Shown here one piece after another: positions 1 to 64,000 of a stretch of DNA of 64,000 bases. The notes below the pieces were generated by a model. That model made no database searches. It was not told where the DNA came from and saw nothing but the letters and a program-made list of their open reading frames with translations. Position 1 is the first letter of the stretch; each line of letters begins with the position of its first letter. Made by a program: the position numbers and the translations under genes. Source of the DNA: Candidatus Latescibacterota bacterium (GTDB taxonomy: Bacteria; JAAXHH01); assembly GCA_012270975.1 (NCBI GenBank), contig JAAXHH010000147.1, forward strand, positions 62,001-126,000. Reading direction: 5' to 3'.

Positions 1-399
1 GGCATCAAGATGTGCTATGCCTCGGTAACCAAGGGAACCTCCGCCCTCCATGCCGCAGCGCTGACCGCAGCCGAGGTCATGGGCCTGGGCGAGGAACTGC
101 TGGCGGAATTCGCCGAGAGCCAGGCACCTCGCCTCAAGGCGATGGGCGGCGTCAACAGCCTGTCGGCCAAGGCTTTCCGCTGGATCGGCGAAATGCGTGA
201 AATAGCGGCGACGTACGAACAGGCCGGGGTATCGCCCGGTTTTCACGAGGGCGCCGAACACATTTTCCGCCTCATCGCCGAAAGCCCCATCGGGCACGAA
301 CGGCCCGAGACCGTGGATCGCGACCGTACCCTGGAAGAAACGGTGGCCATCTTCGCCGAAGAGTTGCGCAGACGTACACGCGATGCCGGGAAAGGATAG
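1..399 (+). CDS. 6-phosphogluconate dehydrogenase-like NAD(P)-dependent oxidoreductase, C-terminal part (DUF1932)
   Basis: The frame is open from base 1, so the gene begins upstream of the window and only about 132 C-terminal residues are seen. The helical sequence beginning G-I-K-M-C-Y-A-S-V-T-K-G matches the C-terminal dimerisation domain (DUF1932) of dehydrogenases related to 6-phosphogluconate and beta-hydroxyacid dehydrogenases; the lysine in the TKG stretch is in the region where these families keep a catalytic lysine. The Rossmann NAD-binding half is not visible, so substrate cannot be assigned. The last 17 bases overlap the next gene, which suggests co-transcription. The family call is fairly secure; the exact reaction is unknown. 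Confidence 0.75.
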   Translation, partial: GIKMCYASVTKGTSALHAAALTAAEVMGLGEELLAEFAESQAPRLKAMGGVNSLSAKAFRWIGEMREIAATYEQAGVSPGFHEGAEHIFRLIAESPIGHERPETVDRDRTLEETVAIFAEELRRRTRDAGKG

Positions 400-2191
400 G
401 GCTATCCCCTCGATCCAGACCGTCGGCATACCGGTCCGCAGCGTCAACTGGGTCCGGGTCTTTCCCACCCGGGACGCGGCCGGCCGGGACTGCCTGGTGG
501 CCGTGATGGGTCAGCAGGCTGCCGGATTCACCGTCGTGAAGCTCGATCCGGCTTCCGGCGCAACGTCCCAGGCGACGTCGCCCGATCCTACCGCCAACTT
601 CCCCACGGGCGCGCTTCGGACCCGCGACGGCCGGGTCTACATCGGCGCGGCCTATGCAGGGCATCTCTACCGCTACGATCCCGTGACGGAACGACTGGAC
701 GACCTGGGCGCCATCAACCTGCCCGACGATACTTTTCCGTGCAACATGGATGAAGACGCGGACGGTGTCATCTGGATCGGATGCTACGGATCGGCCGGCC
801 TGACGAGCTACGATCCGGCGACCGGCGCGTTCACCCGGCATGGACGGATGGACGAGACCGACATGTACTGCTATCCCTACGTCGGCGCCGGTGGCACGAT
901 CGCCTGCAACATCAAAATGACCCGCCCGCACGTGGTCGTCTACGATCCGTCATCGGGCGAGCGCAGGACCGTGGGGCCCGTTGTGGTGACTGAGGACGAG
1001 GGTTCGCTGAACCTGTACCGGGCGGCCGACAGGCAACTTTACATCCGGTCCTCCGCAGGCGATTTCCGCGTCGATGGCTTCGAAGCCGTACCCGTGGATG
1101 ACCTTCCGGACCCGGCGCCGCCTCCGACCCTCTCGGACGGATCCACGGCAGATTTCGCGGACCGCGAAACCCAGATGTTCCACGAGATGGCCATTACCCA
1201 TCCGGGGTCCGGGAATACACGGACCATACCCGTAACCTACGAATCCGCGGGCAGCGAGATTTTCCTGGTCCATCGCGGTCCCGACGACAACATCTACGGG
1301 TCGAGCATCCTGCCGCTGCACCTGTTCCGTTTCGATCCCCGGTCCCAGGCCATGAACGACCTCGGTATTTGCACCACCGCCACCGGGGAAGCCTACTCCA
1401 TGGCCAACATGGACGGCAAACTCTACATCTGTTCCTACCCGGGCGCCATGCTGTCGGTGTACGATCCCGCCCTGCCCTATCAATTCGGTAAAGATCCCGA
1501 CAGTAACCCGCGTGACCTGGACCGCATGGACGAGATATCCTATCGCCCGAGATCCATGGTCGCCGGACCCCTGGGCCGGGTGTGGACGGCGTCGGTGCCG
1601 AACTACGGCATGTGGGGCGGCCCGCTGTCCTGGTACGACCCGGCCGCAGACCAGTTCGGGACTTACCGCGACATCGCCGGGGAAGCCAGTTGCTGGTCGC
1701 TGGCCTGGCTGCAAGCCCATGATTTACTCGCCGTGGGGACGACGATCGACGGCGGTACCGGCACGCAGCCGCGTGTGGAGGAAGCGTCGCTGTTCCTGTG
1801 GGACTACGAGGCGGAGGAGAAAGTGTGGGAAGACCGGCTTCCGGTTGTGGCTACGGCCGTTAATGCGCTGGTCGTCCTGGACGGCGGCCTGCTATGTGGG
1901 ACAGCCCACGCAGGTTCCGAATCCCATATCTTCGTGTTCGATCCCGGCGACCGTCGGTTTACACAAACGGTTCCCCTGCCCGGCGGCCGCGCGCTGGACG
2001 GAGGAGTCCAGATCGGTCCGGACGGTGGCACGTACGGATTCACGACCGGCTGTTTCTACCGGTTCGATCCTGCTGACGGAGGCGTAATCCCCATACACCA
2101 GGAGCGCGGCGCATTCCAGACTCCCGGCCCGATGGCAAATGACGGGGTCTACTTCACGAGGAAACACGAGTTGAAAAAACTGGTCTTTTGA
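383..2191 (+). CDS. Beta-propeller protein of unknown function
   Basis: This 602-residue protein contains many repeats of a Y/F-D-P-x-(T/S)-G type (for example YRYDP, SYDPATG, VYDPSSG, FRFDPRSQ, WYDPAAD) spaced as in kelch- or YncE-like beta-propeller blades. No signal peptide or membrane segment is seen, so it is probably cytoplasmic. It overlaps the preceding dehydrogenase by 17 bases, which points to translational coupling and perhaps a shared catabolic role. No catalytic motif is recognised. The first ATG is used; no clear ribosome site lies before it, so the start is uncertain by a few codons. A lactonase-like or sugar-binding role is possible but not shown. Confidence 0.65.
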   Translation: MPGKDRAIPSIQTVGIPVRSVNWVRVFPTRDAAGRDCLVAVMGQQAAGFTVVKLDPASGATSQATSPDPTANFPTGALRTRDGRVYIGAAYAGHLYRYDPVTERLDDLGAINLPDDTFPCNMDEDADGVIWIGCYGSAGLTSYDPATGAFTRHGRMDETDMYCYPYVGAGGTIACNIKMTRPHVVVYDPSSGERRTVGPVVVTEDEGSLNLYRAADRQLYIRSSAGDFRVDGFEAVPVDDLPDPAPPPTLSDGSTADFADRETQMFHEMAITHPGSGNTRTIPVTYESAGSEIFLVHRGPDDNIYGSSILPLHLFRFDPRSQAMNDLGICTTATGEAYSMANMDGKLYICSYPGAMLSVYDPALPYQFGKDPDSNPRDLDRMDEISYRPRSMVAGPLGRVWTASVPNYGMWGGPLSWYDPAADQFGTYRDIAGEASCWSLAWLQAHDLLAVGTTIDGGTGTQPRVEEASLFLWDYEAEEKVWEDRLPVVATAVNALVVLDGGLLCGTAHAGSESHIFVFDPGDRRFTQTVPLPGGRALDGGVQIGPDGGTYGFTTGCFYRFDPADGGVIPIHQERGAFQTPGPMANDGVYFTRKHELKKLVF

Positions 2192-2278
2192 AGTGCACAG
2201 TCCTGCCAGGTTCGGGCGGAGTGTTATAATATAAATATCTGTAATTAATATAATTAATACAAACTACTGTCACCCGGG

Positions 2279-2309
2279 CACATAGTGACCACGAACCGGA
2301 CACATAGTG
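2279..2309. repeat. Two copies of CACATAGTG in an AT-rich gap
   Basis: The 9-base word CACATAGTG occurs at 2279-2287 and 2301-2309, with similar flanks (G or GA before, A or C after). Just upstream, 2222-2262 is strongly AT-rich, unlike the surrounding GC-rich DNA. This could be a remnant of a mobile element end or a pair of protein-binding sites before the transglycosylase promoter. Nothing else is recognised between 2192 and 2310. Confidence 0.4.
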
Positions 2310-2310
2310 C

Positions 2311-2340
2311 TTGACAACCCTTCCCTCACTCCGTAATTAT
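2311..2340 (+). promoter_or_regulatory. Candidate sigma-70 promoter for the lytic transglycosylase gene
   Basis: A perfect -35 hexamer TTGACA at 2311-2316 is followed after 18 bases by AATTAT (2335-2340), four of six matches to the -10 consensus. It lies about 45 bases before the chosen ATG at 2386. A TTG at 2311 is in frame with the gene, but it coincides with the -35 box, which argues against it being the start codon. Confidence 0.45.
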
Positions 2341-2385
2341 CAGGCAGCAACTGTAGACGAATCGTCAATTCTGAACGGGAATCGC

Positions 2386-3384
2386 ATGCCGAAATTTCCT
2401 TACAATACCCTGAGTCGATACGTGTTATGTGGCACCCTGGCAGCCGCGTTTCTTGCCCAGCCGGATGTAGTCCGAGCGCAGGAAAGCGCCGGGACCTGGG
2501 AGTTGCGAAAGGCGACAATCGTCGACCTCCCTCGGACTCATCCGGCGGCGGCGTATCTGCCCGACCTGGTCAAGAAACTCGCGTCCAAACAGGGCGGCGG
2601 CCAGCCGGTATCCGAGGCGGAGTTTCTCGCACTGTTCGACCGGCCCGAAAGCCGCGAAGTCTACGCGTCCCAGTTGATCAGGGTGGCCACCCCCCGCAGC
2701 GTCGCGATTCAGAACAAGGCCCACGAGGATTACTCCCGCGTGTTTCTGTCGGAAAAGCGGGTGAAGCGCGGGGTTGATTTTCTCGAGGAAAAGAAAGACC
2801 TGCTGGACGCGGCGGAACAGAAGTATGGCGTGGCCCGGAAGGATATCGTGTCTATCCTGATGTGGGAATCGGGCCTGGGCGAGTTTACAGGCAACTACCG
2901 CGTGTTCAACGTCCTGGTCGCCCAGTTGTTGTACATGGAAGAAGCGCAGCAGGTAGCGGTCCGGCGGATCAAGGCGGGGGGCGAAGCCGATCCTCTGACC
3001 TCCGCCGAGGTAGCCAAAAGACAGGAAGAGCGCTTTGCCAAGATACGGCGACGATGCGTCGGCAACCTGGTGGCCCTTCTCCGCCAGAGCAAGGCAACCG
3101 GCGTCGACCCGCTGTCCCTCCACGGTTCATGGGCCGGGGCCATCGGGTACCCTCAATTCATGCCCGCCAGCATGCCCCATGCCGAGGACGGCGATGGGGA
3201 CGGCAAAATCGACCTGCACTCCTGGCCCGACGCCGTCATGAGCGTGGCCCGCTACCTCAAGGAACGGGGCAAGTACGGTCCTACCGACTCCGCGCGACGA
3301 AAGGCCATCTTCAGCTACAACCCCCTCGACTCGTACGTCAACGGCGTGATCAAGTACGCGGAGGCCGTCTGGGCGAGGCGCTAA
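2386..3384 (+). CDS. MltB-like lytic murein transglycosylase (SLT_2 family)
   Basis: This 332-residue exported enzyme is expected to cleave the MurNAc-GlcNAc bond of peptidoglycan and form 1,6-anhydro-MurNAc ends. The chosen ATG gives a clean signal peptide (about residues 1-32, ending in V-R-A-Q) and is preceded by GGGA. The catalytic region W-E-S-G-L-G-E-F-T-G-N-Y-R places the likely acid/base glutamate at residue 161, matching the E-(T/S)-x-x-G-x-x-T-G-N-Y motif of MltB proteins. The later G-Y-P-Q-F-M-P and F-S-Y-N-P stretches are also typical. No lipobox is seen, so it is probably soluble in the periplasm. A more upstream TTG start is in frame but lies in the promoter. Confidence 0.9.
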   Translation: MPKFPYNTLSRYVLCGTLAAAFLAQPDVVRAQESAGTWELRKATIVDLPRTHPAAAYLPDLVKKLASKQGGGQPVSEAEFLALFDRPESREVYASQLIRVATPRSVAIQNKAHEDYSRVFLSEKRVKRGVDFLEEKKDLLDAAEQKYGVARKDIVSILMWESGLGEFTGNYRVFNVLVAQLLYMEEAQQVAVRRIKAGGEADPLTSAEVAKRQEERFAKIRRRCVGNLVALLRQSKATGVDPLSLHGSWAGAIGYPQFMPASMPHAEDGDGDGKIDLHSWPDAVMSVARYLKERGKYGPTDSARRKAIFSYNPLDSYVNGVIKYAEAVWARR

Positions 3385-3387
3385 AGC

Positions 3388-3432
3388 CGCCCCAGGATAG
3401 ACGTCAGGCCCTGTGGCGTGTTTGGGTTTTTC
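3388..3432 (+). terminator. Possible rho-independent terminator after the transglycosylase gene
   Basis: A 9-bp stem with one central mismatch (CGCCCCAGG at 3388-3396 with CCTGTGGCG at 3410-3418, 13-base loop) is followed by a T-rich stretch with runs of three and five T. It sits between convergent genes, where a terminator would be expected. Confidence 0.45.
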
Positions 3433-3443
3433 GGGATCAAATT

Positions 3444-4235
3444 CTACAGGGCGTTGATCCGCCGGATGCGCTCGACGGTTTCCCGCATGGCGTCGTCGTC
3501 GCCGCCGACCTCGCTGACCAGGACCCCGTCGAAACCGATCCCGCGCAGCTCGGCCATGACCGCCGTCCAGTCCGTATCGCCGTCCATCAACTGGACCCAG
3601 GCGCCCTCACCGCGCCGGAAGTCCTTCACGTGCACCTTGAAGATCCGGCTTCCCAGTTCCCGGATCCACATGTCCGGGTAACCATAGAGGATCATGTTGG
3701 CGGTATCCAGGTAGATCCCGACGGCGGGCGACCCGACCTCGTCCACGAGTTGGCGGGCTTCCCGGGGACTCAGCATGAACTGGTTCCACACGTTCTCGAT
3801 GCCGATCCGCGTGCCGCGCCGTTCCGCCTCGGGCGCCAGGGTGCGCAAGGCGTCGCGGAAGTTGTCCCAGGTCGTCCCGTAGGAACTCGCCGGATCGAGC
3901 GCTCCGGGATGCAGGAGGAGGGCGTCCACTCCCAGGATCTCGGCAATTTCAAATCCCCGCTCGAGGATGGCAACCCGCTTCGCCCGTTCGTCGGCGGACG
4001 GCGATAACAGGGAACCGGCATCCCGGCGTATGGCGATCATGGAGCTTAGTTCGAGTCCGTGATCCCTGCAGGCGTCCCCGACGGCTGCGATCTCCGACGT
4101 GGAAGCGTCTATATTCGGAGATCCCTCATCGGAGAATACCAGTTCGATGGCCTCGTAGCCCAGGCTACGGGCCCTGGAAAGGTCCTCTTCAAGATCCTGG
4201 CGGCGAAGACAGAGTTGGGTAATGCCCGGTTTCAT
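3444..4235 (-). CDS. Sugar phosphate isomerase/epimerase (xylose isomerase-like TIM barrel)
   Basis: The 263-residue protein fits the AP endonuclease family 2 / xylose isomerase-like TIM barrel, which handles sugars or sugar acids with a divalent metal. Candidate metal ligands are Glu147 (in I-E-N-V-W), Asp177 (L-D-T-A-N), His202 (V-H-V-K-D) and Glu242 (S-E-V-G). The ATG at 4235 is chosen because AAGGAG stands 10 bases before it; an upstream in-frame ATG lacks such a site. Substrate cannot be told from sequence; relatives include tagatose, psicose and inosose epimerases or isomerases. It lies convergent to the transglycosylase gene and divergent from the redoxin gene. Confidence 0.8.
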   Translation of the reverse strand: MKPGITQLCLRRQDLEEDLSRARSLGYEAIELVFSDEGSPNIDASTSEIAAVGDACRDHGLELSSMIAIRRDAGSLLSPSADERAKRVAILERGFEIAEILGVDALLLHPGALDPASSYGTTWDNFRDALRTLAPEAERRGTRIGIENVWNQFMLSPREARQLVDEVGSPAVGIYLDTANMILYGYPDMWIRELGSRIFKVHVKDFRRGEGAWVQLMDGDTDWTAVMAELRGIGFDGVLVSEVGGDDDAMRETVERIRRINAL

Positions 4236-4303
4236 GGGAAAGCGGCTCCTTGGAAGCGGTACTTCCGTATCAATCCTATCGATGTTGAACATAAAAATTG
4301 AAG

Positions 4304-4332
4304 TTCACATACGTACCGGGGTAGGTTATATT
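4304..4332 (+). promoter_or_regulatory. Candidate sigma-70 promoter for the selenoprotein redoxin gene
   Basis: TTCACA (4304-4309) and TATATT (4327-4332) are separated by exactly 17 bases; each matches five of six consensus positions. The expected transcript start, near 4339, lies about 60 bases before the ATG at 4401. Confidence 0.55.
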
Positions 4333-4400
4333 AAAAGGACCGAAACGCAAGCGAATTAAGGGAAACGAGAAGGATGACTTATGAAACGAGGAGGCATGTC

Positions 4401-4976
4401 ATGATACGTGCACTGGCGCGGTGGTGCTTCGCACTGGCGCTGGTCGGCCTGTTGGCGGAATCCGCCGACGCTCAGCCCAGGAACCTGGCTCCGAGATTGG
4501 GCCAGGACGCACCGGAGTTCAGCCTGCAGGACGTCAACGGCGAGACGGTCAACTTCGCCGATTTCAAGGGCAGCAAAAACTTGTTGGTGGTCGTGGACCG
4601 CGGCTGGATAGGCTACTGGTGACCCCTTTGCTTACGGCAACTGGGGCAGTTGCAATCCGATTACGAACGAATAGCGGCACTCGACACGGAACTTCTCTTC
4701 ATCAATCCTGAAGATCTCGACCAGACCAGAGACTTCGTCGCCAAGTCGAAAGTCACGCGGGAAGCACTCTCCTTCCCCGTACTCGCCGATCCGGACCGGG
4801 CCATACCGACCAAGTTCAAGATCCAGAAAACGACCGACAAGGGTGAGGAAGTCATACCCACCGCCTTCATCATCGACAAGGAAGGCGTCCTTCGGTTCAA
4901 GTACGTGGGCTCGGATCCCTTCGACCGGCCTTCGACCGACAGTCTGGTAGAGATCCTGGGTATGATCGAGGGTTAG
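4401..4976 (+). CDS. Exported redoxin (AhpC/TSA family), probable selenoprotein with UxxC active site
   Basis: Read through the in-frame TGA at 4620-4622, this gives a complete 191-residue thioredoxin-fold protein of the AhpC/TSA (redoxin) family. Residues 1-25 form a signal peptide, so it should act in the periplasm. The TGA is residue 74 in the context G-Y-W-U-P-L-C, exactly where relatives have W-C-P-x-C, giving a U-P-L-C redox motif with resolving Cys77. After the TGA the same frame continues with typical family features (V-L-A-D-P-D, then I-P-T-A-F-I-I-D-K-E-G) to a normal stop. The ATG at 4401 is chosen because GAGGAGG lies just before it. A perfect 7-bp hairpin follows the TGA at SECIS-like distance. 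It is expected to reduce peroxides or disulfides. The alternative is a nonsense mutation or sequencing error in a Cys form. Confidence 0.8.
4620..4653 (+). promoter_or_regulatory. UGA codon with candidate bacterial SECIS hairpin
   Basis: The TGA at 4620-4622 is followed by 14 bases and then a perfect 7-bp stem (GCAACTG at 4637-4643, CAGTTGC at 4647-4653) closed by the loop GGG (4644-4646). Bacterial SECIS elements are short stem-loops placed a similar distance inside the coding sequence after UGA, with a G among the first two bases of the apical loop; this one fits. It would be read by SelB carrying Sec-tRNA. No sel genes are present in the window. Confidence 0.7.
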
Positions 4977-5014
4977 TCAGGTTTTGAGGCAGAAATCAGA
5001 ACTCGAGGCTGAAG

Positions 5015-5267
5015 TCAGGGTTTAAGGTTTCTGATCTCGTCGGACACGAATTCGACCAGGACCTGGGATTCGATCCAAATCTCATAGAGCGGTCCGCCTA
5101 GCCTCGGCCGAAAGCGGTGGTGGAGGCCATGTACTTCCGCCACTGCTTTCAGATGGTCGAGGCTTTGCTCTGTTTCAAGCATAAAATGCGTTGAGTTGAA
5201 GTTCTGCGCTTCTTCGAGCGACGTGTATTCTGCGGCGTATTCACCTGGACAGGTGCTTGATCTTCAT
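5015..5267 (-). pseudogene. Small hypothetical gene, apparently frameshifted near its start
   Basis: On the minus strand an ATG at 5267 opens an 8-codon reading frame (M-K-I-K-H-L-S-R) that stops, while a different frame continues directly with a coherent protein-like sequence (E-Y-A-A-E-Y-T-S-L-E-E-A-Q, then later L-Y-E-I-W-I-E-S-Q) to a stop at 5015. One frameshift would join them into about 83 residues. Without it, the only ATG in the long frame is at 5182, giving 55 residues. It lies 64 bases after the BtrH-like gene on the same strand. I do not recognise the family. It may be a real small gene with a sequencing error or a decaying one; the in-frame TGA does not lead into the conserved frame, so selenocysteine is not an explanation. 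Confidence 0.4.
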
Positions 5268-5331
5268 GTTTTTAGCCTGGTCAGGATGAATAGCTGTTTA
5301 CTGTATTCCGGGCGTTTATTGAAGACCTCAA

Positions 5332-6258
5332 CTATATAGACTCCGCAATACGATCTTCGATCTCCGCCAGTCGTTCGAACAAGCCTTCCGTGCCTTTCCA
5401 ATCTTCCTGCGTGGCGTAGTACTGCGCCAGGCCGTATGACTCGGCTTTTTTTACCATCCACTCCGCGGCTTCCGTTTGGCCTGTCGACTTCATGAAGTCG
5501 GCCGCATCCAGGCAGCGCCGGGCGCCTATCGGAAGGACGAAATGGACCAGCATCCCGGCGAAGGTTTGTGGTGGGCGATTACGGATTACCCCAGCGGCCA
5601 GGCGGAACGCCTTCGATCCACCAAAAAAGACCGGGCCGGAAGGAGCCGCATGAATCAGTTCCCGTGCGTTTCTGAGGGTATCCTCCAGCATTTCATCGGT
5701 CGTTACTTGCCGCTCTTCTTGAAAATCACCGCGTAGCGTATATGCGTTGGTCGCGTAACCGAGTCCAGTGGCATCCCACGCCCGCATGAGATCATCGACC
5801 GGCAGTACCGCGAAAGGATAGAACTGCGGGTCATGCACCTGCACCCGGTCGCCGTCGAGATTCAGAATCACAATGAAATGATCTCCCCCACGCTTCAGCT
5901 TGTGATTCGGGTCATAGGGCAGGAAACCCAGATCCAGCGGACCAAGCAGTACAGGACCTTTCTTCAGGTTTTCCGTCAATGCATCGAGGGCAGCTTCGGC
6001 ATCGTCACCCTGCCATAAGGTACAGTTCCAGCCCAGGATGTTCAGAGCACGGGACAGCCCGCTGTGTGGATTGAGGTCGGCGTGGCTCGGGAAGAACAGG
6101 GGCGTTTCAAACTGCAGAAAAAGGGCGCCGAACGGCATACCTGTCATGCATTCCAGCATACCGGCATCCGGTAGATTGACCATGCCGGCCTGTTTCAGAC
6201 ACATGTGGAGACTGTTGCTGTAGCAATAGTGGCTGTTCCCCGTGTATGCGGTGTACAC
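5332..6258 (-). CDS. BtrH-like papain-fold (C39-like) protein
   Basis: The 308-residue protein resembles the BtrH N-terminal domain family, papain-fold proteins that include the acyltransferase BtrH of butirosin synthesis. A Cys12 (S-H-Y-C-Y-S-N-S-L), His127 (G-G-D-H-F-I-V-I) and Asp143 (V-H-D-P) are placed as a Cys-His-Asp triad. The GTG at 6258 is chosen because a near-ideal GAGAGGAG lies 6 bases before it; a longer in-frame start at 6330 has no ribosome site and would be nearly leaderless from the promoter at 6343-6371. It follows an APH-family kinase gene on the same strand, so the two may modify one small molecule. An alternative role is a peptidase-like protein with an unknown substrate. 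No signal peptide is seen. Confidence 0.65.
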   Translation of the reverse strand: MYTAYTGNSHYCYSNSLHMCLKQAGMVNLPDAGMLECMTGMPFGALFLQFETPLFFPSHADLNPHSGLSRALNILGWNCTLWQGDDAEAALDALTENLKKGPVLLGPLDLGFLPYDPNHKLKRGGDHFIVILNLDGDRVQVHDPQFYPFAVLPVDDLMRAWDATGLGYATNAYTLRGDFQEERQVTTDEMLEDTLRNARELIHAAPSGPVFFGGSKAFRLAAGVIRNRPPQTFAGMLVHFVLPIGARRCLDAADFMKSTGQTEAAEWMVKKAESYGLAQYYATQEDWKGTEGLFERLAEIEDRIAESI

Positions 6259-6264
6259 TTGATT

Positions 6265-6272
6265 CTCCTCTC
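6265..6272 (-). promoter_or_regulatory. Strong ribosome binding site fixing a GTG start
   Basis: The minus strand reads GAGAGGAG, 6 bases before the GTG at 6258. It is the best ribosome site in the region and moves the start of the BtrH-like gene 24 codons downstream of the longest frame. Confidence 0.6.
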
Positions 6273-6342
6273 GCAGCGGTGGCGCTGGGCGTCGGCGGGA
6301 CGGGATATGAAACTCCGTATCGGAGTCCATTTTACAGACAAT

Positions 6343-6371
6343 ATACTATACATATGTTTAGTTATTGTCAA
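6343..6371 (-). promoter_or_regulatory. Candidate sigma-70 promoter for the BtrH-like gene
   Basis: On the minus strand, a perfect TTGACA (6371-6366) is followed after 17 bases by TAGTAT (6348-6343), four of six matches to the -10 box. It lies in the short AT-rich gap after the kinase gene, so the BtrH-like gene can be expressed separately, with a leader of roughly 75-80 bases to the GTG. Confidence 0.55.
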
Positions 6372-6393
6372 GGGATATGAGAGGAGAAACGGT

Positions 6394-7392
6394 TCAGGAC
6401 TGTCGCGCAGCCCCTTCAATCTCGACTCCAATCCTCTCCACCGATTCGTCGATTTGCTCCAGGTATCGCATCGCCGCCTCGTAGGTCGGCATCAGCACGC
6501 GCTCCTCGTCCACCTCCCCGTCCAGATACTGGTTGGCCAGCCACAGGTAAATCGCCATTTCGTAGATACTTCGATTCGGTTCACGAGGTAGAGCGCCGTA
6601 TCCCTCGTAGAAGGCGTCCGGCGTGGGGCCGATTCGTTTCAACCGGAACAGGTCCAACCGGACAAGATCCCAGGCCGGGTCTCCTGCCCACGCGTATTCC
6701 CAGTCGAGCCAAGCTGAACAGGTCCAATGGCCCGCTACCTCGTGAACAAGCACGTTCCAGGGATGAGGGTCGTTGTGCAGCAAGACCACAGGCGATTCGT
6801 TCAGCAGGGGAACCGCCTGCTTCAAAACGTTCTTCATCGACGCCAGGTCAAAACGCAACCCCGAATCCCGCTTCAGCAGGTGACTCGCATGCTGTATAGC
6901 CTGGTGGAAATGGAATTCGCCCCAGGACCCTTCCTCAAAGGGCTGAACGCGTTCTCCGATGACCACGCCCGAACAACCCTCCGGCAACTGGATCGAATGC
7001 ACTTTCCGTAAAGCAGTTCCGGTTGCCCGCCAGGCTTGATCGCGCTGTACTTCGGTCAGGGTATCTACGACGTTTCCAAGGAGTTGTCCTGGCTTGTACT
7101 CCATCAGCACCGCACACATGCGCCCATCGTCGAGATGCGCGACGATGGACGGGACCGGTACATCGTACTTCAAGAGCAGGTCGTGTAGATAGAGTTCCTT
7201 TTCAAGCCTGTGGAGGTTGTCACTTGTTGAGTAAGGCCAATCGTATTCGCGAAGGATGTAGCGCGTGTCGTCTTTGAGAGTGACCAACGATGTCCGGTTG
7301 GTAACGCCGGTGTTGATAGGTTCTACGCCGTGTACAGTTTGCTCGATTCCGGCACTTTGTAAGAGCGTAGCAATGATCGATCTGGTTTTCAT
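6394..7392 (-). CDS. APH-family phosphotransferase (aminoglycoside/choline kinase-like)
   Basis: This 332-residue protein has the bilobal kinase features of the APH family. The catalytic loop reads H206-N-D-P-H-P-W-N213, corresponding to the Brenner motif H-x-D-x4-N, and the metal-binding D230-W-E follows in W-L-D-W-E-Y-A. The N-lobe contains Y-I-L-R-E-Y, typical for the ATP-anchoring strand, although the usual lysine is replaced by arginine. The family phosphorylates small molecules such as aminoglycosides, choline, homoserine or sugars; the substrate is not evident. ATG 7392 is chosen over an upstream TTG three codons earlier. The adjacent BtrH-like gene suggests a small-molecule modification pair. 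Confidence 0.8.
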   Translation of the reverse strand: MKTRSIIATLLQSAGIEQTVHGVEPINTGVTNRTSLVTLKDDTRYILREYDWPYSTSDNLHRLEKELYLHDLLLKYDVPVPSIVAHLDDGRMCAVLMEYKPGQLLGNVVDTLTEVQRDQAWRATGTALRKVHSIQLPEGCSGVVIGERVQPFEEGSWGEFHFHQAIQHASHLLKRDSGLRFDLASMKNVLKQAVPLLNESPVVLLHNDPHPWNVLVHEVAGHWTCSAWLDWEYAWAGDPAWDLVRLDLFRLKRIGPTPDAFYEGYGALPREPNRSIYEMAIYLWLANQYLDGEVDEERVLMPTYEAAMRYLEQIDESVERIGVEIEGAARQS

Positions 7393-7673
7393 CTGCTTCA
7401 ATGGACGCGCTCCGGCACAAGTTCCCTATACCAGCCTTCAGGTTTAACTCTCTCTATGAAACTGTCGGCTCAGACTAGTCAGTAAATGGATGCATAGATG
7501 GGCGTAATGATAGCCTTGATACAAACCTAATGCCATCTTAAAGACCTTGACCCGCAATACCTGTATTCTACCTTCATCAAGTCTGAATTACAGGGATAGA
7601 GCTTACAACCTCGATTTAGAATCCGCCTTGCATTCAGCCCGTTTCCGAAGCCACTCCGAAAAGGAATCATCCC

Positions 7674-8834
<1,161 letters not shown>

Positions 8835-8849
8835 AAACATCTGCCAGCC

Positions 8850-10076
8850 TCAAACCACCTTCTCAACCTCCACTTCAACCGGCGCGTCCGGCTTCTCCAC
8901 GGGCGGCAGGCTGTAACGCAGAACAAAGAAACCCAACACCCCCGATAGCAGCGAACCTACGATGATTCCCAGCCGCTCGTCGAACATGTCGTGGAATTCG
9001 GTTTCGCCGAAGGCCAGGGAACCGATGAACAGGCTCATGGTGAATCCGATTCCGCACAGGACGCTCGCCCCGTAGAGACCGGACCAGTTCATCCCCGAGG
9101 GCAGGGTGGCCAGTTTGAGTTTGATGAACAGCCAGCAGAGGGCGAAAATGCCGATCTGCTTCCCCAGGAACAGGCCGAGGGCGACCCCGACGGGTACGCT
9201 ATGTAAAGCCTGCTCGGCCGTAATGCCGCTCAGCATGACGCCGGAGTTGGCGAAGGCGAATACGGGAAGGATGACGAAAGCCACAACGGTATGCAGGTCA
9301 TGCTCGAGGATTTTCAACGGTGATACGTCCGGATCCTTCTTCGACTGCATGGGGATGAAAACCGCCAGGATGACCCCGGCCAGCGTCGCGTGGATGCCCG
9401 ATTTCAACAGCGCGATCCACAGGATTACGCCGACCATCATGTAGGAACTGTGGGAGACCCAGTTCCGGTTGTTCAGGAAGACCAGCACCAGTACGCAGCC
9501 CGCGGCCACCCCCAGGGCCGTCATCGATATTTCCGCCGTGTAGAACACCGCGATGATCACGATGGCCCCGATGTCGTCCAGGATGGCCAGCGAAGTCAGG
9601 AAGACCTTGATCGAAATGGGCACGCGGGAGCCCAGCAGGGCCAGCACGCCCAGGGTGAAGGCGATGTCCGTCGCCACCGGAACGGCCCAGCCCCGCAACG
9701 CGTCGGGATTGCCGCTGTTGAAGAGGAGATAAATGAACGCGGGGATTACCATGCCGCCGACGGCGCCCACCCCGGGCAGGATGATGTTACGCCGGTTCGA
9801 CAGCTCTCCCTCGAGAAATTCGCGCTTCAGTTCCAGGCCAACGAGAAAGAAGAAGATGGTCATCAGGCCGTCGTTGATCCAAAGCAGCAGCGGCTTGTTG
9901 ATATCCAGCGCACCGATGTGGATCTGGATGGGTATTTCCAGCAGGAAGTGATAAAACGGTTCCAGAAAAGAGTTCGCGAAAATCAAGGCCAGGGCGGTCG
10001 CGAGCATCAGGAGGATGCCGCTCGCCGATTCCAGGCGTAAAAAGGCGTCGATGAATGTAGTTTTGTGATTCTGCAT
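8850..10076 (-). CDS. nhaA: Na+/H+ antiporter NhaA
   Basis: This 408-residue inner-membrane protein matches NhaA throughout, with about 12 hydrophobic segments. The functional elements are present: V-A-T-D137-I-A-F-T-L-G in the region of helix IV and the tandem aspartates D167-D168 in I-L-D-D-I-G-A-I, corresponding to the proton/sodium-binding pair of E. coli NhaA. It exports sodium in exchange for protons and helps pH and salt homeostasis, which would suit a saline habitat. The C-terminus ends in a charged V/E/K-rich tail. It is convergent to the PLP enzyme with only 15 bases between them. No clear ribosome site precedes the ATG. Confidence 0.95.
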   Translation of the reverse strand: MQNHKTTFIDAFLRLESASGILLMLATALALIFANSFLEPFYHFLLEIPIQIHIGALDINKPLLLWINDGLMTIFFFLVGLELKREFLEGELSNRRNIILPGVGAVGGMVIPAFIYLLFNSGNPDALRGWAVPVATDIAFTLGVLALLGSRVPISIKVFLTSLAILDDIGAIVIIAVFYTAEISMTALGVAAGCVLVLVFLNNRNWVSHSSYMMVGVILWIALLKSGIHATLAGVILAVFIPMQSKKDPDVSPLKILEHDLHTVVAFVILPVFAFANSGVMLSGITAEQALHSVPVGVALGLFLGKQIGIFALCWLFIKLKLATLPSGMNWSGLYGASVLCGIGFTMSLFIGSLAFGETEFHDMFDERLGIIVGSLLSGVLGFFVLRYSLPPVEKPDAPVEVEVEKVV

Positions 10077-10102
10077 AATCTGTGTTGAACGTACCCCTTC
10101 CC

Positions 10103-11173
10103 TCAGGCGGCGTTTACAACCGGTTCTACCACTTTCTCCACGTCGACTGACTTTCCCGTCTTCGATGCCTCGATGGCGGCGAAAACCATGGCCACGCTCC
10201 GGATGTTATGTTCCAGGCAGGTATCGGGCGCGGGACCTCCATCGAGCCAGTCGAGAAACTCGTTGATCTGCCACTGATGTCCGTCGTATTCGGGAACGAC
10301 CGGGCTTACGTCGTCGATGCGCATGCCCTTTCCGGGGGTATGCCTGTACATGCGCGTGATACCGTCGCTGCCTATGGCGACGGCCCCTGCTTCACATTCC
10401 GCCCGGTAGTACTCCCCGTGCCAGCTGTTCTGTTCGGCGGCGCCCAGGCACGAACCCTCGTAGGCCGCCTTCACCCCGTTGGTCATATCCATCACGTACA
10501 TGGCGCAGCAATCTCCCTGGAAACTGCTCCACGGCCGGTTCCATTCCCACCCGGCGATCGTCCTGCAGTCTCCCCCCGACAGATTCCGCATCATGTCAAA
10601 GTGATGCACGGCGCCTTCCACGAGCAGGGTATGCGGTATTTCGTAGCGGAAGGCGCCCCAGGCGCCGTACTCCCGGTAGTCCGCGGCAAAACGGCCCTGT
10701 ATGTAGTTTATTCTTCCCAGTTCACCGTTCCGCAAAACCTGCCGCACGGTCAGCATGCGGCTGGAATAGCGGTAGTTCTGTATCACGTGCATCTTCAGGC
10801 CGGCCTTCGTGACCGCCCTGTATATATCTACGCACGCGGGCCACTCGTCGGCAATCGGTTTTTCACTCAGGATGTCAAGCTTGCTGCCCACCGCGAGCAT
10901 CACGGCGTCCCGGTGCACGGCGGGAGGAATGACAATCGTGCAGTAGTCCGCGTCCACCTTTCCGAAGGCGGTCTCCATGTCCGTGAACCGATGACTTCGG
11001 GGCAGGCCAAGAAAGTCCCCCGCGTCGTGGAGTGTCTCCGCGTTTATGTCCACCAGGGCCACAATCTCGTGGCGGTCGTTGAACCGGGGGTAGAAACGAC
11101 GGATCCATGCTCCTGCCATACCGCCGGCGCCGATCATCAGACATCTTTTCTTATTAGACACTGAATACTCCAT
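10103..11173 (-). CDS. Gfo/Idh/MocA family oxidoreductase
   Basis: The 356-residue protein starts with a Rossmann NAD(P)-binding motif (M-I-G-A-G-G-M-A-G) and has the family motif S-E-K-P-I-A-D near residue 100, where the lysine is usually catalytic. The C-terminal half fits the alpha/beta substrate domain with the H-H-F-D-M-M-R stretch. Such enzymes oxidise or reduce sugars, inositols or their derivatives; the substrate is not evident. The ATG at 11173 has no good ribosome site; a GTG four codons later follows GGAG and may be the real start. It lies 57 bases after the MATE transporter gene on the same strand. Confidence 0.85.
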   Translation of the reverse strand: MEYSVSNKKRCLMIGAGGMAGAWIRRFYPRFNDRHEIVALVDINAETLHDAGDFLGLPRSHRFTDMETAFGKVDADYCTIVIPPAVHRDAVMLAVGSKLDILSEKPIADEWPACVDIYRAVTKAGLKMHVIQNYRYSSRMLTVRQVLRNGELGRINYIQGRFAADYREYGAWGAFRYEIPHTLLVEGAVHHFDMMRNLSGGDCRTIAGWEWNRPWSSFQGDCCAMYVMDMTNGVKAAYEGSCLGAAEQNSWHGEYYRAECEAGAVAIGSDGITRMYRHTPGKGMRIDDVSPVVPEYDGHQWQINEFLDWLDGGPAPDTCLEHNIRSVAMVFAAIEASKTGKSVDVEKVVEPVVNAA

Positions 11174-11230
11174 TCCCTTGTTGAAAACCTCGCGCTTGTT
11201 ACAAACTTCGCGCTTGTTTGAATCGATCTG

Positions 11231-12613
11231 CTAGATGATCATCCTCTTCCAGGCCCCCTGCCTGAACCGGTAGACGCAGGCGATGCCCAGGAGACATATG
11301 TAGATGGTCGCACTCAGCCACGCGCCCCAGAAATCCAGGTTCAGCGTAAAGGCGAGCAGGTAAGTCATCGGGAGAAAGATAATCCACGCGCCGATGAAAG
11401 CGGCCACGGCGGACCAACGGGTGTCGCCGGCCCCGCGCAGAGCGCCGATGAAGATGACCGCGAGGGCGTCGAAGGCCTGGAACAAGGCGGCGTACAGCAA
11501 CCCTTGCCTGCCGAATCGTATTACGGCGGGATCGTCGTTGAACAGGGCCACGAGCGGCTCGGGAAACAACAGGAATACCAGTCCGACGAATACCATGATG
11601 CCCATCGCCAGTTTGAGTGCGCTGTAGGCGCTGCGTTCCGCCAGTTCGATACGTTTCGCACCGATGTACTGGCCCACGAGGGTGGAAGCGGCCATGCCGA
11701 TGCCCAAGCCGATCATGTAGGAGATGGACATCAGCTGGATGGCGATCTGGTTCGCGGCGAGTTGCGCGTTGCCGAGCCGGCCGATGATGGCGGCGAAGAT
11801 GACGAAGCTGCCGATATCGAGGAACCGTTGCAGCCCGATCGGCGCGCCGACTCTGAAGAGGCGCACGAAATCCAGCCATCGGGGCTTAACGACCGTGCGG
11901 TTGGCGTAAGGCCGCAGCCGTTTCGACAGAAACAGGACCAGGTAGATGCCGCCGCCCAGTATGCCGGCCAGCGCGGAACCGACCGCCGAGCCCTGCACTT
12001 CCAGCCGGGGAAGGCCGAAATTTCCGTAGATCAGTCCATAGTTCAGGATAACGTTGATGATGTTGACGGCGATGCCGATCTTCATCGGCGTCTTCGTGTC
12101 CCCGATCCCGCGGAAGAAACTGGCGGCGGTCATGGCGATCATGAAGGCCGGCCCGTCGATCAGGCGCCATTGCAGGTAGGTGATGCCCAGGCGGCGCACT
12201 TCGGTCGAGGGTCCCGCCAGGTCGAAGAGGGTCGGAACGAAGGGTATGACGAGCAGGATCAAGGCGCCGCTGGCCAAGGCAAGGTACAGCCCCTGCCAGG
12301 TCATGTACCCGCAGTCCTTTCTCTTGCCAGCGCCATAGCTCTGGGCAACGAAGGTGTTCAATCCCATCGCCAGGCCCAGCACGGGCAGGTAGAAAAGCCA
12401 TGCGAGCATGGAACCGAGACCGACGGCGCCGATCTCGGCCACCCCAAGCTGGCCGACCATGTACGTGTCGACCACACCGAGCAGGGTCTCGGACATGTTG
12501 GCCAGGATGATCGGATAGGCCAGCAGCCATACGCGGTTTATACTTCCCGAGGATGGATGGATGATGGGTTCCGGTTCCTGGACCGTTTGTTTCGATGTAT
12601 CGGAAACACTCAT
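11231..12613 (-). CDS. MATE family efflux transporter
   Basis: The 460-residue protein has about 12 hydrophobic segments in two similar halves, as in the multidrug and toxin extrusion family. Typical stretches are seen, such as N-T-F-V-A-Q-S-Y-G-A-G in the first half and A-S-T-L-V-G-Q-Y-I-G-A in the second, the repeated G-x-G motif region of each bundle. It should export organic cations or other toxic small molecules in exchange for Na+ or H+. It may form a transcription unit with the downstream Gfo/Idh gene. The 254-base gap upstream (12614-12867) contains no gene that I recognise. Confidence 0.9.
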   Translation of the reverse strand: MSVSDTSKQTVQEPEPIIHPSSGSINRVWLLAYPIILANMSETLLGVVDTYMVGQLGVAEIGAVGLGSMLAWLFYLPVLGLAMGLNTFVAQSYGAGKRKDCGYMTWQGLYLALASGALILLVIPFVPTLFDLAGPSTEVRRLGITYLQWRLIDGPAFMIAMTAASFFRGIGDTKTPMKIGIAVNIINVILNYGLIYGNFGLPRLEVQGSAVGSALAGILGGGIYLVLFLSKRLRPYANRTVVKPRWLDFVRLFRVGAPIGLQRFLDIGSFVIFAAIIGRLGNAQLAANQIAIQLMSISYMIGLGIGMAASTLVGQYIGAKRIELAERSAYSALKLAMGIMVFVGLVFLLFPEPLVALFNDDPAVIRFGRQGLLYAALFQAFDALAVIFIGALRGAGDTRWSAVAAFIGAWIIFLPMTYLLAFTLNLDFWGAWLSATIYICLLGIACVYRFRQGAWKRMII

Positions 12614-12867
12614 GACGTTTGACGGGCTAAGACCGGATCATGTTGTAGACGGATCGCGCGGCGCACGGTTATAATCAGATGGCCAACGGCGGTCGATTAC
12701 ATATCGAACGGGCAGCGGTTTACAGTGCGGACCCATTCCAGCCCGGTGGACTGGCCTCGACTTTTCCATACTACATCCAGTCGAAACTGGTGCGCATAAC
12801 ACGTGTATTTAATTCTTTCGCGACACCCACAGCTCTACGCGGCCGCTTCCGCGGTACCCAAATGATG

Positions 12868-13617
12868 CTACGCGTCGCCGACGATGGTCAGGCCGCCGTC
12901 GACCACCAGGCTGGCGCCGGTAATGAAGGAGGCCTCCTCAGACGCGAGGAATACAACGGCCGAGGCGATGTCTTCCGGCAACCCAAGCCGTTTCATGGGT
13001 GGCCGCTCGATATAGGGCTTGCGTATCGACTCGTCGAGGCCGTCCCAGGCATTCGTCAGTATGGCGCCGGGCAGCACCGCGTTGCTTCGGATATCAGGTC
13101 CGTAGTCCACGGCAACGGATCGCGTGATCCCGATGACTCCGCCCTTGGCCGCGTCGTAGGCGGCGTAGTCCCGGAACCCGACGAGGCTGTGCACCGACGC
13201 CGTGTTGACGACGGCGCCGCCGCCGGATTCCCTCATGACCGGGATGGCATGCCTGCAGCCCAGGTAGATCGCTTTCAGGCACACTTCCAGCGTCCGGTCC
13301 CAGTCGGCTTCCGCCAGGTCGCAAAGAGGGCCCGGCGCATGCCAGTAGGCGTTGTTGTGCAGGACCTGGAGTCCACCGTAGGTATCGACGGCGCACTGGA
13401 TCATGCGCTTTGCGTCGTCGTCCCGGCCCACGTCGGCGACGCAGGCCGTGGCCGTCCAACCTTCCCGGCGGATCGATTCGACCGTCTGTTCCAGCCCCAC
13501 TTCGTTGATGTCCACGGCGACGACCCGGGCGCCTTCCCGCGCCATCATCTCCGCGGTGCCGCGTCCAATGCCGGAGGCCGCGCCGGTTACGATCGCCGTC
13601 TTGTCTTCCAGTCTCAT
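12868..13617 (-). CDS. Short-chain dehydrogenase/reductase (SDR)
   Basis: The 249-residue protein is a classical SDR. It has T-G-A-A-S-G-I-G at 11-18, an N-N-A-Y motif at 88-91, catalytic Ser141, and Tyr154 and Lys158 in Y-D-A-A-K. Asp36 at the end of the second strand (V-A-V-D) suggests preference for NAD(H). GGAG stands 7 bases before the ATG. It is the last gene of a minus-strand run with an enolase-superfamily enzyme and an M42 peptidase, so a sugar-acid or hydroxy-acid substrate is plausible but unproven. The C-terminus contains the usual V-D-G-G-L-T. Confidence 0.9.
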   Translation of the reverse strand: MRLEDKTAIVTGAASGIGRGTAEMMAREGARVVAVDINEVGLEQTVESIRREGWTATACVADVGRDDDAKRMIQCAVDTYGGLQVLHNNAYWHAPGPLCDLAEADWDRTLEVCLKAIYLGCRHAIPVMRESGGGAVVNTASVHSLVGFRDYAAYDAAKGGVIGITRSVAVDYGPDIRSNAVLPGAILTNAWDGLDESIRKPYIERPPMKRLGLPEDIASAVVFLASEEASFITGASLVVDGGLTIVGDA

Positions 13618-13687
13618 GGTTCTGCTCCGGTTGGATTGTTTCGTGGCTCGAAAGCCTTCTCTTTATCGCCGCATTTCCGGCATGGCG

Positions 13688-14977
13688 TTACGGTCGTGCC
13701 TGGCCGGCCACCCTGCCCTCGGTTACCGGTGATTCCCGGGTGCGGCGCCACAGGTCATCGAACTCCTCGGTGCCATCCTCCCGCCAGTATTCGGTTCGAA
13801 TACCGGGCGTATAGGCCTCCAGCTCCCAGCCATGGCGTATATTCCCGAAATGGACGCGGTGTCCATCGGGAAATACTGCCGTGCGGATGAACCGTGGTCT
13901 CGGAAAATCATAGGGTTCGTCCCTGTCGCGAAAGGGCTTCATCACGTCATCGGGCACGAGGAAGCCGTTCATGGCCTCTTCGTCCACTTCCACGCCAAGA
14001 CCCGGTCCGTCCGGAACGCGGTGAAATCCGCCGACGACCTCGATGGGATTCTTGAGCAGGTGGTGGCGGTACAGGTTGATACAGGTGATGGCGGGCCAGG
14101 TGGCGTGGGTCAGCACGGCGCCAAGATGGGCGGCCCAGGTGGTTGTGAGTCCGTTCCCGACCATCTGAAGCCAGAAGGGCATGTTGGCTTCCGCGCTGAG
14201 GATGCCCTGGTACATCACCCGTGTGGCGCCGCCGCTGACGACGAATCCGTCGCAGACCGCCTCGCGAATCGCGGTGGTGTAGGGCGGAGATCCGAAATGC
14301 ATGGCGATGGGGCGGCTGATGACCTGCCTCAGCTGGCGGTTTCCCAGAATGTCGGTCTGCGGTATGGGCGTCTCGAACATGGCCACGATGTCGAACCGCT
14401 CCAGGCCGCGCATGACGGGCATGGCCGCCGCCGCGTTGTGCATGGAGCCGTTGGCGTCGAGGTCCACCCGGAAGTGGCGTGGCACGTTGGCATCGATCGC
14501 CGTCATCTGTTCGTTTATATCGTGCCACGGCCGCTGTTTGAGCTTGATGGTCGTATACCCGTTGTCCACGGCGTCCCGGACCTGGCGGACCCAGTCGTCT
14601 GGCGGTCCCTCGTTGGACCACCAGGATATGGGCACCCAGTCCCGCGCCTTGTTGCCCAGCAGCTTGTGACATGGGACTTCGAGCGCCTTTCCGACCACGT
14701 CGTACAGGGCCATCTGCAACCCGGCGCCGATCGTATCGTCCTGCATGAAGTCCGCCGGGCTCTTTCCCATGACGCGCTGCACGCTCTGGTCGGTCACCCG
14801 CGAATGGATGTAATGGACGATGGTCTCGCCCCAACCGACAAGGCCGGCGTCGGTCGTGACCTTGCACAGTTCGAAGACCGACCAGTTGTATACCGTCCGC
14901 TCCGCCATGGGTCGTTGTCCCTGCGTGAAGGGCACGCTGACGGTGAAGCGTTCCACGTTGGTGACTTTCAGGGGCAT
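13688..14977 (-). CDS. Enolase superfamily enzyme (mandelate racemase/muconate lactonizing type), divergent
   Basis: The 429-residue protein has the N-terminal capping domain and TIM barrel of the mandelate racemase group. Candidate catalytic lysines are Lys145 and Lys147 (I-K-L-K); metal ligands would include Asp172 or Asp174 (V-D-L-D-A-N) and Glu202 (F-E-T-P), but the third acidic ligand and the C-terminal general base are not obvious, as the expected strand reads R-P-I-A-M-H-F-G. The C-terminus is longer than usual. The ATG at 14977 is preferred because GGAG stands 7 bases upstream; the much longer open frame covers non-coding shadow. It is flanked by SDR and M42 peptidase genes on the same strand with 22-70 base gaps. 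Confidence 0.8.
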   Translation of the reverse strand: MPLKVTNVERFTVSVPFTQGQRPMAERTVYNWSVFELCKVTTDAGLVGWGETIVHYIHSRVTDQSVQRVMGKSPADFMQDDTIGAGLQMALYDVVGKALEVPCHKLLGNKARDWVPISWWSNEGPPDDWVRQVRDAVDNGYTTIKLKQRPWHDINEQMTAIDANVPRHFRVDLDANGSMHNAAAAMPVMRGLERFDIVAMFETPIPQTDILGNRQLRQVISRPIAMHFGSPPYTTAIREAVCDGFVVSGGATRVMYQGILSAEANMPFWLQMVGNGLTTTWAAHLGAVLTHATWPAITCINLYRHHLLKNPIEVVGGFHRVPDGPGLGVEVDEEAMNGFLVPDDVMKPFRDRDEPYDFPRPRFIRTAVFPDGHRVHFGNIRHGWELEAYTPGIRTEYWREDGTEEFDDLWRRTRESPVTEGRVAGQARP

Positions 14978-14999
14978 GAAGGTTCTCCGCTCCTCTCGG

Positions 15000-16067
15000 T
15001 TACTCCGGTTTTTCAAGATAGGCCGCCAGCAATTCGGCACAACGGTGGAGACCGTTACGGGGTATGATCTCGTAACCGTGGGTGTTCTCCGTGGGAATGC
15101 ACAGCAGGCCGGCCCGGGGCGTCTGCCCCACGGCCTTGGCCATGGAGGCGTCCGAGGCGTAGCTCTGCCAGTACGCGCACTGCGGGTCCATGCCCAGCGC
15201 CCGTCCGCACTCCACCAACCGGTCCGCGATGGACTTGTCGTAGAGTCCCTGTACATCGCCGTAGACGACGACGGGTTCGTCGGACAGGGCCACGCCGTAT
15301 TCCTCGCAGGCCGGACCGGAATCCACGGCCAGCGATACGTCGCCAGGCAGGGTCCGCGCGGCGTACGCGGCACCGTGGCCACCGATTTCCTCGCAGGTCG
15401 TCATGACCAGGTAGGTGTCGCCCGCGGGACGTACGCCGGCGGCCTTCATGCGCGTGGCCGCGCCGATGGCGATGGCGATAGCCGCCCGGTTGTCCATGAA
15501 ATACCCGCCGATGCAATCTTCGATTTCCCAGAAGGCGCGCCGGGAATGGGCGATGACGACACGCGTACCGGCGTGAACACCCGCCTCCTGGAGCTGTGCC
15601 GGCGTCCGGCGCGTGAAGACGTACACGTGGTTCCAGTCCATGGCCACGTTGCCGCCCTTGATCTTGGTCTCCCATATCCGGGCGGAATCCGCCGTTGTGT
15701 GTTGCGGGCCGACGGACAGGACGCCGGGCATGATGCCGTTGTCCGCCAGGATCTCGACGGGCCCCTGCCCGTAATTCGCCGGATAGATGCCCCCCAGGGG
15801 ATTGACCCTGAGCGTGCCGTCCTCGTTGACGCGCTTGACGACCAGGGCCAGTTCGTCCAGATGGGCCATCACGCGGATCACCGGGGCGTCCGACGAGGAG
15901 CCCTTCAACAGGCCGATGACGTTGCCGGCGGCGTCGATCCACGTCTCGTCGCTCAGGGGTTTCAGTTCCCGTTCGCAGACCGTGCGCACCTGGTCTTCCT
16001 GGCCTGACGGCCCCCGTGCGTAAACGAGTTCCTGAAGCAGCGAAACGAGGTGGTCGTCGGGGGACAT
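15000..16067 (-). CDS. M42 family metallopeptidase (glutamyl aminopeptidase/endoglucanase-like)
   Basis: The 355-residue protein is a di-metal aminopeptidase of the M42 family. Recognised elements are M-A-H-L-D-E (first metal histidine), M-D-N-R-A-A (bridging aspartate), T-T-C-E-E-I-G-G (catalytic and ligand glutamates), A-V-D-S-G-P-A, and E-N-T-H-G-Y-E with the last metal histidine. Such enzymes form large tetrahedral cytosolic complexes that remove N-terminal residues from peptides. AAGGAG stands 6 bases before the ATG. It is the first gene of a likely operon with the enolase-superfamily and SDR genes. Confidence 0.9.
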   Translation of the reverse strand: MSPDDHLVSLLQELVYARGPSGQEDQVRTVCERELKPLSDETWIDAAGNVIGLLKGSSSDAPVIRVMAHLDELALVVKRVNEDGTLRVNPLGGIYPANYGQGPVEILADNGIMPGVLSVGPQHTTADSARIWETKIKGGNVAMDWNHVYVFTRRTPAQLQEAGVHAGTRVVIAHSRRAFWEIEDCIGGYFMDNRAAIAIAIGAATRMKAAGVRPAGDTYLVMTTCEEIGGHGAAYAARTLPGDVSLAVDSGPACEEYGVALSDEPVVVYGDVQGLYDKSIADRLVECGRALGMDPQCAYWQSYASDASMAKAVGQTPRAGLLCIPTENTHGYEIIPRNGLHRCAELLAAYLEKPE

Positions 16068-16175
16068 GGATCGCTCCTTGCGGATTGAATTGACAGGTCA
16101 CGCCATTGGTGTATTAGTCGAGAATGTATGCATAAAATAGTACTTTCAGATCGGCTTCAGATCAAGGGTAAAGAC

Positions 16176-16203
16176 TTGACAGAGGGCATGTTATGTATAA
16201 ACT
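16176..16203 (+). promoter_or_regulatory. Candidate promoter before the 16.3 kb membrane/lipoprotein cluster
   Basis: A perfect TTGACA (16176-16181) is followed after 16 bases by TAAACT (16198-16203), four of six matches; an overlapping TATAAA gives a better -10 but a short 14-base spacer. The triple repeat at 16212-16280 would then lie in the leader. Confidence 0.4.
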
Positions 16204-16211
16204 CCAGATAT

Positions 16212-16280
16212 CGCCGTCATGGTTTCCGATGTGACCGCCGTCATGGTTTTTCCGATCATACCGCCGCCGTGGTTTCCGGA
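16212..16280 (+). repeat. Three imperfect 19-21 bp direct repeats in a leader
   Basis: The unit CGCCGTCATGGTTTCCGAT occurs at 16212-16230, again at 16236-16256 with two extra T, and as a diverged copy at 16262-16280. The third copy ends one base short of the ribosome site of the next gene. The repeats could bind a regulator or have arisen by slippage; they also create in-frame ATGs upstream of the likely start. Confidence 0.6.
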
Positions 16281-16287
16281 GAAAAGA

Positions 16288-16824
16288 ATGGTACAGGCTT
16301 CTCAATTGACGCTGGCGGGTATCGTCACGAAAACCGCGGTCGTTCACACCGTGACGTATTTTACCGCGGGTGCGCTGGCGTACGCGTTTTTCGACTACAG
16401 GGCGCTCTGGGACGAACCGGTCTTCGACGTTTACATGCGGCGAATGGATGATCCGCTGTTGATGGCCGGACCACTCTTTCAGCCCATACGAGGCGTACTG
16501 TTCGGGATTGTATTCTACCTGTTGCGCCGCGAGTTTTTCGGCAGGGCATACGGCTGGTTGACCATGTGGGTGGTTTTGGTGGTAATTGGCATGTTGAGTA
16601 CGTTTGGTCCGGCGCCAGGTTCCGTAGAAGGTTTGATCTATACAACGATCCCGTTCAGCGCACAGTTCGGCGGCGGCAGCATCGAGACTATCGCCCAGGC
16701 GCTTTCATTTTCCTTTATCGTGTTCTACTGGGTTAGCCAGCCTGAGAAACGGTGGTTGACCTGGGTGTTGACGGCTGCATTCCTCCTCGTCCTGGCGTTT
16801 TCAATCCTGGGACTTCTCCAGTAA
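16288..16824 (+). CDS. Integral membrane protein of unknown function
   Basis: The 178-residue protein has about four hydrophobic segments (near residues 10-35, 66-80, 95-115 and 155-175) and no catalytic motif that I recognise. The ATG at 16288 is chosen because GGAG stands 6 bases before it; an upstream in-frame ATG at 16219 falls inside the repeat array. It is followed after 35 bases by a lipoprotein gene and then another small membrane protein, so the three may form an envelope unit. The family is unknown to me. Confidence 0.6.
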   Translation: MVQASQLTLAGIVTKTAVVHTVTYFTAGALAYAFFDYRALWDEPVFDVYMRRMDDPLLMAGPLFQPIRGVLFGIVFYLLRREFFGRAYGWLTMWVVLVVIGMLSTFGPAPGSVEGLIYTTIPFSAQFGGGSIETIAQALSFSFIVFYWVSQPEKRWLTWVLTAAFLLVLAFSILGLLQ

Positions 16825-16859
16825 TCCTGCCGTATGCACATACTTTCACAGGAGTAATC

Positions 16860-17798
16860 ATGTATCAGAATCTTATGACAATAATCGCAGGAGGCGCATT
16901 GGTGACCATGTTGTCGGCTTGTGCAACTGCGGAAGACGAAACGGCTGCGCCGCCGGCCGAGTCCGAAACCGCGGCCGACGCCGACATCCTCACAACGACC
17001 CTGACGCCCGACTCGGACCGGGCCGCTATCGTCGCCCATCTGCTGGAAGCCGAAGGAAAGAAGATCAATACCGAGGCCATGGCGGTCAACTTCCCCGATA
17101 TGGACCGGCAAACCGCCTACGACATCCAGGCGGACATCCTGGCCGAGAAGCTGAAGCATGAAGAGCGCATCGGCTGGAAGATCGGGTTCTCCCGCATGCC
17201 CGAGGATCCCGCGACTTTAGATCCGATTTACGGCCATATCATGGCGTCGAACGTGTTCGAGCCCGGTACGCCCGTGGAAGCGGCGTCTTTCGTGGCCGAC
17301 ACGGCAGTCGTCGAAGGCGAGTTCGTCTTCTGGATCGGCGAGGATCTCCCCGGTCCCGAGTTGACCCGGGAGCAGGTCGGCAATGCCGTCACTGCGGTGG
17401 GCGGCGTGATCGAGCTGCTTTCCTCGTGGACGAGCGGTTCGGAGGAGGCGCCGTCCACGCGTGATCACGATGTCACCGGCAATGTCTTTCACGTGGGAAT
17501 CATCCTGGGCGAGACGCGCGTGCCCCTGGACGAGATGGATTTCACGAATGAAACCGCGACCGTGGAGATCGACGGCGAGGAAATGGCCTCTGCGCTGGCC
17601 ACCATGAACATGGGCGTCGATCCGCTGGAAGCGCTGACCTGGCTGGCCAACGAGTTGACCACCTACAGCGACGAGTACCTCCGGGCGGGAGACGTGGTGA
17701 TCACCGGAACGGTTTTCCCACCACCCCGCATGGGCGCAGGCGGCAAGGCCGTGATGAGCTACACGACGCTCGGCACGATCGAGGTGGAGTTAGAATAA
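16860..17798 (+). CDS. Lipoprotein with MhpD/fumarylacetoacetase-fold (2-keto-4-pentenoate hydratase-like) domain
   Basis: The 312-residue protein begins with a lipoprotein signal peptide; the lipobox L-S-A-C puts the lipidated cysteine at residue 21, followed by an acidic, alanine-rich linker. From about residue 55 it matches the 2-keto-4-pentenoate hydratase / 4-oxalocrotonate decarboxylase family. Candidate metal ligands are Glu152 and Glu154 (V-E-G-E-F) and Glu185 (V-I-E-L-L), and the C-terminus has the G-D-V-V-I-T-G-T strand. This family normally acts in the cytoplasm in aromatic degradation, so a membrane-anchored periplasmic form is unusual. AGGAG stands 5 bases before the ATG. The real substrate is unknown. 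Confidence 0.8.
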   Translation: MYQNLMTIIAGGALVTMLSACATAEDETAAPPAESETAADADILTTTLTPDSDRAAIVAHLLEAEGKKINTEAMAVNFPDMDRQTAYDIQADILAEKLKHEERIGWKIGFSRMPEDPATLDPIYGHIMASNVFEPGTPVEAASFVADTAVVEGEFVFWIGEDLPGPELTREQVGNAVTAVGGVIELLSSWTSGSEEAPSTRDHDVTGNVFHVGIILGETRVPLDEMDFTNETATVEIDGEEMASALATMNMGVDPLEALTWLANELTTYSDEYLRAGDVVITGTVFPPPRMGAGGKAVMSYTTLGTIEVELE

Positions 17799-17840
17799 AG
17801 GACTGTGAAACCCCTTGGATTCGAACGCAGGGGCATGTTG

Positions 17841-18242
17841 ATGAACTTCAAAAAACTGATCCTGGGAACCGCCGCCTATACGATCTGCACCTTCTCCCTT
17901 GCCGTGGGCTGGCATGTACTCCTTTTCCAGGAGAGATATGAATCGTTCGGCTACTTCGAGGGAGAGCCTGATTTTCTGCTCGGTTTGCTCACCATCGTGC
18001 TCCAGGGCGTTCTGCTCTCCGCCCTGTTTCCGATGCTGAAAGCCGAGGGAACCTCATTTCGACGGGGGATCAAGTTCGCTTTCATTGCAGGCGCATTCTT
18101 CTGGACTTCTCACGTGCTCGCCTTCGTCGCCAAGCAGAAGGTGCCGGAAGTGTCGGCGTTCATCTGGATGGAAACGGCCTATCTACTGCTCCAATTCGGC
18201 CTGTTCGGTCTGATCATCGGTGCCATTCACCGTAGAGGTTAA
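17841..18242 (+). CDS. Small four-helix membrane protein of unknown function
   Basis: The 133-residue protein has four predicted hydrophobic segments (about residues 8-30, 48-66, 80-100 and 108-127) and few charged residues. The ATG at 17841 is chosen because AGGGG stands 7 bases upstream; other in-frame starts at 17805 and 17835 are less well placed. It follows the lipoprotein enzyme after about 40 bases, and its end overlaps the open frame of the next kinase. No family is recognised with confidence. Confidence 0.6.
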   Translation: MNFKKLILGTAAYTICTFSLAVGWHVLLFQERYESFGYFEGEPDFLLGLLTIVLQGVLLSALFPMLKAEGTSFRRGIKFAFIAGAFFWTSHVLAFVAKQKVPEVSAFIWMETAYLLLQFGLFGLIIGAIHRRG

Positions 18243-19236
18243 GACTGACGGGAGAATCAGCTCCGGCGACGAAGGCAGGGATGAAAAAAACAGCCGGACG
18301 GTTAGTCCCTTGCGCAATGCTGAAATAAAAGACCGCCAGGTCATCGTCGGCCTGGGGGAACTGCTGTGGGACATGCTGCCGTCGGGGCCCCAGCTTGGCG
18401 GCGCCACGGCGAACTTCGCCTACTTCGCGTCGCTCCTGGGTGAGGAGGGCATCGTCGCGAGCCGGGTCGGGCGCGACGACCTGGGAGACAGGGCCGTGGA
18501 CCGTATCGCCGGTCTCGGCCTGGCCACCGACGCGATACAGCGGGACGAGGTCTATCCCACCGGGACGGTCGACGTAGCCATCGGACCGGACGGGCAGCCC
18601 GACTTCGTCATAAACGGTGGCGTCGCCTGGGAGCACATGGCCTGGACGCCCGGCTGGTCTGCGCTGGCCAAGCGGGCGGACGCCGTGTGCTTCGGGACTG
18701 TGTCCCGTCACGAGGCTGGTTCAATCAGTGCGGTCACGGCGTTCCTCGAAGCTTTGAGACCCTCCGCCTTACGTATCTTCGACGTGAACCTGCGGCAGGA
18801 CCGGTACTCCCTGGCTCTGCTTCACGATTCCTTCCAGCGTGTCCACATCGTTAAGCTGAACGACGAGGAGTTGCGCGCGGTCTGCCCTCTACTGGACCTT
18901 GGGGGTGAAGATCTCGAGTCCATGGCGCGACAGCTACGCGAGGCTTACGCATTGAAACTGGTCTGCGTCACCCGCGGCGCGGAAGGCAGCCTGTTGGTCA
19001 CCGCGTCGGAGACCGTGTCACACCCCGGCGTGCCGGTCGAGGTAGTGGACACCATCGGAGCCGGCGACGCCTTCACCGCGGTACTGGCCAGCGGGTACCT
19101 GCGCGGCGTGCCGCTTGAACGCGTCAGCGAAGCCGCCAACCGGCTCGGCGCCTGGGTGGCGTCTCAGACCGGCGCCATGCCGGCGGCCGACGAGGCGGTT
19201 TGCTCCGCGGTCCGAAATATCCTTCGTGAAGCGTAA
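18220..19236 (+). CDS. PfkB family carbohydrate kinase
   Basis: The protein (up to 338 residues) is a ribokinase-like sugar kinase. It has the N-terminal G-E-L-L-W-D-M region, G-G-A-T-A-N-F-A-Y motif near residue 60, and the signature D-T-I-G-A-G-D-A-F with catalytic base Asp283, which transfers phosphate from ATP to a sugar. The closest general group is fructokinase/ribokinase, but the substrate is not certain. The start is unclear: the GTG at 18220 overlaps the previous gene by 23 bases and has no ribosome site, and a TTG at 18310 is closer to where the domain begins. Confidence 0.85.
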   Translation: MPFTVEVKTDGRISSGDEGRDEKNSRTVSPLRNAEIKDRQVIVGLGELLWDMLPSGPQLGGATANFAYFASLLGEEGIVASRVGRDDLGDRAVDRIAGLGLATDAIQRDEVYPTGTVDVAIGPDGQPDFVINGGVAWEHMAWTPGWSALAKRADAVCFGTVSRHEAGSISAVTAFLEALRPSALRIFDVNLRQDRYSLALLHDSFQRVHIVKLNDEELRAVCPLLDLGGEDLESMARQLREAYALKLVCVTRGAEGSLLVTASETVSHPGVPVEVVDTIGAGDAFTAVLASGYLRGVPLERVSEAANRLGAWVASQTGAMPAADEAVCSAVRNILREA

Positions 19237-19260
19237 GGGAAGCGTAAGGAGAACCCGAGG

Positions 19261-22122
19261 TTATTCGGGCAGGTAGTACGTCTCTTCAGCCGGACGCAGG
19301 GGCCGGTTGAGCCAGAGGGGGCGACGCAGTCCGCCCGGACCCGGTGCGGGGCGCGTCTGATCCAGCCATTCGCGGTACACCTCGAAGGACTTCTCCGTAT
19401 CCACCATCACGTCCCCGTAGGCGTCCTCTTCGCGGGCTTTTTCCACTCTGACCTTCTGGTGCCAGCAGTGCATGCCGCTCACGGGATCGGGATGCACGGG
19501 GAAGGTGATGTTCTGGTGCACGCCGCCGTCCCGCCAGAAGATGCGGGATGAGTCGCGGTCGGCGCTTTCGTAGGGCCGTATCCCGTCCATCACCTTCATG
19601 CGCCACTTGCCGCCGGACTCTTCCTGGATATCCACCAGGTTCACCGACCAGCGGTTGCCGTCCGCGTCCTGCTTGCGCCGCCAGCGGCCCAGGTGGTGGG
19701 AGCAGGCTACGACGCCGGGCTTCATGGCCTCGGTGACCCAGACGCGGTCCACGAAGTGGCCGATCTCGGTGGTCACCCGTACCAGGTCGCCCGTACTGAT
19801 GCCCATCCGGTCGGCGTCCTGCCGGTGCATCCACACGGGATTGCGGTTGGATATCTCGTTGAGCCACTTGGCGTTGCCGGATCTTGAGTGGATCAGCGTG
19901 GGCAGCCGGAAGGTGGGCACCAGCGGGAACTCGCCCTGCTCGCGGTCGAGCTCGTCGGGGTGCACGTGGCTCTTGATATAGGTGGGGATGGCATACTCCG
20001 GCCAGCCCCAGTCCACCATGGTCTGGGAGTAGAATTCCTGCTTGAGCGAGGGCGTGGGGAAACCTGCGCACGGCGTCCCGTCCACCATGACGCCCACGGT
20101 CTTGCCGTCGGCGACCAGGGTATTCGTCTCCGGATCGACCTCGGCGCCAGCGGCCGTCTCGTCATCCAACTCCTTGAGGTGTTTCGCGTAGGCCGTCTTC
20201 TCCACCTCGAAGGCGCCGTACTTGCGCATGTAATCCAGCGTGGAAAGGCCCTCCTCCGCGGCTGCCTCCGGCAGTCCGTCCACGTGGTCGAAGATGTACC
20301 GGTAGTATTCGTCGACGGTGATCTTCTCGCCGGGCCGGTAGGGTGAAATGAAATGGTCCCTGATCCCCAGGCTGCCGTCGGGATCGATGCGCCAGGACAG
20401 TTCGATCCAGAATTCGTCCTCTTCCCAGACTTCCCCGGGGTTGGACTCGTAGGTGAAAGTCACGGGATCGCCCATGCGGCGCCGCGCCTCGCGCAGGACG
20501 GGCTGGCGGAAACCGATCCAGGTACCCGAGTGGGTCTCGTAGCTGATGATGTCGTGGCGCTCGCTGGCGTGTCCCATGGGCAGCACGTAGTCGGCGAAAT
20601 AGGCGGTCTCGTTCCACGTGGGGGTCAGGGCCGCGTGGAGCCCCACCTTCTCCACATCGCGCAGCGCCTCGACCCAGGTGAACCCGTCCGGGTACGTCCA
20701 CACGGGATTGAACACCCGGGTGAAGTAGACGGCCAGCTTTCCGCGTCCCTCTTTCAGGAAATGGGGCAGGAGAAAGCTCATCTCGTAATGGGAAAGGGGG
20801 TATTCCTTCGGGAAATGCAGTTCGTTCCAGAACTTCTGGTCCGGGGGATGGTCGAAGACGTTGGGCTTGAACTTGTTCCACCCGCTCGGCGAGGTCCCGC
20901 CCTCTGTGCCGACGCTGCCGGTAAGCACGTTCAGAAAGTGAAGGCATCGCGCCACGGCCCAGCCGCCGGCGTTGCCGCTGCCCGCGCTGCGCCAGTTGTG
21001 GGTGGCGAACCGCGAACCCGCCCGGCCGATCTCTCGAGCGATCTCCACGATCTGTGCCGCCGGCACGCCGCTCTCCTGTTCGGCGAACTCGGGCGTGTAT
21101 TCGCTGTAGACCGCCTTGAGCGCTTCGATGAACCGCTCGAAGGTGCGCGGCGCGTCCGGGTGTTCCTTCTCCAGGTAGGTCTGCCAGTTCACCCACGTCT
21201 TCATGAACGCGCCGTCGTAAAGGCCGTCCTGCAGGATGACGTTGGCCATGGCCAGCAGCACCGCGGCCTCGCTGCCCGGATAGGTCGGCATCCAGTGGTC
21301 GGCCATGCTGGCCGTGTTGGACAGCCTCGGGTCCATGACGGCGAGCTTCGCGCCCTTCATCATGCCTTCGATGATGCGCTGGGCGTGGGGATTGAAGTAG
21401 TGTCCCGATTCCAGGTGGGCGCTGATGAGGAGGATGAACCGCGCGTTGGCGTGGTCCGGCGACGGCCGGTCGAAGAAATGCCAGAGGGCGTAGCCGAACC
21501 GGGCGCCCGACGAGCAAATGTTGGTGTGGCTGTTGTGCCCGTCCACGCCCCAGGCCTTGAGCACACGGTCGATGTAGCCTTCGGCGCCGGGCCGGCCCAC
21601 GTGATAGGCGATCTCGTTGTTGGCGCCCTGCTGCAGCCGTTCGCGGATCCGGCCGGCGATGTCGTCCAGCGCGTCGTCCCAGGACACCCGATCCCACTCG
21701 CCGCTGCCCCGGGCGCCCGACCGGCGCACGGGATAGAGGATGCGGTCGGTGTCGCGAATCTGGTTGATGGTCGCCGGGCCCTTGGCGCAGTTGCGTCCCC
21801 GGCTGGCAGGATGGTAGGGATTGCCCTCGAACTTGCGGACCTCCATCGTCTCCTTGTCGACGTAGCTCAGCATGCCGCATCCGGCTTCGCAGTTGAAGCA
21901 GGCCGTAGGTACCACCATATAGTGCTTGGGCTGCTGCCGCGGCCAGTCCTGGGCCTCGTACTCGACCCAGTCATCCCACTGATCCGGCGGCGGGTAGTCC
22001 GTGAGCGCGCCGCCTTCGGTCAGACTCGGGAGATCCGGTCCGTCGTCCTCGTGCAGATTGGGGATCAGGCCGATCTTCTCGGCCAGCGATTCGATGATTC
22101 CCGGTTTGTGGCGTATGGACAT
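19261..22122 (-). CDS. Molybdopterin-dependent oxidoreductase, catalytic subunit (DMSO reductase superfamily)
   Basis: This 953-residue protein has an N-terminal [4Fe-4S] site (Cys75, Cys78, Cys82 and Cys112) and a large molybdo-bis-pterin guanine dinucleotide fold. Cys203 in T-N-I-C-S-S-G-A-R is the probable molybdenum ligand. The C-terminal domain carries typical cofactor-binding motifs such as N-R-N-P-V-W-M-H. No twin-arginine signal is visible at the N-terminus, so it may face the cytoplasm. It follows the gene for a fused ferredoxin-NrfD protein on the same strand, so together they should form a quinone-linked respiratory complex related to polysulfide, thiosulfate or formate enzymes. 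The substrate cannot be told from the sequence. Confidence 0.9.
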   Translation of the reverse strand: MSIRHKPGIIESLAEKIGLIPNLHEDDGPDLPSLTEGGALTDYPPPDQWDDWVEYEAQDWPRQQPKHYMVVPTACFNCEAGCGMLSYVDKETMEVRKFEGNPYHPASRGRNCAKGPATINQIRDTDRILYPVRRSGARGSGEWDRVSWDDALDDIAGRIRERLQQGANNEIAYHVGRPGAEGYIDRVLKAWGVDGHNSHTNICSSGARFGYALWHFFDRPSPDHANARFILLISAHLESGHYFNPHAQRIIEGMMKGAKLAVMDPRLSNTASMADHWMPTYPGSEAAVLLAMANVILQDGLYDGAFMKTWVNWQTYLEKEHPDAPRTFERFIEALKAVYSEYTPEFAEQESGVPAAQIVEIAREIGRAGSRFATHNWRSAGSGNAGGWAVARCLHFLNVLTGSVGTEGGTSPSGWNKFKPNVFDHPPDQKFWNELHFPKEYPLSHYEMSFLLPHFLKEGRGKLAVYFTRVFNPVWTYPDGFTWVEALRDVEKVGLHAALTPTWNETAYFADYVLPMGHASERHDIISYETHSGTWIGFRQPVLREARRRMGDPVTFTYESNPGEVWEEDEFWIELSWRIDPDGSLGIRDHFISPYRPGEKITVDEYYRYIFDHVDGLPEAAAEEGLSTLDYMRKYGAFEVEKTAYAKHLKELDDETAAGAEVDPETNTLVADGKTVGVMVDGTPCAGFPTPSLKQEFYSQTMVDWGWPEYAIPTYIKSHVHPDELDREQGEFPLVPTFRLPTLIHSRSGNAKWLNEISNRNPVWMHRQDADRMGISTGDLVRVTTEIGHFVDRVWVTEAMKPGVVACSHHLGRWRRKQDADGNRWSVNLVDIQEESGGKWRMKVMDGIRPYESADRDSSRIFWRDGGVHQNITFPVHPDPVSGMHCWHQKVRVEKAREEDAYGDVMVDTEKSFEVYREWLDQTRPAPGPGGLRRPLWLNRPLRPAEETYYLPE

Positions 22123-22153
22123 GTTGTCTTATCCGTCCTCGATCGTTGTCGCG

Positions 22154-22206
22154 TCAGCTCAACGGTATATCCGTCGGCCTTTCAGCTCAGCGGGATGTCC
22201 TGCGGC
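22154..22206. repeat. Imperfect 25-bp direct duplication at the end of the NrfD fusion gene
   Basis: The stretch at 22182-22206, which encodes the last residues and stop of the ferredoxin-NrfD gene, is repeated imperfectly at 22154-22178 with a 28-base offset (both begin TCAGCTCA and end CGGC). This looks like a small tandem duplication in the gap before the molybdoenzyme gene. Confidence 0.4.
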
Positions 22207-23810
22207 GCCCTGACCCAGACGTACTCCGTCGCGTAGAGGCCGATCAGTACGCCCACGCCCGCCGCGGCGAGGAGCGCTTCACCGGCGAACCAGGCCAGGA
22301 TGACGGGCGCCAGGTTGCCTATGACGATGCCGAGTACCCAGAAATACCCCCGGTACCTGCCCCGTACGATGGCCTGAACGGCTTTCCGGGCGTCGGCCGT
22401 GGGATGGGGCGTCAGCATCTCGGACGCGATGACCAGCAGGTTCAGGACGATGGCGGCGGTCAGGGTATTACGGACGAATGCGAACCAGTTCTCACCAGGC
22501 GCAATGAACAGGAAAACAACAGCGAATACCGCCGCGCCGGCCAGCACGGCGTGGAGCAGCATGTGCAGGACTAGCGTCGGGCTTTGCCAGAAATCCCGTC
22601 CCTTGGCCTGGGCGAAGAGAAAGGCCGTGTAGACCGCCGTGACGACCGCCAGCGCGGCCGTGACCCAGCCGATGATTTCGGCCGCCTCGGTTCGGCCCGT
22701 CCACATGGCCGCCGCCCAAAGCGTGAGCGCCAGCCCGTAGAAGGTCAACGCATAGCCGCCGAGCACGAGCCAGGATTTCCACTGGGGACGCAGCAGCACG
22801 TAGAGAAAGCGTTTGGGCTGGGTCAGGTCGCGGACCAGCAGGATCGTAGTGGCCAGGAGAAACGTCAGGGCTACGGTGCAGCCGGCCCAGGCTAGGACAG
22901 GATCGACGGAATACCCGAAGACCGAAGCCGCGAAGGGAAGAAGGAATGCACCGGCCGAGATGGCCTTGGTCCAAACGTAGGCGGCCACGTCGTTGCCCCA
23001 CAGAACACCCTTGTCCGGCGCGTCGTAGACCCGGCGGGCCGCGGCGTCCTTGCCGGCGCCGTCGCCCGCCCCCTCGCCCTGTGCTCCGTGGGCGTTCGCC
23101 TCATCCCGACCATTCTGTCCCTGCCCGCCAAGTTGCCGTACCATGTCCTCCGGGTCCGCCTTGGCGGTCCGTTCCTCCACGTAACGGGCGAAATGCCCGA
23201 CACCGTCCGCCTGCGAACTCCACATGTAGTTGTCCGACGTCGCGGTCTCCCCGGGCGTCAGCGAGGCCTCGTCGCCGTCGATATAGTACAGGCGGGGCTT
23301 CGTGTCCTTTTCCACCTTTCGGACCGTCACCTGCTCTTTTGCGAGCAACTGGGCGATCTCCGTCGAACCGTCGTCCATGTCGCCGGAGATGATGGCGTGC
23401 TCAGGGCAGACGTTCACGCAGGCGGGCTCGAGGCCGATATCCACCCGGTGGGCGCAGTAGTTGCACTTGGCCGCCGTATGGGTGTCCGGATCGATGTACA
23501 GGGCGTCGTAGGGACAGGCCTGCATGCAGCCCTTGCATCCGATGCATCGCCTCGGATCGAAATCGACGATGCCGTCCTTCCGCGTGTACAGCGCCGTCAC
23601 CGGACAGATCTCCACGCAGGGGGCGTCCTCGCAGTGGTTGCACCGCATGACGGAGAAATGCCTGGCCGTGTTCGGATACGTCCCTTTCTCGATGTACTTC
23701 ACCCAGGTCCGGTTGACGCCGAGGGGCACCTCGTGCTCGGCCTTGCAGGCGACGGTGCAGGCGTGGCACCCGATACATTTCCTGTTGTCTATGATGAAAC
23801 CGTATTGCAT
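22182..23810 (-). CDS. Fused four-cluster ferredoxin and NrfD-like membrane subunit
   Basis: This 542-residue protein joins two parts that are usually separate subunits. Residues 1-190 resemble the four-cluster electron-transfer subunit (PsrB/DmsB type), with C12-x2-C-x2-C-x3-C, C-N-H-C-E-D-A-P-C, C-I-G-C-K-G-C and C-N-Y-C groups. A charged, glycine-rich linker (about 195-270) leads to a membrane domain with about eight hydrophobic segments resembling NrfD/PsrC, the quinone-binding anchor. The ATG at 23810 follows GGAG; an in-frame GTG lies six codons upstream. It should carry electrons between the quinone pool and the molybdoenzyme encoded downstream. The fusion appears genuine because the frame is open throughout. 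Confidence 0.85.
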   Translation of the reverse strand: MQYGFIIDNRKCIGCHACTVACKAEHEVPLGVNRTWVKYIEKGTYPNTARHFSVMRCNHCEDAPCVEICPVTALYTRKDGIVDFDPRRCIGCKGCMQACPYDALYIDPDTHTAAKCNYCAHRVDIGLEPACVNVCPEHAIISGDMDDGSTEIAQLLAKEQVTVRKVEKDTKPRLYYIDGDEASLTPGETATSDNYMWSSQADGVGHFARYVEERTAKADPEDMVRQLGGQGQNGRDEANAHGAQGEGAGDGAGKDAAARRVYDAPDKGVLWGNDVAAYVWTKAISAGAFLLPFAASVFGYSVDPVLAWAGCTVALTFLLATTILLVRDLTQPKRFLYVLLRPQWKSWLVLGGYALTFYGLALTLWAAAMWTGRTEAAEIIGWVTAALAVVTAVYTAFLFAQAKGRDFWQSPTLVLHMLLHAVLAGAAVFAVVFLFIAPGENWFAFVRNTLTAAIVLNLLVIASEMLTPHPTADARKAVQAIVRGRYRGYFWVLGIVIGNLAPVILAWFAGEALLAAAGVGVLIGLYATEYVWVRAPQDIPLS

Positions 23811-23852
23811 GGACGCTCCGGATTGCACGGGCGACGGCCCGGTCGAAACGAA

Positions 23853-24326
23853 TCAGGTGGAGAGGCTTCCGTACCGTCCCCCGTAGAAGACCAGGGGGCG
23901 CCCTTCCCGGGTGCCTCCCGTCACGATCTCGCCGATGAAGATGTCGTGATCCCCTCCCGGCAGAATCTCGGTGACCCGGCAATCCACGTAGGCCAGCGCT
24001 TGCTCCAAAACTGGCGATCCCGTGGCTTCGGTCCGGTAATCGATGCCTGAGAAGTCCTTTGGACCGTGTTTGGCGAAACGCACGGAAAGCGCTTCCTGAT
24101 CTTCGGTCAGTATGTTGACGGCGAAGCAGTCGCTGGCCTTGAGGCAGGCGTTCATCTGGGCCTTGACGTCTACCGATACGAGGATGAGCGGGGGATCCAA
24201 GGAGAGGGATGCCACCGCGTTGGCGGTCATGCCCTGCGGTTGATTCTCGTACCAGGTGGTTACGACGGTCACACCGGTCGCGAAATGCCCCATGATCCGC
24301 CGTTGTTCCATTTGATCGAAAGCCAT
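23853..24326 (-). CDS. Flavin reductase-like FMN-binding protein
   Basis: The 157-residue protein fits the flavin reductase domain (FMN-binding split barrel). Recognised features are the N-terminal F-A-T-G-V-T-V-V-T-T strand pair, G-M-T-A-N-A-V-A-S-L-S-L-D-P-P, and the C-terminal D-H-D-I-F-I-G-E-I. Members reduce FMN or FAD with NAD(P)H for a partner monooxygenase or bind FMN themselves. It sits 42 bases upstream of the ferredoxin-NrfD gene on the same strand, so it may be in the same unit, though no monooxygenase is near. A TATAAT overlaps the ATG and is probably fortuitous. Confidence 0.85.
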   Translation of the reverse strand: MAFDQMEQRRIMGHFATGVTVVTTWYENQPQGMTANAVASLSLDPPLILVSVDVKAQMNACLKASDCFAVNILTEDQEALSVRFAKHGPKDFSGIDYRTEATGSPVLEQALAYVDCRVTEILPGGDHDIFIGEIVTGGTREGRPLVFYGGRYGSLST

Positions 24327-24450
24327 TATACCACGCTAGTCAGGGTGTATTCCGCGAACGGGCAACTGTCTCCAACTGTGATGCATCGTCCCGGTAAAGT
24401 CAATGTATTTAAAGATCGTCCCCCTGTTTCATTTCAGCGGGCGCCCCGGG

Positions 24451-25044
24451 TTACAGGCGAATCACCGCGGAGACGGTAACGGGGACCCACTGTGCGCGTT
24501 CATCGAACATGTCGCGCACATGGTTATACCGTACATTCAGCGTCAGACCAAGGTTGTCATCGATGGTTATGTTGACCCCCAGACCGATCACGAACATGAA
24601 CGAATGGTCGTCCGTACCGGTTCGCGCGCCAACACCTTCGACAGAGCGTCCGGTATCGCCCGCGCCTCCGGTACCACCGTTACCTCTGGTCCAGCCCACG
24701 CCGCCGTGGCCATAGAATCCCACGGGATCCGCGATCCCCTCGATCAACAGACCCACGTTACCGCCGGTCAGCTTTGTGGCGGCATCTGAATCCACCCTTT
24801 CATTCGGATCCAGAATCTCTTCCTCGTCGAAGCCGAACCGGCTGTGATGGCCCTCGACCAACAGGAAGTATCCCATATCGACGGGAATTGCCACGCCGGC
24901 CAGAAACGAGGGGCCGACCGCTCTTGTTCCGTCGGACAGGTCACCGACGGGCATGCCGGGCCCGCCTCCTAGCCTGATGTTCGTCTGACCTTCGGCCAAT
25001 AACGGCATGAAGAACAACGCGATCGCTAAACATGCACCACGCAC
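24451..25044 (-). CDS. Outer-membrane beta-barrel-like protein
   Basis: The 197-residue protein has a signal peptide (V/M-R-G-A-C-L-A-I-A-L-F-F to about residue 20, ending A-E-G-Q) and then alternating hydrophobic/polar strands with glycine-rich turns, ending in an aromatic-hydrophobic strand V-T-V-S-A-V-I-R-L. This fits a small outer-membrane barrel of the OmpA-N/OmpW-like kind. The GTG at 25044 is chosen because AAAGGAGG stands 6 bases before it; the longer open frame has no such site. It is divergent from an ECF sigma gene, which suggests a link to envelope stress. The precise family is not certain. Confidence 0.65.
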   Translation of the reverse strand: MRGACLAIALFFMPLLAEGQTNIRLGGGPGMPVGDLSDGTRAVGPSFLAGVAIPVDMGYFLLVEGHHSRFGFDEEEILDPNERVDSDAATKLTGGNVGLLIEGIADPVGFYGHGGVGWTRGNGGTGGAGDTGRSVEGVGARTGTDDHSFMFVIGLGVNITIDDNLGLTLNVRYNHVRDMFDERAQWVPVTVSAVIRL

Positions 25045-25050
25045 CGGAAG

Positions 25051-25058
25051 CCTCCTTT
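25051..25058 (-). promoter_or_regulatory. Near-perfect ribosome binding site fixing a GTG start
   Basis: The minus strand reads AAAGGAGG, 6 bases before the GTG at 25044. This sets the start of the outer-membrane-like gene and removes 28 residues of the longest frame. Confidence 0.6.
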
Positions 25059-25297
25059 CATACAGCAACTGCGAACATGCCGTCCGGAACGGCCAGGTAT
25101 TCCAGGTTCTTTGTGAAAGAAATAACATGGGTTTTGATTTAATGGGAATAAAAACGGCGACTGCGGGGTCTAACCTTCAGGCAGCGGCATCCGTTGTGGG
25201 CCGATCTCCGGCAGTTCCGGTACCAGGGGATTGGCCGCGCCGGGCGGCACCCCGTTCGACGCTGACCAAACCGGTCCGGCCATTCGAGGGATACGGG

Positions 25298-25885
25298 ATG
25301 AGGGAAGACGCCTTGACGGACGAAGCACTGGTCGACGCCGCCCGCGATGGCAGCGAGGGGGCTTTCCGTGAACTGGTGGAACGATACGAGGACCGCGTGG
25401 CCTCCGTCGTCATCCGCATGCTCGGGGACACCCCCGAAGCGGAGGACGTGGGGCAGGAGACCTTCATCCGGTTCTATCGAAGCCTCAGGCGGTTCCGCGG
25501 GCAGGCCTCTGTCGGTACCTACTTGACCCGCATCGCCATCAATCTGTCGCTGAATGAAATCAAAAAACGCAGACGCCGTTCGATCTTCGTTCCTTTCATC
25601 CCGCCCGGAAAAGGGAACGACGCGCCTGACATGGAGTTCGAAGATCCGCGCGCCAGCGCCGAATACGACGATACGGCCGATCGGATTCAGCGGGCGTTGA
25701 ACCAGCTGAAACCGGAATTTCGCTCGGTCATCGTGCTCCGACTGATGGAAGGCTATTCTACGAAAGAAACCGCCGAGATCCTGGGTCTGCCCGTCGGGAC
25801 GATCCTGTCCCGCCTCAGGAGATCACAGGAGAAACTGAAGCGCATCCTCATATCCCATAGGGAGCTTGTCCATGAAACGATCTGA
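25298..25885 (+). CDS. ECF sigma factor (RpoE/sigma-24 type)
   Basis: The 195-residue protein is an extracytoplasmic-function sigma factor. Region 2 (about residues 20-92) contains E-D-V-G-Q-E-T-F-I-R-F-Y, and region 4 (about 125-180) has the helix-turn-helix Y-S-T-K-E-T-A-E-I-L-G-L-P-V-G-T-I-L-S-R. A basic patch (K-K-R-R-R-R) separates them. It should direct RNA polymerase to stress promoters and be held by the membrane protein encoded next, with which it overlaps by 14 bases. The ATG at 25298 follows GAGGGA; the longer open frame upstream is not protein-like. Confidence 0.9.
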   Translation: MREDALTDEALVDAARDGSEGAFRELVERYEDRVASVVIRMLGDTPEAEDVGQETFIRFYRSLRRFRGQASVGTYLTRIAINLSLNEIKKRRRRSIFVPFIPPGKGNDAPDMEFEDPRASAEYDDTADRIQRALNQLKPEFRSVIVLRLMEGYSTKETAEILGLPVGTILSRLRRSQEKLKRILISHRELVHETI

Positions 25886-26330
25886 TCTGGACCTGTTGTA
25901 CCGGTCGCTGGATTCGTCCCTGGCGCCCGGTGAACAAAGCCGCCTGGATGCGGCGCTCCAGCGCGATCAGGGCCTGCGGGACGAATATGAACGATTGATC
26001 CGCCTCCGGGGCCTGGTGGAAGGCCAGGAATCACCATCGTTCCAGGCAGGATTCACCAGCCGGGTGATGAAGCGCCTGGCTTCGGAATCTCCCGCCGGAG
26101 CCGAAACGAATCCCTCGGCCGGAGCGATGCCGGACTTCCAGGACGCGCTGCCACTGATGTTTCGCAGGGTGGCGGTAGCCGCTTCCATCGCCGCGATACT
26201 GCTGCTGACCTACAATCTGACTACCTCTGGGAACATCTCCCTCACGGCGTCGTTTGGTCTGACCGAGGAACTGTTTCCTGAAGACCTTTACGACGCGCGG
26301 ATGGCACTGGAAACGGAGGGCGCATTATGA
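25872..26330 (+). CDS. Probable membrane anti-sigma factor
   Basis: The 152-residue protein has a short helical cytoplasmic part (residues 1-97), one transmembrane segment (about 99-116) and a small periplasmic tail. Together with its 14-base overlap after the ECF sigma gene, this is the usual layout of an anti-sigma factor that releases the sigma factor on envelope stress. No zinc-binding H-x3-C-x2-C motif is seen, so it is not a ZAS-type protein. GGGAG precedes the ATG. The call rests mainly on context and topology. Confidence 0.75.
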   Translation: MKRSDLDLLYRSLDSSLAPGEQSRLDAALQRDQGLRDEYERLIRLRGLVEGQESPSFQAGFTSRVMKRLASESPAGAETNPSAGAMPDFQDALPLMFRRVAVAASIAAILLLTYNLTTSGNISLTASFGLTEELFPEDLYDARMALETEGAL

Positions 26331-26827
26331 ACATCCACTTGAAGACGGCGGCCATCCTGCTGGCCACGTTGATCATCGGCATGATCTGCGGCGGGTTGAT
26401 CCTCGGCGCTTTCGCCCGGGATCGCCTGCAACCGCCGCCGCCCCAGATGACCCGTGAACGGTTCGTGGAACGGTGGGTCAGGATGGTACAACCGGACCAG
26501 GAGCAGATGCGCAGGATCCGGGAAGTGGTGGGCGAACACGAACCCGGGTTCCGGGAGAACTACATGCGTCACCGTCGGGAAATGCAGGCCCTGGTCGATT
26601 CCTTGCACCGGGATCTGGAACCCATACTGACCGAAGCACAAATCGAGCGTATTAAAAGGAACAGAGAGCGCCGCGAACGCATACGTGAATTCCGCAGGGA
26701 AGGTGATCACGAGCCCCGCCGGGGACGCAACCGGCCGCCCGGGCGCGACCGGACCGGCGAGCGGGACCAGGAGGCGCGTCAGGATAGCGATCGTTCGAGC
26801 GAGCGGGGGAGCGGGGGCAATCACTGA
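26327..26827 (+). CDS. Membrane-anchored Spy/CpxP-like (LTxxQ-type) periplasmic protein
   Basis: This 166-residue protein overlaps the anti-sigma gene by 4 bases (ATGA), so the three genes form an operon. It has an N-terminal membrane segment (about residues 8-29), then an arginine- and glutamate-rich helical region with L-T-E-A-Q-I-E-R-I resembling the LTxxQ motif of Spy, CpxP and periplasmic heavy-metal sensor proteins, and a highly charged R/E/D-rich tail. It may sense misfolded proteins or metals and tune the sigma system. Function is inferred from the motif and context. Confidence 0.65.
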   Translation: MNIHLKTAAILLATLIIGMICGGLILGAFARDRLQPPPPQMTRERFVERWVRMVQPDQEQMRRIREVVGEHEPGFRENYMRHRREMQALVDSLHRDLEPILTEAQIERIKRNRERRERIREFRREGDHEPRRGRNRPPGRDRTGERDQEARQDSDRSSERGSGGNH

Positions 26828-26882
26828 TGTTTGTTATCACCATGCCACAACGTAGGGATCGGTAGTCAGTCGGGAACCAGAA

Positions 26883-26920
26883 CCGGCAGACAGTCGAAAA
26901 CGGGATCGGGAGTCTGCCGG
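26883..26920. repeat. Inverted repeat after the sigma operon
   Basis: CCGGCAGAC (26883-26891) and GTCTGCCGG (26912-26920) form a perfect 9-bp stem with a 20-base loop in the gap between the operon and the next LTxxQ gene. There is no T tract, so it is not a standard terminator. A GGAACC (26873) with TCGAAA (26894) 15 bases later overlaps it and resembles an ECF-type promoter, which could allow the sigma factor to drive the next gene. The rest of 26828-27065 shows nothing recognised. Confidence 0.45.
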
Positions 26921-27065
26921 GCAACCAGGCACGGTCGAGGTAATGCGTAGAAAAATGGAATATCCCGCGTCTGCACGCCGTCTAATCCTGTAGAGCAGTT
27001 CGAAGACGATCTCCGGAGATCGCGGCAATTACTACCGCCAACTGTACCACGAAGGGAGCGACAAG

Positions 27066-27728
27066 ATGAAAAAGATCATTTCAGGGATATTCGCCGGAGC
27101 GATGAGCATAGTCGTACTGGCCTGGGCCTTCGACGCGATGGGCCGGATCGGCCATGAGAGCGGGGGCCATTACAGTAACGCAGTCGCGGCCACCGGGCAC
27201 GCAACCGCCGGGCACGCGGAGGGCATCGAACACGGGGAAGATGCCGGGCACGCTGGGGATGCTGTACTCGCGGAAGCCGGATCGGAGGGTGAATCCGCCG
27301 ACATCCTGGACGGCGATCTCGCCGATGACGATGCGGATGTCGTTCGGACGCGTCTGTCCCGGCGAGCAATGGCCGGACTCGAACTCACCGACGAACAGCA
27401 GGAGAAGATCGAGACGCTGCGTTCCGCCTATACGCGGGAAATGATACAGCTACGCGCCGATTCCAGGCTCGCGCGTGTCGAACTTCGCGAACTGATGAAC
27501 GAGACCAGCCCGGACGTCGACAGGGTGAAAGAACTGGCCGCGGCCGTATCGGCGGCCCAGGGCAGCGTGTTCGAGCGGAGCGCGATCTTCCGCGCCGAGT
27601 TCAAGAATGTCCTGACCCCGGAACAGCAGGAAACCCTGCGAGAGTCATTCCGCGACCGACGCGACGGAGGCCGCGATTCCGATATGCGATGGCGGCACCG
27701 CGGGCGCGAATCGCGCGGCCGGCGTTGA
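27066..27728 (+). CDS. Exported LTxxQ-motif (Spy/CpxP-like) protein with His/Gly/Asp-rich N-terminal region
   Basis: The 220-residue protein has a signal sequence or anchor (residues 1-25), a region rich in His, Gly, Ala, Glu and Asp (about 30-95, with G-H-A-T-A-G-H-A and repeated G-H pairs), and then a helical domain with two LTxxQ motifs: L-T-D-E-Q-Q near 115 and L-T-P-E-Q-Q near 190. This matches the Spy/CpxP periplasmic chaperone fold. The histidine-rich part could bind metals such as copper, nickel or zinc. It lies downstream of the ECF sigma operon on the same strand. Confidence 0.75.
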   Translation: MKKIISGIFAGAMSIVVLAWAFDAMGRIGHESGGHYSNAVAATGHATAGHAEGIEHGEDAGHAGDAVLAEAGSEGESADILDGDLADDDADVVRTRLSRRAMAGLELTDEQQEKIETLRSAYTREMIQLRADSRLARVELRELMNETSPDVDRVKELAAAVSAAQGSVFERSAIFRAEFKNVLTPEQQETLRESFRDRRDGGRDSDMRWRHRGRESRGRR

Positions 27729-27851
27729 GGTGGGTGTTGCCGGGTAACGGGTTACGATCTGAACTGGATAGTTTAACGCAATCGCCATAGATGAACCCAC
27801 GCCGCGGAAGGTGCTGAACCGACCGCGGCTTCTTTTGAAAGGAATCGAACC

Positions 27852-28298
27852 ATGAGGTACCGTCTTCACCTGGCCGTACTCGGACTAATCATCACCGCCT
27901 TTATCGCCAACGAAGCAATCGCGCAGCGAGGCGGATTCGGCCGCGGGGGCGGCCGGGGCCAGAATAGCGCCATGATGGAACGCATGCGGGCGGTGACTAC
28001 CTTCCCCGTCGACAGGTTCTGGCACGTCCTGAGTATCCGGATGGAAACCACCGACGATCAGGTATTGCAATTGCGGGCCGTCGTAAAGGAAGCCTCGTCT
28101 CAGAAGGAAGCCCTGGTTGCGCAGGCCACCAAGACGGAGGACTGGAGTTGGCTGCGCGAGCAACTGGAAGAGAATGAAAAGCAGTTCAAGGAAAAACTGA
28201 AAGCTACGCTCTCTGCCGACGACATCAAAACGCTCGAGAAAATGGTGGAGGAGACATCGCGCATGATGCCGGGCAGATCCGGCAGGTCGAGGCGCTAA
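27852..28298 (+). CDS. Exported helical protein, possibly Spy-like
   Basis: The 148-residue protein has a signal peptide (residues 1-25, ending A-I-A-Q), a short glycine/arginine-rich stretch (G-G-F-G-R-G-G-G-R-G) and a charged helical domain (about 45-135) with T-T-D-D-Q-V-L-Q-L and L-S-A-D-D-I-K-T-L in the positions of the two LTxxQ-like motifs of Spy proteins. It ends in an arginine-rich tail. It is the last gene of the envelope-stress cluster and is convergent to an enolase-superfamily gene 24 bases away. The fold assignment is tentative. Confidence 0.6.
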   Translation: MRYRLHLAVLGLIITAFIANEAIAQRGGFGRGGGRGQNSAMMERMRAVTTFPVDRFWHVLSIRMETTDDQVLQLRAVVKEASSQKEALVAQATKTEDWSWLREQLEENEKQFKEKLKATLSADDIKTLEKMVEETSRMMPGRSGRSRR

Positions 28299-28321
28299 AG
28301 GAGCGGACAGCCAGGATTCGT

Positions 28322-29524
28322 CTAATCCGACCACCGCTTCATGCTCTCTTCATCCAGGTCAACACCCAGTCCCGGACCTTCGAAGGGAGTGAGTTCGCCT
28401 CCCTCGAGGGAGAAGGGCTTGGTGCAGACGTCGTCCTCGAGCAGCCCGGGTCCCACCAGGTCCGAAGGTACGCTGACGCTCGCCGAAGCTACGGCGAGAT
28501 GTACCGATGCTGCGGTACCGGGTCCCAGTTCGATGGTGCTGCCCAGCAGGGCGGGTATGCCTGCGGTCTCCGCGGCGTGGATCAGCCGCCTGGCGCGGCG
28601 CAGCCCGCCGGCCTGACAGGGCACGACATTGACGATGTCCACGGCATGATGGCGGATCAGGGCCGTCAGAAAGGCGTCCCCTAGATCGGCGACGTGCTCG
28701 ATGATCGGAACGGGAGACCGGTCCCGTACCTTCGCCAGCGCTTCGGCAATGCCATCCACATCCGCCTCGATCCGCGCGGGGTCATCCCGCGACATGGGCC
28801 GCGACAATGCGCGGATCGGGGTCTCGCACGCGTCGGCGCCGGCCTCCGCCATGTCCCGCAGCCTGGACAGGGCCTCGCTTTCCTCCCAGTAGCCGCTGGC
28901 GTCCACCTTGATGTAGGCTCCAGGCCCCGCGATTTTTCGTGCGAGCCTTACCCGTTCAAGATCGCGTTCGTGGTCCTCGCCCACCTTGAGCTTGAAGGCT
29001 TGCATGCCCGACCCTACCTGATCGACAATTTCCTGCTCCAGGGCCTGCAGTTCGTCCTCAAGCTTCGCGTCGCCGCGCAGATAGGCCACCCAGGAAACGG
29101 ATGCGGCGCGCCGGCAACGGCCGCCCAGAAGTTCGTACAGCGCAATGCCGTGCGCCTTTCCAACCAGGTCGAGCAGTGCGCTTTCGACGCCAAAGAGGAT
29201 CAACTGCCTGAGTTCGGGGTACCAGTCGCCGGGGAGCGCTTCATCGGTCCGGTCATAAAGGCCGGGCCAGTTCCGCATGTCGCAACCGGCCAGCACGCCG
29301 GCCAGCAAGTCCTGCAGGGACGCGGGTGACGGCGCGTCCATCCGCGGCGCGATATCCGACACTTCGCCGATACCGGTCACACCGTCGTCGGCCGCCAATT
29401 CGATGATCTGGTAGGTGGTCCGGCCGTGATTGATGGTGGCCTTCAGATGCTTGGGATCCGCGCAATAGGTATCGTAGATGCGCGGGACGGCAACCTGCCG
29501 CACGCGGACTTCCGTGATTCTCAT
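28322..29524 (-). CDS. Mandelate racemase/muconate lactonizing enzyme family protein
   Basis: The 400-residue protein is an enolase-superfamily enzyme. The K-x-K motif is at Lys178 and Lys180 (F-K-L-K), metal ligands are likely Asp208 (V-D-A-S), Glu234 (C-E-T-P) and a third acidic residue in the following strand, and I-E-H near residue 276 and the E332 region (T-I-E-L-G) match the later barrel strands. Such enzymes abstract the proton next to a carboxylate, giving racemisation, cycloisomerisation or sugar-acid dehydration. It is not closely similar to the other member at 13688-14977. Substrate is unknown. Confidence 0.85.
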   Translation of the reverse strand: MRITEVRVRQVAVPRIYDTYCADPKHLKATINHGRTTYQIIELAADDGVTGIGEVSDIAPRMDAPSPASLQDLLAGVLAGCDMRNWPGLYDRTDEALPGDWYPELRQLILFGVESALLDLVGKAHGIALYELLGGRCRRAASVSWVAYLRGDAKLEDELQALEQEIVDQVGSGMQAFKLKVGEDHERDLERVRLARKIAGPGAYIKVDASGYWEESEALSRLRDMAEAGADACETPIRALSRPMSRDDPARIEADVDGIAEALAKVRDRSPVPIIEHVADLGDAFLTALIRHHAVDIVNVVPCQAGGLRRARRLIHAAETAGIPALLGSTIELGPGTAASVHLAVASASVSVPSDLVGPGLLEDDVCTKPFSLEGGELTPFEGPGLGVDLDEESMKRWSD

Positions 29525-29824
29525 GTTTTGATTCCGTGTACCGACTCGATGTAACGGACGTTTCCCTGGATACTCCGACCGCTTTTATGAATAAACACGA
29601 ATCGCTATGGTATGATCGATGTGTCCTTCGGTCAACGGGATCTTCATGACGGACCGGGGTGAATCTCGACCGCTGCCGGGCACAGAATGGCTGTCCGGCC
29701 TCGCCTGCATCGCCCGAATCGCCGGTTCCGCGCCGGTTTGCAACTTGCCTGGAGGACGGTTAGTCTATATCTTAAAGAAGCCAGAATCCGAATGCTCATA
29801 TCGACTACGAAGGGGAAGTATGTC
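29525..29824. other. 300-base divergent intergenic region
   Basis: No gene is recognised. On the plus strand an extended -10 (TG, then TATGAT at 29611-29616) and a weaker TATATC near 29767 could start transcripts for the TAXI-domain gene. The ribosome site AAGGGGAAG of that gene is at the end of the region. Confidence 0.35.
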
Positions 29825-31645
29825 ATGCCCAGACACTTCAAACTTATTGTGATGACAGGAATGGTCGCACTGACCGGTGGTTTCTTGCACGTCGGTTCGT
29901 CCGCCCAAAACCCCGACATGACCGACCGGGTGCGCGCCGCGGACCCCGCTGGTGCGATTACGGAACGCGCGGAAAATGCGGAAAGAACGATCCGGGAGAT
30001 CACCGGGCTGTTCGGTCCGGAGGAAGCCTTCGCCCGCCGCGGTTTCGGCGGCTTCCGGAGTTCGCGGTCCCTTTGGAACCGCCGCAGTTCCTTCGGCCGC
30101 CGCAGTCCCTTCTCCCGGAGAAGTTCCGCCACCGCCACACGCCAGACACCTGCCCGCACGACCGGACAATCCGCCGCGCCGGCCCGCAGCACGGCGGCCG
30201 GACAGCCCTCGGCCACCGCGGCCAGGTCGACCCGTGCCGGCGGCGCGGTCTCAGGAGCTTCCACCGGCCGCGCTACGGCCAGGTCATCGACCATGGGCAG
30301 GCGGGTCCAGAGCGAAACGGCCCGCAGGTCCCTGGCTACGCACCAGTCGCGCCAGGCCGGTTTCGCCCGGTCGTCCAACACGGCGGCCAACACGAGCAGC
30401 TACCGGGACAACGGCCTCTACAACCGGGGTTCGCAGAATCGCACATCCTATGACAACTACTACGCAGGCCGCGATAGTTATTACGGTGGCATGGGCTGGA
30501 GGACGCCGGGATACGCTTTCATGTCATACCCCAGTTTCGGCATGTGGGACGCCCTGTTCATGTGGTCCATGCTGGACATGATGAGCAGCCGTCGCCACTA
30601 CGCTGTGGCCCATCACCACGCCAACGACGCGGGATACAAGGAGTGGCGTGGCGAGGCCGAGCGCCTGGCCGAGGACAACGCGGAACTGCGCGCGAAACTG
30701 GATGAACTGGACCGGCAGGTCGCCACGCTGGAAGGCACGCCTCGGGATCCCGAATACCTGCCGCCGGGCGTCACCCCGCAGATCGCCCTGGCCGCGGAAG
30801 TCGTGGCCACTGCCGATCCGAACCAACCCCGCATCACGGTGAACACGGGGGTGGAGAACGGCAACTACCATCGATTCGGCCAGATCCTGCAGTCCCATCT
30901 GCCGGATTTCGACGTGATGCTCGAGACGACGGCCGGTTCGGAGGAGAACCTGAACAACCTGGTACAGAACCAGGTCGACGCGATCCTCGTGCAGAGCGAC
31001 ATTCTGAATTCCTACCTGCGCAAGAATCCCGCTGCGGAAGACCAGTTGGTCGGACTGCAGTCGACCCTGTACACCGAGTACGTACAACTGATCGTGAATG
31101 AAGACGGCGGCATCGCGAGCGTCTCCGATCTCGATCCGAACACCCATATCGTGTATGTCGGACCCCGAGGTTCAGGGACGCACAGGGCCTGGGAGGGCTT
31201 CGTCCTGCAGGATCCCCGGTACGGGGATTTCAATACGCGGTTCGCCAGCTACGAGGAAGCGTTGAGCCAGGTGGCGGGGAACGCCAACTCGGTCATGCTG
31301 TTCGTCGCGGGCCTCAACTCGGAACTGCTCAAGGAGGCGGACCGTCAGTACGGCACTCAGTTGAGCATGGTCGCCGTGGACGAGCACTATTTCAGCACCG
31401 CCGTGGACCAGTTCGGGAACACGATCTACGAGGTGGCGACGATTCCTCACGAGACCTATCCCGAGCTGCAGGAGGGCTGGCTTTTCGGCTATTTCGACAG
31501 CAGCGTGGAGACGCTGACGGTGGACGCCATCCTGATCCTGTCCAAGCGATGGGTGGATACCTACGGCAGCAAGCCGATGACCCTCTTCGAAGACGCGCTG
31601 TGGCGGTCCATCGACGACATCAAGCCCATCGTGGGCGAGGAGTAG
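29825..31645 (+). CDS. Exported protein with R/S-rich linker, hydrophobic segment, coiled coil and TAXI-type solute-binding domain
   Basis: The 606-residue protein has a signal peptide (1-28), a low-complexity region rich in Arg, Ser, Ala and Thr (about 71-185), a Tyr-rich stretch, a Met/aromatic-rich hydrophobic segment (about 228-254) and a coiled coil (about 270-304). Residues 337-606 match the TAXI (TRAP-associated extracytoplasmic immunogenic) binding fold: N-T-G-V-E-N-G-N-Y, a periplasmic-binding core with G-P-R-G-S-G-T-H, and a C-terminal helix. No TRAP permease genes are adjacent. AAGGGGAAG precedes the ATG. It leads a co-directional run of DUF2491, PspA-like and potassium channel genes, so it may sense a ligand for an envelope function and not transport it. 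Confidence 0.75.
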   Translation: MPRHFKLIVMTGMVALTGGFLHVGSSAQNPDMTDRVRAADPAGAITERAENAERTIREITGLFGPEEAFARRGFGGFRSSRSLWNRRSSFGRRSPFSRRSSATATRQTPARTTGQSAAPARSTAAGQPSATAARSTRAGGAVSGASTGRATARSSTMGRRVQSETARRSLATHQSRQAGFARSSNTAANTSSYRDNGLYNRGSQNRTSYDNYYAGRDSYYGGMGWRTPGYAFMSYPSFGMWDALFMWSMLDMMSSRRHYAVAHHHANDAGYKEWRGEAERLAEDNAELRAKLDELDRQVATLEGTPRDPEYLPPGVTPQIALAAEVVATADPNQPRITVNTGVENGNYHRFGQILQSHLPDFDVMLETTAGSEENLNNLVQNQVDAILVQSDILNSYLRKNPAAEDQLVGLQSTLYTEYVQLIVNEDGGIASVSDLDPNTHIVYVGPRGSGTHRAWEGFVLQDPRYGDFNTRFASYEEALSQVAGNANSVMLFVAGLNSELLKEADRQYGTQLSMVAVDEHYFSTAVDQFGNTIYEVATIPHETYPELQEGWLFGYFDSSVETLTVDAILILSKRWVDTYGSKPMTLFEDALWRSIDDIKPIVGEE

Positions 31646-31656
31646 CGCGGGCCCCG

Positions 31657-32358
31657 ATGAGCTTCCACATCATTCGTTCCGTAGCGAAGAAGCAGGCGAA
31701 AGAAGCGGCCGGTTTCTTTCGAAAGAAGCCGACCCGGGTGGACCAGGATCTCCCCCTGGGCGTCGCCATCGACCGACTGGTGGACATCGACGGCGCCGGG
31801 CTCTCCACCTTTATCGGCCTCGTCCATTTCAACTTTCCATCCTTTCCCCTGGCCATCGAGGCGATCGGAAAGATCGACCTCGGCGAAGGGGCCATGGCCT
31901 ATCGGTGCTATCTCCAGGGCACCTCGGCCTTCCTCCAGGTGGTGTCGGAACATGGAGAACCCGTGGAGTGCCGGCTGTACGTGCTCGATCGGGACGTGTA
32001 TCCCCATTCGGAGGAGATATGGGAACTCTGGCTGAACGACGAGGACGGCATCATCGGCTCACCGGAAGTGCTTCACGGAGACGGGGAAGAACGGAGCTAC
32101 CAGCGGGAATGGATGGACGGCGACGGACAGTCCGCGCCGGTGCAGGTCAGCGAGCGGATCATCCGCGATGCGTACGGTGAGCAGATCTTCGAGGAAACCC
32201 AGCAGGCCATGTCCTACTTCCGGGTGGCGAGCGGAGACCCCTACAACCCTGAGGATCCCGAACGGGTGGACGAATTCCTGTTGATCAGCGCGGGCGAGGG
32301 CGTTATAGAACTGTACCTGGGCGTGGACCTGATGCTCGAGGAAGTCACGGTTATTTAA
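31657..32358 (+). CDS. DUF2491 (YjfK-like) family protein
   Basis: The 233-residue soluble protein resembles the DUF2491 family typified by E. coli YjfK: D-L-P-L-G-V-A-I-D near residue 30, then alternating strands with Y-V-L-D-R-D-V-Y and a C-terminal F-L-L-I-S-A-G-E region. The biochemical role is unknown. In E. coli, yjfK lies next to yjfJ, which encodes a PspA/IM30 protein; here a PspA-like gene follows after 18 bases, so the pairing is conserved. The open frame extends upstream, but the ATG at 31657 matches the family start. It begins 11 bases after the TAXI gene. Confidence 0.75.
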   Translation: MSFHIIRSVAKKQAKEAAGFFRKKPTRVDQDLPLGVAIDRLVDIDGAGLSTFIGLVHFNFPSFPLAIEAIGKIDLGEGAMAYRCYLQGTSAFLQVVSEHGEPVECRLYVLDRDVYPHSEEIWELWLNDEDGIIGSPEVLHGDGEERSYQREWMDGDGQSAPVQVSERIIRDAYGEQIFEETQQAMSYFRVASGDPYNPEDPERVDEFLLISAGEGVIELYLGVDLMLEEVTVI

Positions 32359-32376
32359 ACGCGAAAGGATAATGAC

Positions 32377-33147
32377 ATGATCTGGCGATTTCTCTCCCGC
32401 GTCGGCAAGAAACAGGCCGGCAACGCCCTGGAGTCCTTCACCCAGGCCGTGGTGGCCTTCGACCCGGAAACCGCCTCCGAGGCACAGATCTCCCTCATGG
32501 AAGAGGAACTCGACAAGCTCGGAAAGCGGGTCGGCAAGGCCGAGATGGACGTGAAGAAGGACCATGAAGAGACGCAGGCGCTGTTGACGCAGTACGACCG
32601 GTACCTGGCCGCGGCCGAGCGGCTTGAAGGCCAGCTCGAGGGGGCGGAAGAGGGTCAGCGTCCCAAGCTGGAGGAGAGCCTGGAAAAGCTGGTCGCGGAA
32701 CTGGAGCGCTTGAACCCCGAGATCGAACGGGAGCGCCAGGAGGACCAGGAAGCGGAGGCCTTCGCGACCGAGCTGCGCCAGGCTTACGACGCGGCGGCGG
32801 AGAAACTGAAGCAGGCGCAGGTCCAGCTCAAACGGGCCCAACGCCGCATGGAGCAGGCCCGTATGAAGAAGGAACGGGCCCTCGAACGCGCCGAAGGCGT
32901 GCGGCAGGCCGCAGGGCTGAGCAGTTCCCTGGGCGGACTGGATACGGCCCTCAACGCCATGGACAAGGAGACGGAGAAAGCGGAAACGACTTCCCGCGCG
33001 GCGGAGCTCAAGATCGGCGCCTTCGGGCAGACCGAAATCACCGACGATCCCAACATCGCCGCCGCCCTGGAAGCGGCCGAGAAACCGGCACTGCCGGCTT
33101 CCTCGACACGGGACCGGCTGGCGGCCCTTCGCTCCCGCAAATCCTGA
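32377..33147 (+). CDS. PspA/IM30-like coiled-coil protein (YjfJ type)
   Basis: The 256-residue protein starts with a short amphipathic helix (M-I-W-R-F-L-S-R-V) and continues as a long charged coiled coil rich in Glu, Lys, Gln and Ala (about residues 40-200), as in PspA/Vipp1/IM30 proteins that bind and remodel the inner membrane, often as ESCRT-III-like assemblies. AAAGGA precedes the ATG. It follows the DUF2491 gene, as yjfJ and yjfK are neighbours in E. coli, and precedes a potassium channel. A role in membrane protection is inferred from the family. Confidence 0.75.
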   Translation: MIWRFLSRVGKKQAGNALESFTQAVVAFDPETASEAQISLMEEELDKLGKRVGKAEMDVKKDHEETQALLTQYDRYLAAAERLEGQLEGAEEGQRPKLEESLEKLVAELERLNPEIERERQEDQEAEAFATELRQAYDAAAEKLKQAQVQLKRAQRRMEQARMKKERALERAEGVRQAAGLSSSLGGLDTALNAMDKETEKAETTSRAAELKIGAFGQTEITDDPNIAAALEAAEKPALPASSTRDRLAALRSRKS

Positions 33148-33223
33148 ATCAGTCGCCGGTCCAGTTTTTACAAGGCTCACCCGATGCGAAAGGCGGACGG
33201 TGGGCCTTTGTCATATAAAAATC

Positions 33224-33263
33224 GCTTCCCATGAAACAATGCTTCCCATGAAATAACGCTTCC
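33224..33263. repeat. 17-bp tandem repeat (two full copies and a partial third)
   Basis: GCTTCCCATGAAACAAT (33224-33240) is followed directly by GCTTCCCATGAAATAAC (33241-33257) and a partial GCTTCC (33258-33263). It lies in the gap between the PspA-like and channel genes. It may be slippage or a pair of binding sites. Confidence 0.6.
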
Positions 33264-33334
33264 AAACCAGTCCTTCGATCTCAGTGAATTGATCTGACAG
33301 GATATGCCCTTTCGCATTCGCCAGGAGGCAAACC

Positions 33335-34183
33335 ATGCCGGGAATCCTCTCCAACCTCCTTGCGGCCGTACACCGCTTCGGTCCCTATGTACTGGCCGTC
33401 AACATGATCCTCTACTTCATCGAGTTGCAGTTTACCCAGACGCGCAGCAGCCTGGATGAAGGGGCCTGGGCCGGATTTATCTGGTTCGAACGAGTCATCG
33501 CCGGGTTCTTCACCGTGGAGTACTTGCTGCGCATCAAGCTGGCGCCAAGAAAGGGCAGGTACATGATCAGTTCTCTCGGCCTGATCGACCTGATCAGCAT
33601 ACTGCCCTTCTGGATCGGTTTCTACCCCGGCCTGACACAGGAACAACTCGGCCTGGTCCGGGGCGCGCGGACACTCCGGCTGCTCAAGATGTTCCGGTAC
33701 AGCCCCAAGCTGGCGGAGTTCGCCCGGTCCATGTATACCAATCGCGTCCGGGTCATTCCCATCTTCCTCATCACCATCATGTACCTGATGATCAGTTCCA
33801 CCGTGATCTACGAAGTGGAACGCCGCGCCCAGCCGGAGGTGTTCAACGTATATGGCGACAGCATCTGGTGGGCTGTGGTGACGTCCACCACCGTGGGGTA
33901 CGGGGACAAGTACCCGGTCACCCCCCTGGGACAGGGAGCCACCGTGCTGATGATGATGGTGGGCATCGGTATCGTGGGCATGATTTTCGGATTTTTCGCC
34001 GACAGCTTCCACGACTCGCGACAGCCGCTGGAAGCGTCGCTGATGGAGGCGTATTGCCGGGGCGTTCACGAAGAGGGGGCGGAAGGCCGCACGGTGCAGG
34101 CCCTGCGGCAGACCCACCGAAGCAACCCGCAGTTCCTGATCTTCGCCGATACCGTGGACCAGTACATCAGGTCGCCGGAATGA
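33335..34183 (+). CDS. Voltage-gated potassium channel (6-TM)
   Basis: The 282-residue protein has six transmembrane segments and a pore loop. The selectivity filter T-T-V-G-Y-G-D is at residues 185-191. The S4 segment carries positive residues at every third position (Arg109, Arg112, Arg115, Lys118 and Arg121), so voltage gating is likely. The C-terminal tail of about 60 residues has no recognised RCK or nucleotide-binding domain. AGGAGG stands 6 bases before the ATG. It is the last gene of the TAXI/DUF2491/PspA-like run and may adjust membrane potential under envelope stress. Confidence 0.9.
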   Translation: MPGILSNLLAAVHRFGPYVLAVNMILYFIELQFTQTRSSLDEGAWAGFIWFERVIAGFFTVEYLLRIKLAPRKGRYMISSLGLIDLISILPFWIGFYPGLTQEQLGLVRGARTLRLLKMFRYSPKLAEFARSMYTNRVRVIPIFLITIMYLMISSTVIYEVERRAQPEVFNVYGDSIWWAVVTSTTVGYGDKYPVTPLGQGATVLMMMVGIGIVGMIFGFFADSFHDSRQPLEASLMEAYCRGVHEEGAEGRTVQALRQTHRSNPQFLIFADTVDQYIRSPE

Positions 34184-34184
34184 A

Positions 34185-34268
34185 GGGTAGAGACGGTAAC
34201 GGCGGTCGGCGATGATGTATAGTGAATGGGTAGAGAAGATGACGGCGGTCGGCGATAATGTACAGTGA
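34185..34268. repeat. 41-bp direct repeat, period 43 bp, after the channel gene
   Basis: Two copies at 34185-34225 and 34228-34268 share 37 of 41 bases (both start GGGTAGAGA, contain GACGGCGGTCGGCGAT or a close form, and end CAGTGA or TAGTGA). The array begins one base after the channel stop codon. The GAGACGG and GGCGAT words also occur in the 28-bp repeat at 54745-54826, so these may be related intergenic repeats. Confidence 0.65.
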
Positions 34269-34323
34269 GGCGGCGACGGGAATAGAAGCCGTTGCAATGG
34301 CATGATGCCGGACTGCGCTGGCA

Positions 34324-35151
34324 TCAGTTCCGAAGGGAGGTCTCCTCGGGCTCGGACTCAGGTTCGGGCTCGAACGTCCCGATGGATTCCTTGAGGGAGA
34401 TCAGCCTCTGGAGGCGTCTCCTGTCCTTGGGCGTGAAACGGTCCGTGTAGGCGTCGTAGATGGGTTGTTCGGGCGCTCCGTCGATTCGCGTAACGATAAC
34501 GTACAGGAAGTGGTTGTCCACGTCCTCCGGGGCGTTCCTCCATACCGGCGACAGCAGGGCGAAATTCCAGACGGCTCGCTCGTCCGGCCCCAGGTCCTTG
34601 CCTTCCGTGTGCCGGATATTGTAGTTGAAATCGTCGTCCAGAATCCATTTCCGGGGTTCCCTTCTCATAAGCGATCCGCGGAAATACACCTTCGAGATCC
34701 GGTGCTCCGTCCGGTTGTGAATGGAGAGCTTCACGACGTTCTGCCCCCGCTGCACGTAATACTCGACCCCTCTTACCCGCACGTCCTTGAGACTTTCCAT
34801 GGCGGAATCCGTGTTCTCCTTCTTCTCCTCAAGGGCCGTGATGGCCTTGTTCACCCGCTCGTTCCACTCCGCGAAGATGTCCCGCGCGTCCATGCCGTCC
34901 AACCGGCCGCGGATCCGGTTCCGGATCGCCTCCGACGCGTTCAGCGAACTGATCACGTTGTCGCTGTAAAGGTACTCGAACGCATTCATCACTTCGTCGA
35001 GTTTTTCCTGGTCGTCCTCGGGGAGGGCGGCCTTGATCACGGCGACGGATGCGTCGAAGGTCTCGACATCCGTGCCGTCTATGGTAGGTCCGGACTTGCA
35101 GGCCATCGCGATCAGCGCGAGCCCCGCGGTAAACAGACTCAGGCGCACCAT
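34324..35151 (-). CDS. Lipoprotein resembling the DUF6694 family
   Basis: The 275-residue protein has a lipoprotein signal peptide; L-I-A-M-A-C places the lipid cysteine at residue 18. The mature start I-D-G-T-D-V-E-T-F-D-A-S followed by a helix with A-A-L-P-E-D-D-Q-E-K-L resembles small lipoproteins of the DUF6694 type, whose function is unknown. A beta-rich region (about 130-225) follows, then a proline/glutamate-rich tail. The ATG at 35151 is chosen because AGGAGGGAG lies just before it. It is convergent to the potassium channel gene. Confidence 0.65.
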   Translation of the reverse strand: MVRLSLFTAGLALIAMACKSGPTIDGTDVETFDASVAVIKAALPEDDQEKLDEVMNAFEYLYSDNVISSLNASEAIRNRIRGRLDGMDARDIFAEWNERVNKAITALEEKKENTDSAMESLKDVRVRGVEYYVQRGQNVVKLSIHNRTEHRISKVYFRGSLMRREPRKWILDDDFNYNIRHTEGKDLGPDERAVWNFALLSPVWRNAPEDVDNHFLYVIVTRIDGAPEQPIYDAYTDRFTPKDRRRLQRLISLKESIGTFEPEPESEPEETSLRN

Positions 35152-35278
35152 CGTCTCCCTCCTGCCGAACATGCGCTCGTATGCATTGACGCTCATGTCG
35201 ATTCTATCCCGGTTTGTGCTTAATGTACACGTTTAAACGTCCCCGGCGGCACGCGGTTCCTCCGACACCCCGACGGCC

Positions 35279-36337
35279 TCACTCGGCCGGTTCTCCTTCG
35301 CGCCCGGTAAGCACGGCCGCGGGTTGCGTTTCCCCGGCGCGTTTCTCCGCGACGAAATCGTGAAGTTCACGCCGGGAAAGGACGGACGTGGCCGGTTTCT
35401 GCACGATGACCGCCGCCGCGTCGTTGGCGAGCGCCCCCGCCTCCACAAGGGGAAGTCCCAGCGCCGCGCCGATGGCGAGTCCCGCCCGTACCGTGTCGCC
35501 GCAGCCGACCTTGTCCACGGGCTTTACCTGATGCCCACGCACGTGGAAGAACCCGCCCGCGCCCACGCCGCAGAGTCCGCGCGCGCCGAGCGTGACCACC
35601 GTGTTCCTGCAGCCCAGCGCGTCGTGCAGGCGCCGGCAGTCGGTTTCCAGCCGATCCGTGGAGAACCCGCCGATGAGTTCGGCGGCCTCGGCGGCATTCG
35701 GCGCGATGATGTCCACGCCTGTGAAGATCTCCCGGTTGCCCGGCTTGAAATCGACCACTACGGGGACCTCGTGGAGGCGGCATTCGCGGATGATCTGGCC
35801 GGCGTTCTCTACGGTAAAGACGCCCTTGGCGTAGTCGCTCAGGACCACCACGTCGGTTTCCGGCAGCGCGCGAAGGACTTCCTTCACCAGCGCGGCCGAG
35901 ATCCTTTCGCCCACCCGGTCGGTACACTCGGAATCCCGGCGCAACAGGTAGTCGTCGTCCAGGTAAAGCCGTACCTTGGTCGTGGTGGGCCGTCCGCCGT
36001 CCCGGATCAGGCCGTGGCGGATGGACGATCCGTCGGCGAGCTCCCGGATCTTGAAGTAATGTTCATCGTCGCCCGTCACGCCTACGAGGGTGGTGTGTAC
36101 GTCCAGGGAAGCCAGGTTGGCCGCCACGTTGCCCGCGCCGCCGAGTACCTTGATCGTCTCCTGCGCCTGGTAGGCCCGCTTCCCCGCCTTCTCCGAATCG
36201 ATGGGCTTGCTGTCCCCGGTCCGGCAGAACTCGTAGACGTCGAGCATGACGTCTCCGACTACGAGAGCGCGCAGTTCCGGCAACCGTTCGATGACCTCGA
36301 GTTCACTGCCGGGGTGGCTGGCTGGATTACGGTTCAT
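35279..36337 (-). CDS. PfkB kinase resembling the heptose 7-phosphate kinase domain (HldE/RfaE1-like)
   Basis: The 352-residue protein resembles the ADP-heptose pathway kinase: V-V-G-D-V-M-L-D-V-Y near the start, G-G-A-G-N-V-A-A-N at 66-74, V-L-S-D-Y-A-K-G at 165-172 and the terminal signature D-K-V-G-C-G-D-T-V with catalytic Asp281. The usual alanine of G-A-G-D is Cys279. The cytidylyltransferase half of HldE is absent, and no heptose isomerase or epimerase is near, so another sugar phosphate may be the substrate. Its ATG overlaps the HAD gene stop by 4 bases, so it is the third gene of an SMP-30/HAD/kinase operon. Confidence 0.8.
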   Translation of the reverse strand: MNRNPASHPGSELEVIERLPELRALVVGDVMLDVYEFCRTGDSKPIDSEKAGKRAYQAQETIKVLGGAGNVAANLASLDVHTTLVGVTGDDEHYFKIRELADGSSIRHGLIRDGGRPTTTKVRLYLDDDYLLRRDSECTDRVGERISAALVKEVLRALPETDVVVLSDYAKGVFTVENAGQIIRECRLHEVPVVVDFKPGNREIFTGVDIIAPNAAEAAELIGGFSTDRLETDCRRLHDALGCRNTVVTLGARGLCGVGAGGFFHVRGHQVKPVDKVGCGDTVRAGLAIGAALGLPLVEAGALANDAAAVIVQKPATSVLSRRELHDFVAEKRAGETQPAAVLTGREGEPAE

Positions 36338-37179
36338 GGGCTTCCCAGTTCGACGCCCTTCATCGACGCGATGCGGGCGATAAGGCCGGCCTGGTCGAGG
36401 ATGGCGTACCCGGCGTGGCGGGCCAGGGCATGGTCATCCGGTCCGATGTACCCCCAGGAAGCCAGCATCAGTTCCAGGGACGGCGCGTCGGCGTTACCGG
36501 GCTCGCCAGCGTTACCGGACACTTCGGCGTTGAAATGGGCGTCGAGTTCCTCCAGGTTGCCGATGGAGTCGTCGACGAATCCATATCGCTCCCGGCCGAA
36601 CCGCGCCTGGATCGCCTCCAGGTTCTCGATCTTGGTGGCCCCGTGGTCGCCCGCGTACACGTTCTCCGGCCGGACCGCCAGGCCGAAGTGGTGACACAGC
36701 GTCACGGTGGCTTCCCGGTTCTTGTTGGTCAGGATCACGATCCCTTCGGCGTCCTGCCCCTTCAATTCGTCCCAGACCGGCTGGTAGACCGTGTTGAGCG
36801 ACGGCCACTGGACGGGGTCATGGGCGACGAACCGCTTCCGCGCGGCGAAGAATTGGACCGTGCGCTCCTTCAGGGGAATGTCCGACGATTCGCGGATCGC
36901 CCGGTATTCCGCCGGTTCCAGCCGGTGATCGCCGGGCAGGCCGTCGTGCTCCACGCACCAGGCCATCAGGTTGATCGCGTCCCCGGCCGGCTGGACGTGG
37001 TACCGGTTGGTCATGAAGAGCGTGGCCGCGTTGCCGGGCAGATCGTCCGGAGAAGTGGCCAGTCCGCCGGTGACCGCATTGTAGGCCGTGATCGACATCT
37101 CCACGACGGAGTTCAGCAGGACCCCGTCGAAGTCGAATATGAGCATGGCCCCATTGTCGTTAGCGTGTAGACTCGTCAC
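36334..37179 (-). CDS. HAD family hydrolase
   Basis: The 281-residue protein has the HAD motif I D16-F-D18-G-V near its N-terminus, a T-N motif II (I-V-I-L-T-N-K-N) and a motif IV region G-F-V-D-D-S-I-G. It should be a phosphatase or related hydrolase of a small phosphorylated compound. The GTG at 37179 is chosen because it overlaps the stop of the upstream SMP-30 gene as GTGA, indicating coupling; an ATG 11 codons later is an alternative. Its stop overlaps the kinase ATG. An insert rich in Gly, Asn and Ala (about residue 215) is unusual. Confidence 0.8.
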   Translation of the reverse strand: MTSLHANDNGAMLIFDFDGVLLNSVVEMSITAYNAVTGGLATSPDDLPGNAATLFMTNRYHVQPAGDAINLMAWCVEHDGLPGDHRLEPAEYRAIRESSDIPLKERTVQFFAARKRFVAHDPVQWPSLNTVYQPVWDELKGQDAEGIVILTNKNREATVTLCHHFGLAVRPENVYAGDHGATKIENLEAIQARFGRERYGFVDDSIGNLEELDAHFNAEVSGNAGEPGNADAPSLELMLASWGYIGPDDHALARHAGYAILDQAGLIARIASMKGVELGSP

Positions 37180-38144
37180 GGCCGCTGCACTCCCTGGGCT
37201 TCGACGTAGAGGGCGTACAGGGATTGGCTGGCGGTCATGAACAGGCGGTTCTTTTTCACCCCGCCGAAACACAGGTTGGCGCAGGGCTCCGGCAGATGGA
37301 TCATGCCCAGTCTCTCGCCTTCCGGGGAGAAGCAGATCACGCCGTTCGTGTCCGGTCCGCCCCAGCCGGAGGCGGCCCACAGGTTGCCGTCCACGTCGGT
37401 CCGGACGCCGTCGGAGGAGGCCGGTTTCATGTCGGCGAATACGCGGGAACTCGTAGCACGGCCCCCTTCGATGTCCAGCACGCGGATGTGTGCGGGGCCC
37501 TCGGGGTCATGGGAAGCGCCTGTATCTACAACGTATAGATGTGATTCGTCTGGCGAGAAGCAGAGCCCGTTGGGTCTCAGGAAGTCATCGGCGATGACGG
37601 TCGCGCCGCCCGTGACCGGGTCCAGTCGATACACCCGGGTGGGCTGTTCGAATTCGGCCTTGTGCCCTTCGTAGTTCATCAGGATGCCGTACCCCGGGTC
37701 GGTGAACCAGACCGAGCCGTCGGAGTGCACCACCACGTCGTTCGGCGCGTTGAGCCGCTTGCCGTCGTACCGGTCGATCAGCACCGTGATCGTCCCGTCG
37801 TGTTCCGTGCGTGTCACCCGTCGTTTGTCGTGCTCGCAGGAGACCAGCCGCCCCTCGCGGTCCCGCGTGTTGCCGTTGGTGTTGTTGGACGGCTTGCGAA
37901 ATTCGGTCACCGCGCCGGTCTCTTCGTCCCAGCGCAGCAATCGATTGTTGGGTATGTCGCTCCAGACCAGGCATCGGGCGTCGCCGATCCAGACGGGGCC
38001 TTCCGACCACCGCGCCCCGGTGAACAGCCGCTCGATCCCGGCCGTGTGCAGCACGTAGGGTTTGAACCGGTCGTCTATGATTTCCACGTTGGGATCGGGA
38101 TAGCTCACGAGACCCCGGTCCCAGTCCCTGCCATGGCCGTTCAT
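37176..38144 (-). CDS. SMP-30/gluconolactonase family protein
   Basis: The 322-residue protein is a six-bladed propeller of the SMP-30/gluconolactonase/LRE family. Recognised features are E-G-P-V-W near residue 50 (metal glutamate), N-A-P-N-D-V-V-V-H in the third blade, L-R-P-N-G-L-C-F-S and S-D-G-V-R-T-D in later blades, where Asn and Asp ligands bind calcium or zinc. It likely hydrolyses a sugar lactone. The ATG at 38144 follows GGAG. Its stop overlaps the HAD gene start, so the unit may process one sugar acid, dephosphorylate an intermediate and phosphorylate another. Confidence 0.85.
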   Translation of the reverse strand: MNGHGRDWDRGLVSYPDPNVEIIDDRFKPYVLHTAGIERLFTGARWSEGPVWIGDARCLVWSDIPNNRLLRWDEETGAVTEFRKPSNNTNGNTRDREGRLVSCEHDKRRVTRTEHDGTITVLIDRYDGKRLNAPNDVVVHSDGSVWFTDPGYGILMNYEGHKAEFEQPTRVYRLDPVTGGATVIADDFLRPNGLCFSPDESHLYVVDTGASHDPEGPAHIRVLDIEGGRATSSRVFADMKPASSDGVRTDVDGNLWAASGWGGPDTNGVICFSPEGERLGMIHLPEPCANLCFGGVKKNRLFMTASQSLYALYVEAQGVQRP

Positions 38145-38363
38145 ACGTGCTCCATGTTGAGGTGTGCCGCGTTCCTTCCGCGGGTCAGGCCGCGAAGTAT
38201 CTTGGCAGCCACCAGGCCGCGGCGCATCAACGGGCGCCCGCACATCGACGCGTATGCCCGGTTACCCTGTCGGACCAGCCTGTCCGGCCCATCCGGCCGG
38301 CATCGACGCAACCGCACAAGATATGTTGAAACAGGCCCTTAAACAAGCAAGAAATGGCTGGTA

Positions 38364-39050
38364 TCAGGTCCCGCGCGTGTCCCCGTAGAGGTCGATATGT
38401 ACCCGCGGGCAGTACCGGAAGCCGCGGGATTTGCAGGCCTCGGCAACCCATGCGCCGCGGCTGCTCAACTCCTCCACGGACCGGCCCTGTGGCATGAGAA
38501 GCACTCGGGTCCGGTCCACATTATCCAGTTTCGCAATGAGCGATTCCACTTCGTCCAGGTCTTCCTGGCGGTCGACCACGAACTTCAGCTGGTAGGGATA
38601 GGCCGCCATGAACCTGCCAAGCACGGGCAGGTTGATCCGCAGTTTTTCGTGGTTACGGGCGTATTTGCCGTCCTCCTCGGACCAGGGCGTGGAATTGGAC
38701 AGCTTGGGGCTGAGAGAGGCCAGATCACAGCGCAGGTCGGCGTACACGGTGCCGGCAGTCTCGATGGTCACGTGGTATCCCGCGTCGCCGAGTTTTTCGG
38801 TCAGTTCGGGCAGATCCTTCATGAGGAGCGGTTCCCCGCCCGTTATCACCGCGTGACGGGAGGGGAATCTTGCGATGTCCGCCATGATCCCGTCCACGGA
38901 GCACTCGTCGCCCTCGGGCGACCACGACGTGTAGGGCGTGTCGCACCAGCGGCAGCGCAGGTTGCATCCCGAGGTGCGGATGAACACGGAGGGGACCCCG
39001 GTCAGCAGCCCCTCGCCCTGGATGGAATGAAAGATCTCTGAAATGAACAT
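38364..39050 (-). CDS. queE: 7-carboxy-7-deazaguanine synthase QueE
   Basis: The 228-residue radical SAM enzyme has the start E-I-F-H-S-I-Q-G-E-G typical for QueE and the cluster motif C29-x3-C33-x2-C36 (C-N-L-R-C-R-W-C-D-T). The I-T-G-G-E-P-L stretch binds SAM. It converts 6-carboxy-tetrahydropterin to 7-carboxy-7-deazaguanine in queuosine and deazapurine synthesis. QueC, QueD and QueF are not in the window, so the pathway is scattered. No ribosome site is seen before the ATG. I see no preQ1 riboswitch in the short upstream gap. Confidence 0.9.
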   Translation of the reverse strand: MFISEIFHSIQGEGLLTGVPSVFIRTSGCNLRCRWCDTPYTSWSPEGDECSVDGIMADIARFPSRHAVITGGEPLLMKDLPELTEKLGDAGYHVTIETAGTVYADLRCDLASLSPKLSNSTPWSEEDGKYARNHEKLRINLPVLGRFMAAYPYQLKFVVDRQEDLDEVESLIAKLDNVDRTRVLLMPQGRSVEELSSRGAWVAEACKSRGFRYCPRVHIDLYGDTRGT

Positions 39051-39244
39051 GGTCTGTACGCCGCCCCGTGCTTGACACCCCCTTCTACCGGGAATATATA
39101 GAGCGTGGACCGGTTTTCAAAGTGTCGCGGGCGGTCCTGGGCCGCCTTGGTGTGCCGCGGGTAGGCCAGGTCCCGCATTCGTGCGTGGCGGGCAAGCCAG
39201 GAACGCCCCCGGCCGTGGCGGAGGAGTCATTCGGAGGCGTCATC

Positions 39245-40375
39245 ATGGAAGGACCACGGGGACTCGAACCGCGGGAGTTCAAATCGCTCTGCACGCTCGT
39301 CAACACCGTTTTCCGCGGCGACGGCGTGGGACGCATGGAGGAGCAGTATCCGCTGCTCTTTGCACCGGAGAACTACGACCATCTACTCGTCATGGTCGAC
39401 GACGGCGCCGTGGTCTCCCACGTGGGTGCGTTGACGCGGGACATCTCGGTGCTCGGGTGCCGGATGTCCACGATGAGCATCGGCGCGGTCGCGACCTATG
39501 AATCGCACCGGGGACGAGGACTGGCGACGCAGTTGATGGAAGCGGCGGTCCGAAAAGCCGTCGAACAGGACGCCGTGCTCATGCCCATTTCAGGAGGCAG
39601 GGGACTCTACACGCGCCTGGGTGCAAAGCGCATCGGCCAGTACGCACTCTACACCGTCCCCCGCGACCTTCTGGCCCCCGGCGAAGCGGATATCCGTCGG
39701 GTGGAAGCGGAGGATCTGCACGAACTGACGCGCCTGTATGCGGAGGAGCCCAGCCGATACGTGCGATCGACAGCCGATCTGAGGATGGCGGTCGATGCCG
39801 CATGGATCTGCGACCGAGACGGGGAAACCGTGGTGATCAGCGAGGACGGCCGCCCGGTGGCCTACGCGGGCATCCAGAAGCGCCGGCCCGACCGGGAAGA
39901 CGAAGCCCGCAGGGCCAGGCTAGCCGAGATCGCGGGCTCGCGGTCCGCGCTGTTGCGCGCGTTGCCCTGCCTGTACGACCGCTACGGCGTGGATTACCTC
40001 GAAATAGTGACCACGGCGTCCGACATCGAACTGGCCTCCCTGCTCCGGCCCCACGGCGTGACCGCGGCGCCCCAGGGATTCACGGGTACGGTACTCGTCC
40101 TTCAACCGGAACGGCTGCTGCAGGTATTCGAGGATTACATCACGGACGTACTCGGCCTGGGCGTATTGACTTGGGAGGTGTCAGCAGACTCGGTGGTATT
40201 TCGATGCGGCGGAAAGGACCATGCCGTGGCAACGAGTGACCTTGGCGCCCTCGTCTTCGGCGTGGTGCCGCCCGATGAGGATCCAATCGATACGTTTCCC
40301 ACAGGGCTGCTCCGGACCGCGCTGGAGAGTGTATTCCCCGTCCAGCTGCCCTGGTACGGTTTCAACTTCGTCTGA
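39245..40375 (+). CDS. GNAT family N-acetyltransferase (Eis-like layout)
   Basis: The 376-residue protein has an N-terminal GNAT domain with the acetyl-CoA motif H-R-G-R-G-L-A-T-Q-L at about 88-97, preceded by the strand A-V-A-T-Y. Its length and a C-terminal region (about 290-376) resemble proteins with a second GNAT lobe and an SCP2-like end, as in Eis. GGAGG stands 7 bases before the ATG at 39245; the longer open frame upstream is not protein-like. The acceptor is unknown. It is divergent from queE and convergent to the CocE hydrolase gene. Confidence 0.75.
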   Translation: MEGPRGLEPREFKSLCTLVNTVFRGDGVGRMEEQYPLLFAPENYDHLLVMVDDGAVVSHVGALTRDISVLGCRMSTMSIGAVATYESHRGRGLATQLMEAAVRKAVEQDAVLMPISGGRGLYTRLGAKRIGQYALYTVPRDLLAPGEADIRRVEAEDLHELTRLYAEEPSRYVRSTADLRMAVDAAWICDRDGETVVISEDGRPVAYAGIQKRRPDREDEARRARLAEIAGSRSALLRALPCLYDRYGVDYLEIVTTASDIELASLLRPHGVTAAPQGFTGTVLVLQPERLLQVFEDYITDVLGLGVLTWEVSADSVVFRCGGKDHAVATSDLGALVFGVVPPDEDPIDTFPTGLLRTALESVFPVQLPWYGFNFV

Positions 40376-40421
40376 TGGACCGCGTCGGTCATCTCGTTTC
40401 GGCCGCGCGACCACCCTATCT

Positions 40422-42305
40422 TCACTCAAGCAACTTCATTCTCAGATGGGAAGGTGCGCTCCGGGAGAAATACACCCGGTGCGTGGCCGTCTGATAGTCT
40501 TCTTCCTTCGCCTCGTAGATACTCGGTACCCAGGTTTGGGGATTGCGGTCCACCATGGGGAACCAGGTGCTCTGTACCTGGACCATCATGCGGTGCCCCG
40601 CCCTGAACGTGTGGGCCACGTCCTGCATGTCGAATTCGATATGCGTAACACTGCCCGGCCGCATGGGTTCGGGATAGGTGAAACTGTTCCGGTACCGCGC
40701 CCGCATGACCTCGCCCCGCACCATGAGCTGGAACCCGCCCATCTTCACGTTCATGGGGTTCTCTCCCGCGTAGCTCGCCGTATCGGGGTACACGTCGATC
40801 AGCTTGACGATGAAATCCGCGTCCTCCCCCGTCGTGGACACGTACAGGTTTGCGAACAGATCGCCGGCCACGGTGACGTCCTCCTGCAGCACATCCGACT
40901 CGAAGACCAACACGTCGGTCCGTGACGCCGCGAACCGCTGGTCCTGGATGAGGTACCGGTCGTCCCTGTTGATGACGACCTGGGAAGTGTGGGGCACCGG
41001 TTTCTCCGGATCGCTCACGTACTCGGCGTAGTCGTCCACGCCCGCAGGCCGGTCGAAGGACAGGCCGCCGCCGGGCGCCAGGTAGAGGTTCGCTTCGCGC
41101 GCTTCCCGGGGCGGCCAGTGGTCGAAAGCGTGCCACTGGTTCGACCCCGTGACGAAGATGCTGGCTTCAGGCAGCTCCGGATCGGGGCCGTCTTTCAGGT
41201 AGTGGTTGAAGAAGGGCAGTTCGATGGATTCCCGGTAATGCACCGCCGTGGGCTGGTCGAAATAGATGTCCTGGTACCGCAGGCCGCTGCCCCGCGCCCA
41301 CCCCCCGTGCCACCACGGTCCCATGACGAGGTGGTTCACGATGCCCCGATTGTTGTCTTCGACTGTCGCGTACGTCTTCAACGGGCCGTACAGGTCCTGG
41401 GCGTCGAAGAACCCGCCTACCACGAGCACCGCCGGCCTGACGTCTCTCAGGTGGGGCAGCGGCGTGCGGGCCTGCCAGAACTCGTCGTAGTCCGGATGCT
41501 CCATCATGGCGTTCCAGATCTTGTTCTCTCCGTGCAGGTATTTCTCGTTGACGTTTGACAGGGGCCCGAGATCGAGGTACCACCGGTAGCCGTCCGGCGT
41601 GCCGTAATCGCGGAAGCCCGTGGCCCGCTGAGTCGTGGGCGCGGGGCGCGGCTGGCCGTAGAAGGACAGGAAACTGAAGCTGGCCTGCAGCTGGAACGCG
41701 CCGTTGTGGTGGCGGTCGTCGCCGATCCACCAGTCGGTCACCGGCGCCTGGGGCGACACGATCTTCACGGCGGGATGGGCGTCGATCAGGGCGTGGGTGG
41801 CGTAGAAACCCGGCGCCGAAATGCCCCATACACCCACACGGCCGTTGTGATTGGGCACGTTTTCGAGCAGCCAGGATACCGTATCGTAGGTATCGGTGCT
41901 CTCGTCGATGTCGGTGTCCGACGCCTTGTCCGAGTTGTGGGGACGCACGGCCTCGAATTCCCCTTCCGACATCATCCGGCCGCGCACGTCCTGGTAGACA
42001 ATGATGTACCCGTCGCGGGCGAAGAGCATGGACGGGCCGATGCGCGTCTTGTACGACGCCCCGTAAGGCGCCACGCTGTAGGGCGTGCGCTGCAGCAGGA
42101 TGGGATAGGTCCGCGAATCGTCCTTAGGCACGTAGATGGAGGTGAACAGCCTGGCCCCGTCGCGCATGGGGACGTACCGCTCCATCTTCTCGTAGTTCTG
42201 GACGATGTACCGCGCATCGGCGTTGGCCTGGCCGAACACGGGACCGGGCAGTAGGAAGAGAACCAGCAGGCCGACGAAGAAGACGGGACAGGGTACGGGT
42301 TTCAT
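40422..42305 (-). CDS. Exported CocE/NonD family hydrolase (X-Pro dipeptidyl-peptidase S15 type)
   Basis: The 627-residue enzyme has a signal peptide (residues 1-25, ending V-F-G-Q). The alpha/beta-hydrolase part has the nucleophile elbow G161-I-S163-A-P-G, with Ala in place of the usual Tyr after serine, Asp301 in G-G-F-F-D-A-Q-D, and His333 in W-W-H-G-G. The C-terminal jelly-roll domain (about 400-627) matches the PepX C-terminal fold. Members hydrolyse esters, acyl amides or X-Pro peptides; the substrate is unknown. AAAGGAG precedes the ATG. It is 33 bases after a DnaJ-domain gene on the same strand. Confidence 0.9.
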   Translation of the reverse strand: MKPVPCPVFFVGLLVLFLLPGPVFGQANADARYIVQNYEKMERYVPMRDGARLFTSIYVPKDDSRTYPILLQRTPYSVAPYGASYKTRIGPSMLFARDGYIIVYQDVRGRMMSEGEFEAVRPHNSDKASDTDIDESTDTYDTVSWLLENVPNHNGRVGVWGISAPGFYATHALIDAHPAVKIVSPQAPVTDWWIGDDRHHNGAFQLQASFSFLSFYGQPRPAPTTQRATGFRDYGTPDGYRWYLDLGPLSNVNEKYLHGENKIWNAMMEHPDYDEFWQARTPLPHLRDVRPAVLVVGGFFDAQDLYGPLKTYATVEDNNRGIVNHLVMGPWWHGGWARGSGLRYQDIYFDQPTAVHYRESIELPFFNHYLKDGPDPELPEASIFVTGSNQWHAFDHWPPREAREANLYLAPGGGLSFDRPAGVDDYAEYVSDPEKPVPHTSQVVINRDDRYLIQDQRFAASRTDVLVFESDVLQEDVTVAGDLFANLYVSTTGEDADFIVKLIDVYPDTASYAGENPMNVKMGGFQLMVRGEVMRARYRNSFTYPEPMRPGSVTHIEFDMQDVAHTFRAGHRMMVQVQSTWFPMVDRNPQTWVPSIYEAKEEDYQTATHRVYFSRSAPSHLRMKLLE

Positions 42306-42338
42306 GGGCAACTCCTTTAGACGGTTTCCGCCGGAAGA

Positions 42339-42785
42339 TCAAGAACGGCCCTTGTCCGTCAGCCGCTCATAGGCATCCACGACCTCGATGAAGGCGTCGT
42401 GATCGCCGCCATGGTCCGGGTGGTGGACCTGGGCCAGTTCCCGGTACCGCCGCTTGATGTCCTGGAGCGTCGCGGAGGGCGGCAGGCCGAGGAGGGAGAG
42501 CAGTCCCGGATCATAGGCGTCGGCCATGGACAGGCCGTGTTCCTTGAAATACTGGAAATAGACGCGGTAGAAGAAGGCCTCGTAGACTTTCTTGATCTCG
42601 TCGTGGTCCATACTCGCCAGCCGGTTCAGGGGATACGCGACCCGGTCGTCGTTCGCGGTCCGCGTGGAGAAGAAGGCGTCCCAGATCAATGTCTGATGGT
42701 CCTCCCGTGGGCGGGTCCTGAACCGGATGCGGCACTCGGTCTGCTTGAGTTGACGCAATTTGCGTTTCAGCTGGGGAATGGTCAT
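42339..42785 (-). CDS. DnaJ-domain protein with C-terminal J domain
   Basis: The 148-residue protein ends in a J domain (about residues 92-145) with L-G-L-P-P-S-A-T-L-Q-D-I-K-R-R-Y and the H122-P-D124 loop that stimulates DnaK ATPase. The N-terminal 85 residues are helical, charged and of unknown family. It probably recruits DnaK to a specific client. The ATG at 42785 is used; the ribosome site is weak and a longer frame exists. It lies between an HAD hydrolase gene and the CocE hydrolase gene on the same strand. Confidence 0.75.
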   Translation of the reverse strand: MTIPQLKRKLRQLKQTECRIRFRTRPREDHQTLIWDAFFSTRTANDDRVAYPLNRLASMDHDEIKKVYEAFFYRVYFQYFKEHGLSMADAYDPGLLSLLGLPPSATLQDIKRRYRELAQVHHPDHGGDHDAFIEVVDAYERLTDKGRS

Positions 42786-42857
42786 GGCGTGGTCCGGAGA
42801 TAGACAGGATATTGGACACGCTGTTGGACTTGTCGCGGCCAAACAGCCCAACTCGGG

Positions 42858-43529
42858 CTAATTCAACATGGACGGCAGGCTTTCCATCGATTCCGCCCGG
42901 GGCAGGGGATGGTCCCAGGGCCATGCCACTTCCTGCCGCAGATACCAGGCCGCCTGGATGGGCTTCATGCCGGCGGATGCCGCGCCGCGCAGTTCGTCAA
43001 AGCCCCCGTCCCCTACGAAGTACGCGTCGGACGGCCGGATATTCATGCGAGCGCAGGCGAGATCGTAGATCTTTCTGTCCGGTTTCATCATCCCGACATT
43101 GCAGGAAAACACCACGTCGTCCACGTGACCCCGAAGCGGGCAGGCATTCCACGCAAGCGCTTCCTCGGGCATGGCGTTGCTGATGATACCGATGCCGAAC
43201 CCCAGGGTCCTGACCTTATTCAGCAATTCAAATACACCGGGATCGACCTTCGATAGAACGCGCTTCTTACACAGTTCGTACTCACGGGCTATCTCGGCGA
43301 TTTCACGGTCCGAGGCCGGCGATCCGACCTCATCCCGGATGTGTGAGAACATAGCGGTGAAATCCGGAAACCCGCCGGTCATGACGCGATCGCCGAAGTC
43401 CACCCAATACCTTGACAGCCGATCCTGCGTGGTGCGCAGTTTCACGTAATTCGGGGTTCTTGACTGGTACGCGCTTCGTGTCTTTTCGGTGATCAGCGTT
43501 TCGAACAGATCGAAGAAGACGGTCTTCAT
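42858..43529 (-). CDS. HAD family hydrolase
   Basis: The 223-residue protein has HAD motif I as F-F-D7-L-F-E-T-L, where Asp7 is the nucleophile and the usual second Asp is replaced by Phe, as in some haloacid dehalogenase-type members. Motif II is I-I-S-N-A near 115, a lysine occurs in M-M-K-P-D-R-K, and motif IV is Y-F-V-G-D-G-G-F-D-E. The substrate is unknown; it may be a phosphatase or dehalogenase. Only 12 bases separate it from the IMP dehydrogenase gene upstream, so the two are probably co-transcribed. Confidence 0.8.
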   Translation of the reverse strand: MKTVFFDLFETLITEKTRSAYQSRTPNYVKLRTTQDRLSRYWVDFGDRVMTGGFPDFTAMFSHIRDEVGSPASDREIAEIAREYELCKKRVLSKVDPGVFELLNKVRTLGFGIGIISNAMPEEALAWNACPLRGHVDDVVFSCNVGMMKPDRKIYDLACARMNIRPSDAYFVGDGGFDELRGAASAGMKPIQAAWYLRQEVAWPWDHPLPRAESMESLPSMLN

Positions 43530-43541
43530 CGCGCCTCGTTA

Positions 43542-45029
43542 TCAGGTTATCCCGAATTCCTGGATGGACTGGATAGCGGACATGTCGTGCACGCCGCTGT
43601 CGTCGAGGGACACGTTGGACTGCAGTTCCAGGACGGCGTCCCGGTGCAGCGCCTCGATGGTGGCGCATCCCGCTGTGGCCATGCCCGACTTGAGCATCTG
43701 CATGACGATGGGCAGCTTGTCGTAGACCGACCCCGCGTGGGGCACCTGTCCCACGATGCCTTCCTCGAAGAAGGTGCTGGCGAGTTGTGCGTAGCGCCGG
43801 TTGTTGAAGGCCTTCCGACTGCCTTCCATCCAGTATTCCTTGACCAGGTCCCCGGCCGCGTTGCGGACCAGTTCGCCGTGGCTCTCGGTGAACCGCGCCA
43901 GGAGATTGCCCATCATCAGTGTGTCGGCGCCCAGCGACAGCGCGACGAGCATGTCCGCCGGTCCCTGGATGCTGCCGTCCGCCACGAGGGGCAGATAGTC
44001 GCCCGTGGCCTGCAACCACGCGTCGCGGGCCACGGAGACTTCCTGGATGGAGGTGGCCTGTCCGCGGCCGGTGGCCTTCACCATCTGCGTCGTGCAGCCC
44101 GAGGCGATGCCCATGCCGATCTTGACGGCGTCCGCGCCGCTGGCGGCCAGGTAGTCGAACCCCTCCCGCGTCACCACGTTCCCGGCGATCACCGGGATGT
44201 CGTAGTGAGACTTGATCCATTTCAGGGTCTCGCCCTGGTACTCGGTGTGGCCGTCGGAGGCGTCGATGACGATCACGTCGGCATGGTGTTCGATCAGGGC
44301 CTCAACCCGTTCCCGGTCCTCGGGATGGGTCGATACGGCGGCGCCGACCACGAGGCGCTTCTGGGCGTCTTCCGTGGAATGGGGATGGCGGATATGCTTG
44401 TCGAGATCCCGCTTGAACACCACAGACACCAGGGTCCCTTCGGAAGAAACCATGGGCAGGAACCCACGCCCGTACTCGATCATCCGCGTGTTCGCCGTCT
44501 TCAGGTCGTCCTCCTCGGCGCCCGTCTGCACGTCGGTCTTCATGCGGTCGCCCACCCGCAGGCCATGATCGTACCGCTCGTCGAAGTCCTTGTCCGTGAT
44601 CACGCCCACCAGCTTGCCGTGGAAGACGCCGGTATCCGTCACCGGGAAGGTATGGTAGCCGGTATCGTTCATGATGCCGATCACCTCGCCGATGGACTGC
44701 TCCGGCGACAGCGTGACGATATCGGTCTGAAACCCGGCCTTGAACCGCTTCACCGCGTCGATCTTGCCGCACTGTTCTTCGATGGTCTGGCTCACGGCGA
44801 ACACGCCCATCCCCCCCAGCTGGGCCATGGCGATGGCCATCTCCACGCTGGTGACCGCCTGCATGGCCGCGCTTAGAAAAGGCGTGCGCAGCGCCAGGTA
44901 GCCGTCCCCCTGCCGGCAGAGGCGTGTCTCCAGGGACACGAGCTGGGCGTTCGCGTCGGCCTGCGTAAGGCGTGGCAGAAGGCGGTATTCCTTAAGACTG
45001 TGAGAAACGGTAGAGGCGATCTGAGCCAT
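43542..45029 (-). CDS. guaB: IMP dehydrogenase, divergent form
   Basis: The 495-residue TIM-barrel enzyme oxidises IMP to XMP in GMP synthesis. A CBS pair is inserted at about residues 103-215. The phosphate/NAD regions (D-A-S-D-G-H and A-G-N-V-V-T) are followed by the catalytic loop K-I-G-M-G-I-A-S-G-C312-T-T-Q, where most bacterial enzymes have G-P-G-S-I-C-T-T-R. The C-terminal part M-E-G-S-R-K-A-F-N-N-R-R-Y and F-F-E-E-G resembles the shorter-loop forms such as that of Tritrichomonas more than the usual E. coli form. GGAGG lies before the ATG. It is divergent from a LysR gene. Confidence 0.8.
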   Translation of the reverse strand: MAQIASTVSHSLKEYRLLPRLTQADANAQLVSLETRLCRQGDGYLALRTPFLSAAMQAVTSVEMAIAMAQLGGMGVFAVSQTIEEQCGKIDAVKRFKAGFQTDIVTLSPEQSIGEVIGIMNDTGYHTFPVTDTGVFHGKLVGVITDKDFDERYDHGLRVGDRMKTDVQTGAEEDDLKTANTRMIEYGRGFLPMVSSEGTLVSVVFKRDLDKHIRHPHSTEDAQKRLVVGAAVSTHPEDRERVEALIEHHADVIVIDASDGHTEYQGETLKWIKSHYDIPVIAGNVVTREGFDYLAASGADAVKIGMGIASGCTTQMVKATGRGQATSIQEVSVARDAWLQATGDYLPLVADGSIQGPADMLVALSLGADTLMMGNLLARFTESHGELVRNAAGDLVKEYWMEGSRKAFNNRRYAQLASTFFEEGIVGQVPHAGSVYDKLPIVMQMLKSGMATAGCATIEALHRDAVLELQSNVSLDDSGVHDMSAIQSIQEFGIT

Positions 45030-45114
45030 TTATGTCCTCCGTGGGAAACCGTTTGAGGAACCATTTCCCCATTCGGAATCCCGGTACGGTGATCCGAGGT
45101 TTTGCCGGTTCAAT

Positions 45115-45179
45115 TTCGCGTCAATCGGCGAGTCGGAAATCAAGTCATTTAACTACTCCTCGTTCGCGTCAATCGGCGA
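45115..45179. repeat. 17-bp direct repeat in the guaB/LysR divergent region
   Basis: The identical word TTCGCGTCAATCGGCGA occurs at 45115-45131 and 45163-45179, 48 bases apart. The spacing is close to whole helical turns, as expected for two sites of one dimeric regulator, perhaps the LysR protein encoded next. Confidence 0.6.
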
Positions 45180-45225
45180 TTCAACAATTGAGACCATCAA
45201 TATACAACATTCCGCCGATTTTTCC

Positions 45226-45254
45226 TTGACATAATACCGGGTTTGATATATTAG
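45226..45254 (+). promoter_or_regulatory. Candidate sigma-70 promoter of the LysR gene
   Basis: A perfect TTGACA (45226-45231) and TATTAG (45249-45254, four of six matches) are separated by 17 bases in an AT-rich stretch about 44 bases before the LysR start codon. Confidence 0.6.
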
Positions 45255-45297
45255 TCAAATTTATAATTTTAATATGCACTATTAAGAAGATCAATAA

Positions 45298-46236
45298 ATG
45301 AATCTATCCTACGACCAGGCCGTCGCCTTTCACGCCGTGGCCCGTCACGGAAGCTTTTCACAGGCGGCGAAAACCCTCTTCCGATCTCAGTCGGCGGTGA
45401 GCATCCAAGTAGCCAAGCTCGAGGCCGAAATCGGCCAACCGCTCTTCCACCGGACGACCCGCCATCTCGCGCTCACTGAGGCGGGCAAGGTGCTGCTCAA
45501 GTACGTGGGCGAGATGGAAGGACTGATGAAGGAGGCCGTCCAGGAACTGGAAGACCTGGACCGTCTCGAGGCCGGCCGTCTCGTGCTGTGCACGTCCGAT
45601 ACCACCGGCTGCTACCGCCTGCCGGCCATTCTCAAGTCCTTCCAGGAACGTTACCCCGGCATCGACATCGTCGTGAAGAACGCCACGTCGCTGCGGACCA
45701 TCCAGGCCGTGGTCGACGGCGAGGTGGATCTCGGCGTGGTCACCCTGGCCTATTTACCCCGGGAGATCGAGACCATCCCGCTGTTTTCGCGGCACGACGT
45801 GCTGATCACCCCCCCGGACCATCCCCTCGCGGGGCGCCGGACGGTGCACCTCAAGGACATGGAACAGTATCCGCTCATCCTGCTCGACCGGCACTGCGCC
45901 TCGCGGCGGCTCATCGACGACCTGTGCGAGAAATCGCGGGTGCAGCTCGACGTCGCCATGGAACTCAGTTCGATCGAGGTCATCAAGCACTTCGTGCGCA
46001 TCGAGGCGGGCCTTTCCATCGTCCCCTCCGTCGCCATCCAGGAGGAACTGGAAAACGGCACACTCGCGCAGGTCACGATCGGCGATTTCCGGAATCGGCC
46101 GCGCCAGAGAATGGGGGCGATCTACCTGAAGGGGCGATATCTGTCGCGGGCGGCCCGGAGTTTTCTCGATGCCCTGCAGGCGTACTTCAGGCCGGGACGG
46201 AAGATCGCGGCGGGACGCGGAAGGCCGGCGGCCTGA
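45298..46236 (+). CDS. LysR family transcriptional regulator
   Basis: The 312-residue protein has the LysR N-terminal winged helix (residues 1-60, with F-S-Q-A-A-K-T-L-F-R-S-Q-S-A-V-S-I-Q-V-A-K-L-E as the helix-turn-helix region) and a two-lobe effector-binding domain (about 90-300). It resembles CysB/CbbR-like members in length, but the effector is not evident. It is divergent from guaB, and LysR proteins commonly regulate the divergent gene, so it may act on guaB through the repeats at 45115-45179. The C-terminus ends in a short basic tail. Confidence 0.9.
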   Translation: MNLSYDQAVAFHAVARHGSFSQAAKTLFRSQSAVSIQVAKLEAEIGQPLFHRTTRHLALTEAGKVLLKYVGEMEGLMKEAVQELEDLDRLEAGRLVLCTSDTTGCYRLPAILKSFQERYPGIDIVVKNATSLRTIQAVVDGEVDLGVVTLAYLPREIETIPLFSRHDVLITPPDHPLAGRRTVHLKDMEQYPLILLDRHCASRRLIDDLCEKSRVQLDVAMELSSIEVIKHFVRIEAGLSIVPSVAIQEELENGTLAQVTIGDFRNRPRQRMGAIYLKGRYLSRAARSFLDALQAYFRPGRKIAAGRGRPAA

Positions 46237-46407
46237 TTGGGCCTTGGCGGGACGAGGCTATACGGTGGCCCGATCTGGCGGTCCGAAACGACCCGGTATG
46301 AAGTCACAGGGTTGCTGAAAACGGGAACAGTACTTGTATTTGGACGTATACCTGTATAGATACTTGATATTCCCAGGAAGAATGCAGCGCACGCCAGGAG
46401 GTGTATC

Positions 46408-46986
46408 GTGAAGCGACGCAACCTGTCCCTCTTCTTTATTTCCGCCGTTATGCTGTCCTTCGTCCTGGTCTCTGTCGTCGGTTGCGCCGCCCGCAGACCG
46501 GCACTCGTGGAATCCAAAGACCTGGTGGCGGTATCCGTCATGCCGGCAGGCCCAAAGAACTGGTTGTACACGGTCGAAACGAAAAACGCCGAGTACCTGA
46601 CGAGCGTGGAATTCATCTCCCCGGACCTGGAGGGATGCAAGGTGCTCGCTCTGCCCGAGGAAATCAAAATCACCCAGCAGACGACGCCCGATGGCATCAA
46701 AGTAGACCTGTGGGGAAGCATCTATGGCGAACGGTTCACCCAGTTCCGCAGCCTGCGGCTGATTCTGACCAGCGACACGCCGAAGAGTCGGGGTGAGATA
46801 AACATCCGCGTCACCGATTTTCGAGGAAACACTACGACGATCGAATCCATCGCGGGACCGGTCGCCGCCAGGATAGGTACGCCTCGATACGCTTGGCAAC
46901 GCAACTGGCGAGCTTACGAGGTAATGCCCCAGCATTTCGGCCGGTTTCCGGACAACCTCGGGAGCATCAGTTTTATAGGGAATTGA
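46408..46986 (+). CDS. Lipoprotein of unknown function
   Basis: The 192-residue protein has a lipoprotein signal peptide; V-V-G-C gives the lipid cysteine at about residue 26. The mature part is beta-rich with no recognised motif. The GTG start at 46408 is supported by a strong AGGAGGTG at 46396-46403. It stands alone after the LysR gene. The gap before it (46237-46407) contains an AT-rich TTGTAT...TATAGA stretch that may hold a promoter. The family is unknown. Confidence 0.65.
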   Translation: MKRRNLSLFFISAVMLSFVLVSVVGCAARRPALVESKDLVAVSVMPAGPKNWLYTVETKNAEYLTSVEFISPDLEGCKVLALPEEIKITQQTTPDGIKVDLWGSIYGERFTQFRSLRLILTSDTPKSRGEINIRVTDFRGNTTTIESIAGPVAARIGTPRYAWQRNWRAYEVMPQHFGRFPDNLGSISFIGN

Positions 46987-47043
46987 TGTTTGCTTGTTCG
47001 CTGTCGGTGGCCTGAATCGGCCGGCAGGATTGGCAATCGCGGA

Positions 47044-47862
47044 TTAGCTCGGACGTTTTTTCTTCCATTCCTTAGGACCTGCCCCCCGTCCCAAAATGAC
47101 TCCAGCGGCCGCGGAAGGTGAACCGAACGGGTAGTCCTGTCCGAATTCGAAGAAAGCACCCGTATCTTCGAGAACCCCCTTCTTCTGAAGATCGCGTCTG
47201 ATTTCCAGAAGGTGACCTGGCATTGCCGGTGCAGTTTCTTTGACGGCTTGCGAACCCGCCAGTACCGTGAACCCGCTTGATCCCTCAAACCCTCTCGCTT
47301 CGACGCCTTTCCCACTAAGGTGAAGGATGCTGGTTATTTTACCTGGTTTGCCTGATTTCTCGAAGAACTGAATACCAATCACCGGCAAGCACAACAGCAT
47401 ATCGCGCAAGTATGATTCGGCATCCGCCCGGTCAGCCAGATCGAGGGTGGGAACCTTAGGCACAGCGACGCCAGCCAACTCGCATCGTTTGGCTTCCTCT
47501 GCCAGTTCTACCAACCTGGCCTCCAGATACCGGATATTAGCTTTGTCCAGAAACTTGTCCTTGCTGAAAAACACCACGCAGTGGGTCCAGAAGTCCTTGT
47601 TGTTATGGTGATGGTTCAGGCGCGTCTTCAGACTGTCGCTCTCACCAATGTAAACTCGGGGCAGATATCCTTGCGGTACGTGTTCCCAGAGAATGTAAAC
47701 GCCAGAGGTTTCGAGCTCTTCCAATGCTCGAACTTCGTCGAAGCTTGCTCGGGGAAATACAATTCCCTGGCCTGTCCATAGGGGTTTAGTGATGAAACGC
47801 AACCCTTCAGGATCACCGGAAGGGAAGAATATGCGTAGCGAGAATGCGTTTTGTTCAATCAT
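47044..47862 (-). CDS. GIY-YIG nuclease family protein with C-terminal DUF4357
   Basis: The 272-residue protein has a GIY-YIG domain (about residues 50-125): G-V-Y at 54-56, Y-I-G at 71-73, Arg81 in K-T-R-L and a candidate catalytic Glu115 (Y-L-E-A-R). A long middle part leads to a DUF4357 domain (about 205-268, with S-P-S-A-A-A-G-V-I-L-G). Proteins of this layout are often found near restriction or defence genes. The ATG at 47862 fits the domain start. It lies 34 bases after pgk on the same strand, an odd neighbour for a nuclease. Confidence 0.8.
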   Translation of the reverse strand: MIEQNAFSLRIFFPSGDPEGLRFITKPLWTGQGIVFPRASFDEVRALEELETSGVYILWEHVPQGYLPRVYIGESDSLKTRLNHHHNNKDFWTHCVVFFSKDKFLDKANIRYLEARLVELAEEAKRCELAGVAVPKVPTLDLADRADAESYLRDMLLCLPVIGIQFFEKSGKPGKITSILHLSGKGVEARGFEGSSGFTVLAGSQAVKETAPAMPGHLLEIRRDLQKKGVLEDTGAFFEFGQDYPFGSPSAAAGVILGRGAGPKEWKKKRPS

Positions 47863-47896
47863 TAGATATTGAATCCTTCGATATAGAATCCTAGCC

Positions 47897-49087
47897 TCAA
47901 CCCACTTCCAGTACGCTAACCCCCGGAAGCACTTTGCCCTCCAGCAGTTCAAGCGAAGCACCGCCGCCCGTGGAAACGTGGCTCATGCGGTCGGCGAGAC
48001 TAAGGACGTTGACGGCCGCCGCCGTATCGCCGCCCCCAATGATGGACACGGCTCCCCGGTCCGTTGCCTCCACGACGGCTTGAGCGACCTCCCGCGTGCC
48101 CTCCGCGAACGCCTCGATCTCGAAGACCCCCATGGGGCCGTTCCACAGGATGGTACCCGCTTCACTTACGGTCTCGGCAAACTGACGCCGGGTTTCCGGC
48201 CCGATATCGAGGCCCATTGATTGGTCGGGGATCCTGTCGACATGCAGCGCGGTCGCACCGGTGTCGATTGAGTCGGCGACAACATGATCTACGGGCAGCA
48301 GGATCGATTTACCCTGGTCGGTCGCCCGGTCCAGGATCTCTGCCGCAAAAACCAGTCGATCTTCCTCCAGCAGGCTCCTTCCGATGGCCTCCCCACGGCT
48401 CGCGAGAAAGGTATAGGCCATGCCGCCTCCGATGATCAGCCCGTCGGCGATCTCGATGAACCGGCGCGTCGCTTCGATCTTGTCCGACACCTTGGCGCCG
48501 CCGAGTACGACGACCAACTTCCCTTTCGGGTTTTCGATTGCCCCCGAAAGGTAGTCCAGTTCCTTCTGCATGAGGAAACCGGCCGCGCGTTCGGGAAGCA
48601 GTCGCGCAACGCCTTCGGTGGATGCGTGGGCGCGGTGGGCCGTACCAAACGCGTCGTTCACGTAAACCTCCCCCAGCGCAGCCAGTTCGCTTGCGAAATC
48701 CGGATCGTTTCGGGTCTCACCGTCGTTAAACCGGACGTTCTCCAGCAGGAGGCATTCGCCGTTCTCCAGGTCTGCCGCCGCGCGTTCCGTGACCGGCCCG
48801 ACCGTCTCCCGCACGTATCCGACCGGTTGGCCCAGGAGTTCGGACAACCGGTCCGCCACCGGCCGCACCCGCAGGTTCTCCGTGACCCCTTTCGGCCGGC
48901 CCAGATGGGTCATCAGAATGGCCCGGCCGCCATGGTCCAGGATATGCCGCAGCGTGGGGAGCGACGCCCGGATGCGCGTGTCGTCGGTGATGTTGCCCGC
49001 TTCGTCGAGCGGCACGTTGTAGTCCACGCGAACGAGCACGCGCCGGCCGCGCAGTTCTAGGTCGGTGAGGGGGCGGATACTGATCAC
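47897..49087 (-). CDS. pgk: Phosphoglycerate kinase
   Basis: The 396-residue protein is the glycolytic enzyme that moves phosphate from 1,3-bisphosphoglycerate to ADP. Substrate-binding motifs are present (V-R-V-D-Y-N-V-P-L near 20, H-L-G-R-P near 60), followed by V-V-L-G-G-A-K-V-S-D-K at the domain hinge, W-N-G-P-M-G-V-F-E and the nucleotide-binding G-G-G-D-T-A-A-A. The usual GAPDH and triosephosphate isomerase neighbours are absent; it stands instead between two nuclease genes on the same strand. It starts with GTG and has no strong ribosome site. Confidence 0.95.
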   Translation of the reverse strand: MISIRPLTDLELRGRRVLVRVDYNVPLDEAGNITDDTRIRASLPTLRHILDHGGRAILMTHLGRPKGVTENLRVRPVADRLSELLGQPVGYVRETVGPVTERAAADLENGECLLLENVRFNDGETRNDPDFASELAALGEVYVNDAFGTAHRAHASTEGVARLLPERAAGFLMQKELDYLSGAIENPKGKLVVVLGGAKVSDKIEATRRFIEIADGLIIGGGMAYTFLASRGEAIGRSLLEEDRLVFAAEILDRATDQGKSILLPVDHVVADSIDTGATALHVDRIPDQSMGLDIGPETRRQFAETVSEAGTILWNGPMGVFEIEAFAEGTREVAQAVVEATDRGAVSIIGGGDTAAAVNVLSLADRMSHVSTGGGASLELLEGKVLPGVSVLEVG

Positions 49088-49103
49088 TGTTGTCTTAGTG
49101 TTG

Positions 49104-49760
49104 TTATGCGTTTCTTATCCCACGGCAGTTTGGATATCGGATACATCCCCAGAACTCCTGTCCCGCAAAAGTGCCTTGCCTTGCTATTCGTAAAACCATG
49201 TCCCTTCCACATTCAGGACACTTCAATCCCCGTCCCGTTTTTTCCCGCCGTCGAATCTCACGTTGCTCAGCTATACTAGGAGCAGAGACTACGCTTTCCA
49301 AAGTTTCGCCATCCAGCATACGTGCAAGGGCTGTACCATGAATCAAGGTGATAGGCTTCCCCCGAGCCCAAGACCATGCGCTCTTTGTAAATCTTCCAGA
49401 ACTCACCACCATGCATCCGTGGTCACCCCGCGCCGCCATCACGCCGTAAATCGCACGCACGACATCAACGCCTACTTCTTGTTTCCAACGTTTGCACTGA
49501 ACCACATATCGATATCCGTTTCGTTCAGCAACCATATCTACACCACCGTCGGCTTCTACTTCCTCACCTGGGGTCTCTCTGACCGAGAATCCAGATCCCC
49601 TTAGCGCTTGGGCAGTCAGTCGCTCAAACTCTCTCCAATCAGCACGTTCGATTAACTCCCTTCCCGAAAGTGCTCCGTCATAGTGCCCGACTTTGCGCAA
49701 CACTCTCCACGCAAAGAGGATAAACAAGATCGCAACGAGTAAGAATATGACATCAGACAT
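49104..49760 (-). CDS. Membrane-anchored Mrr-type restriction endonuclease with zinc ribbon
   Basis: The 218-residue protein has an N-terminal transmembrane segment (about residues 3-19), an Mrr-like nuclease domain (about 40-150) with Glu46, Asp75 (G-G-V-D) and Gln88-x-Lys90 (V-Q-C-K) as the PD-(D/E)xK-type site, and a C-terminal topoisomerase-type zinc ribbon with Cys181, Cys184, Cys206 and Cys212. Such proteins cleave foreign or modified DNA, and the membrane anchor suggests action at DNA entry. It ends 16 bases before pgk on the same strand. Confidence 0.85.
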   Translation of the reverse strand: MSDVIFLLVAILFILFAWRVLRKVGHYDGALSGRELIERADWREFERLTAQALRGSGFSVRETPGEEVEADGGVDMVAERNGYRYVVQCKRWKQEVGVDVVRAIYGVMAARGDHGCMVVSSGRFTKSAWSWARGKPITLIHGTALARMLDGETLESVVSAPSIAEQREIRRREKTGRGLKCPECGRDMVLRIARQGTFAGQEFWGCIRYPNCRGIRNA

Positions 49761-49813
49761 TCAACTATTCCTAAAACAACCTATCCTGATCGAGTAAGTG
49801 GTCTTCAGGCACT

Positions 49814-49846
49814 CACCTAATATCCTCAATTTAGGACAATTAGGTG
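49814..49846. repeat. Hairpin in the Mrr/gltB divergent region
   Basis: CACCTAAT (49814-49821) and ATTAGGTG (49839-49846) are perfect inverted repeats; inside the loop CCT and AGG can pair further. It is followed by ATTTTCT. It may be a transcript-insulating hairpin or a regulator site. Confidence 0.5.
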
Positions 49847-50002
49847 ATTTTCTACTTTACTTAGTTGATCGCACAGGTTATATACAGGGTTTCAACCGGA
49901 ATTTGGTACAAGTGCGAATAACGGACTATCCTCTCTTTTTCCTCCTTCAAGAAACCGTGTCTGTTATTGCGAATCAACGGTATTCCAGTACTCCGGTTTG
50001 AA

Positions 50003-50032
50003 TTGAGAAACTGGAAATCGCGTTCCCATATT
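50003..50032 (+). promoter_or_regulatory. Candidate promoter of gltB
   Basis: TTGAGA (50003-50008) and CATATT (50027-50032) lie 18 bases apart, with five and four consensus matches. A transcript from here would start near 50039, favouring the ATG at 50077 over the one at 50053. Confidence 0.4.
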
Positions 50033-50076
50033 CGATTTTCGCAACCGAAAGGATGCGAAAAAGGGGCGATCTTTAT

Positions 50077-54741
<4,665 letters not shown>

Positions 54742-54744
54742 GGC

Positions 54745-54826
54745 GCGGACGTCGCGGAGACGGCGATAACGCGCGGACGGCGCGGAGACGGCGATAGCAA
54801 GCGGACGGCGCGGAGACGGCGATAAC
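54745..54826. repeat. 28-bp tandem repeat, three copies, between gltB and gltD
   Basis: The 26-base core GCGGACGGCGCGGAGACGGC plus GATAAC or GATAGC occurs at 54745-54770, 54773-54798 and 54801-54826, with a 2-base spacer (period 28). Copies differ at one or two positions. It fills most of the 110-base gltB-gltD gap. The GAGACGGCGATAAC word resembles parts of the 43-bp repeat at 34185-34268. Confidence 0.75.
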
Positions 54827-54851
54827 GGGATCAGGACGGATTTACTGATTT

Positions 54852-56348
54852 ATGGGTAAAACAACCGGCTTCATGGAGTACGAGCGGGGAACGGCAGGTT
54901 ACCGGGACCCCCTGGAGCGTGTCGGCGACTGGGAAGAATTCGTCCTGCCCATGGCGGAGGATTCGCTGCGGGAGCAGGGCGCCCGTTGCATGGACTGCGG
55001 CATCCCCTTCTGCCACACGGGCGTACCGATGGGCAAGGGGCCCGGCGCGTCGGGCTGCCCCCTGAACAACCTCATCCCCGACTGGAACGACCTGGTCTAC
55101 CGGAACCACTGGAAAGAAGCTCTCCAGCAGCTGCACAAGACCAACAATTTCCCCGAGTTCACCGGACGCGTCTGCCCGGCGCCCTGCGAGGGCTCCTGCG
55201 TCCTGGGCATCAACGCCGACCCGGTCACCATCAAGAACATCGAGTGCGCCATCGTCGACCGCGGTTTCGAGGAAGGCTGGATCCAGCCCGAACCCCCGCC
55301 GCAGCGCACCGGCAAGAAGGTGGCCGTCATAGGATCGGGGCCCGCCGGCCTGGCATGCGCCGCCCAGCTCAACCGCGCCGGCCACAACGTGACGGTCTAC
55401 GAACGGGCCGACCGCCCCGGCGGCCTGCTGATGTACGGCATTCCGAACATGAAGCTCGACAAGGAGAAGGTCGTACAGCGCCGCCTCGACCAGATGACGG
55501 CCGAGGGTGTCGAGTTCGTGACGGGCGTCGAGATCGGCAAGGACGTCCCTGCCGCGGATCTGAGAAACGAAAACGACGCAGTGGTGATCTGCACCGGCGC
55601 CACGAAGCCCAACGATTTCGTCCGGAATGCGCCGGGCCGCCAGTTGGATGGCGTCCACTTCGCCATGGACTTCCTCCACGCGAATACGAAGAGTCTGCTG
55701 GATTCGGGTCACGAGGACGGGGATTACATCTCGGCGAAGGACAAGCACGTGATCGTGCTGGGCGGCGGAGATACGGGAACGGATTGCGTGGGTACGGCAC
55801 TCCGCCACGGCTGCAGGACAATGAACCAGTTCGACGTAATCCCCAAGCCGCCTCCCGAGCGCGCGCCGAGCAACCCTTGGCCCCAGTGGCCCGTGGTATA
55901 CAAGCTCGACTACGGCCAGGAAGAAGGCAAGGCCCTCTTCGGCGACGACCCACGGCGCTACGACACCAGCACCGTGGAATTCATCGACGACGGCCAGGGC
56001 CGGGTCAAGGCCCTCCGCACCGTCGACCTCGACTGGTCGGTCCCCAGCAACGGGGCGCCCTTCAGCCCGAAGAAGGGCACGGAGCAAGAGTGGCCCGCCG
56101 ACCTCGTCCTACTGGCGATGGGGTTTTCGGGCCCGGAGGATCCGGTGATCGAGCAGCTCGAGGTCGAGCGTGACGCCCGATCCAACGCCCAGGCCGAATA
56201 CGGGAAATACGCCACGAGCGTGGAGAACGTCTTCGCGGCCGGCGACGCCCGTCGCGGCCAGAGCCTGGTGGTCTGGGCGATCCACGAGGGCCGGGGCGCC
56301 GCCAGAGAAGTGGACCGCTACCTCATGGGGACCACGGACCTGCCGTAG
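54852..56348 (+). CDS. gltD: Glutamate synthase (NADPH) small subunit
   Basis: The 498-residue flavoprotein supplies electrons from NADPH to GltB. The N-terminal domain holds cysteines for two [4Fe-4S] clusters (C-M-D-C-G-I-P-F-C, then C-P-A-P-C-E-G-S-C). The FAD site is [11 protein letters not shown] near residue 160, and the NADPH site is [10 protein letters not shown] near 300. The C-terminal A-A-G-D-A-R-R-G closes the flavin site. It follows gltB after a gap filled with a tandem repeat. The ribosome site before the ATG is weak. Confidence 0.95.
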
Positions 56349-56602
56349 GCCGCACTGCCGTAGGTCGCGAGCAAAGATACCCGCTCCAACTGAAGATTCT
56401 CGCGGGATTCTCACACCCGCTGAAGATTACCAAATCCTCCCTATTCAGACTCCAGCCCAACTTTCCATGCTACTTCGATGCTACTTTATCGGAGTTTTTT
56501 CCATTACGAAAAAGAAAGTACGATATTTGTAAGACAATTTCTGACTAAAGACTACAGGAACGGATGACATCCATAGCAGGTTGATTTCGCGGGAGGTTGA
56601 AA

Positions 56603-57010
56603 TTGGCCAGGAAATCCTGGATGAACGTAGTCATGAAAGCCGCCCTGATATCGGGCTGTATTGCCGTGTATGTATTCGTGGAGACCGGCACACGGGATCA
56701 TTTGTCGAGAATGGAACATAAGATAGACCGGGTAGAGACGAAACTGACAGCCAGGATTGACCAGATGGAGTCTAAGCTGACAGCCAGGATCGACCGGGTT
56801 GAAGCTAAACTGTCAGCCAGGATCGACCGGGTTGAGGCTAAGCTGTCGGCGAGGATAGACGGCGTAGAGTCTACGCTGTCTGCCAGGATAGACAGGATAG
56901 AAACCAAGCTAGACCGGGTAGAGACCAAGATCGATGAGGTAATAGGATACCTAAAGTACAGATCTGATACAGGACCGTCAGATAGTTCACCGTCTGGTAT
57001 GAAGGAGTAA
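56603..57010 (+). CDS. Membrane-anchored hendecad coiled-coil protein
   Basis: The protein (about 135 residues) has one N-terminal transmembrane segment (about residues 8-26) and then an uninterrupted coiled coil built from 11-residue repeats of the form A-R-I-D-R-V-E-A-K-L-S, ending in a short polar tail. It should be a membrane-tethered fibre; the function is unknown. The TTG at 56603 is chosen because GGGAGG stands 6 bases before it; ATG 56621 is an alternative. The repeat is also visible in the DNA as a 33-bp tandem repeat, so length may vary between strains. Confidence 0.65.
   Translation: MARKSWMNVVMKAALISGCIAVYVFVETGTRDHLSRMEHKIDRVETKLTARIDQMESKLTARIDRVEAKLSARIDRVEAKLSARIDGVESTLSARIDRIETKLDRVETKIDEVIGYLKYRSDTGPSDSSPSGMKE
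56720..56911 (+). repeat. 33-bp coding tandem repeat
   Basis: Five full 33-base units (56720, 56753, 56786, 56819 and 56852) and a partial sixth encode the 11-residue coiled-coil repeat. The units at 56786 and 56819 are nearly identical at the DNA level, pointing to recent duplication. Confidence 0.75.
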
Positions 57011-57024
57011 TAACTGTACCGCTT

Positions 57025-57870
57025 CTAGGCCGACTTCCTAGACCTCTCCTGCAAATCGTACAGCGACGCGACCTCGTCTTCATAACGCGGAATGGGGAAA
57101 TCCGACATAGTGAAACGGGCCTGTGACGCCCGTTCGCCGCGGACCAGTCGGCTGTGCGCCTCGACCTTGTCCGACATGACCCCGCAGTGGATGGGAAATG
57201 CGTCGGCCGCGCGATAGCTCAAGATGAGCGTCTTCCGCGGCCTGTCCGACGAGTTGATGGCCGAAGCGTGGGGCGTCATGGCGCTCATGAAGATCGCCGT
57301 GCCCCCGGTGCCCTCCAGCAGAACGGCATCGGAATCGTCCACGTCCTCGGTGACCTTGCCCCGGAAGTAACCCTCCGTACTGTGGCTCATCAGCGCTTCC
57401 GTGTGGCACCGTGGAATGACCTTCAGGCAGCCGTTCACCTCGGAGGTGTCGTCGAGATAGAACAGGATGGACACCGAGTCCCGGTTGGTCAGGGGATAGT
57501 AGGACAGGTCCTGGTGCCACTCCACGATGGACCCGATATTCTGGGGCTTCATGTTGATCTTGCTGTAGTGGAAGAGCAGGTTCGGACCGAAAAGTTGCTC
57601 GACGCAGTCCAGCAGGGCGGTCGATTCCGAAAAATCCCGGAAGGGCTGGTAGTAAGTACACGGTTCGTAGATGCGCCGCACCAGCACGCCGTCCGGTCCC
57701 TGGTTCGGTTCCATCTCCATGCGCGTGCTATCGTGATTCGTCTTCGTGTTTCCTTCCGAAACCCGGTCTATTTCTGACTTCAGGACCGCAAGATCTTCAC
57801 CGGATATGAAATCCGGGTAGACGACGTAGCCCTCGCGGTTGTAATGATCAATCTGATCCGGGGTGAACAT
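57025..57870 (-). CDS. Phytanoyl-CoA dioxygenase family protein (PhyH)
   Basis: The 281-residue protein is an Fe(II)/2-oxoglutarate-dependent dioxygenase of the PhyH family. The metal triad is His119-x-Asp121 (W-H-Q-D) and His201 (T-P-H-A-S); Arg211 or Arg213 is placed to bind 2-oxoglutarate. The N-terminus has the usual Y-N-R-E-G-Y-V-V pattern. Bacterial members hydroxylate varied small molecules, so the substrate is open. GGAGG stands 5 bases before the ATG. It is convergent to the coiled-coil gene. Confidence 0.85.
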   Translation of the reverse strand: MFTPDQIDHYNREGYVVYPDFISGEDLAVLKSEIDRVSEGNTKTNHDSTRMEMEPNQGPDGVLVRRIYEPCTYYQPFRDFSESTALLDCVEQLFGPNLLFHYSKINMKPQNIGSIVEWHQDLSYYPLTNRDSVSILFYLDDTSEVNGCLKVIPRCHTEALMSHSTEGYFRGKVTEDVDDSDAVLLEGTGGTAIFMSAMTPHASAINSSDRPRKTLILSYRAADAFPIHCGVMSDKVEAHSRLVRGERASQARFTMSDFPIPRYEDEVASLYDLQERSRKSA

Positions 57871-58001
57871 ACAAGCCTCCGGGGGACGTTCCGTGGTGTT
57901 TTGGCTATTCAGTTATGGTGAGAAGGTAGGAGGACAGATGAAGTGCGTCAAGATCCAATGATCTCGTACAACCCCTTGATGGGCACTCACCTTGCGACGG
58001 T

Positions 58002-59345
58002 TCACGGCACCAACCACCCCGGCATATTCGGGGTGCCCGCAAGACGGCGCACCATCTGGCGCCGCGAGATGGCCACGGTCACTCGGGCGCGCTGTTCGGT
58101 CACATTCGAATCGATCTCCCTGGCGGCCCGCAGGCCCGACTCGAGGGCGCCCTGCATCCACCCCCGATGCCCCGAGGCGTGCTCGCCGGCGAAGTGAATG
58201 GAGCCCTCGGGCGATGCCAGTTCCGGGTGCTCCGAGAACGGAGGATTGTGATTTGCGAAGGCCGCCCCGATCCAGGGCTGATGCGCCCACGCGAAGTGGG
58301 TTCCCTTTTCTGCAACCTCGCGCGTGCCGGGGAACAGGGCATTAAAGCGACCGATGAAGCCGGGTACAATGGCGCCGGGAGACGTCGCCGCGATCCTGCG
58401 TGCCAATTCTCCGAACATATAGGACATCAGAATACCCCGGGGCCCCTCCTGGTTCCAGGTGGGATGCCAGAACTCCGAGTACCCCTCCGCGAACGTCAAA
58501 CCCCATCCGTTCAAGCCGTCGTCCTCCCAGCGTCGTTCCGAATACTGGACGTAAACCCGGGTGACGTCCTGGTAGGATGTGGCTTCGAAGGCCGCTTGCT
58601 TCGATGCCGAGAGGACGGGGTCGAACTCGATCTTGTCGATGACGGGGAGGGGGACCGTGCAGATGAGTTTGTTGCCCCGCAATTCCTTCGTGCCGGGTCC
58701 GTGGGTGGCCACCACCCCGTTCGCATCCCGGACCACTTTCGTCACCGGCGAGCCGGTCCGTACACGGTCTCCGAGCGCTTCGACGAAGGCATTCGGCAAG
58801 GCATCGATCCCGGCCGGAATCTTGAGCCACGCGTCCCGCCCCCGGAGGAACTCGCTAGGTGTCTGCCGTTGGCGGACTCCCTGATCGGTAACGACGAGGT
58901 ACTCACCCTCCTGCGTATAGAAGGGCGATGTCTCGATGCCGAAGTGGTCGATGTAACCGAGCGTCAGATCATGATCGGGCGGGATGCGGGCAGGTCCGGT
59001 CTCGGCGATGAGCCCGTCGTCGAAGGGCTCGCGAAGCGTCTGTGCACGGCCCCCGGTCTTGTTTGATGCTTCCAGGACCTGGACATCGTGCCCCGCCCGG
59101 ACCAACTCGTATGCGGCGACCAGCCCGGACAGGCCGGCGCCCACCACGATCACGTCGACCCGATCTTCAGGGGATGGTGGCGTCGGCGTCGGCGTCTCGG
59201 GCTGCGGATCGGTCGGTTCACTGTCGTCCGGGCCCATGACGTTGTCCGAGCAACCGGTGCCCAGGAACAGAGGGACCAGCACGCCGCTTCCCCGGACGAG
59301 AAAGTTCCGGCGGCTGAGTGTTGTCATTTTAGTGTTGGAATTCAT
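58002..59345 (-). CDS. Tat-exported FAD-dependent amine oxidase
   Basis: The 447-residue protein has a twin-arginine signal (S-R12-R13-N-F-L) followed by a hydrophobic segment and Cys32 in L-G-T-G-C, which loosely fits a lipobox, then a proline/threonine/acidic linker. The flavin site V-V-G-A-G-L-S-G begins near residue 67, with G-G-R-A-Q after the second strand, as in flavin monoamine oxidases and related desaturases. It should act folded in the periplasm, perhaps lipid-anchored. The amine substrate is unknown. An internal ATG at codon 7 is an alternative start. It is divergent from the PhnD-like gene. Confidence 0.8.
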
Positions 59346-59567
59346 CGAGATACGGTCTCCAACTGGCAGCGGTGTTTCATGATCGGTTATCGACTGCGCT
59401 TTGCCCGCTGACTATGGAGTTTAAACGACGGATTCACTTACTTCAACATCTAAAGTAACATATCCTAAATTTGAACAACACAACCAAAATAAACCTCGTC
59501 AGGGATGAGGCTTGCCGCCAATGCATCATTCATTTTCTATATAGGGCAAGGGGATTAGACAATACTG

Positions 59568-60386
59568 ATGCCGATGCCATTCGTATCCAACGCCCGCATG
59601 TACGCCGTGAGCCCCGAAGCCGAGACGGCCTGGAAGGATCTCCTCGCCCGCGTCGCCGAGGATGCCGGCACGGCATTCGATTACGTCACCTACCCGGCAC
59701 CACGGCCGCTTGAGGACCTCTGGCGCCGCGACGATCTCGGGTGCGTGCAGATGTGCGGATACCCGATCGCGCTCGACCTGGCCGACGTCGTTCCACTGGC
59801 ATCGCCCATTCCCGCCGCCTCCTGGGCCGGAGGCAGAGCGCTCTCCCGGACCGACCTGATCGTGCGCGACGATGCGCCTTTTCGCACGCTGTCCGACACC
59901 TTTGGCGGGACCGTGGGCTGGACCGTCGCCCACTCGCAGTCGGGTTTCAATGCCTTGCGCTATCATCTGTTGCGTTATCGCAGCGAGGACCGCCCGCGCC
60001 TCTACCGCCGTTCCGTCGGCCATCTCGTCACGGCCCGGCGGATCCTCGATAGCGTGGCGAACGGGAGTATCGACATCGGGCCGCTGGACGCCTACTGGCA
60101 CATGTTGGTCAGGAAGTACTTGCCCCAACTGACGGAGAAAGTCCGCATACTGGAATCGACCGAGACCGTACCGATGCCGGCATTCGTCACTGTCCCGGCG
60201 ATGCCCCGGCACACGGTCGATCGCCTGCGCGAGGCATTTGCGGCCGCCCATACTCGTCCCTGGTTCGCCCCGTTCAGAGCATCGCTCCTGATCGAGGGAT
60301 TTGAGCTAGTGACGCGCGGGGCGTTTCTTCGTACCTTGGAATGGGCGCGAGCCGCCGAGACCGCGGGTTACCTGGAACCCGGGTAA
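59568..60386 (+). CDS. PhnD/SsuA-like substrate-binding protein without signal peptide
   Basis: The 272-residue protein resembles the PhnD/SsuA/transferrin periplasmic binding fold: M-Y-A-V-S-P near the start, C-G-Y-P-I-A-L-D in the first lobe, and G-S-I-D-I-G-P-L-D-A-Y-W in the crossing strand typical for phosphonate/phosphate/thiamine-precursor binders. No signal peptide or lipobox is seen, and no ABC transporter genes are adjacent, so it may be cytoplasmic or a solitary binder. The ribosome site is weak. The gap before it is AT-rich with no gene. Confidence 0.7.
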   Translation: MPMPFVSNARMYAVSPEAETAWKDLLARVAEDAGTAFDYVTYPAPRPLEDLWRRDDLGCVQMCGYPIALDLADVVPLASPIPAASWAGGRALSRTDLIVRDDAPFRTLSDTFGGTVGWTVAHSQSGFNALRYHLLRYRSEDRPRLYRRSVGHLVTARRILDSVANGSIDIGPLDAYWHMLVRKYLPQLTEKVRILESTETVPMPAFVTVPAMPRHTVDRLREAFAAAHTRPWFAPFRASLLIEGFELVTRGAFLRTLEWARAAETAGYLEPG

Positions 60387-60490
60387 CGCCGGCGACCGTA
60401 GGCCACGTGACCCGATGACCTGCGTGAATTCTGCCGATCGACGGCCCGGGTAACGCCGGTGGCCGCCGATCAACCGTCCGCCGATCAACC
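60378..60490. repeat. Two short direct repeats between the PhnD-like and TPR genes
   Basis: CCCGGGTAACGCCGG occurs at 60378-60392 (overlapping the end of the PhnD-like gene) and 60445-60459. A second word CCGCCGATCAACC occurs at 60463-60475 and 60478-60490. The gap therefore seems to have grown by small duplications. Confidence 0.5.
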
Positions 60491-60504
60491 ACGAGCAAGC
60501 CGCC

Positions 60505-62154
60505 ATGAGCTACCCTTTCGATCTCGGAACCTGGTCCCGGAAGATCACGACGGACTCGGATGCCGCCCAGCGCTGGTTCGACCGCGGGTTGAACTGGACC
60601 TACGGCTTCAATCACGAAGAAGCGGTGGACTGTTTCAGGTGCGCGGCCGACGCGGACCCCGGATGCGCGATGGCCTGGTGGGGGATCGCCTATGCGAACG
60701 GCCCCCACTACAACCGGGCCTGGATTCGATACACCGAAGCCGAAATCGCCCGGGTCCTGCCGGTCTGCCACGACGCGGTGACGACCGCGGTTTCGCTCGC
60801 CGGTGACGGCACGCCGACCGAGCAAGTCCTTATCGAGGCACTGACGAAGCGTTACCGAAATGGCGATGAGCGCGATACCGGGGTGCTGGATGCCTGGCAC
60901 CGGGACTTCGCCGACGCGATGCGCGACGCCCGCCGGGCGCACGAGGATGATCCCGACATCGCCGCCTTCTATTTCGACGCGGCGCTGAACTGCACGCCCC
61001 GCCAGCTCTGGGATCTACGCACCGGGCAACCCAACCCGCGCGGCCACACGGTCGAGGTGTTGCCGGTGATGGAGTCCTGGATGGAGCGAATCGTCCGTGA
61101 CGGGCCCATCCATCCGGGGATCTGCCACCTGTACATCCATATGCTGGAAATGTCGCCCATGCCGGAGCGCGGGCTCAACGCGGCCGACCTGTTGCGCGGG
61201 TTGCTGCCTGACGCCGGCCACCTGGAGCACATGTCGGCGCACATCTACGTCCTTTGCGGCGACTGGGCGCAGTCGGTGGTCCAGAGCGAACGGGCGGTTG
61301 CCGCCGACGACAAGTACCTCGACTACGCCGGCGACCAGAACTTTTACACCACCATGCGGTGTCACGATCTCCATCTCTACATGTACGTGGCCATGTTTCT
61401 CGGGCAGTACGGCAAAGCCACCCATGCCGCGGAGCGGATCCGCGCGATGGCCACGCCCGAATTGATCGCCGGGAGCGCGCCTTTCATGGCCTCCATCCTC
61501 GACGGCTATTCCGCCATGACCATCCATGTTTCGGTGCGCTTCGGCCGCTGGCACGACCTCGTCGCATCGCCCGTTCCGGAGGAGTCTGCGCTGCGACCGA
61601 TCGAAACCGCCATGCACGCCTACGGACAGGGTGTGGCGCACGCCGCCCTCGGTCAGATCGAAGAGGCGGAAACCGCCCGTGAAGCGTTCGATCAGGCCGC
61701 GACCGCCATTCCCGAGGACGCGATCTTTCTCAGCAACACGGTGCGCGACATGCTCCGCATCGGCGAGGCCATGCTCGACGGCGAGCTGGAATACCGCAAG
61801 GGGAACTACGACCGGGCGTTCGACAGCCTGCGTCTCGCCGTCTCGCGGGACGACGCGCTCAACTACACCGAACCCTGGGCCTGGATGCATCCGCCGCGCC
61901 ACGCCCTCGGCGCGCTGCTCGCCGAGCAGGGCGAATACGATGAAGCCGAAGCCGTGTATCGCGCCGACCTCGGCTATGACGCAGGCCTGCCGCGCTGCTG
62001 CCAGCATCCCGACAACGTCTGGGCGCTCCAGGGACTGGTGGAATGCGTCGAACACGCGGGAGACGCCAACGAGCTCCGACTCCTGCGACAGCGGCTGGCG
62101 TTCGCCAAGGCCCGTGCCGACATCCCCATCGAAACGTCCTGCTTCTGCCGGTAG
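60505..62154 (+). CDS. Tetratricopeptide repeat protein
   Basis: The 549-residue protein has TPR-like helical pairs, with a clear early one (W-F-D-R-G-L-N-W-T-Y-G-F-N-H-E-E-A, A-W-W-G-I-A-Y) and later ones near residues 385-410 and 470-490. A conserved middle with H-P-G-I-C-H-L-Y-I-H-M-L-E and H-M-S-A-H-I-Y is typical for a group of bacterial TPR proteins of unknown role. No signal peptide is visible. It is followed after 28 bases by a small antitoxin-like gene. Partner or client is not known. Confidence 0.75.
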   Translation: MSYPFDLGTWSRKITTDSDAAQRWFDRGLNWTYGFNHEEAVDCFRCAADADPGCAMAWWGIAYANGPHYNRAWIRYTEAEIARVLPVCHDAVTTAVSLAGDGTPTEQVLIEALTKRYRNGDERDTGVLDAWHRDFADAMRDARRAHEDDPDIAAFYFDAALNCTPRQLWDLRTGQPNPRGHTVEVLPVMESWMERIVRDGPIHPGICHLYIHMLEMSPMPERGLNAADLLRGLLPDAGHLEHMSAHIYVLCGDWAQSVVQSERAVAADDKYLDYAGDQNFYTTMRCHDLHLYMYVAMFLGQYGKATHAAERIRAMATPELIAGSAPFMASILDGYSAMTIHVSVRFGRWHDLVASPVPEESALRPIETAMHAYGQGVAHAALGQIEEAETAREAFDQAATAIPEDAIFLSNTVRDMLRIGEAMLDGELEYRKGNYDRAFDSLRLAVSRDDALNYTEPWAWMHPPRHALGALLAEQGEYDEAEAVYRADLGYDAGLPRCCQHPDNVWALQGLVECVEHAGDANELRLLRQRLAFAKARADIPIETSCFCR

Positions 62155-62182
62155 GCGGCGGCAATGTGAGAGGGAGACGACT

Positions 62183-62407
62183 ATGAAGAACATTACATTC
62201 AGTGCGGATGAGCACCTGATTGAAGCCGCGCGGCGCAGGGCGTCATCGGAAAACACGACGTTGAACGAGCAGTTCCGGTTATGGCTGGAGAGTTATGCTG
62301 AACAGGTAGAACAGTCCACCGAAGCCATGGAAACCATTCGTGAGGCACAGCGCAGTGTACATTCAGGCGGGAGGAAATTCACCAGGGAAGAGATGAATGA
62401 GCGGTGA
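62183..62407 (+). CDS. Ribbon-helix-helix antitoxin-like protein
   Basis: The 74-residue protein starts M-K-N-I-T-F-S-A-D-E-H-L-I-E-A-A-R, the strand-helix pattern of ribbon-helix-helix antitoxins, followed by a flexible C-terminal part ending R-E-E-M-N-E-R, usual for VapB-like partners. GAGGGAG precedes the ATG. A toxin gene would be expected to start at the overlapping ATG at 62397, but that frame stops after nine codons, so the antitoxin appears to have lost its partner. Confidence 0.7.
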   Translation: MKNITFSADEHLIEAARRRASSENTTLNEQFRLWLESYAEQVEQSTEAMETIREAQRSVHSGGRKFTREEMNER

Positions 62408-62501
62408 GTACTCCAACCAGATTTAACGGCAATTACGCTATTGAGTGAAATTACTCAATATAGTAAACGCAGACGTATTGGTCCGTGACCGTAAGCCAAA
62501 A
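62397..62501 (+). pseudogene. Possible decayed toxin (PIN-like) remnant
   Basis: An ATG at 62397 overlaps the antitoxin end by 11 bases, as is common for toxin genes. Its frame reads M-S-G-E-Y-S-N-Q-I and then a stop; after a second stop the same frame continues V-K-L-L-N-I-V-N-A-D-V-L-V-R-D, weakly like the D-x-N-V-L-V start of PIN toxins. A small inverted repeat ATTGAGT/ACTCAAT (62440-62459) lies between. The PIN resemblance is weak. Confidence 0.3.
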
Positions 62502-62547
62502 CCCCCGGGCGTCGGCAGTTCACTCCTTCGGTCGTTACGGACCAATA
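62476..62547. repeat. Inverted repeat at the 3' end of the MazF-type gene
   Basis: TATTGGTCCGTGACC (62476-62490) and GGTCGTTACGGACCAATA (62530-62547) are inverted repeats with 11 perfect outer pairs. The second arm contains the stop codon of the MazF-type gene. It may stop transcription from both sides or mark a duplication end. Confidence 0.5.
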
Positions 62548-62873
62548 ATCTCACAAAGTCCTTCTACGATCCGATCCAATTCATCGGCGGTGGCCTGGCC
62601 CAACCTGTTACCGATTCTGTGAGTTGAAAGGGTTCGAACCTGGCCGATCTTAACCCAAGATCGTTTCGGAAGATCCGCCGAATCAAGCGGAAGGGTCAGA
62701 GGGAAACCGGCGCGTTGTGGTTGACTCGTAATCGCCATAGCGATCACCGTACCGGATCGTTGATTGAAAACCTCGTGGCTCAAGACAAGGACAGGACGTC
62801 GTCCAGCTTGCTCCCGGCCACGTGTGGGACTCAGATCAGCCCAGCGGATTTCACCCCTCAATATTCGGGCCAA
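62535..62873 (-). CDS. mazF: MazF/PemK-type toxin (mRNA endoribonuclease)
   Basis: The 112-residue protein has the MazF/PemK fold: R-G-E-I-R-W-A-D-L at the start, E-Q-A-G-R-R-P-V-L-V-L-S in the first loop, a hydrophobic core strand V-I-A-M-A-I-T-S, and the later K-I-G-Q-V-R-T-L. The Arg in G-R-R-P and the Thr/Ser in A-I-T-S are in the positions of the usual catalytic residues. It should cut mRNA at short sequences when free. It overlaps the antitoxin gene by 16 bases, the normal layout for a toxin-antitoxin pair. Confidence 0.85.
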   Translation of the reverse strand: MARILRGEIRWADLSPTRGREQAGRRPVLVLSHEVFNQRSGTVIAMAITSQPQRAGFPLTLPLDSADLPKRSWVKIGQVRTLSTHRIGNRLGQATADELDRIVEGLCEIIGP

Positions 62874-63097
62874 TTATCCACATCCTCCTCTATTCCTTCT
62901 TCAGCCAGTTCCCGTTCCTCTACCGGGTCCAGTTTCGCACATTCCCTCGCCAGCCGTCCCCGCTTGAGACGATCCAGCTTCTCCGACACGGCTTCCTCAA
63001 TCGCTTGGCTTCTGTTCTTATATGACTGCTGCATGATTAGATAGTCGAGTTGCTTGACGATTTCCTCGTCCACTGTAATTGCGATTTTGGATTTCAT
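62858..63097 (-). CDS. Ribbon-helix-helix antitoxin of the MazF-type pair
   Basis: The 79-residue protein starts K-I-A-I-T-V-D-E-E-I-V-K-Q-L-D, a CopG/MazE-type ribbon-helix-helix DNA-binding strand and helix, and ends in an acidic tail (E-R-E-L-A-E-E-G-I-E-E-D) that should wrap the toxin. AGGAGG stands 8 bases before the ATG. The promoter upstream overlaps a palindrome, so the antitoxin probably represses its own operon. The downstream toxin overlaps by 16 bases. Confidence 0.85.
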   Translation of the reverse strand: MKSKIAITVDEEIVKQLDYLIMQQSYKNRSQAIEEAVSEKLDRLKRGRLARECAKLDPVEERELAEEGIEEDVDNWPEY

Positions 63098-63112
63098 AAC
63101 ATAATCCTCCTG

Positions 63113-63145
63113 GTATGATAATATGTCATACTTTCAGATTGTCAA
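63113..63145 (-). promoter_or_regulatory. Promoter with overlapping palindromic operator of the toxin-antitoxin operon
   Basis: On the minus strand TTGACA (63145-63140) and TATTAT (63123-63118, five of six matches) are 16 bases apart. A palindrome with arms GTATGA and TCATAC (63113-63131) covers the -10 box, the expected place for an autorepressing antitoxin to bind. Confidence 0.7.
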
Positions 63146-63316
63146 GTGCGATGCCTGGAATGTTGACTAGATGTCGGTGTTTTTACCAGAATTCCCAACT
63201 GCGTCATTATCAACATTTCAGATAACGACATGAATTTCCGAAATGCTTGCCCAGAGAATCGAAATCAGTGTAGGTTTCAGAAAGAAGTCGACCCGTCGAA
63301 TTCGGAGCCTGACACC

Positions 63317-63658
63317 ATGCGAATCTGGGACCTTCCTCCCAGGATATTCTGCCGACAGCACCTCCTGGGTGAACACCGGGAGTTGCACGGGCTTTGGAAC
63401 GTTATTACGCTGGGGAAAACAGGATACCGGGAGCATCCGGAAACGAAGCGGTGGGTCGGTCGGCTAGCGGCGTTGTATAACCGGCACGAAACTCTAGTTG
63501 CGGAGATGCATCGGCGTGGTTATCAGCACAAGACGCCGCTCGACGTACGACTAGCAACCGGAAGCCAGGTACAGGAGTCGCTCGTCGACTCACTGGATGA
63601 GCAGTACAAGCTGCTGTGTGAGAAGCCCTGTGGCTGTCCACTGACTCCCGGAGAATAA
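63317..63658 (+). CDS. Small protein resembling the pyrimidine-dimer DNA glycosylase family
   Basis: The 113-residue protein starts M-R-I-W-D-L-P-P and has C-R-Q-H-L-L-G-E-H-R-E-L-H, resembling proteins annotated as pyrimidine-dimer DNA glycosylase (T4 endonuclease V-like), where the Q-H-L-x-x-E-x-R-E stretch carries the catalytic glutamate. The T4 enzyme uses the amino group of Thr2 as nucleophile; here residue 2 is Arg, so activity is open. The ATG at 63317 follows GGAG; a longer frame upstream is not conserved-looking. It ends with several cysteines (C-G-C-P). Confidence 0.65.
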   Translation: MRIWDLPPRIFCRQHLLGEHRELHGLWNVITLGKTGYREHPETKRWVGRLAALYNRHETLVAEMHRRGYQHKTPLDVRLATGSQVQESLVDSLDEQYKLLCEKPCGCPLTPGE

Positions 63659-63721
63659 CACGATAGAACGTAGGAGAACCGGGCAACAGTATGTCAAGTT
63701 GAACCAGGAGGGTTAACACCG

Positions 63722-64000
63722 ATGGCCACCGTTGGGATCAACGTGAAAATGACTCCTACTCATCCGGGAGACTTTATACGCAAAGAGATTCTAGATGAAC
63801 TGGGTCTCAGCGTCACGAAGGCTTCCGAGATACTCGATGTCAACAGGGCAACGCTTAACGCGCTGCTTAAAGGCAACACCTCGCTTTCGCCGGACATGGC
63901 TTTGCGTGTCGAAAAGGCCTTCGGCGTAAACATGGACATGCTGTTGAAAATGCAGGCATGGTACGACGTCGCCCGGAAGCAGGCTCGCGCGTGCTGCTAA
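63722..64000 (+). CDS. HigA-type antitoxin (XRE helix-turn-helix)
   Basis: The 92-residue protein contains M-T-P-T-H-P-G-D-F-I-R-K-E-I-L, a typical HigA start, and an XRE helix-turn-helix (about residues 25-75: S-V-T-K-A-S-E-I-L-D-V-N-R-A-T-L-N-A-L). It ends at the last bases of the window. HigB toxins usually precede HigA; no such gene lies in the 63-base gap before it, so the toxin may be missing or lie downstream. AGGAGG precedes the ATG by 10 bases. Confidence 0.8.
   Translation: MATVGINVKMTPTHPGDFIRKEILDELGLSVTKASEILDVNRATLNALLKGNTSLSPDMALRVEKAFGVNMDMLLKMQAWYDVARKQARACC

Follow-up and report, generated by a model that had tools for sequence, protein, structure and literature searches.

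The frame at positions 4401-4976 of the 64,000-nucleotide stretch of Candidatus Latescibacterota DNA analysed here (the window) very probably encodes a selenoprotein, a redoxin of the AhpC/TSA fold in which the in-frame TGA at codon 74 would be read as selenocysteine (Sec). As judged by comparison with related genomes, UGA74 is a sense codon. A first-pass annotation had proposed a probable selenoprotein with a U-P-L-C active site, and the proposal is borne out by the presence of the sel genes in the genome, by the TGA found in close homologues and by a conserved hairpin. The features discussed are collected in Table 1.

Table 1. Positions, within the window, of the selenoprotein gene and its associated features.
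Feature	Positions	Strand	Basis
Possible sigma-70 promoter, TTCACA-17-TATATT	4304-4332	+	motif match; genus conservation
Ribosome-binding site GAGGAGG, 6 nt 5' of ATG	4388-4394	+	sequence; genus conservation
Putative selenoprotein gene, AhpC/TSA-fold redoxin	4401-4976	+	frame, Pfam domains, relatives' alignment
Probable signal peptide, 24 residues, ...SADA/Q	4401-4472	+	judged by eye
In-frame TGA, predicted Sec74 in GYW-U-P-L-C	4620-4622 (codon 74)	+	conserved codon in relatives
Predicted SECIS hairpin, 7-bp stem, GGG loop	4637-4653	+	comparison, folding, published SECIS limits

The recoded frame and its relatives

With Sec at codon 74 the frame specifies 191 amino acids and closes with TAG, the TGA being its only internal stop. 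Without recoding it breaks into two open reading frames of the ORF list (4374-4622 and 4650-4976), and automatic annotation would plausibly split the gene in two. The Sec-read protein matches the Pfam families AhpC-TSA (PF00578; E 1.2e-24, 87 bits against a cut-off of 26) and Redoxin (PF08534; E 1.9e-20, 73.6 bits against a cut-off of 26.6), so that the single frame with an AhpC/TSA domain, an in-frame TGA and a normal stop is present as first described. Its start resembles a signal peptide when read by eye and export of the redoxin is probable; AlphaFold2 confidence is low at residues 1-26.

The phylum sample comprises 16 genomes, 12 of them from the same genus (including that of the window) and four others. 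TGA occupies codon 74 in all 12 genus genomes and the same codon in three of the four others (G012, G014, G015; 47-52% identity), while in the remaining one (G013) the sole TGA redoxin is the more distant L130. Variation affects 110 of 189 codons among the 11 full-length genes of the genus, and codons 72-85 form the longest invariant run (permutation P ~0.002 for an invariant run of at least 12 codons anywhere). This invariance, together with a frame that stays open downstream of the TGA, agrees with the initial view of an intact gene. In a second phylum 82 of 84 genomes have matches at E <=1e-12, and among the matches listed all but three rows contain one TGA. Up to 12 redoxin matches per genome occur there at this threshold (among the matches listed), and some TGA redoxin genes lie side by side (L153, L154, L159; G054:C101, G097:C12).

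Other residues at this site appear farther away. A scan of database records, in which the best 80 of 431 candidates were examined, returned seven genus records (L026-L032) and 73 further relatives, whose residue aligned with Sec74 is Thr in 67, Cys in five and Ser in one. Cys homologues of the Sec redoxins are encoded in G068 (two, with TGT and TGC), where no tRNA-Sec match was found, and in G086 (one, with TGT), which has tRNA-Sec; the Cys-versus-Sec contrast in G068 is weak, given an assembly completeness of 61% and a selB-like match that, at 195 bits, lies below the cut-off. No Cys form was seen in the 15 phylum genomes that carry the subfamily. The alignment at position 74, set as a test of the selenoprotein proposal, therefore came out in its favour, with TGA in all close homologues and Cys, Thr or Ser in distant ones only. 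The pattern by which selenoproteins are recognised, an in-frame UGA within a conserved frame and aligned with Cys in some homologues, is what these comparisons give.

Upstream of the gene, the ribosome-binding site reported initially is present as GAGGAGG, and GAGGAG precedes the ATG in all ten genus genes examined (of 12). The promoter reported with it corresponds to a possible sigma-70 box, TTCACA-17-TATATT, of which one was found against 0.4 expected in shuffles; its TATATT recurs in 10/10 genus genes examined (of 12). The upstream neighbour, a xylose-isomerase-like gene of the Pfam family AP_endonuc_2, is kept in all seven genus loci from database records and in L119. The downstream neighbour (5332-6330, minus strand, BtrH_N domain) holds the same place in three of the seven (L026, L029, L030), L032 ending too early to show it. 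Comparison of neighbours across these seven loci and L119 gave no operon partner for the selenoprotein gene. Scans of the 64-kb window returned nothing at the Rfam gathering score and no tRNA. A filter for TGA-interrupted frames in the window yielded five candidates including the selenoprotein gene, the other four being unlike protein families by eye; a frame at 5015-5461 on the minus strand (TGA at 5264), also picked by the filter, is probably a chance occurrence or a decayed gene.

A hairpin downstream of the TGA

The hairpin has exactly the form first claimed, a perfect 7-bp stem (GCAACTG at 4637-4643, CAGTTGC at 4647-4653) closed by a GGG loop (4644-4646) and starting 14 bases after the TGA. 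The limits quoted for bacterial SECIS elements in PMC13188914 are a loop of 3-9 nt beginning with GG, a stem of 4-16 bp, a distance of 16-37 nt from the UGA and a minimum free energy <=-7.5. All of the corresponding values fall within them: loop 3, stem 7, GG, 21 nt from TGA to loop and -8.8 kcal/mol for 4634-4656. The RNA-fold check suggested in the first-pass annotation gives a divided answer. Folded alone, 4634-4656 adopts the hairpin as its minimum-energy structure (-8.8 kcal/mol, z -3.5, 0/200 shuffles as good) and 4635-4660 gives z -1.9 with 6/200 shuffles as good, but a competing CCCC/GGGG stem forms in four longer stretches (38-65 nt) containing the whole TGA or just its final bases (z -0.6 to -1.2). 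Since the longer stretches fold unremarkably, folding energy is insufficient by itself and comparison is needed.

For this comparison 88 loci were examined, of which ten lack a TGA in the sought motif and three hold two genes, giving 81 TGA rows. Within those ten, the TGA at the site is set in a different motif in L182, L208, L212, L219 and L220; Cys is encoded there in L184, L199 and L200, the TxxU type is represented by L218, and L213 shows a gap. In a fixed register all seven pairs form in 65 of the 81 rows, six in six rows, four in one, three in eight and one in one, and the first two loop places are G in 76. Ten rows lack the fixed-register hairpin: five belong to a UPNS-type subfamily, four to other families, and one is L188. 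The UPNS (UxxS) group (L202, L203, L206, L207, L210) is a TGA subfamily in which any SECIS must use a register other than the fixed 7-3-7 one.

These rows are not independent, since one stem sequence is shared by all 12 genus rows and a single gene appears as both L121 and L152; the TGA rows contain 33 distinct hairpin 17-mers. Compensation is visible in such forms as GCAACUC-GGA-GAGUUGC (L118), GCAGUUG-GGG-CAACUGC (L130) and GCAUCUG-GGU-CAGAUGC (L128). In a covariation set of 64 distinct rows, from which the four belonging to other families were removed, pairing is seen in 93.5% of cells as against 14-50% in slid registers, and both sides have changed in 30 cells compared with 6.6 in shuffles (0/500 as high). 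Pairs showing a double change number four in the same rows against 2.7 in shuffles (36/500 as high), which is not remarkable. RNAalifold predicts no structure for all 64 mixed rows and exactly the 7-bp stem for 16 hand-picked rows (one per lineage, all with at least six pairs).

None of the 73 Thr, Cys or Ser relatives (from the best 80 of 431), whose peptides differ, exceeds five of the seven pairs, and the three nearest Cys homologues, two from G068 and one from G086, form five, four and three. With the peptide held fixed, the chance of seven pairs in a row, estimated for 15 rows, is 0.014-0.086 with even codons and 0.02-0.33 with the codon usage of the window; as it reaches 0.33, single rows prove little. 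A covariance model of the hairpin, run on the genome of the window with 150 of 1035 candidates scored, finds the selenoprotein gene at E 1.1e-8 and the next candidate at 2.8; being built from this redoxin family, the model is blind to other selenoproteins. By these comparative measures, conservation of the hairpin behind the TGA acts at the level of RNA structure, and its form agrees with the SECIS model.

Selenocysteine machinery and other readings of codon 74

The search for sel genes, set beforehand as a test, found selA, selB, selD and tRNA-Sec in the genome that carries the window, which is given as 5.7% contaminated. The tRNA-Sec scores 70.6 bits (gathering score 47) and is called SeC(tca) by ARAGORN; selB (342.6 bits) adjoins it on contig C96, and selA reaches 491 bits. 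The selD match (251.5 bits) lies within an oxidoreductase-SelD fusion, an 835-aa frame (L023, G000:C140:593516-597451) that joins selD to an N-terminal part judged oxidoreductase-like by eye and is of the Cys form, with a CAGCGAKV motif. Ndh-SelD fusions have already been described (PMC2398784). By analogy with the known course of Sec insertion in bacteria, SelB loaded with Sec-tRNA-Sec would bind the hairpin and deliver Sec to the ribosome paused at the UGA.

Among the relatives, no tRNA-Sec was found in G009, G012 and G015, three of the 16 phylum genomes and each with the TGA gene. In the second phylum, under stricter filters than those used for the first, 72 of 84 genomes gave a tRNA-Sec match, and eight of the other 12 carry TGA redoxin rows (among the matches listed). 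Of these 15 genomes in total without a tRNA-Sec match, six, G012 included, have selB above the cut-off. That selB ends 18 bases from the contig start in G012 and 93 bases in G135, the contig edge falling where selC would sit if arranged as in the genome of the window. ARAGORN detected no tRNA around the six selB genes. Six TGA-bearing genomes (G009, G015, G082, G087, G090, G117; 73-87% complete) showed neither tRNA-Sec nor selB above the cut-off.

Three other readings of codon 74 can be weighed against these data. If the TGA were a true stop, the gene would be dead or its product shortened, and TGA is indeed a normal stop in the lineage, ending L107, L113 and L114. The same TGA, however, recurs throughout the 12 genomes of the genus and again in remote relatives, the downstream frame is intact and codons 72-85 are unchanged; conservation of sequence beyond the TGA contradicts a pseudogene, which is highly improbable. 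The normal use of TGA as a stop in genus genes tells in turn against genome-wide recoding to another amino acid such as Trp, a reading known from Mycoplasmoides (PMC12013277). A Sec tRNA with a tca anticodon and selB are present, and some homologues have Cys at the site, so that recoding of this kind is scarcely credible here. That codon 74 was misread in sequencing or assembly is very unlikely, and the least probable account of the codon, since the same TGA appears in the 12 genus assemblies, seven of them records with different prefixes.

Redoxin type and relation to known selenoproteins

The selenoprotein reading leaves the type of redoxin to be considered. In 67 of the 73 relatives (best 80 of 431) the residue facing Sec74 is the Thr of TxxC, and the Cys that follows, the peroxidatic residue of true peroxiredoxins, lines up with Cys77; the classical enzymes have a TxxC site and a conserved Arg. 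At the place of Pro153, or just before it, Arg stands in 69 of 70 Thr rows and Pro at that place in none, whereas most Sec rows (10 of 13) and Cys rows (17 of 19) have Pro there. Three of the Sec rows and two of the Cys rows retain an Arg immediately ahead of that place; the window protein does not, and has Ile-Pro where 69 of 70 Thr rows have Arg, with U in the Thr position. With Sec in that position and Pro153 close to the one held by the Arg, the site looks thioredoxin/TlpA-like on an AhpC/TSA fold. The initial placing of the TGA precisely at the first active-site Cys accordingly holds for CxxC proteins such as TlpA and ResA and fails for true peroxiredoxins, in which that place is the Thr of TxxC.

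Structure and sequence searches point in different directions. The AlphaFold2 model (pLDDT 85.2, pTM 0.80) retrieves Bcp4 first among PDB entries with Foldseek (3hjp; E 3e-14, TM 0.72), and all 50 matches listed belong to the peroxiredoxin family; phmmer against PDB sequences places a thioredoxin-family protein (3kcm) first and ResA next. None of the 13 NCBIfam models at E <=0.01 reaches its own cut-off, the best being SelL-related redox NF040769 at 62.4 bits against 120, below the score for membership; this model is also matched by all 18 aligned subfamily members.

A Sec-dependent peroxidase, the same selenoprotein acting on a hydroperoxide with Sec74 or Cys77 as the peroxidatic residue, is a serious if less favoured possibility. 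The peroxiredoxin-family fold matches headed by Bcp4, the Pfam AhpC-TSA domain, the glutathione peroxidases that place U first in UxxT according to PMC1088965, and the Arg retained before Pro in three of 13 Sec rows, though not in the window protein, speak for it. Both the Thr and the Arg of peroxiredoxins are replaced in the window protein, and its nearest PDB sequences are the thioredoxin-family protein and ResA. With Sec at the Thr place and Pro153 for Arg, exchange of the TlpA/ResA type is favoured over classical peroxiredoxin chemistry, and the protein, as read from its sequence, is more aptly described as a UxxC redoxin than as an AhpC-type peroxidase. Thiol/disulphide oxidoreductase chemistry appears somewhat the likelier function for this UxxC redoxin. 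After export by its signal peptide it would act outside the cytoplasm, where Sec74 may attack a disulphide or a peroxide and form a selenenyl-sulphide with Cys77, which a partner thiol reductant would then reset.

Prx-like UxxC selenoproteins with PF00578 are reported in PMC1088965, PMC2398784, PMC9312934 and PMC13188914, and tables of the latter two list Prx-like thiol:disulfide oxidoreductases with PF00578 and UxxC or UxxU. The window protein resembles these in its AhpC/TSA domain, with PF00578 above the cut-off, in its UxxC motif (U74-P-L-C77, not TxxU) and in the SECIS after the UGA; it differs from them, as described there, in a signal-peptide-like start and in the R-G-W-(I/V)-G-Y-W that precedes Sec. 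Going by the table descriptions, it also shares a Redoxin domain above the cut-off and UxxC with the PF08534 redoxin family selenoproteins (PMC9312934, PMC13188914), unlike which it scores lower for Redoxin than for AhpC-TSA.

SelL-related NF040769 is its best NCBIfam match, yet the score is below cut-off and the motif is UxxC, that of SelL being, as we understand it, UxxU. The Sec peroxiredoxins with TxxU (PMC1088965, PMC13188914) have the same Pfam domain and fold; they differ in carrying Sec at the opposite end of the motif, and the window protein lacks their Thr and Arg. A second Sec redoxin of this TxxU peroxiredoxin type occurs in the same genus (L218, G011:C217:2121-2791, minus strand; FYILDFTPG-TGA-TLQL). 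TlpA/ResA-type reductases have their CxxC at the same site, share Pro at the Pro153 place and provide the best PDB sequence matches, but have Cys in place of Sec, and sequence identity to them is low.

The protein thus appears to belong to the known UxxC Prx-like class rather than to a new kind or mechanism, and R-G-W-I/V-G-Y-W-U-P arguably marks a new subfamily within it. No name for this subfamily was found in the literature passages searched, the passages covered of one selenoprotein text that mentions Latescibacter do not deal with this redoxin family, and no literature joining selenoprotein and Poribacteria was found. It is tempting, if speculative, to suppose that the subfamily, probably exported, is locked to Sec: the conserved peptide QLG(Q/E)LQ, which follows the active site, would be constrained by the SECIS no less than by the protein, and Sec would thereby resist replacement by Cys. 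The same design would then have multiplied in the second phylum, in some cases in tandem.

This is a well-supported selenoprotein subfamily that lies below every NCBIfam cut-off scored, in a lineage for which the closest named records come from Gemmatimonadetes / Candidatus Latescibacterota MAGs. Its unusually clean SECIS, with a fixed register, seven base pairs, a 3-nt loop and compensatory changes, could aid SECIS models and annotation, and the redoxin itself suggests that this lineage employs selenium in a redox protein that is probably exported.
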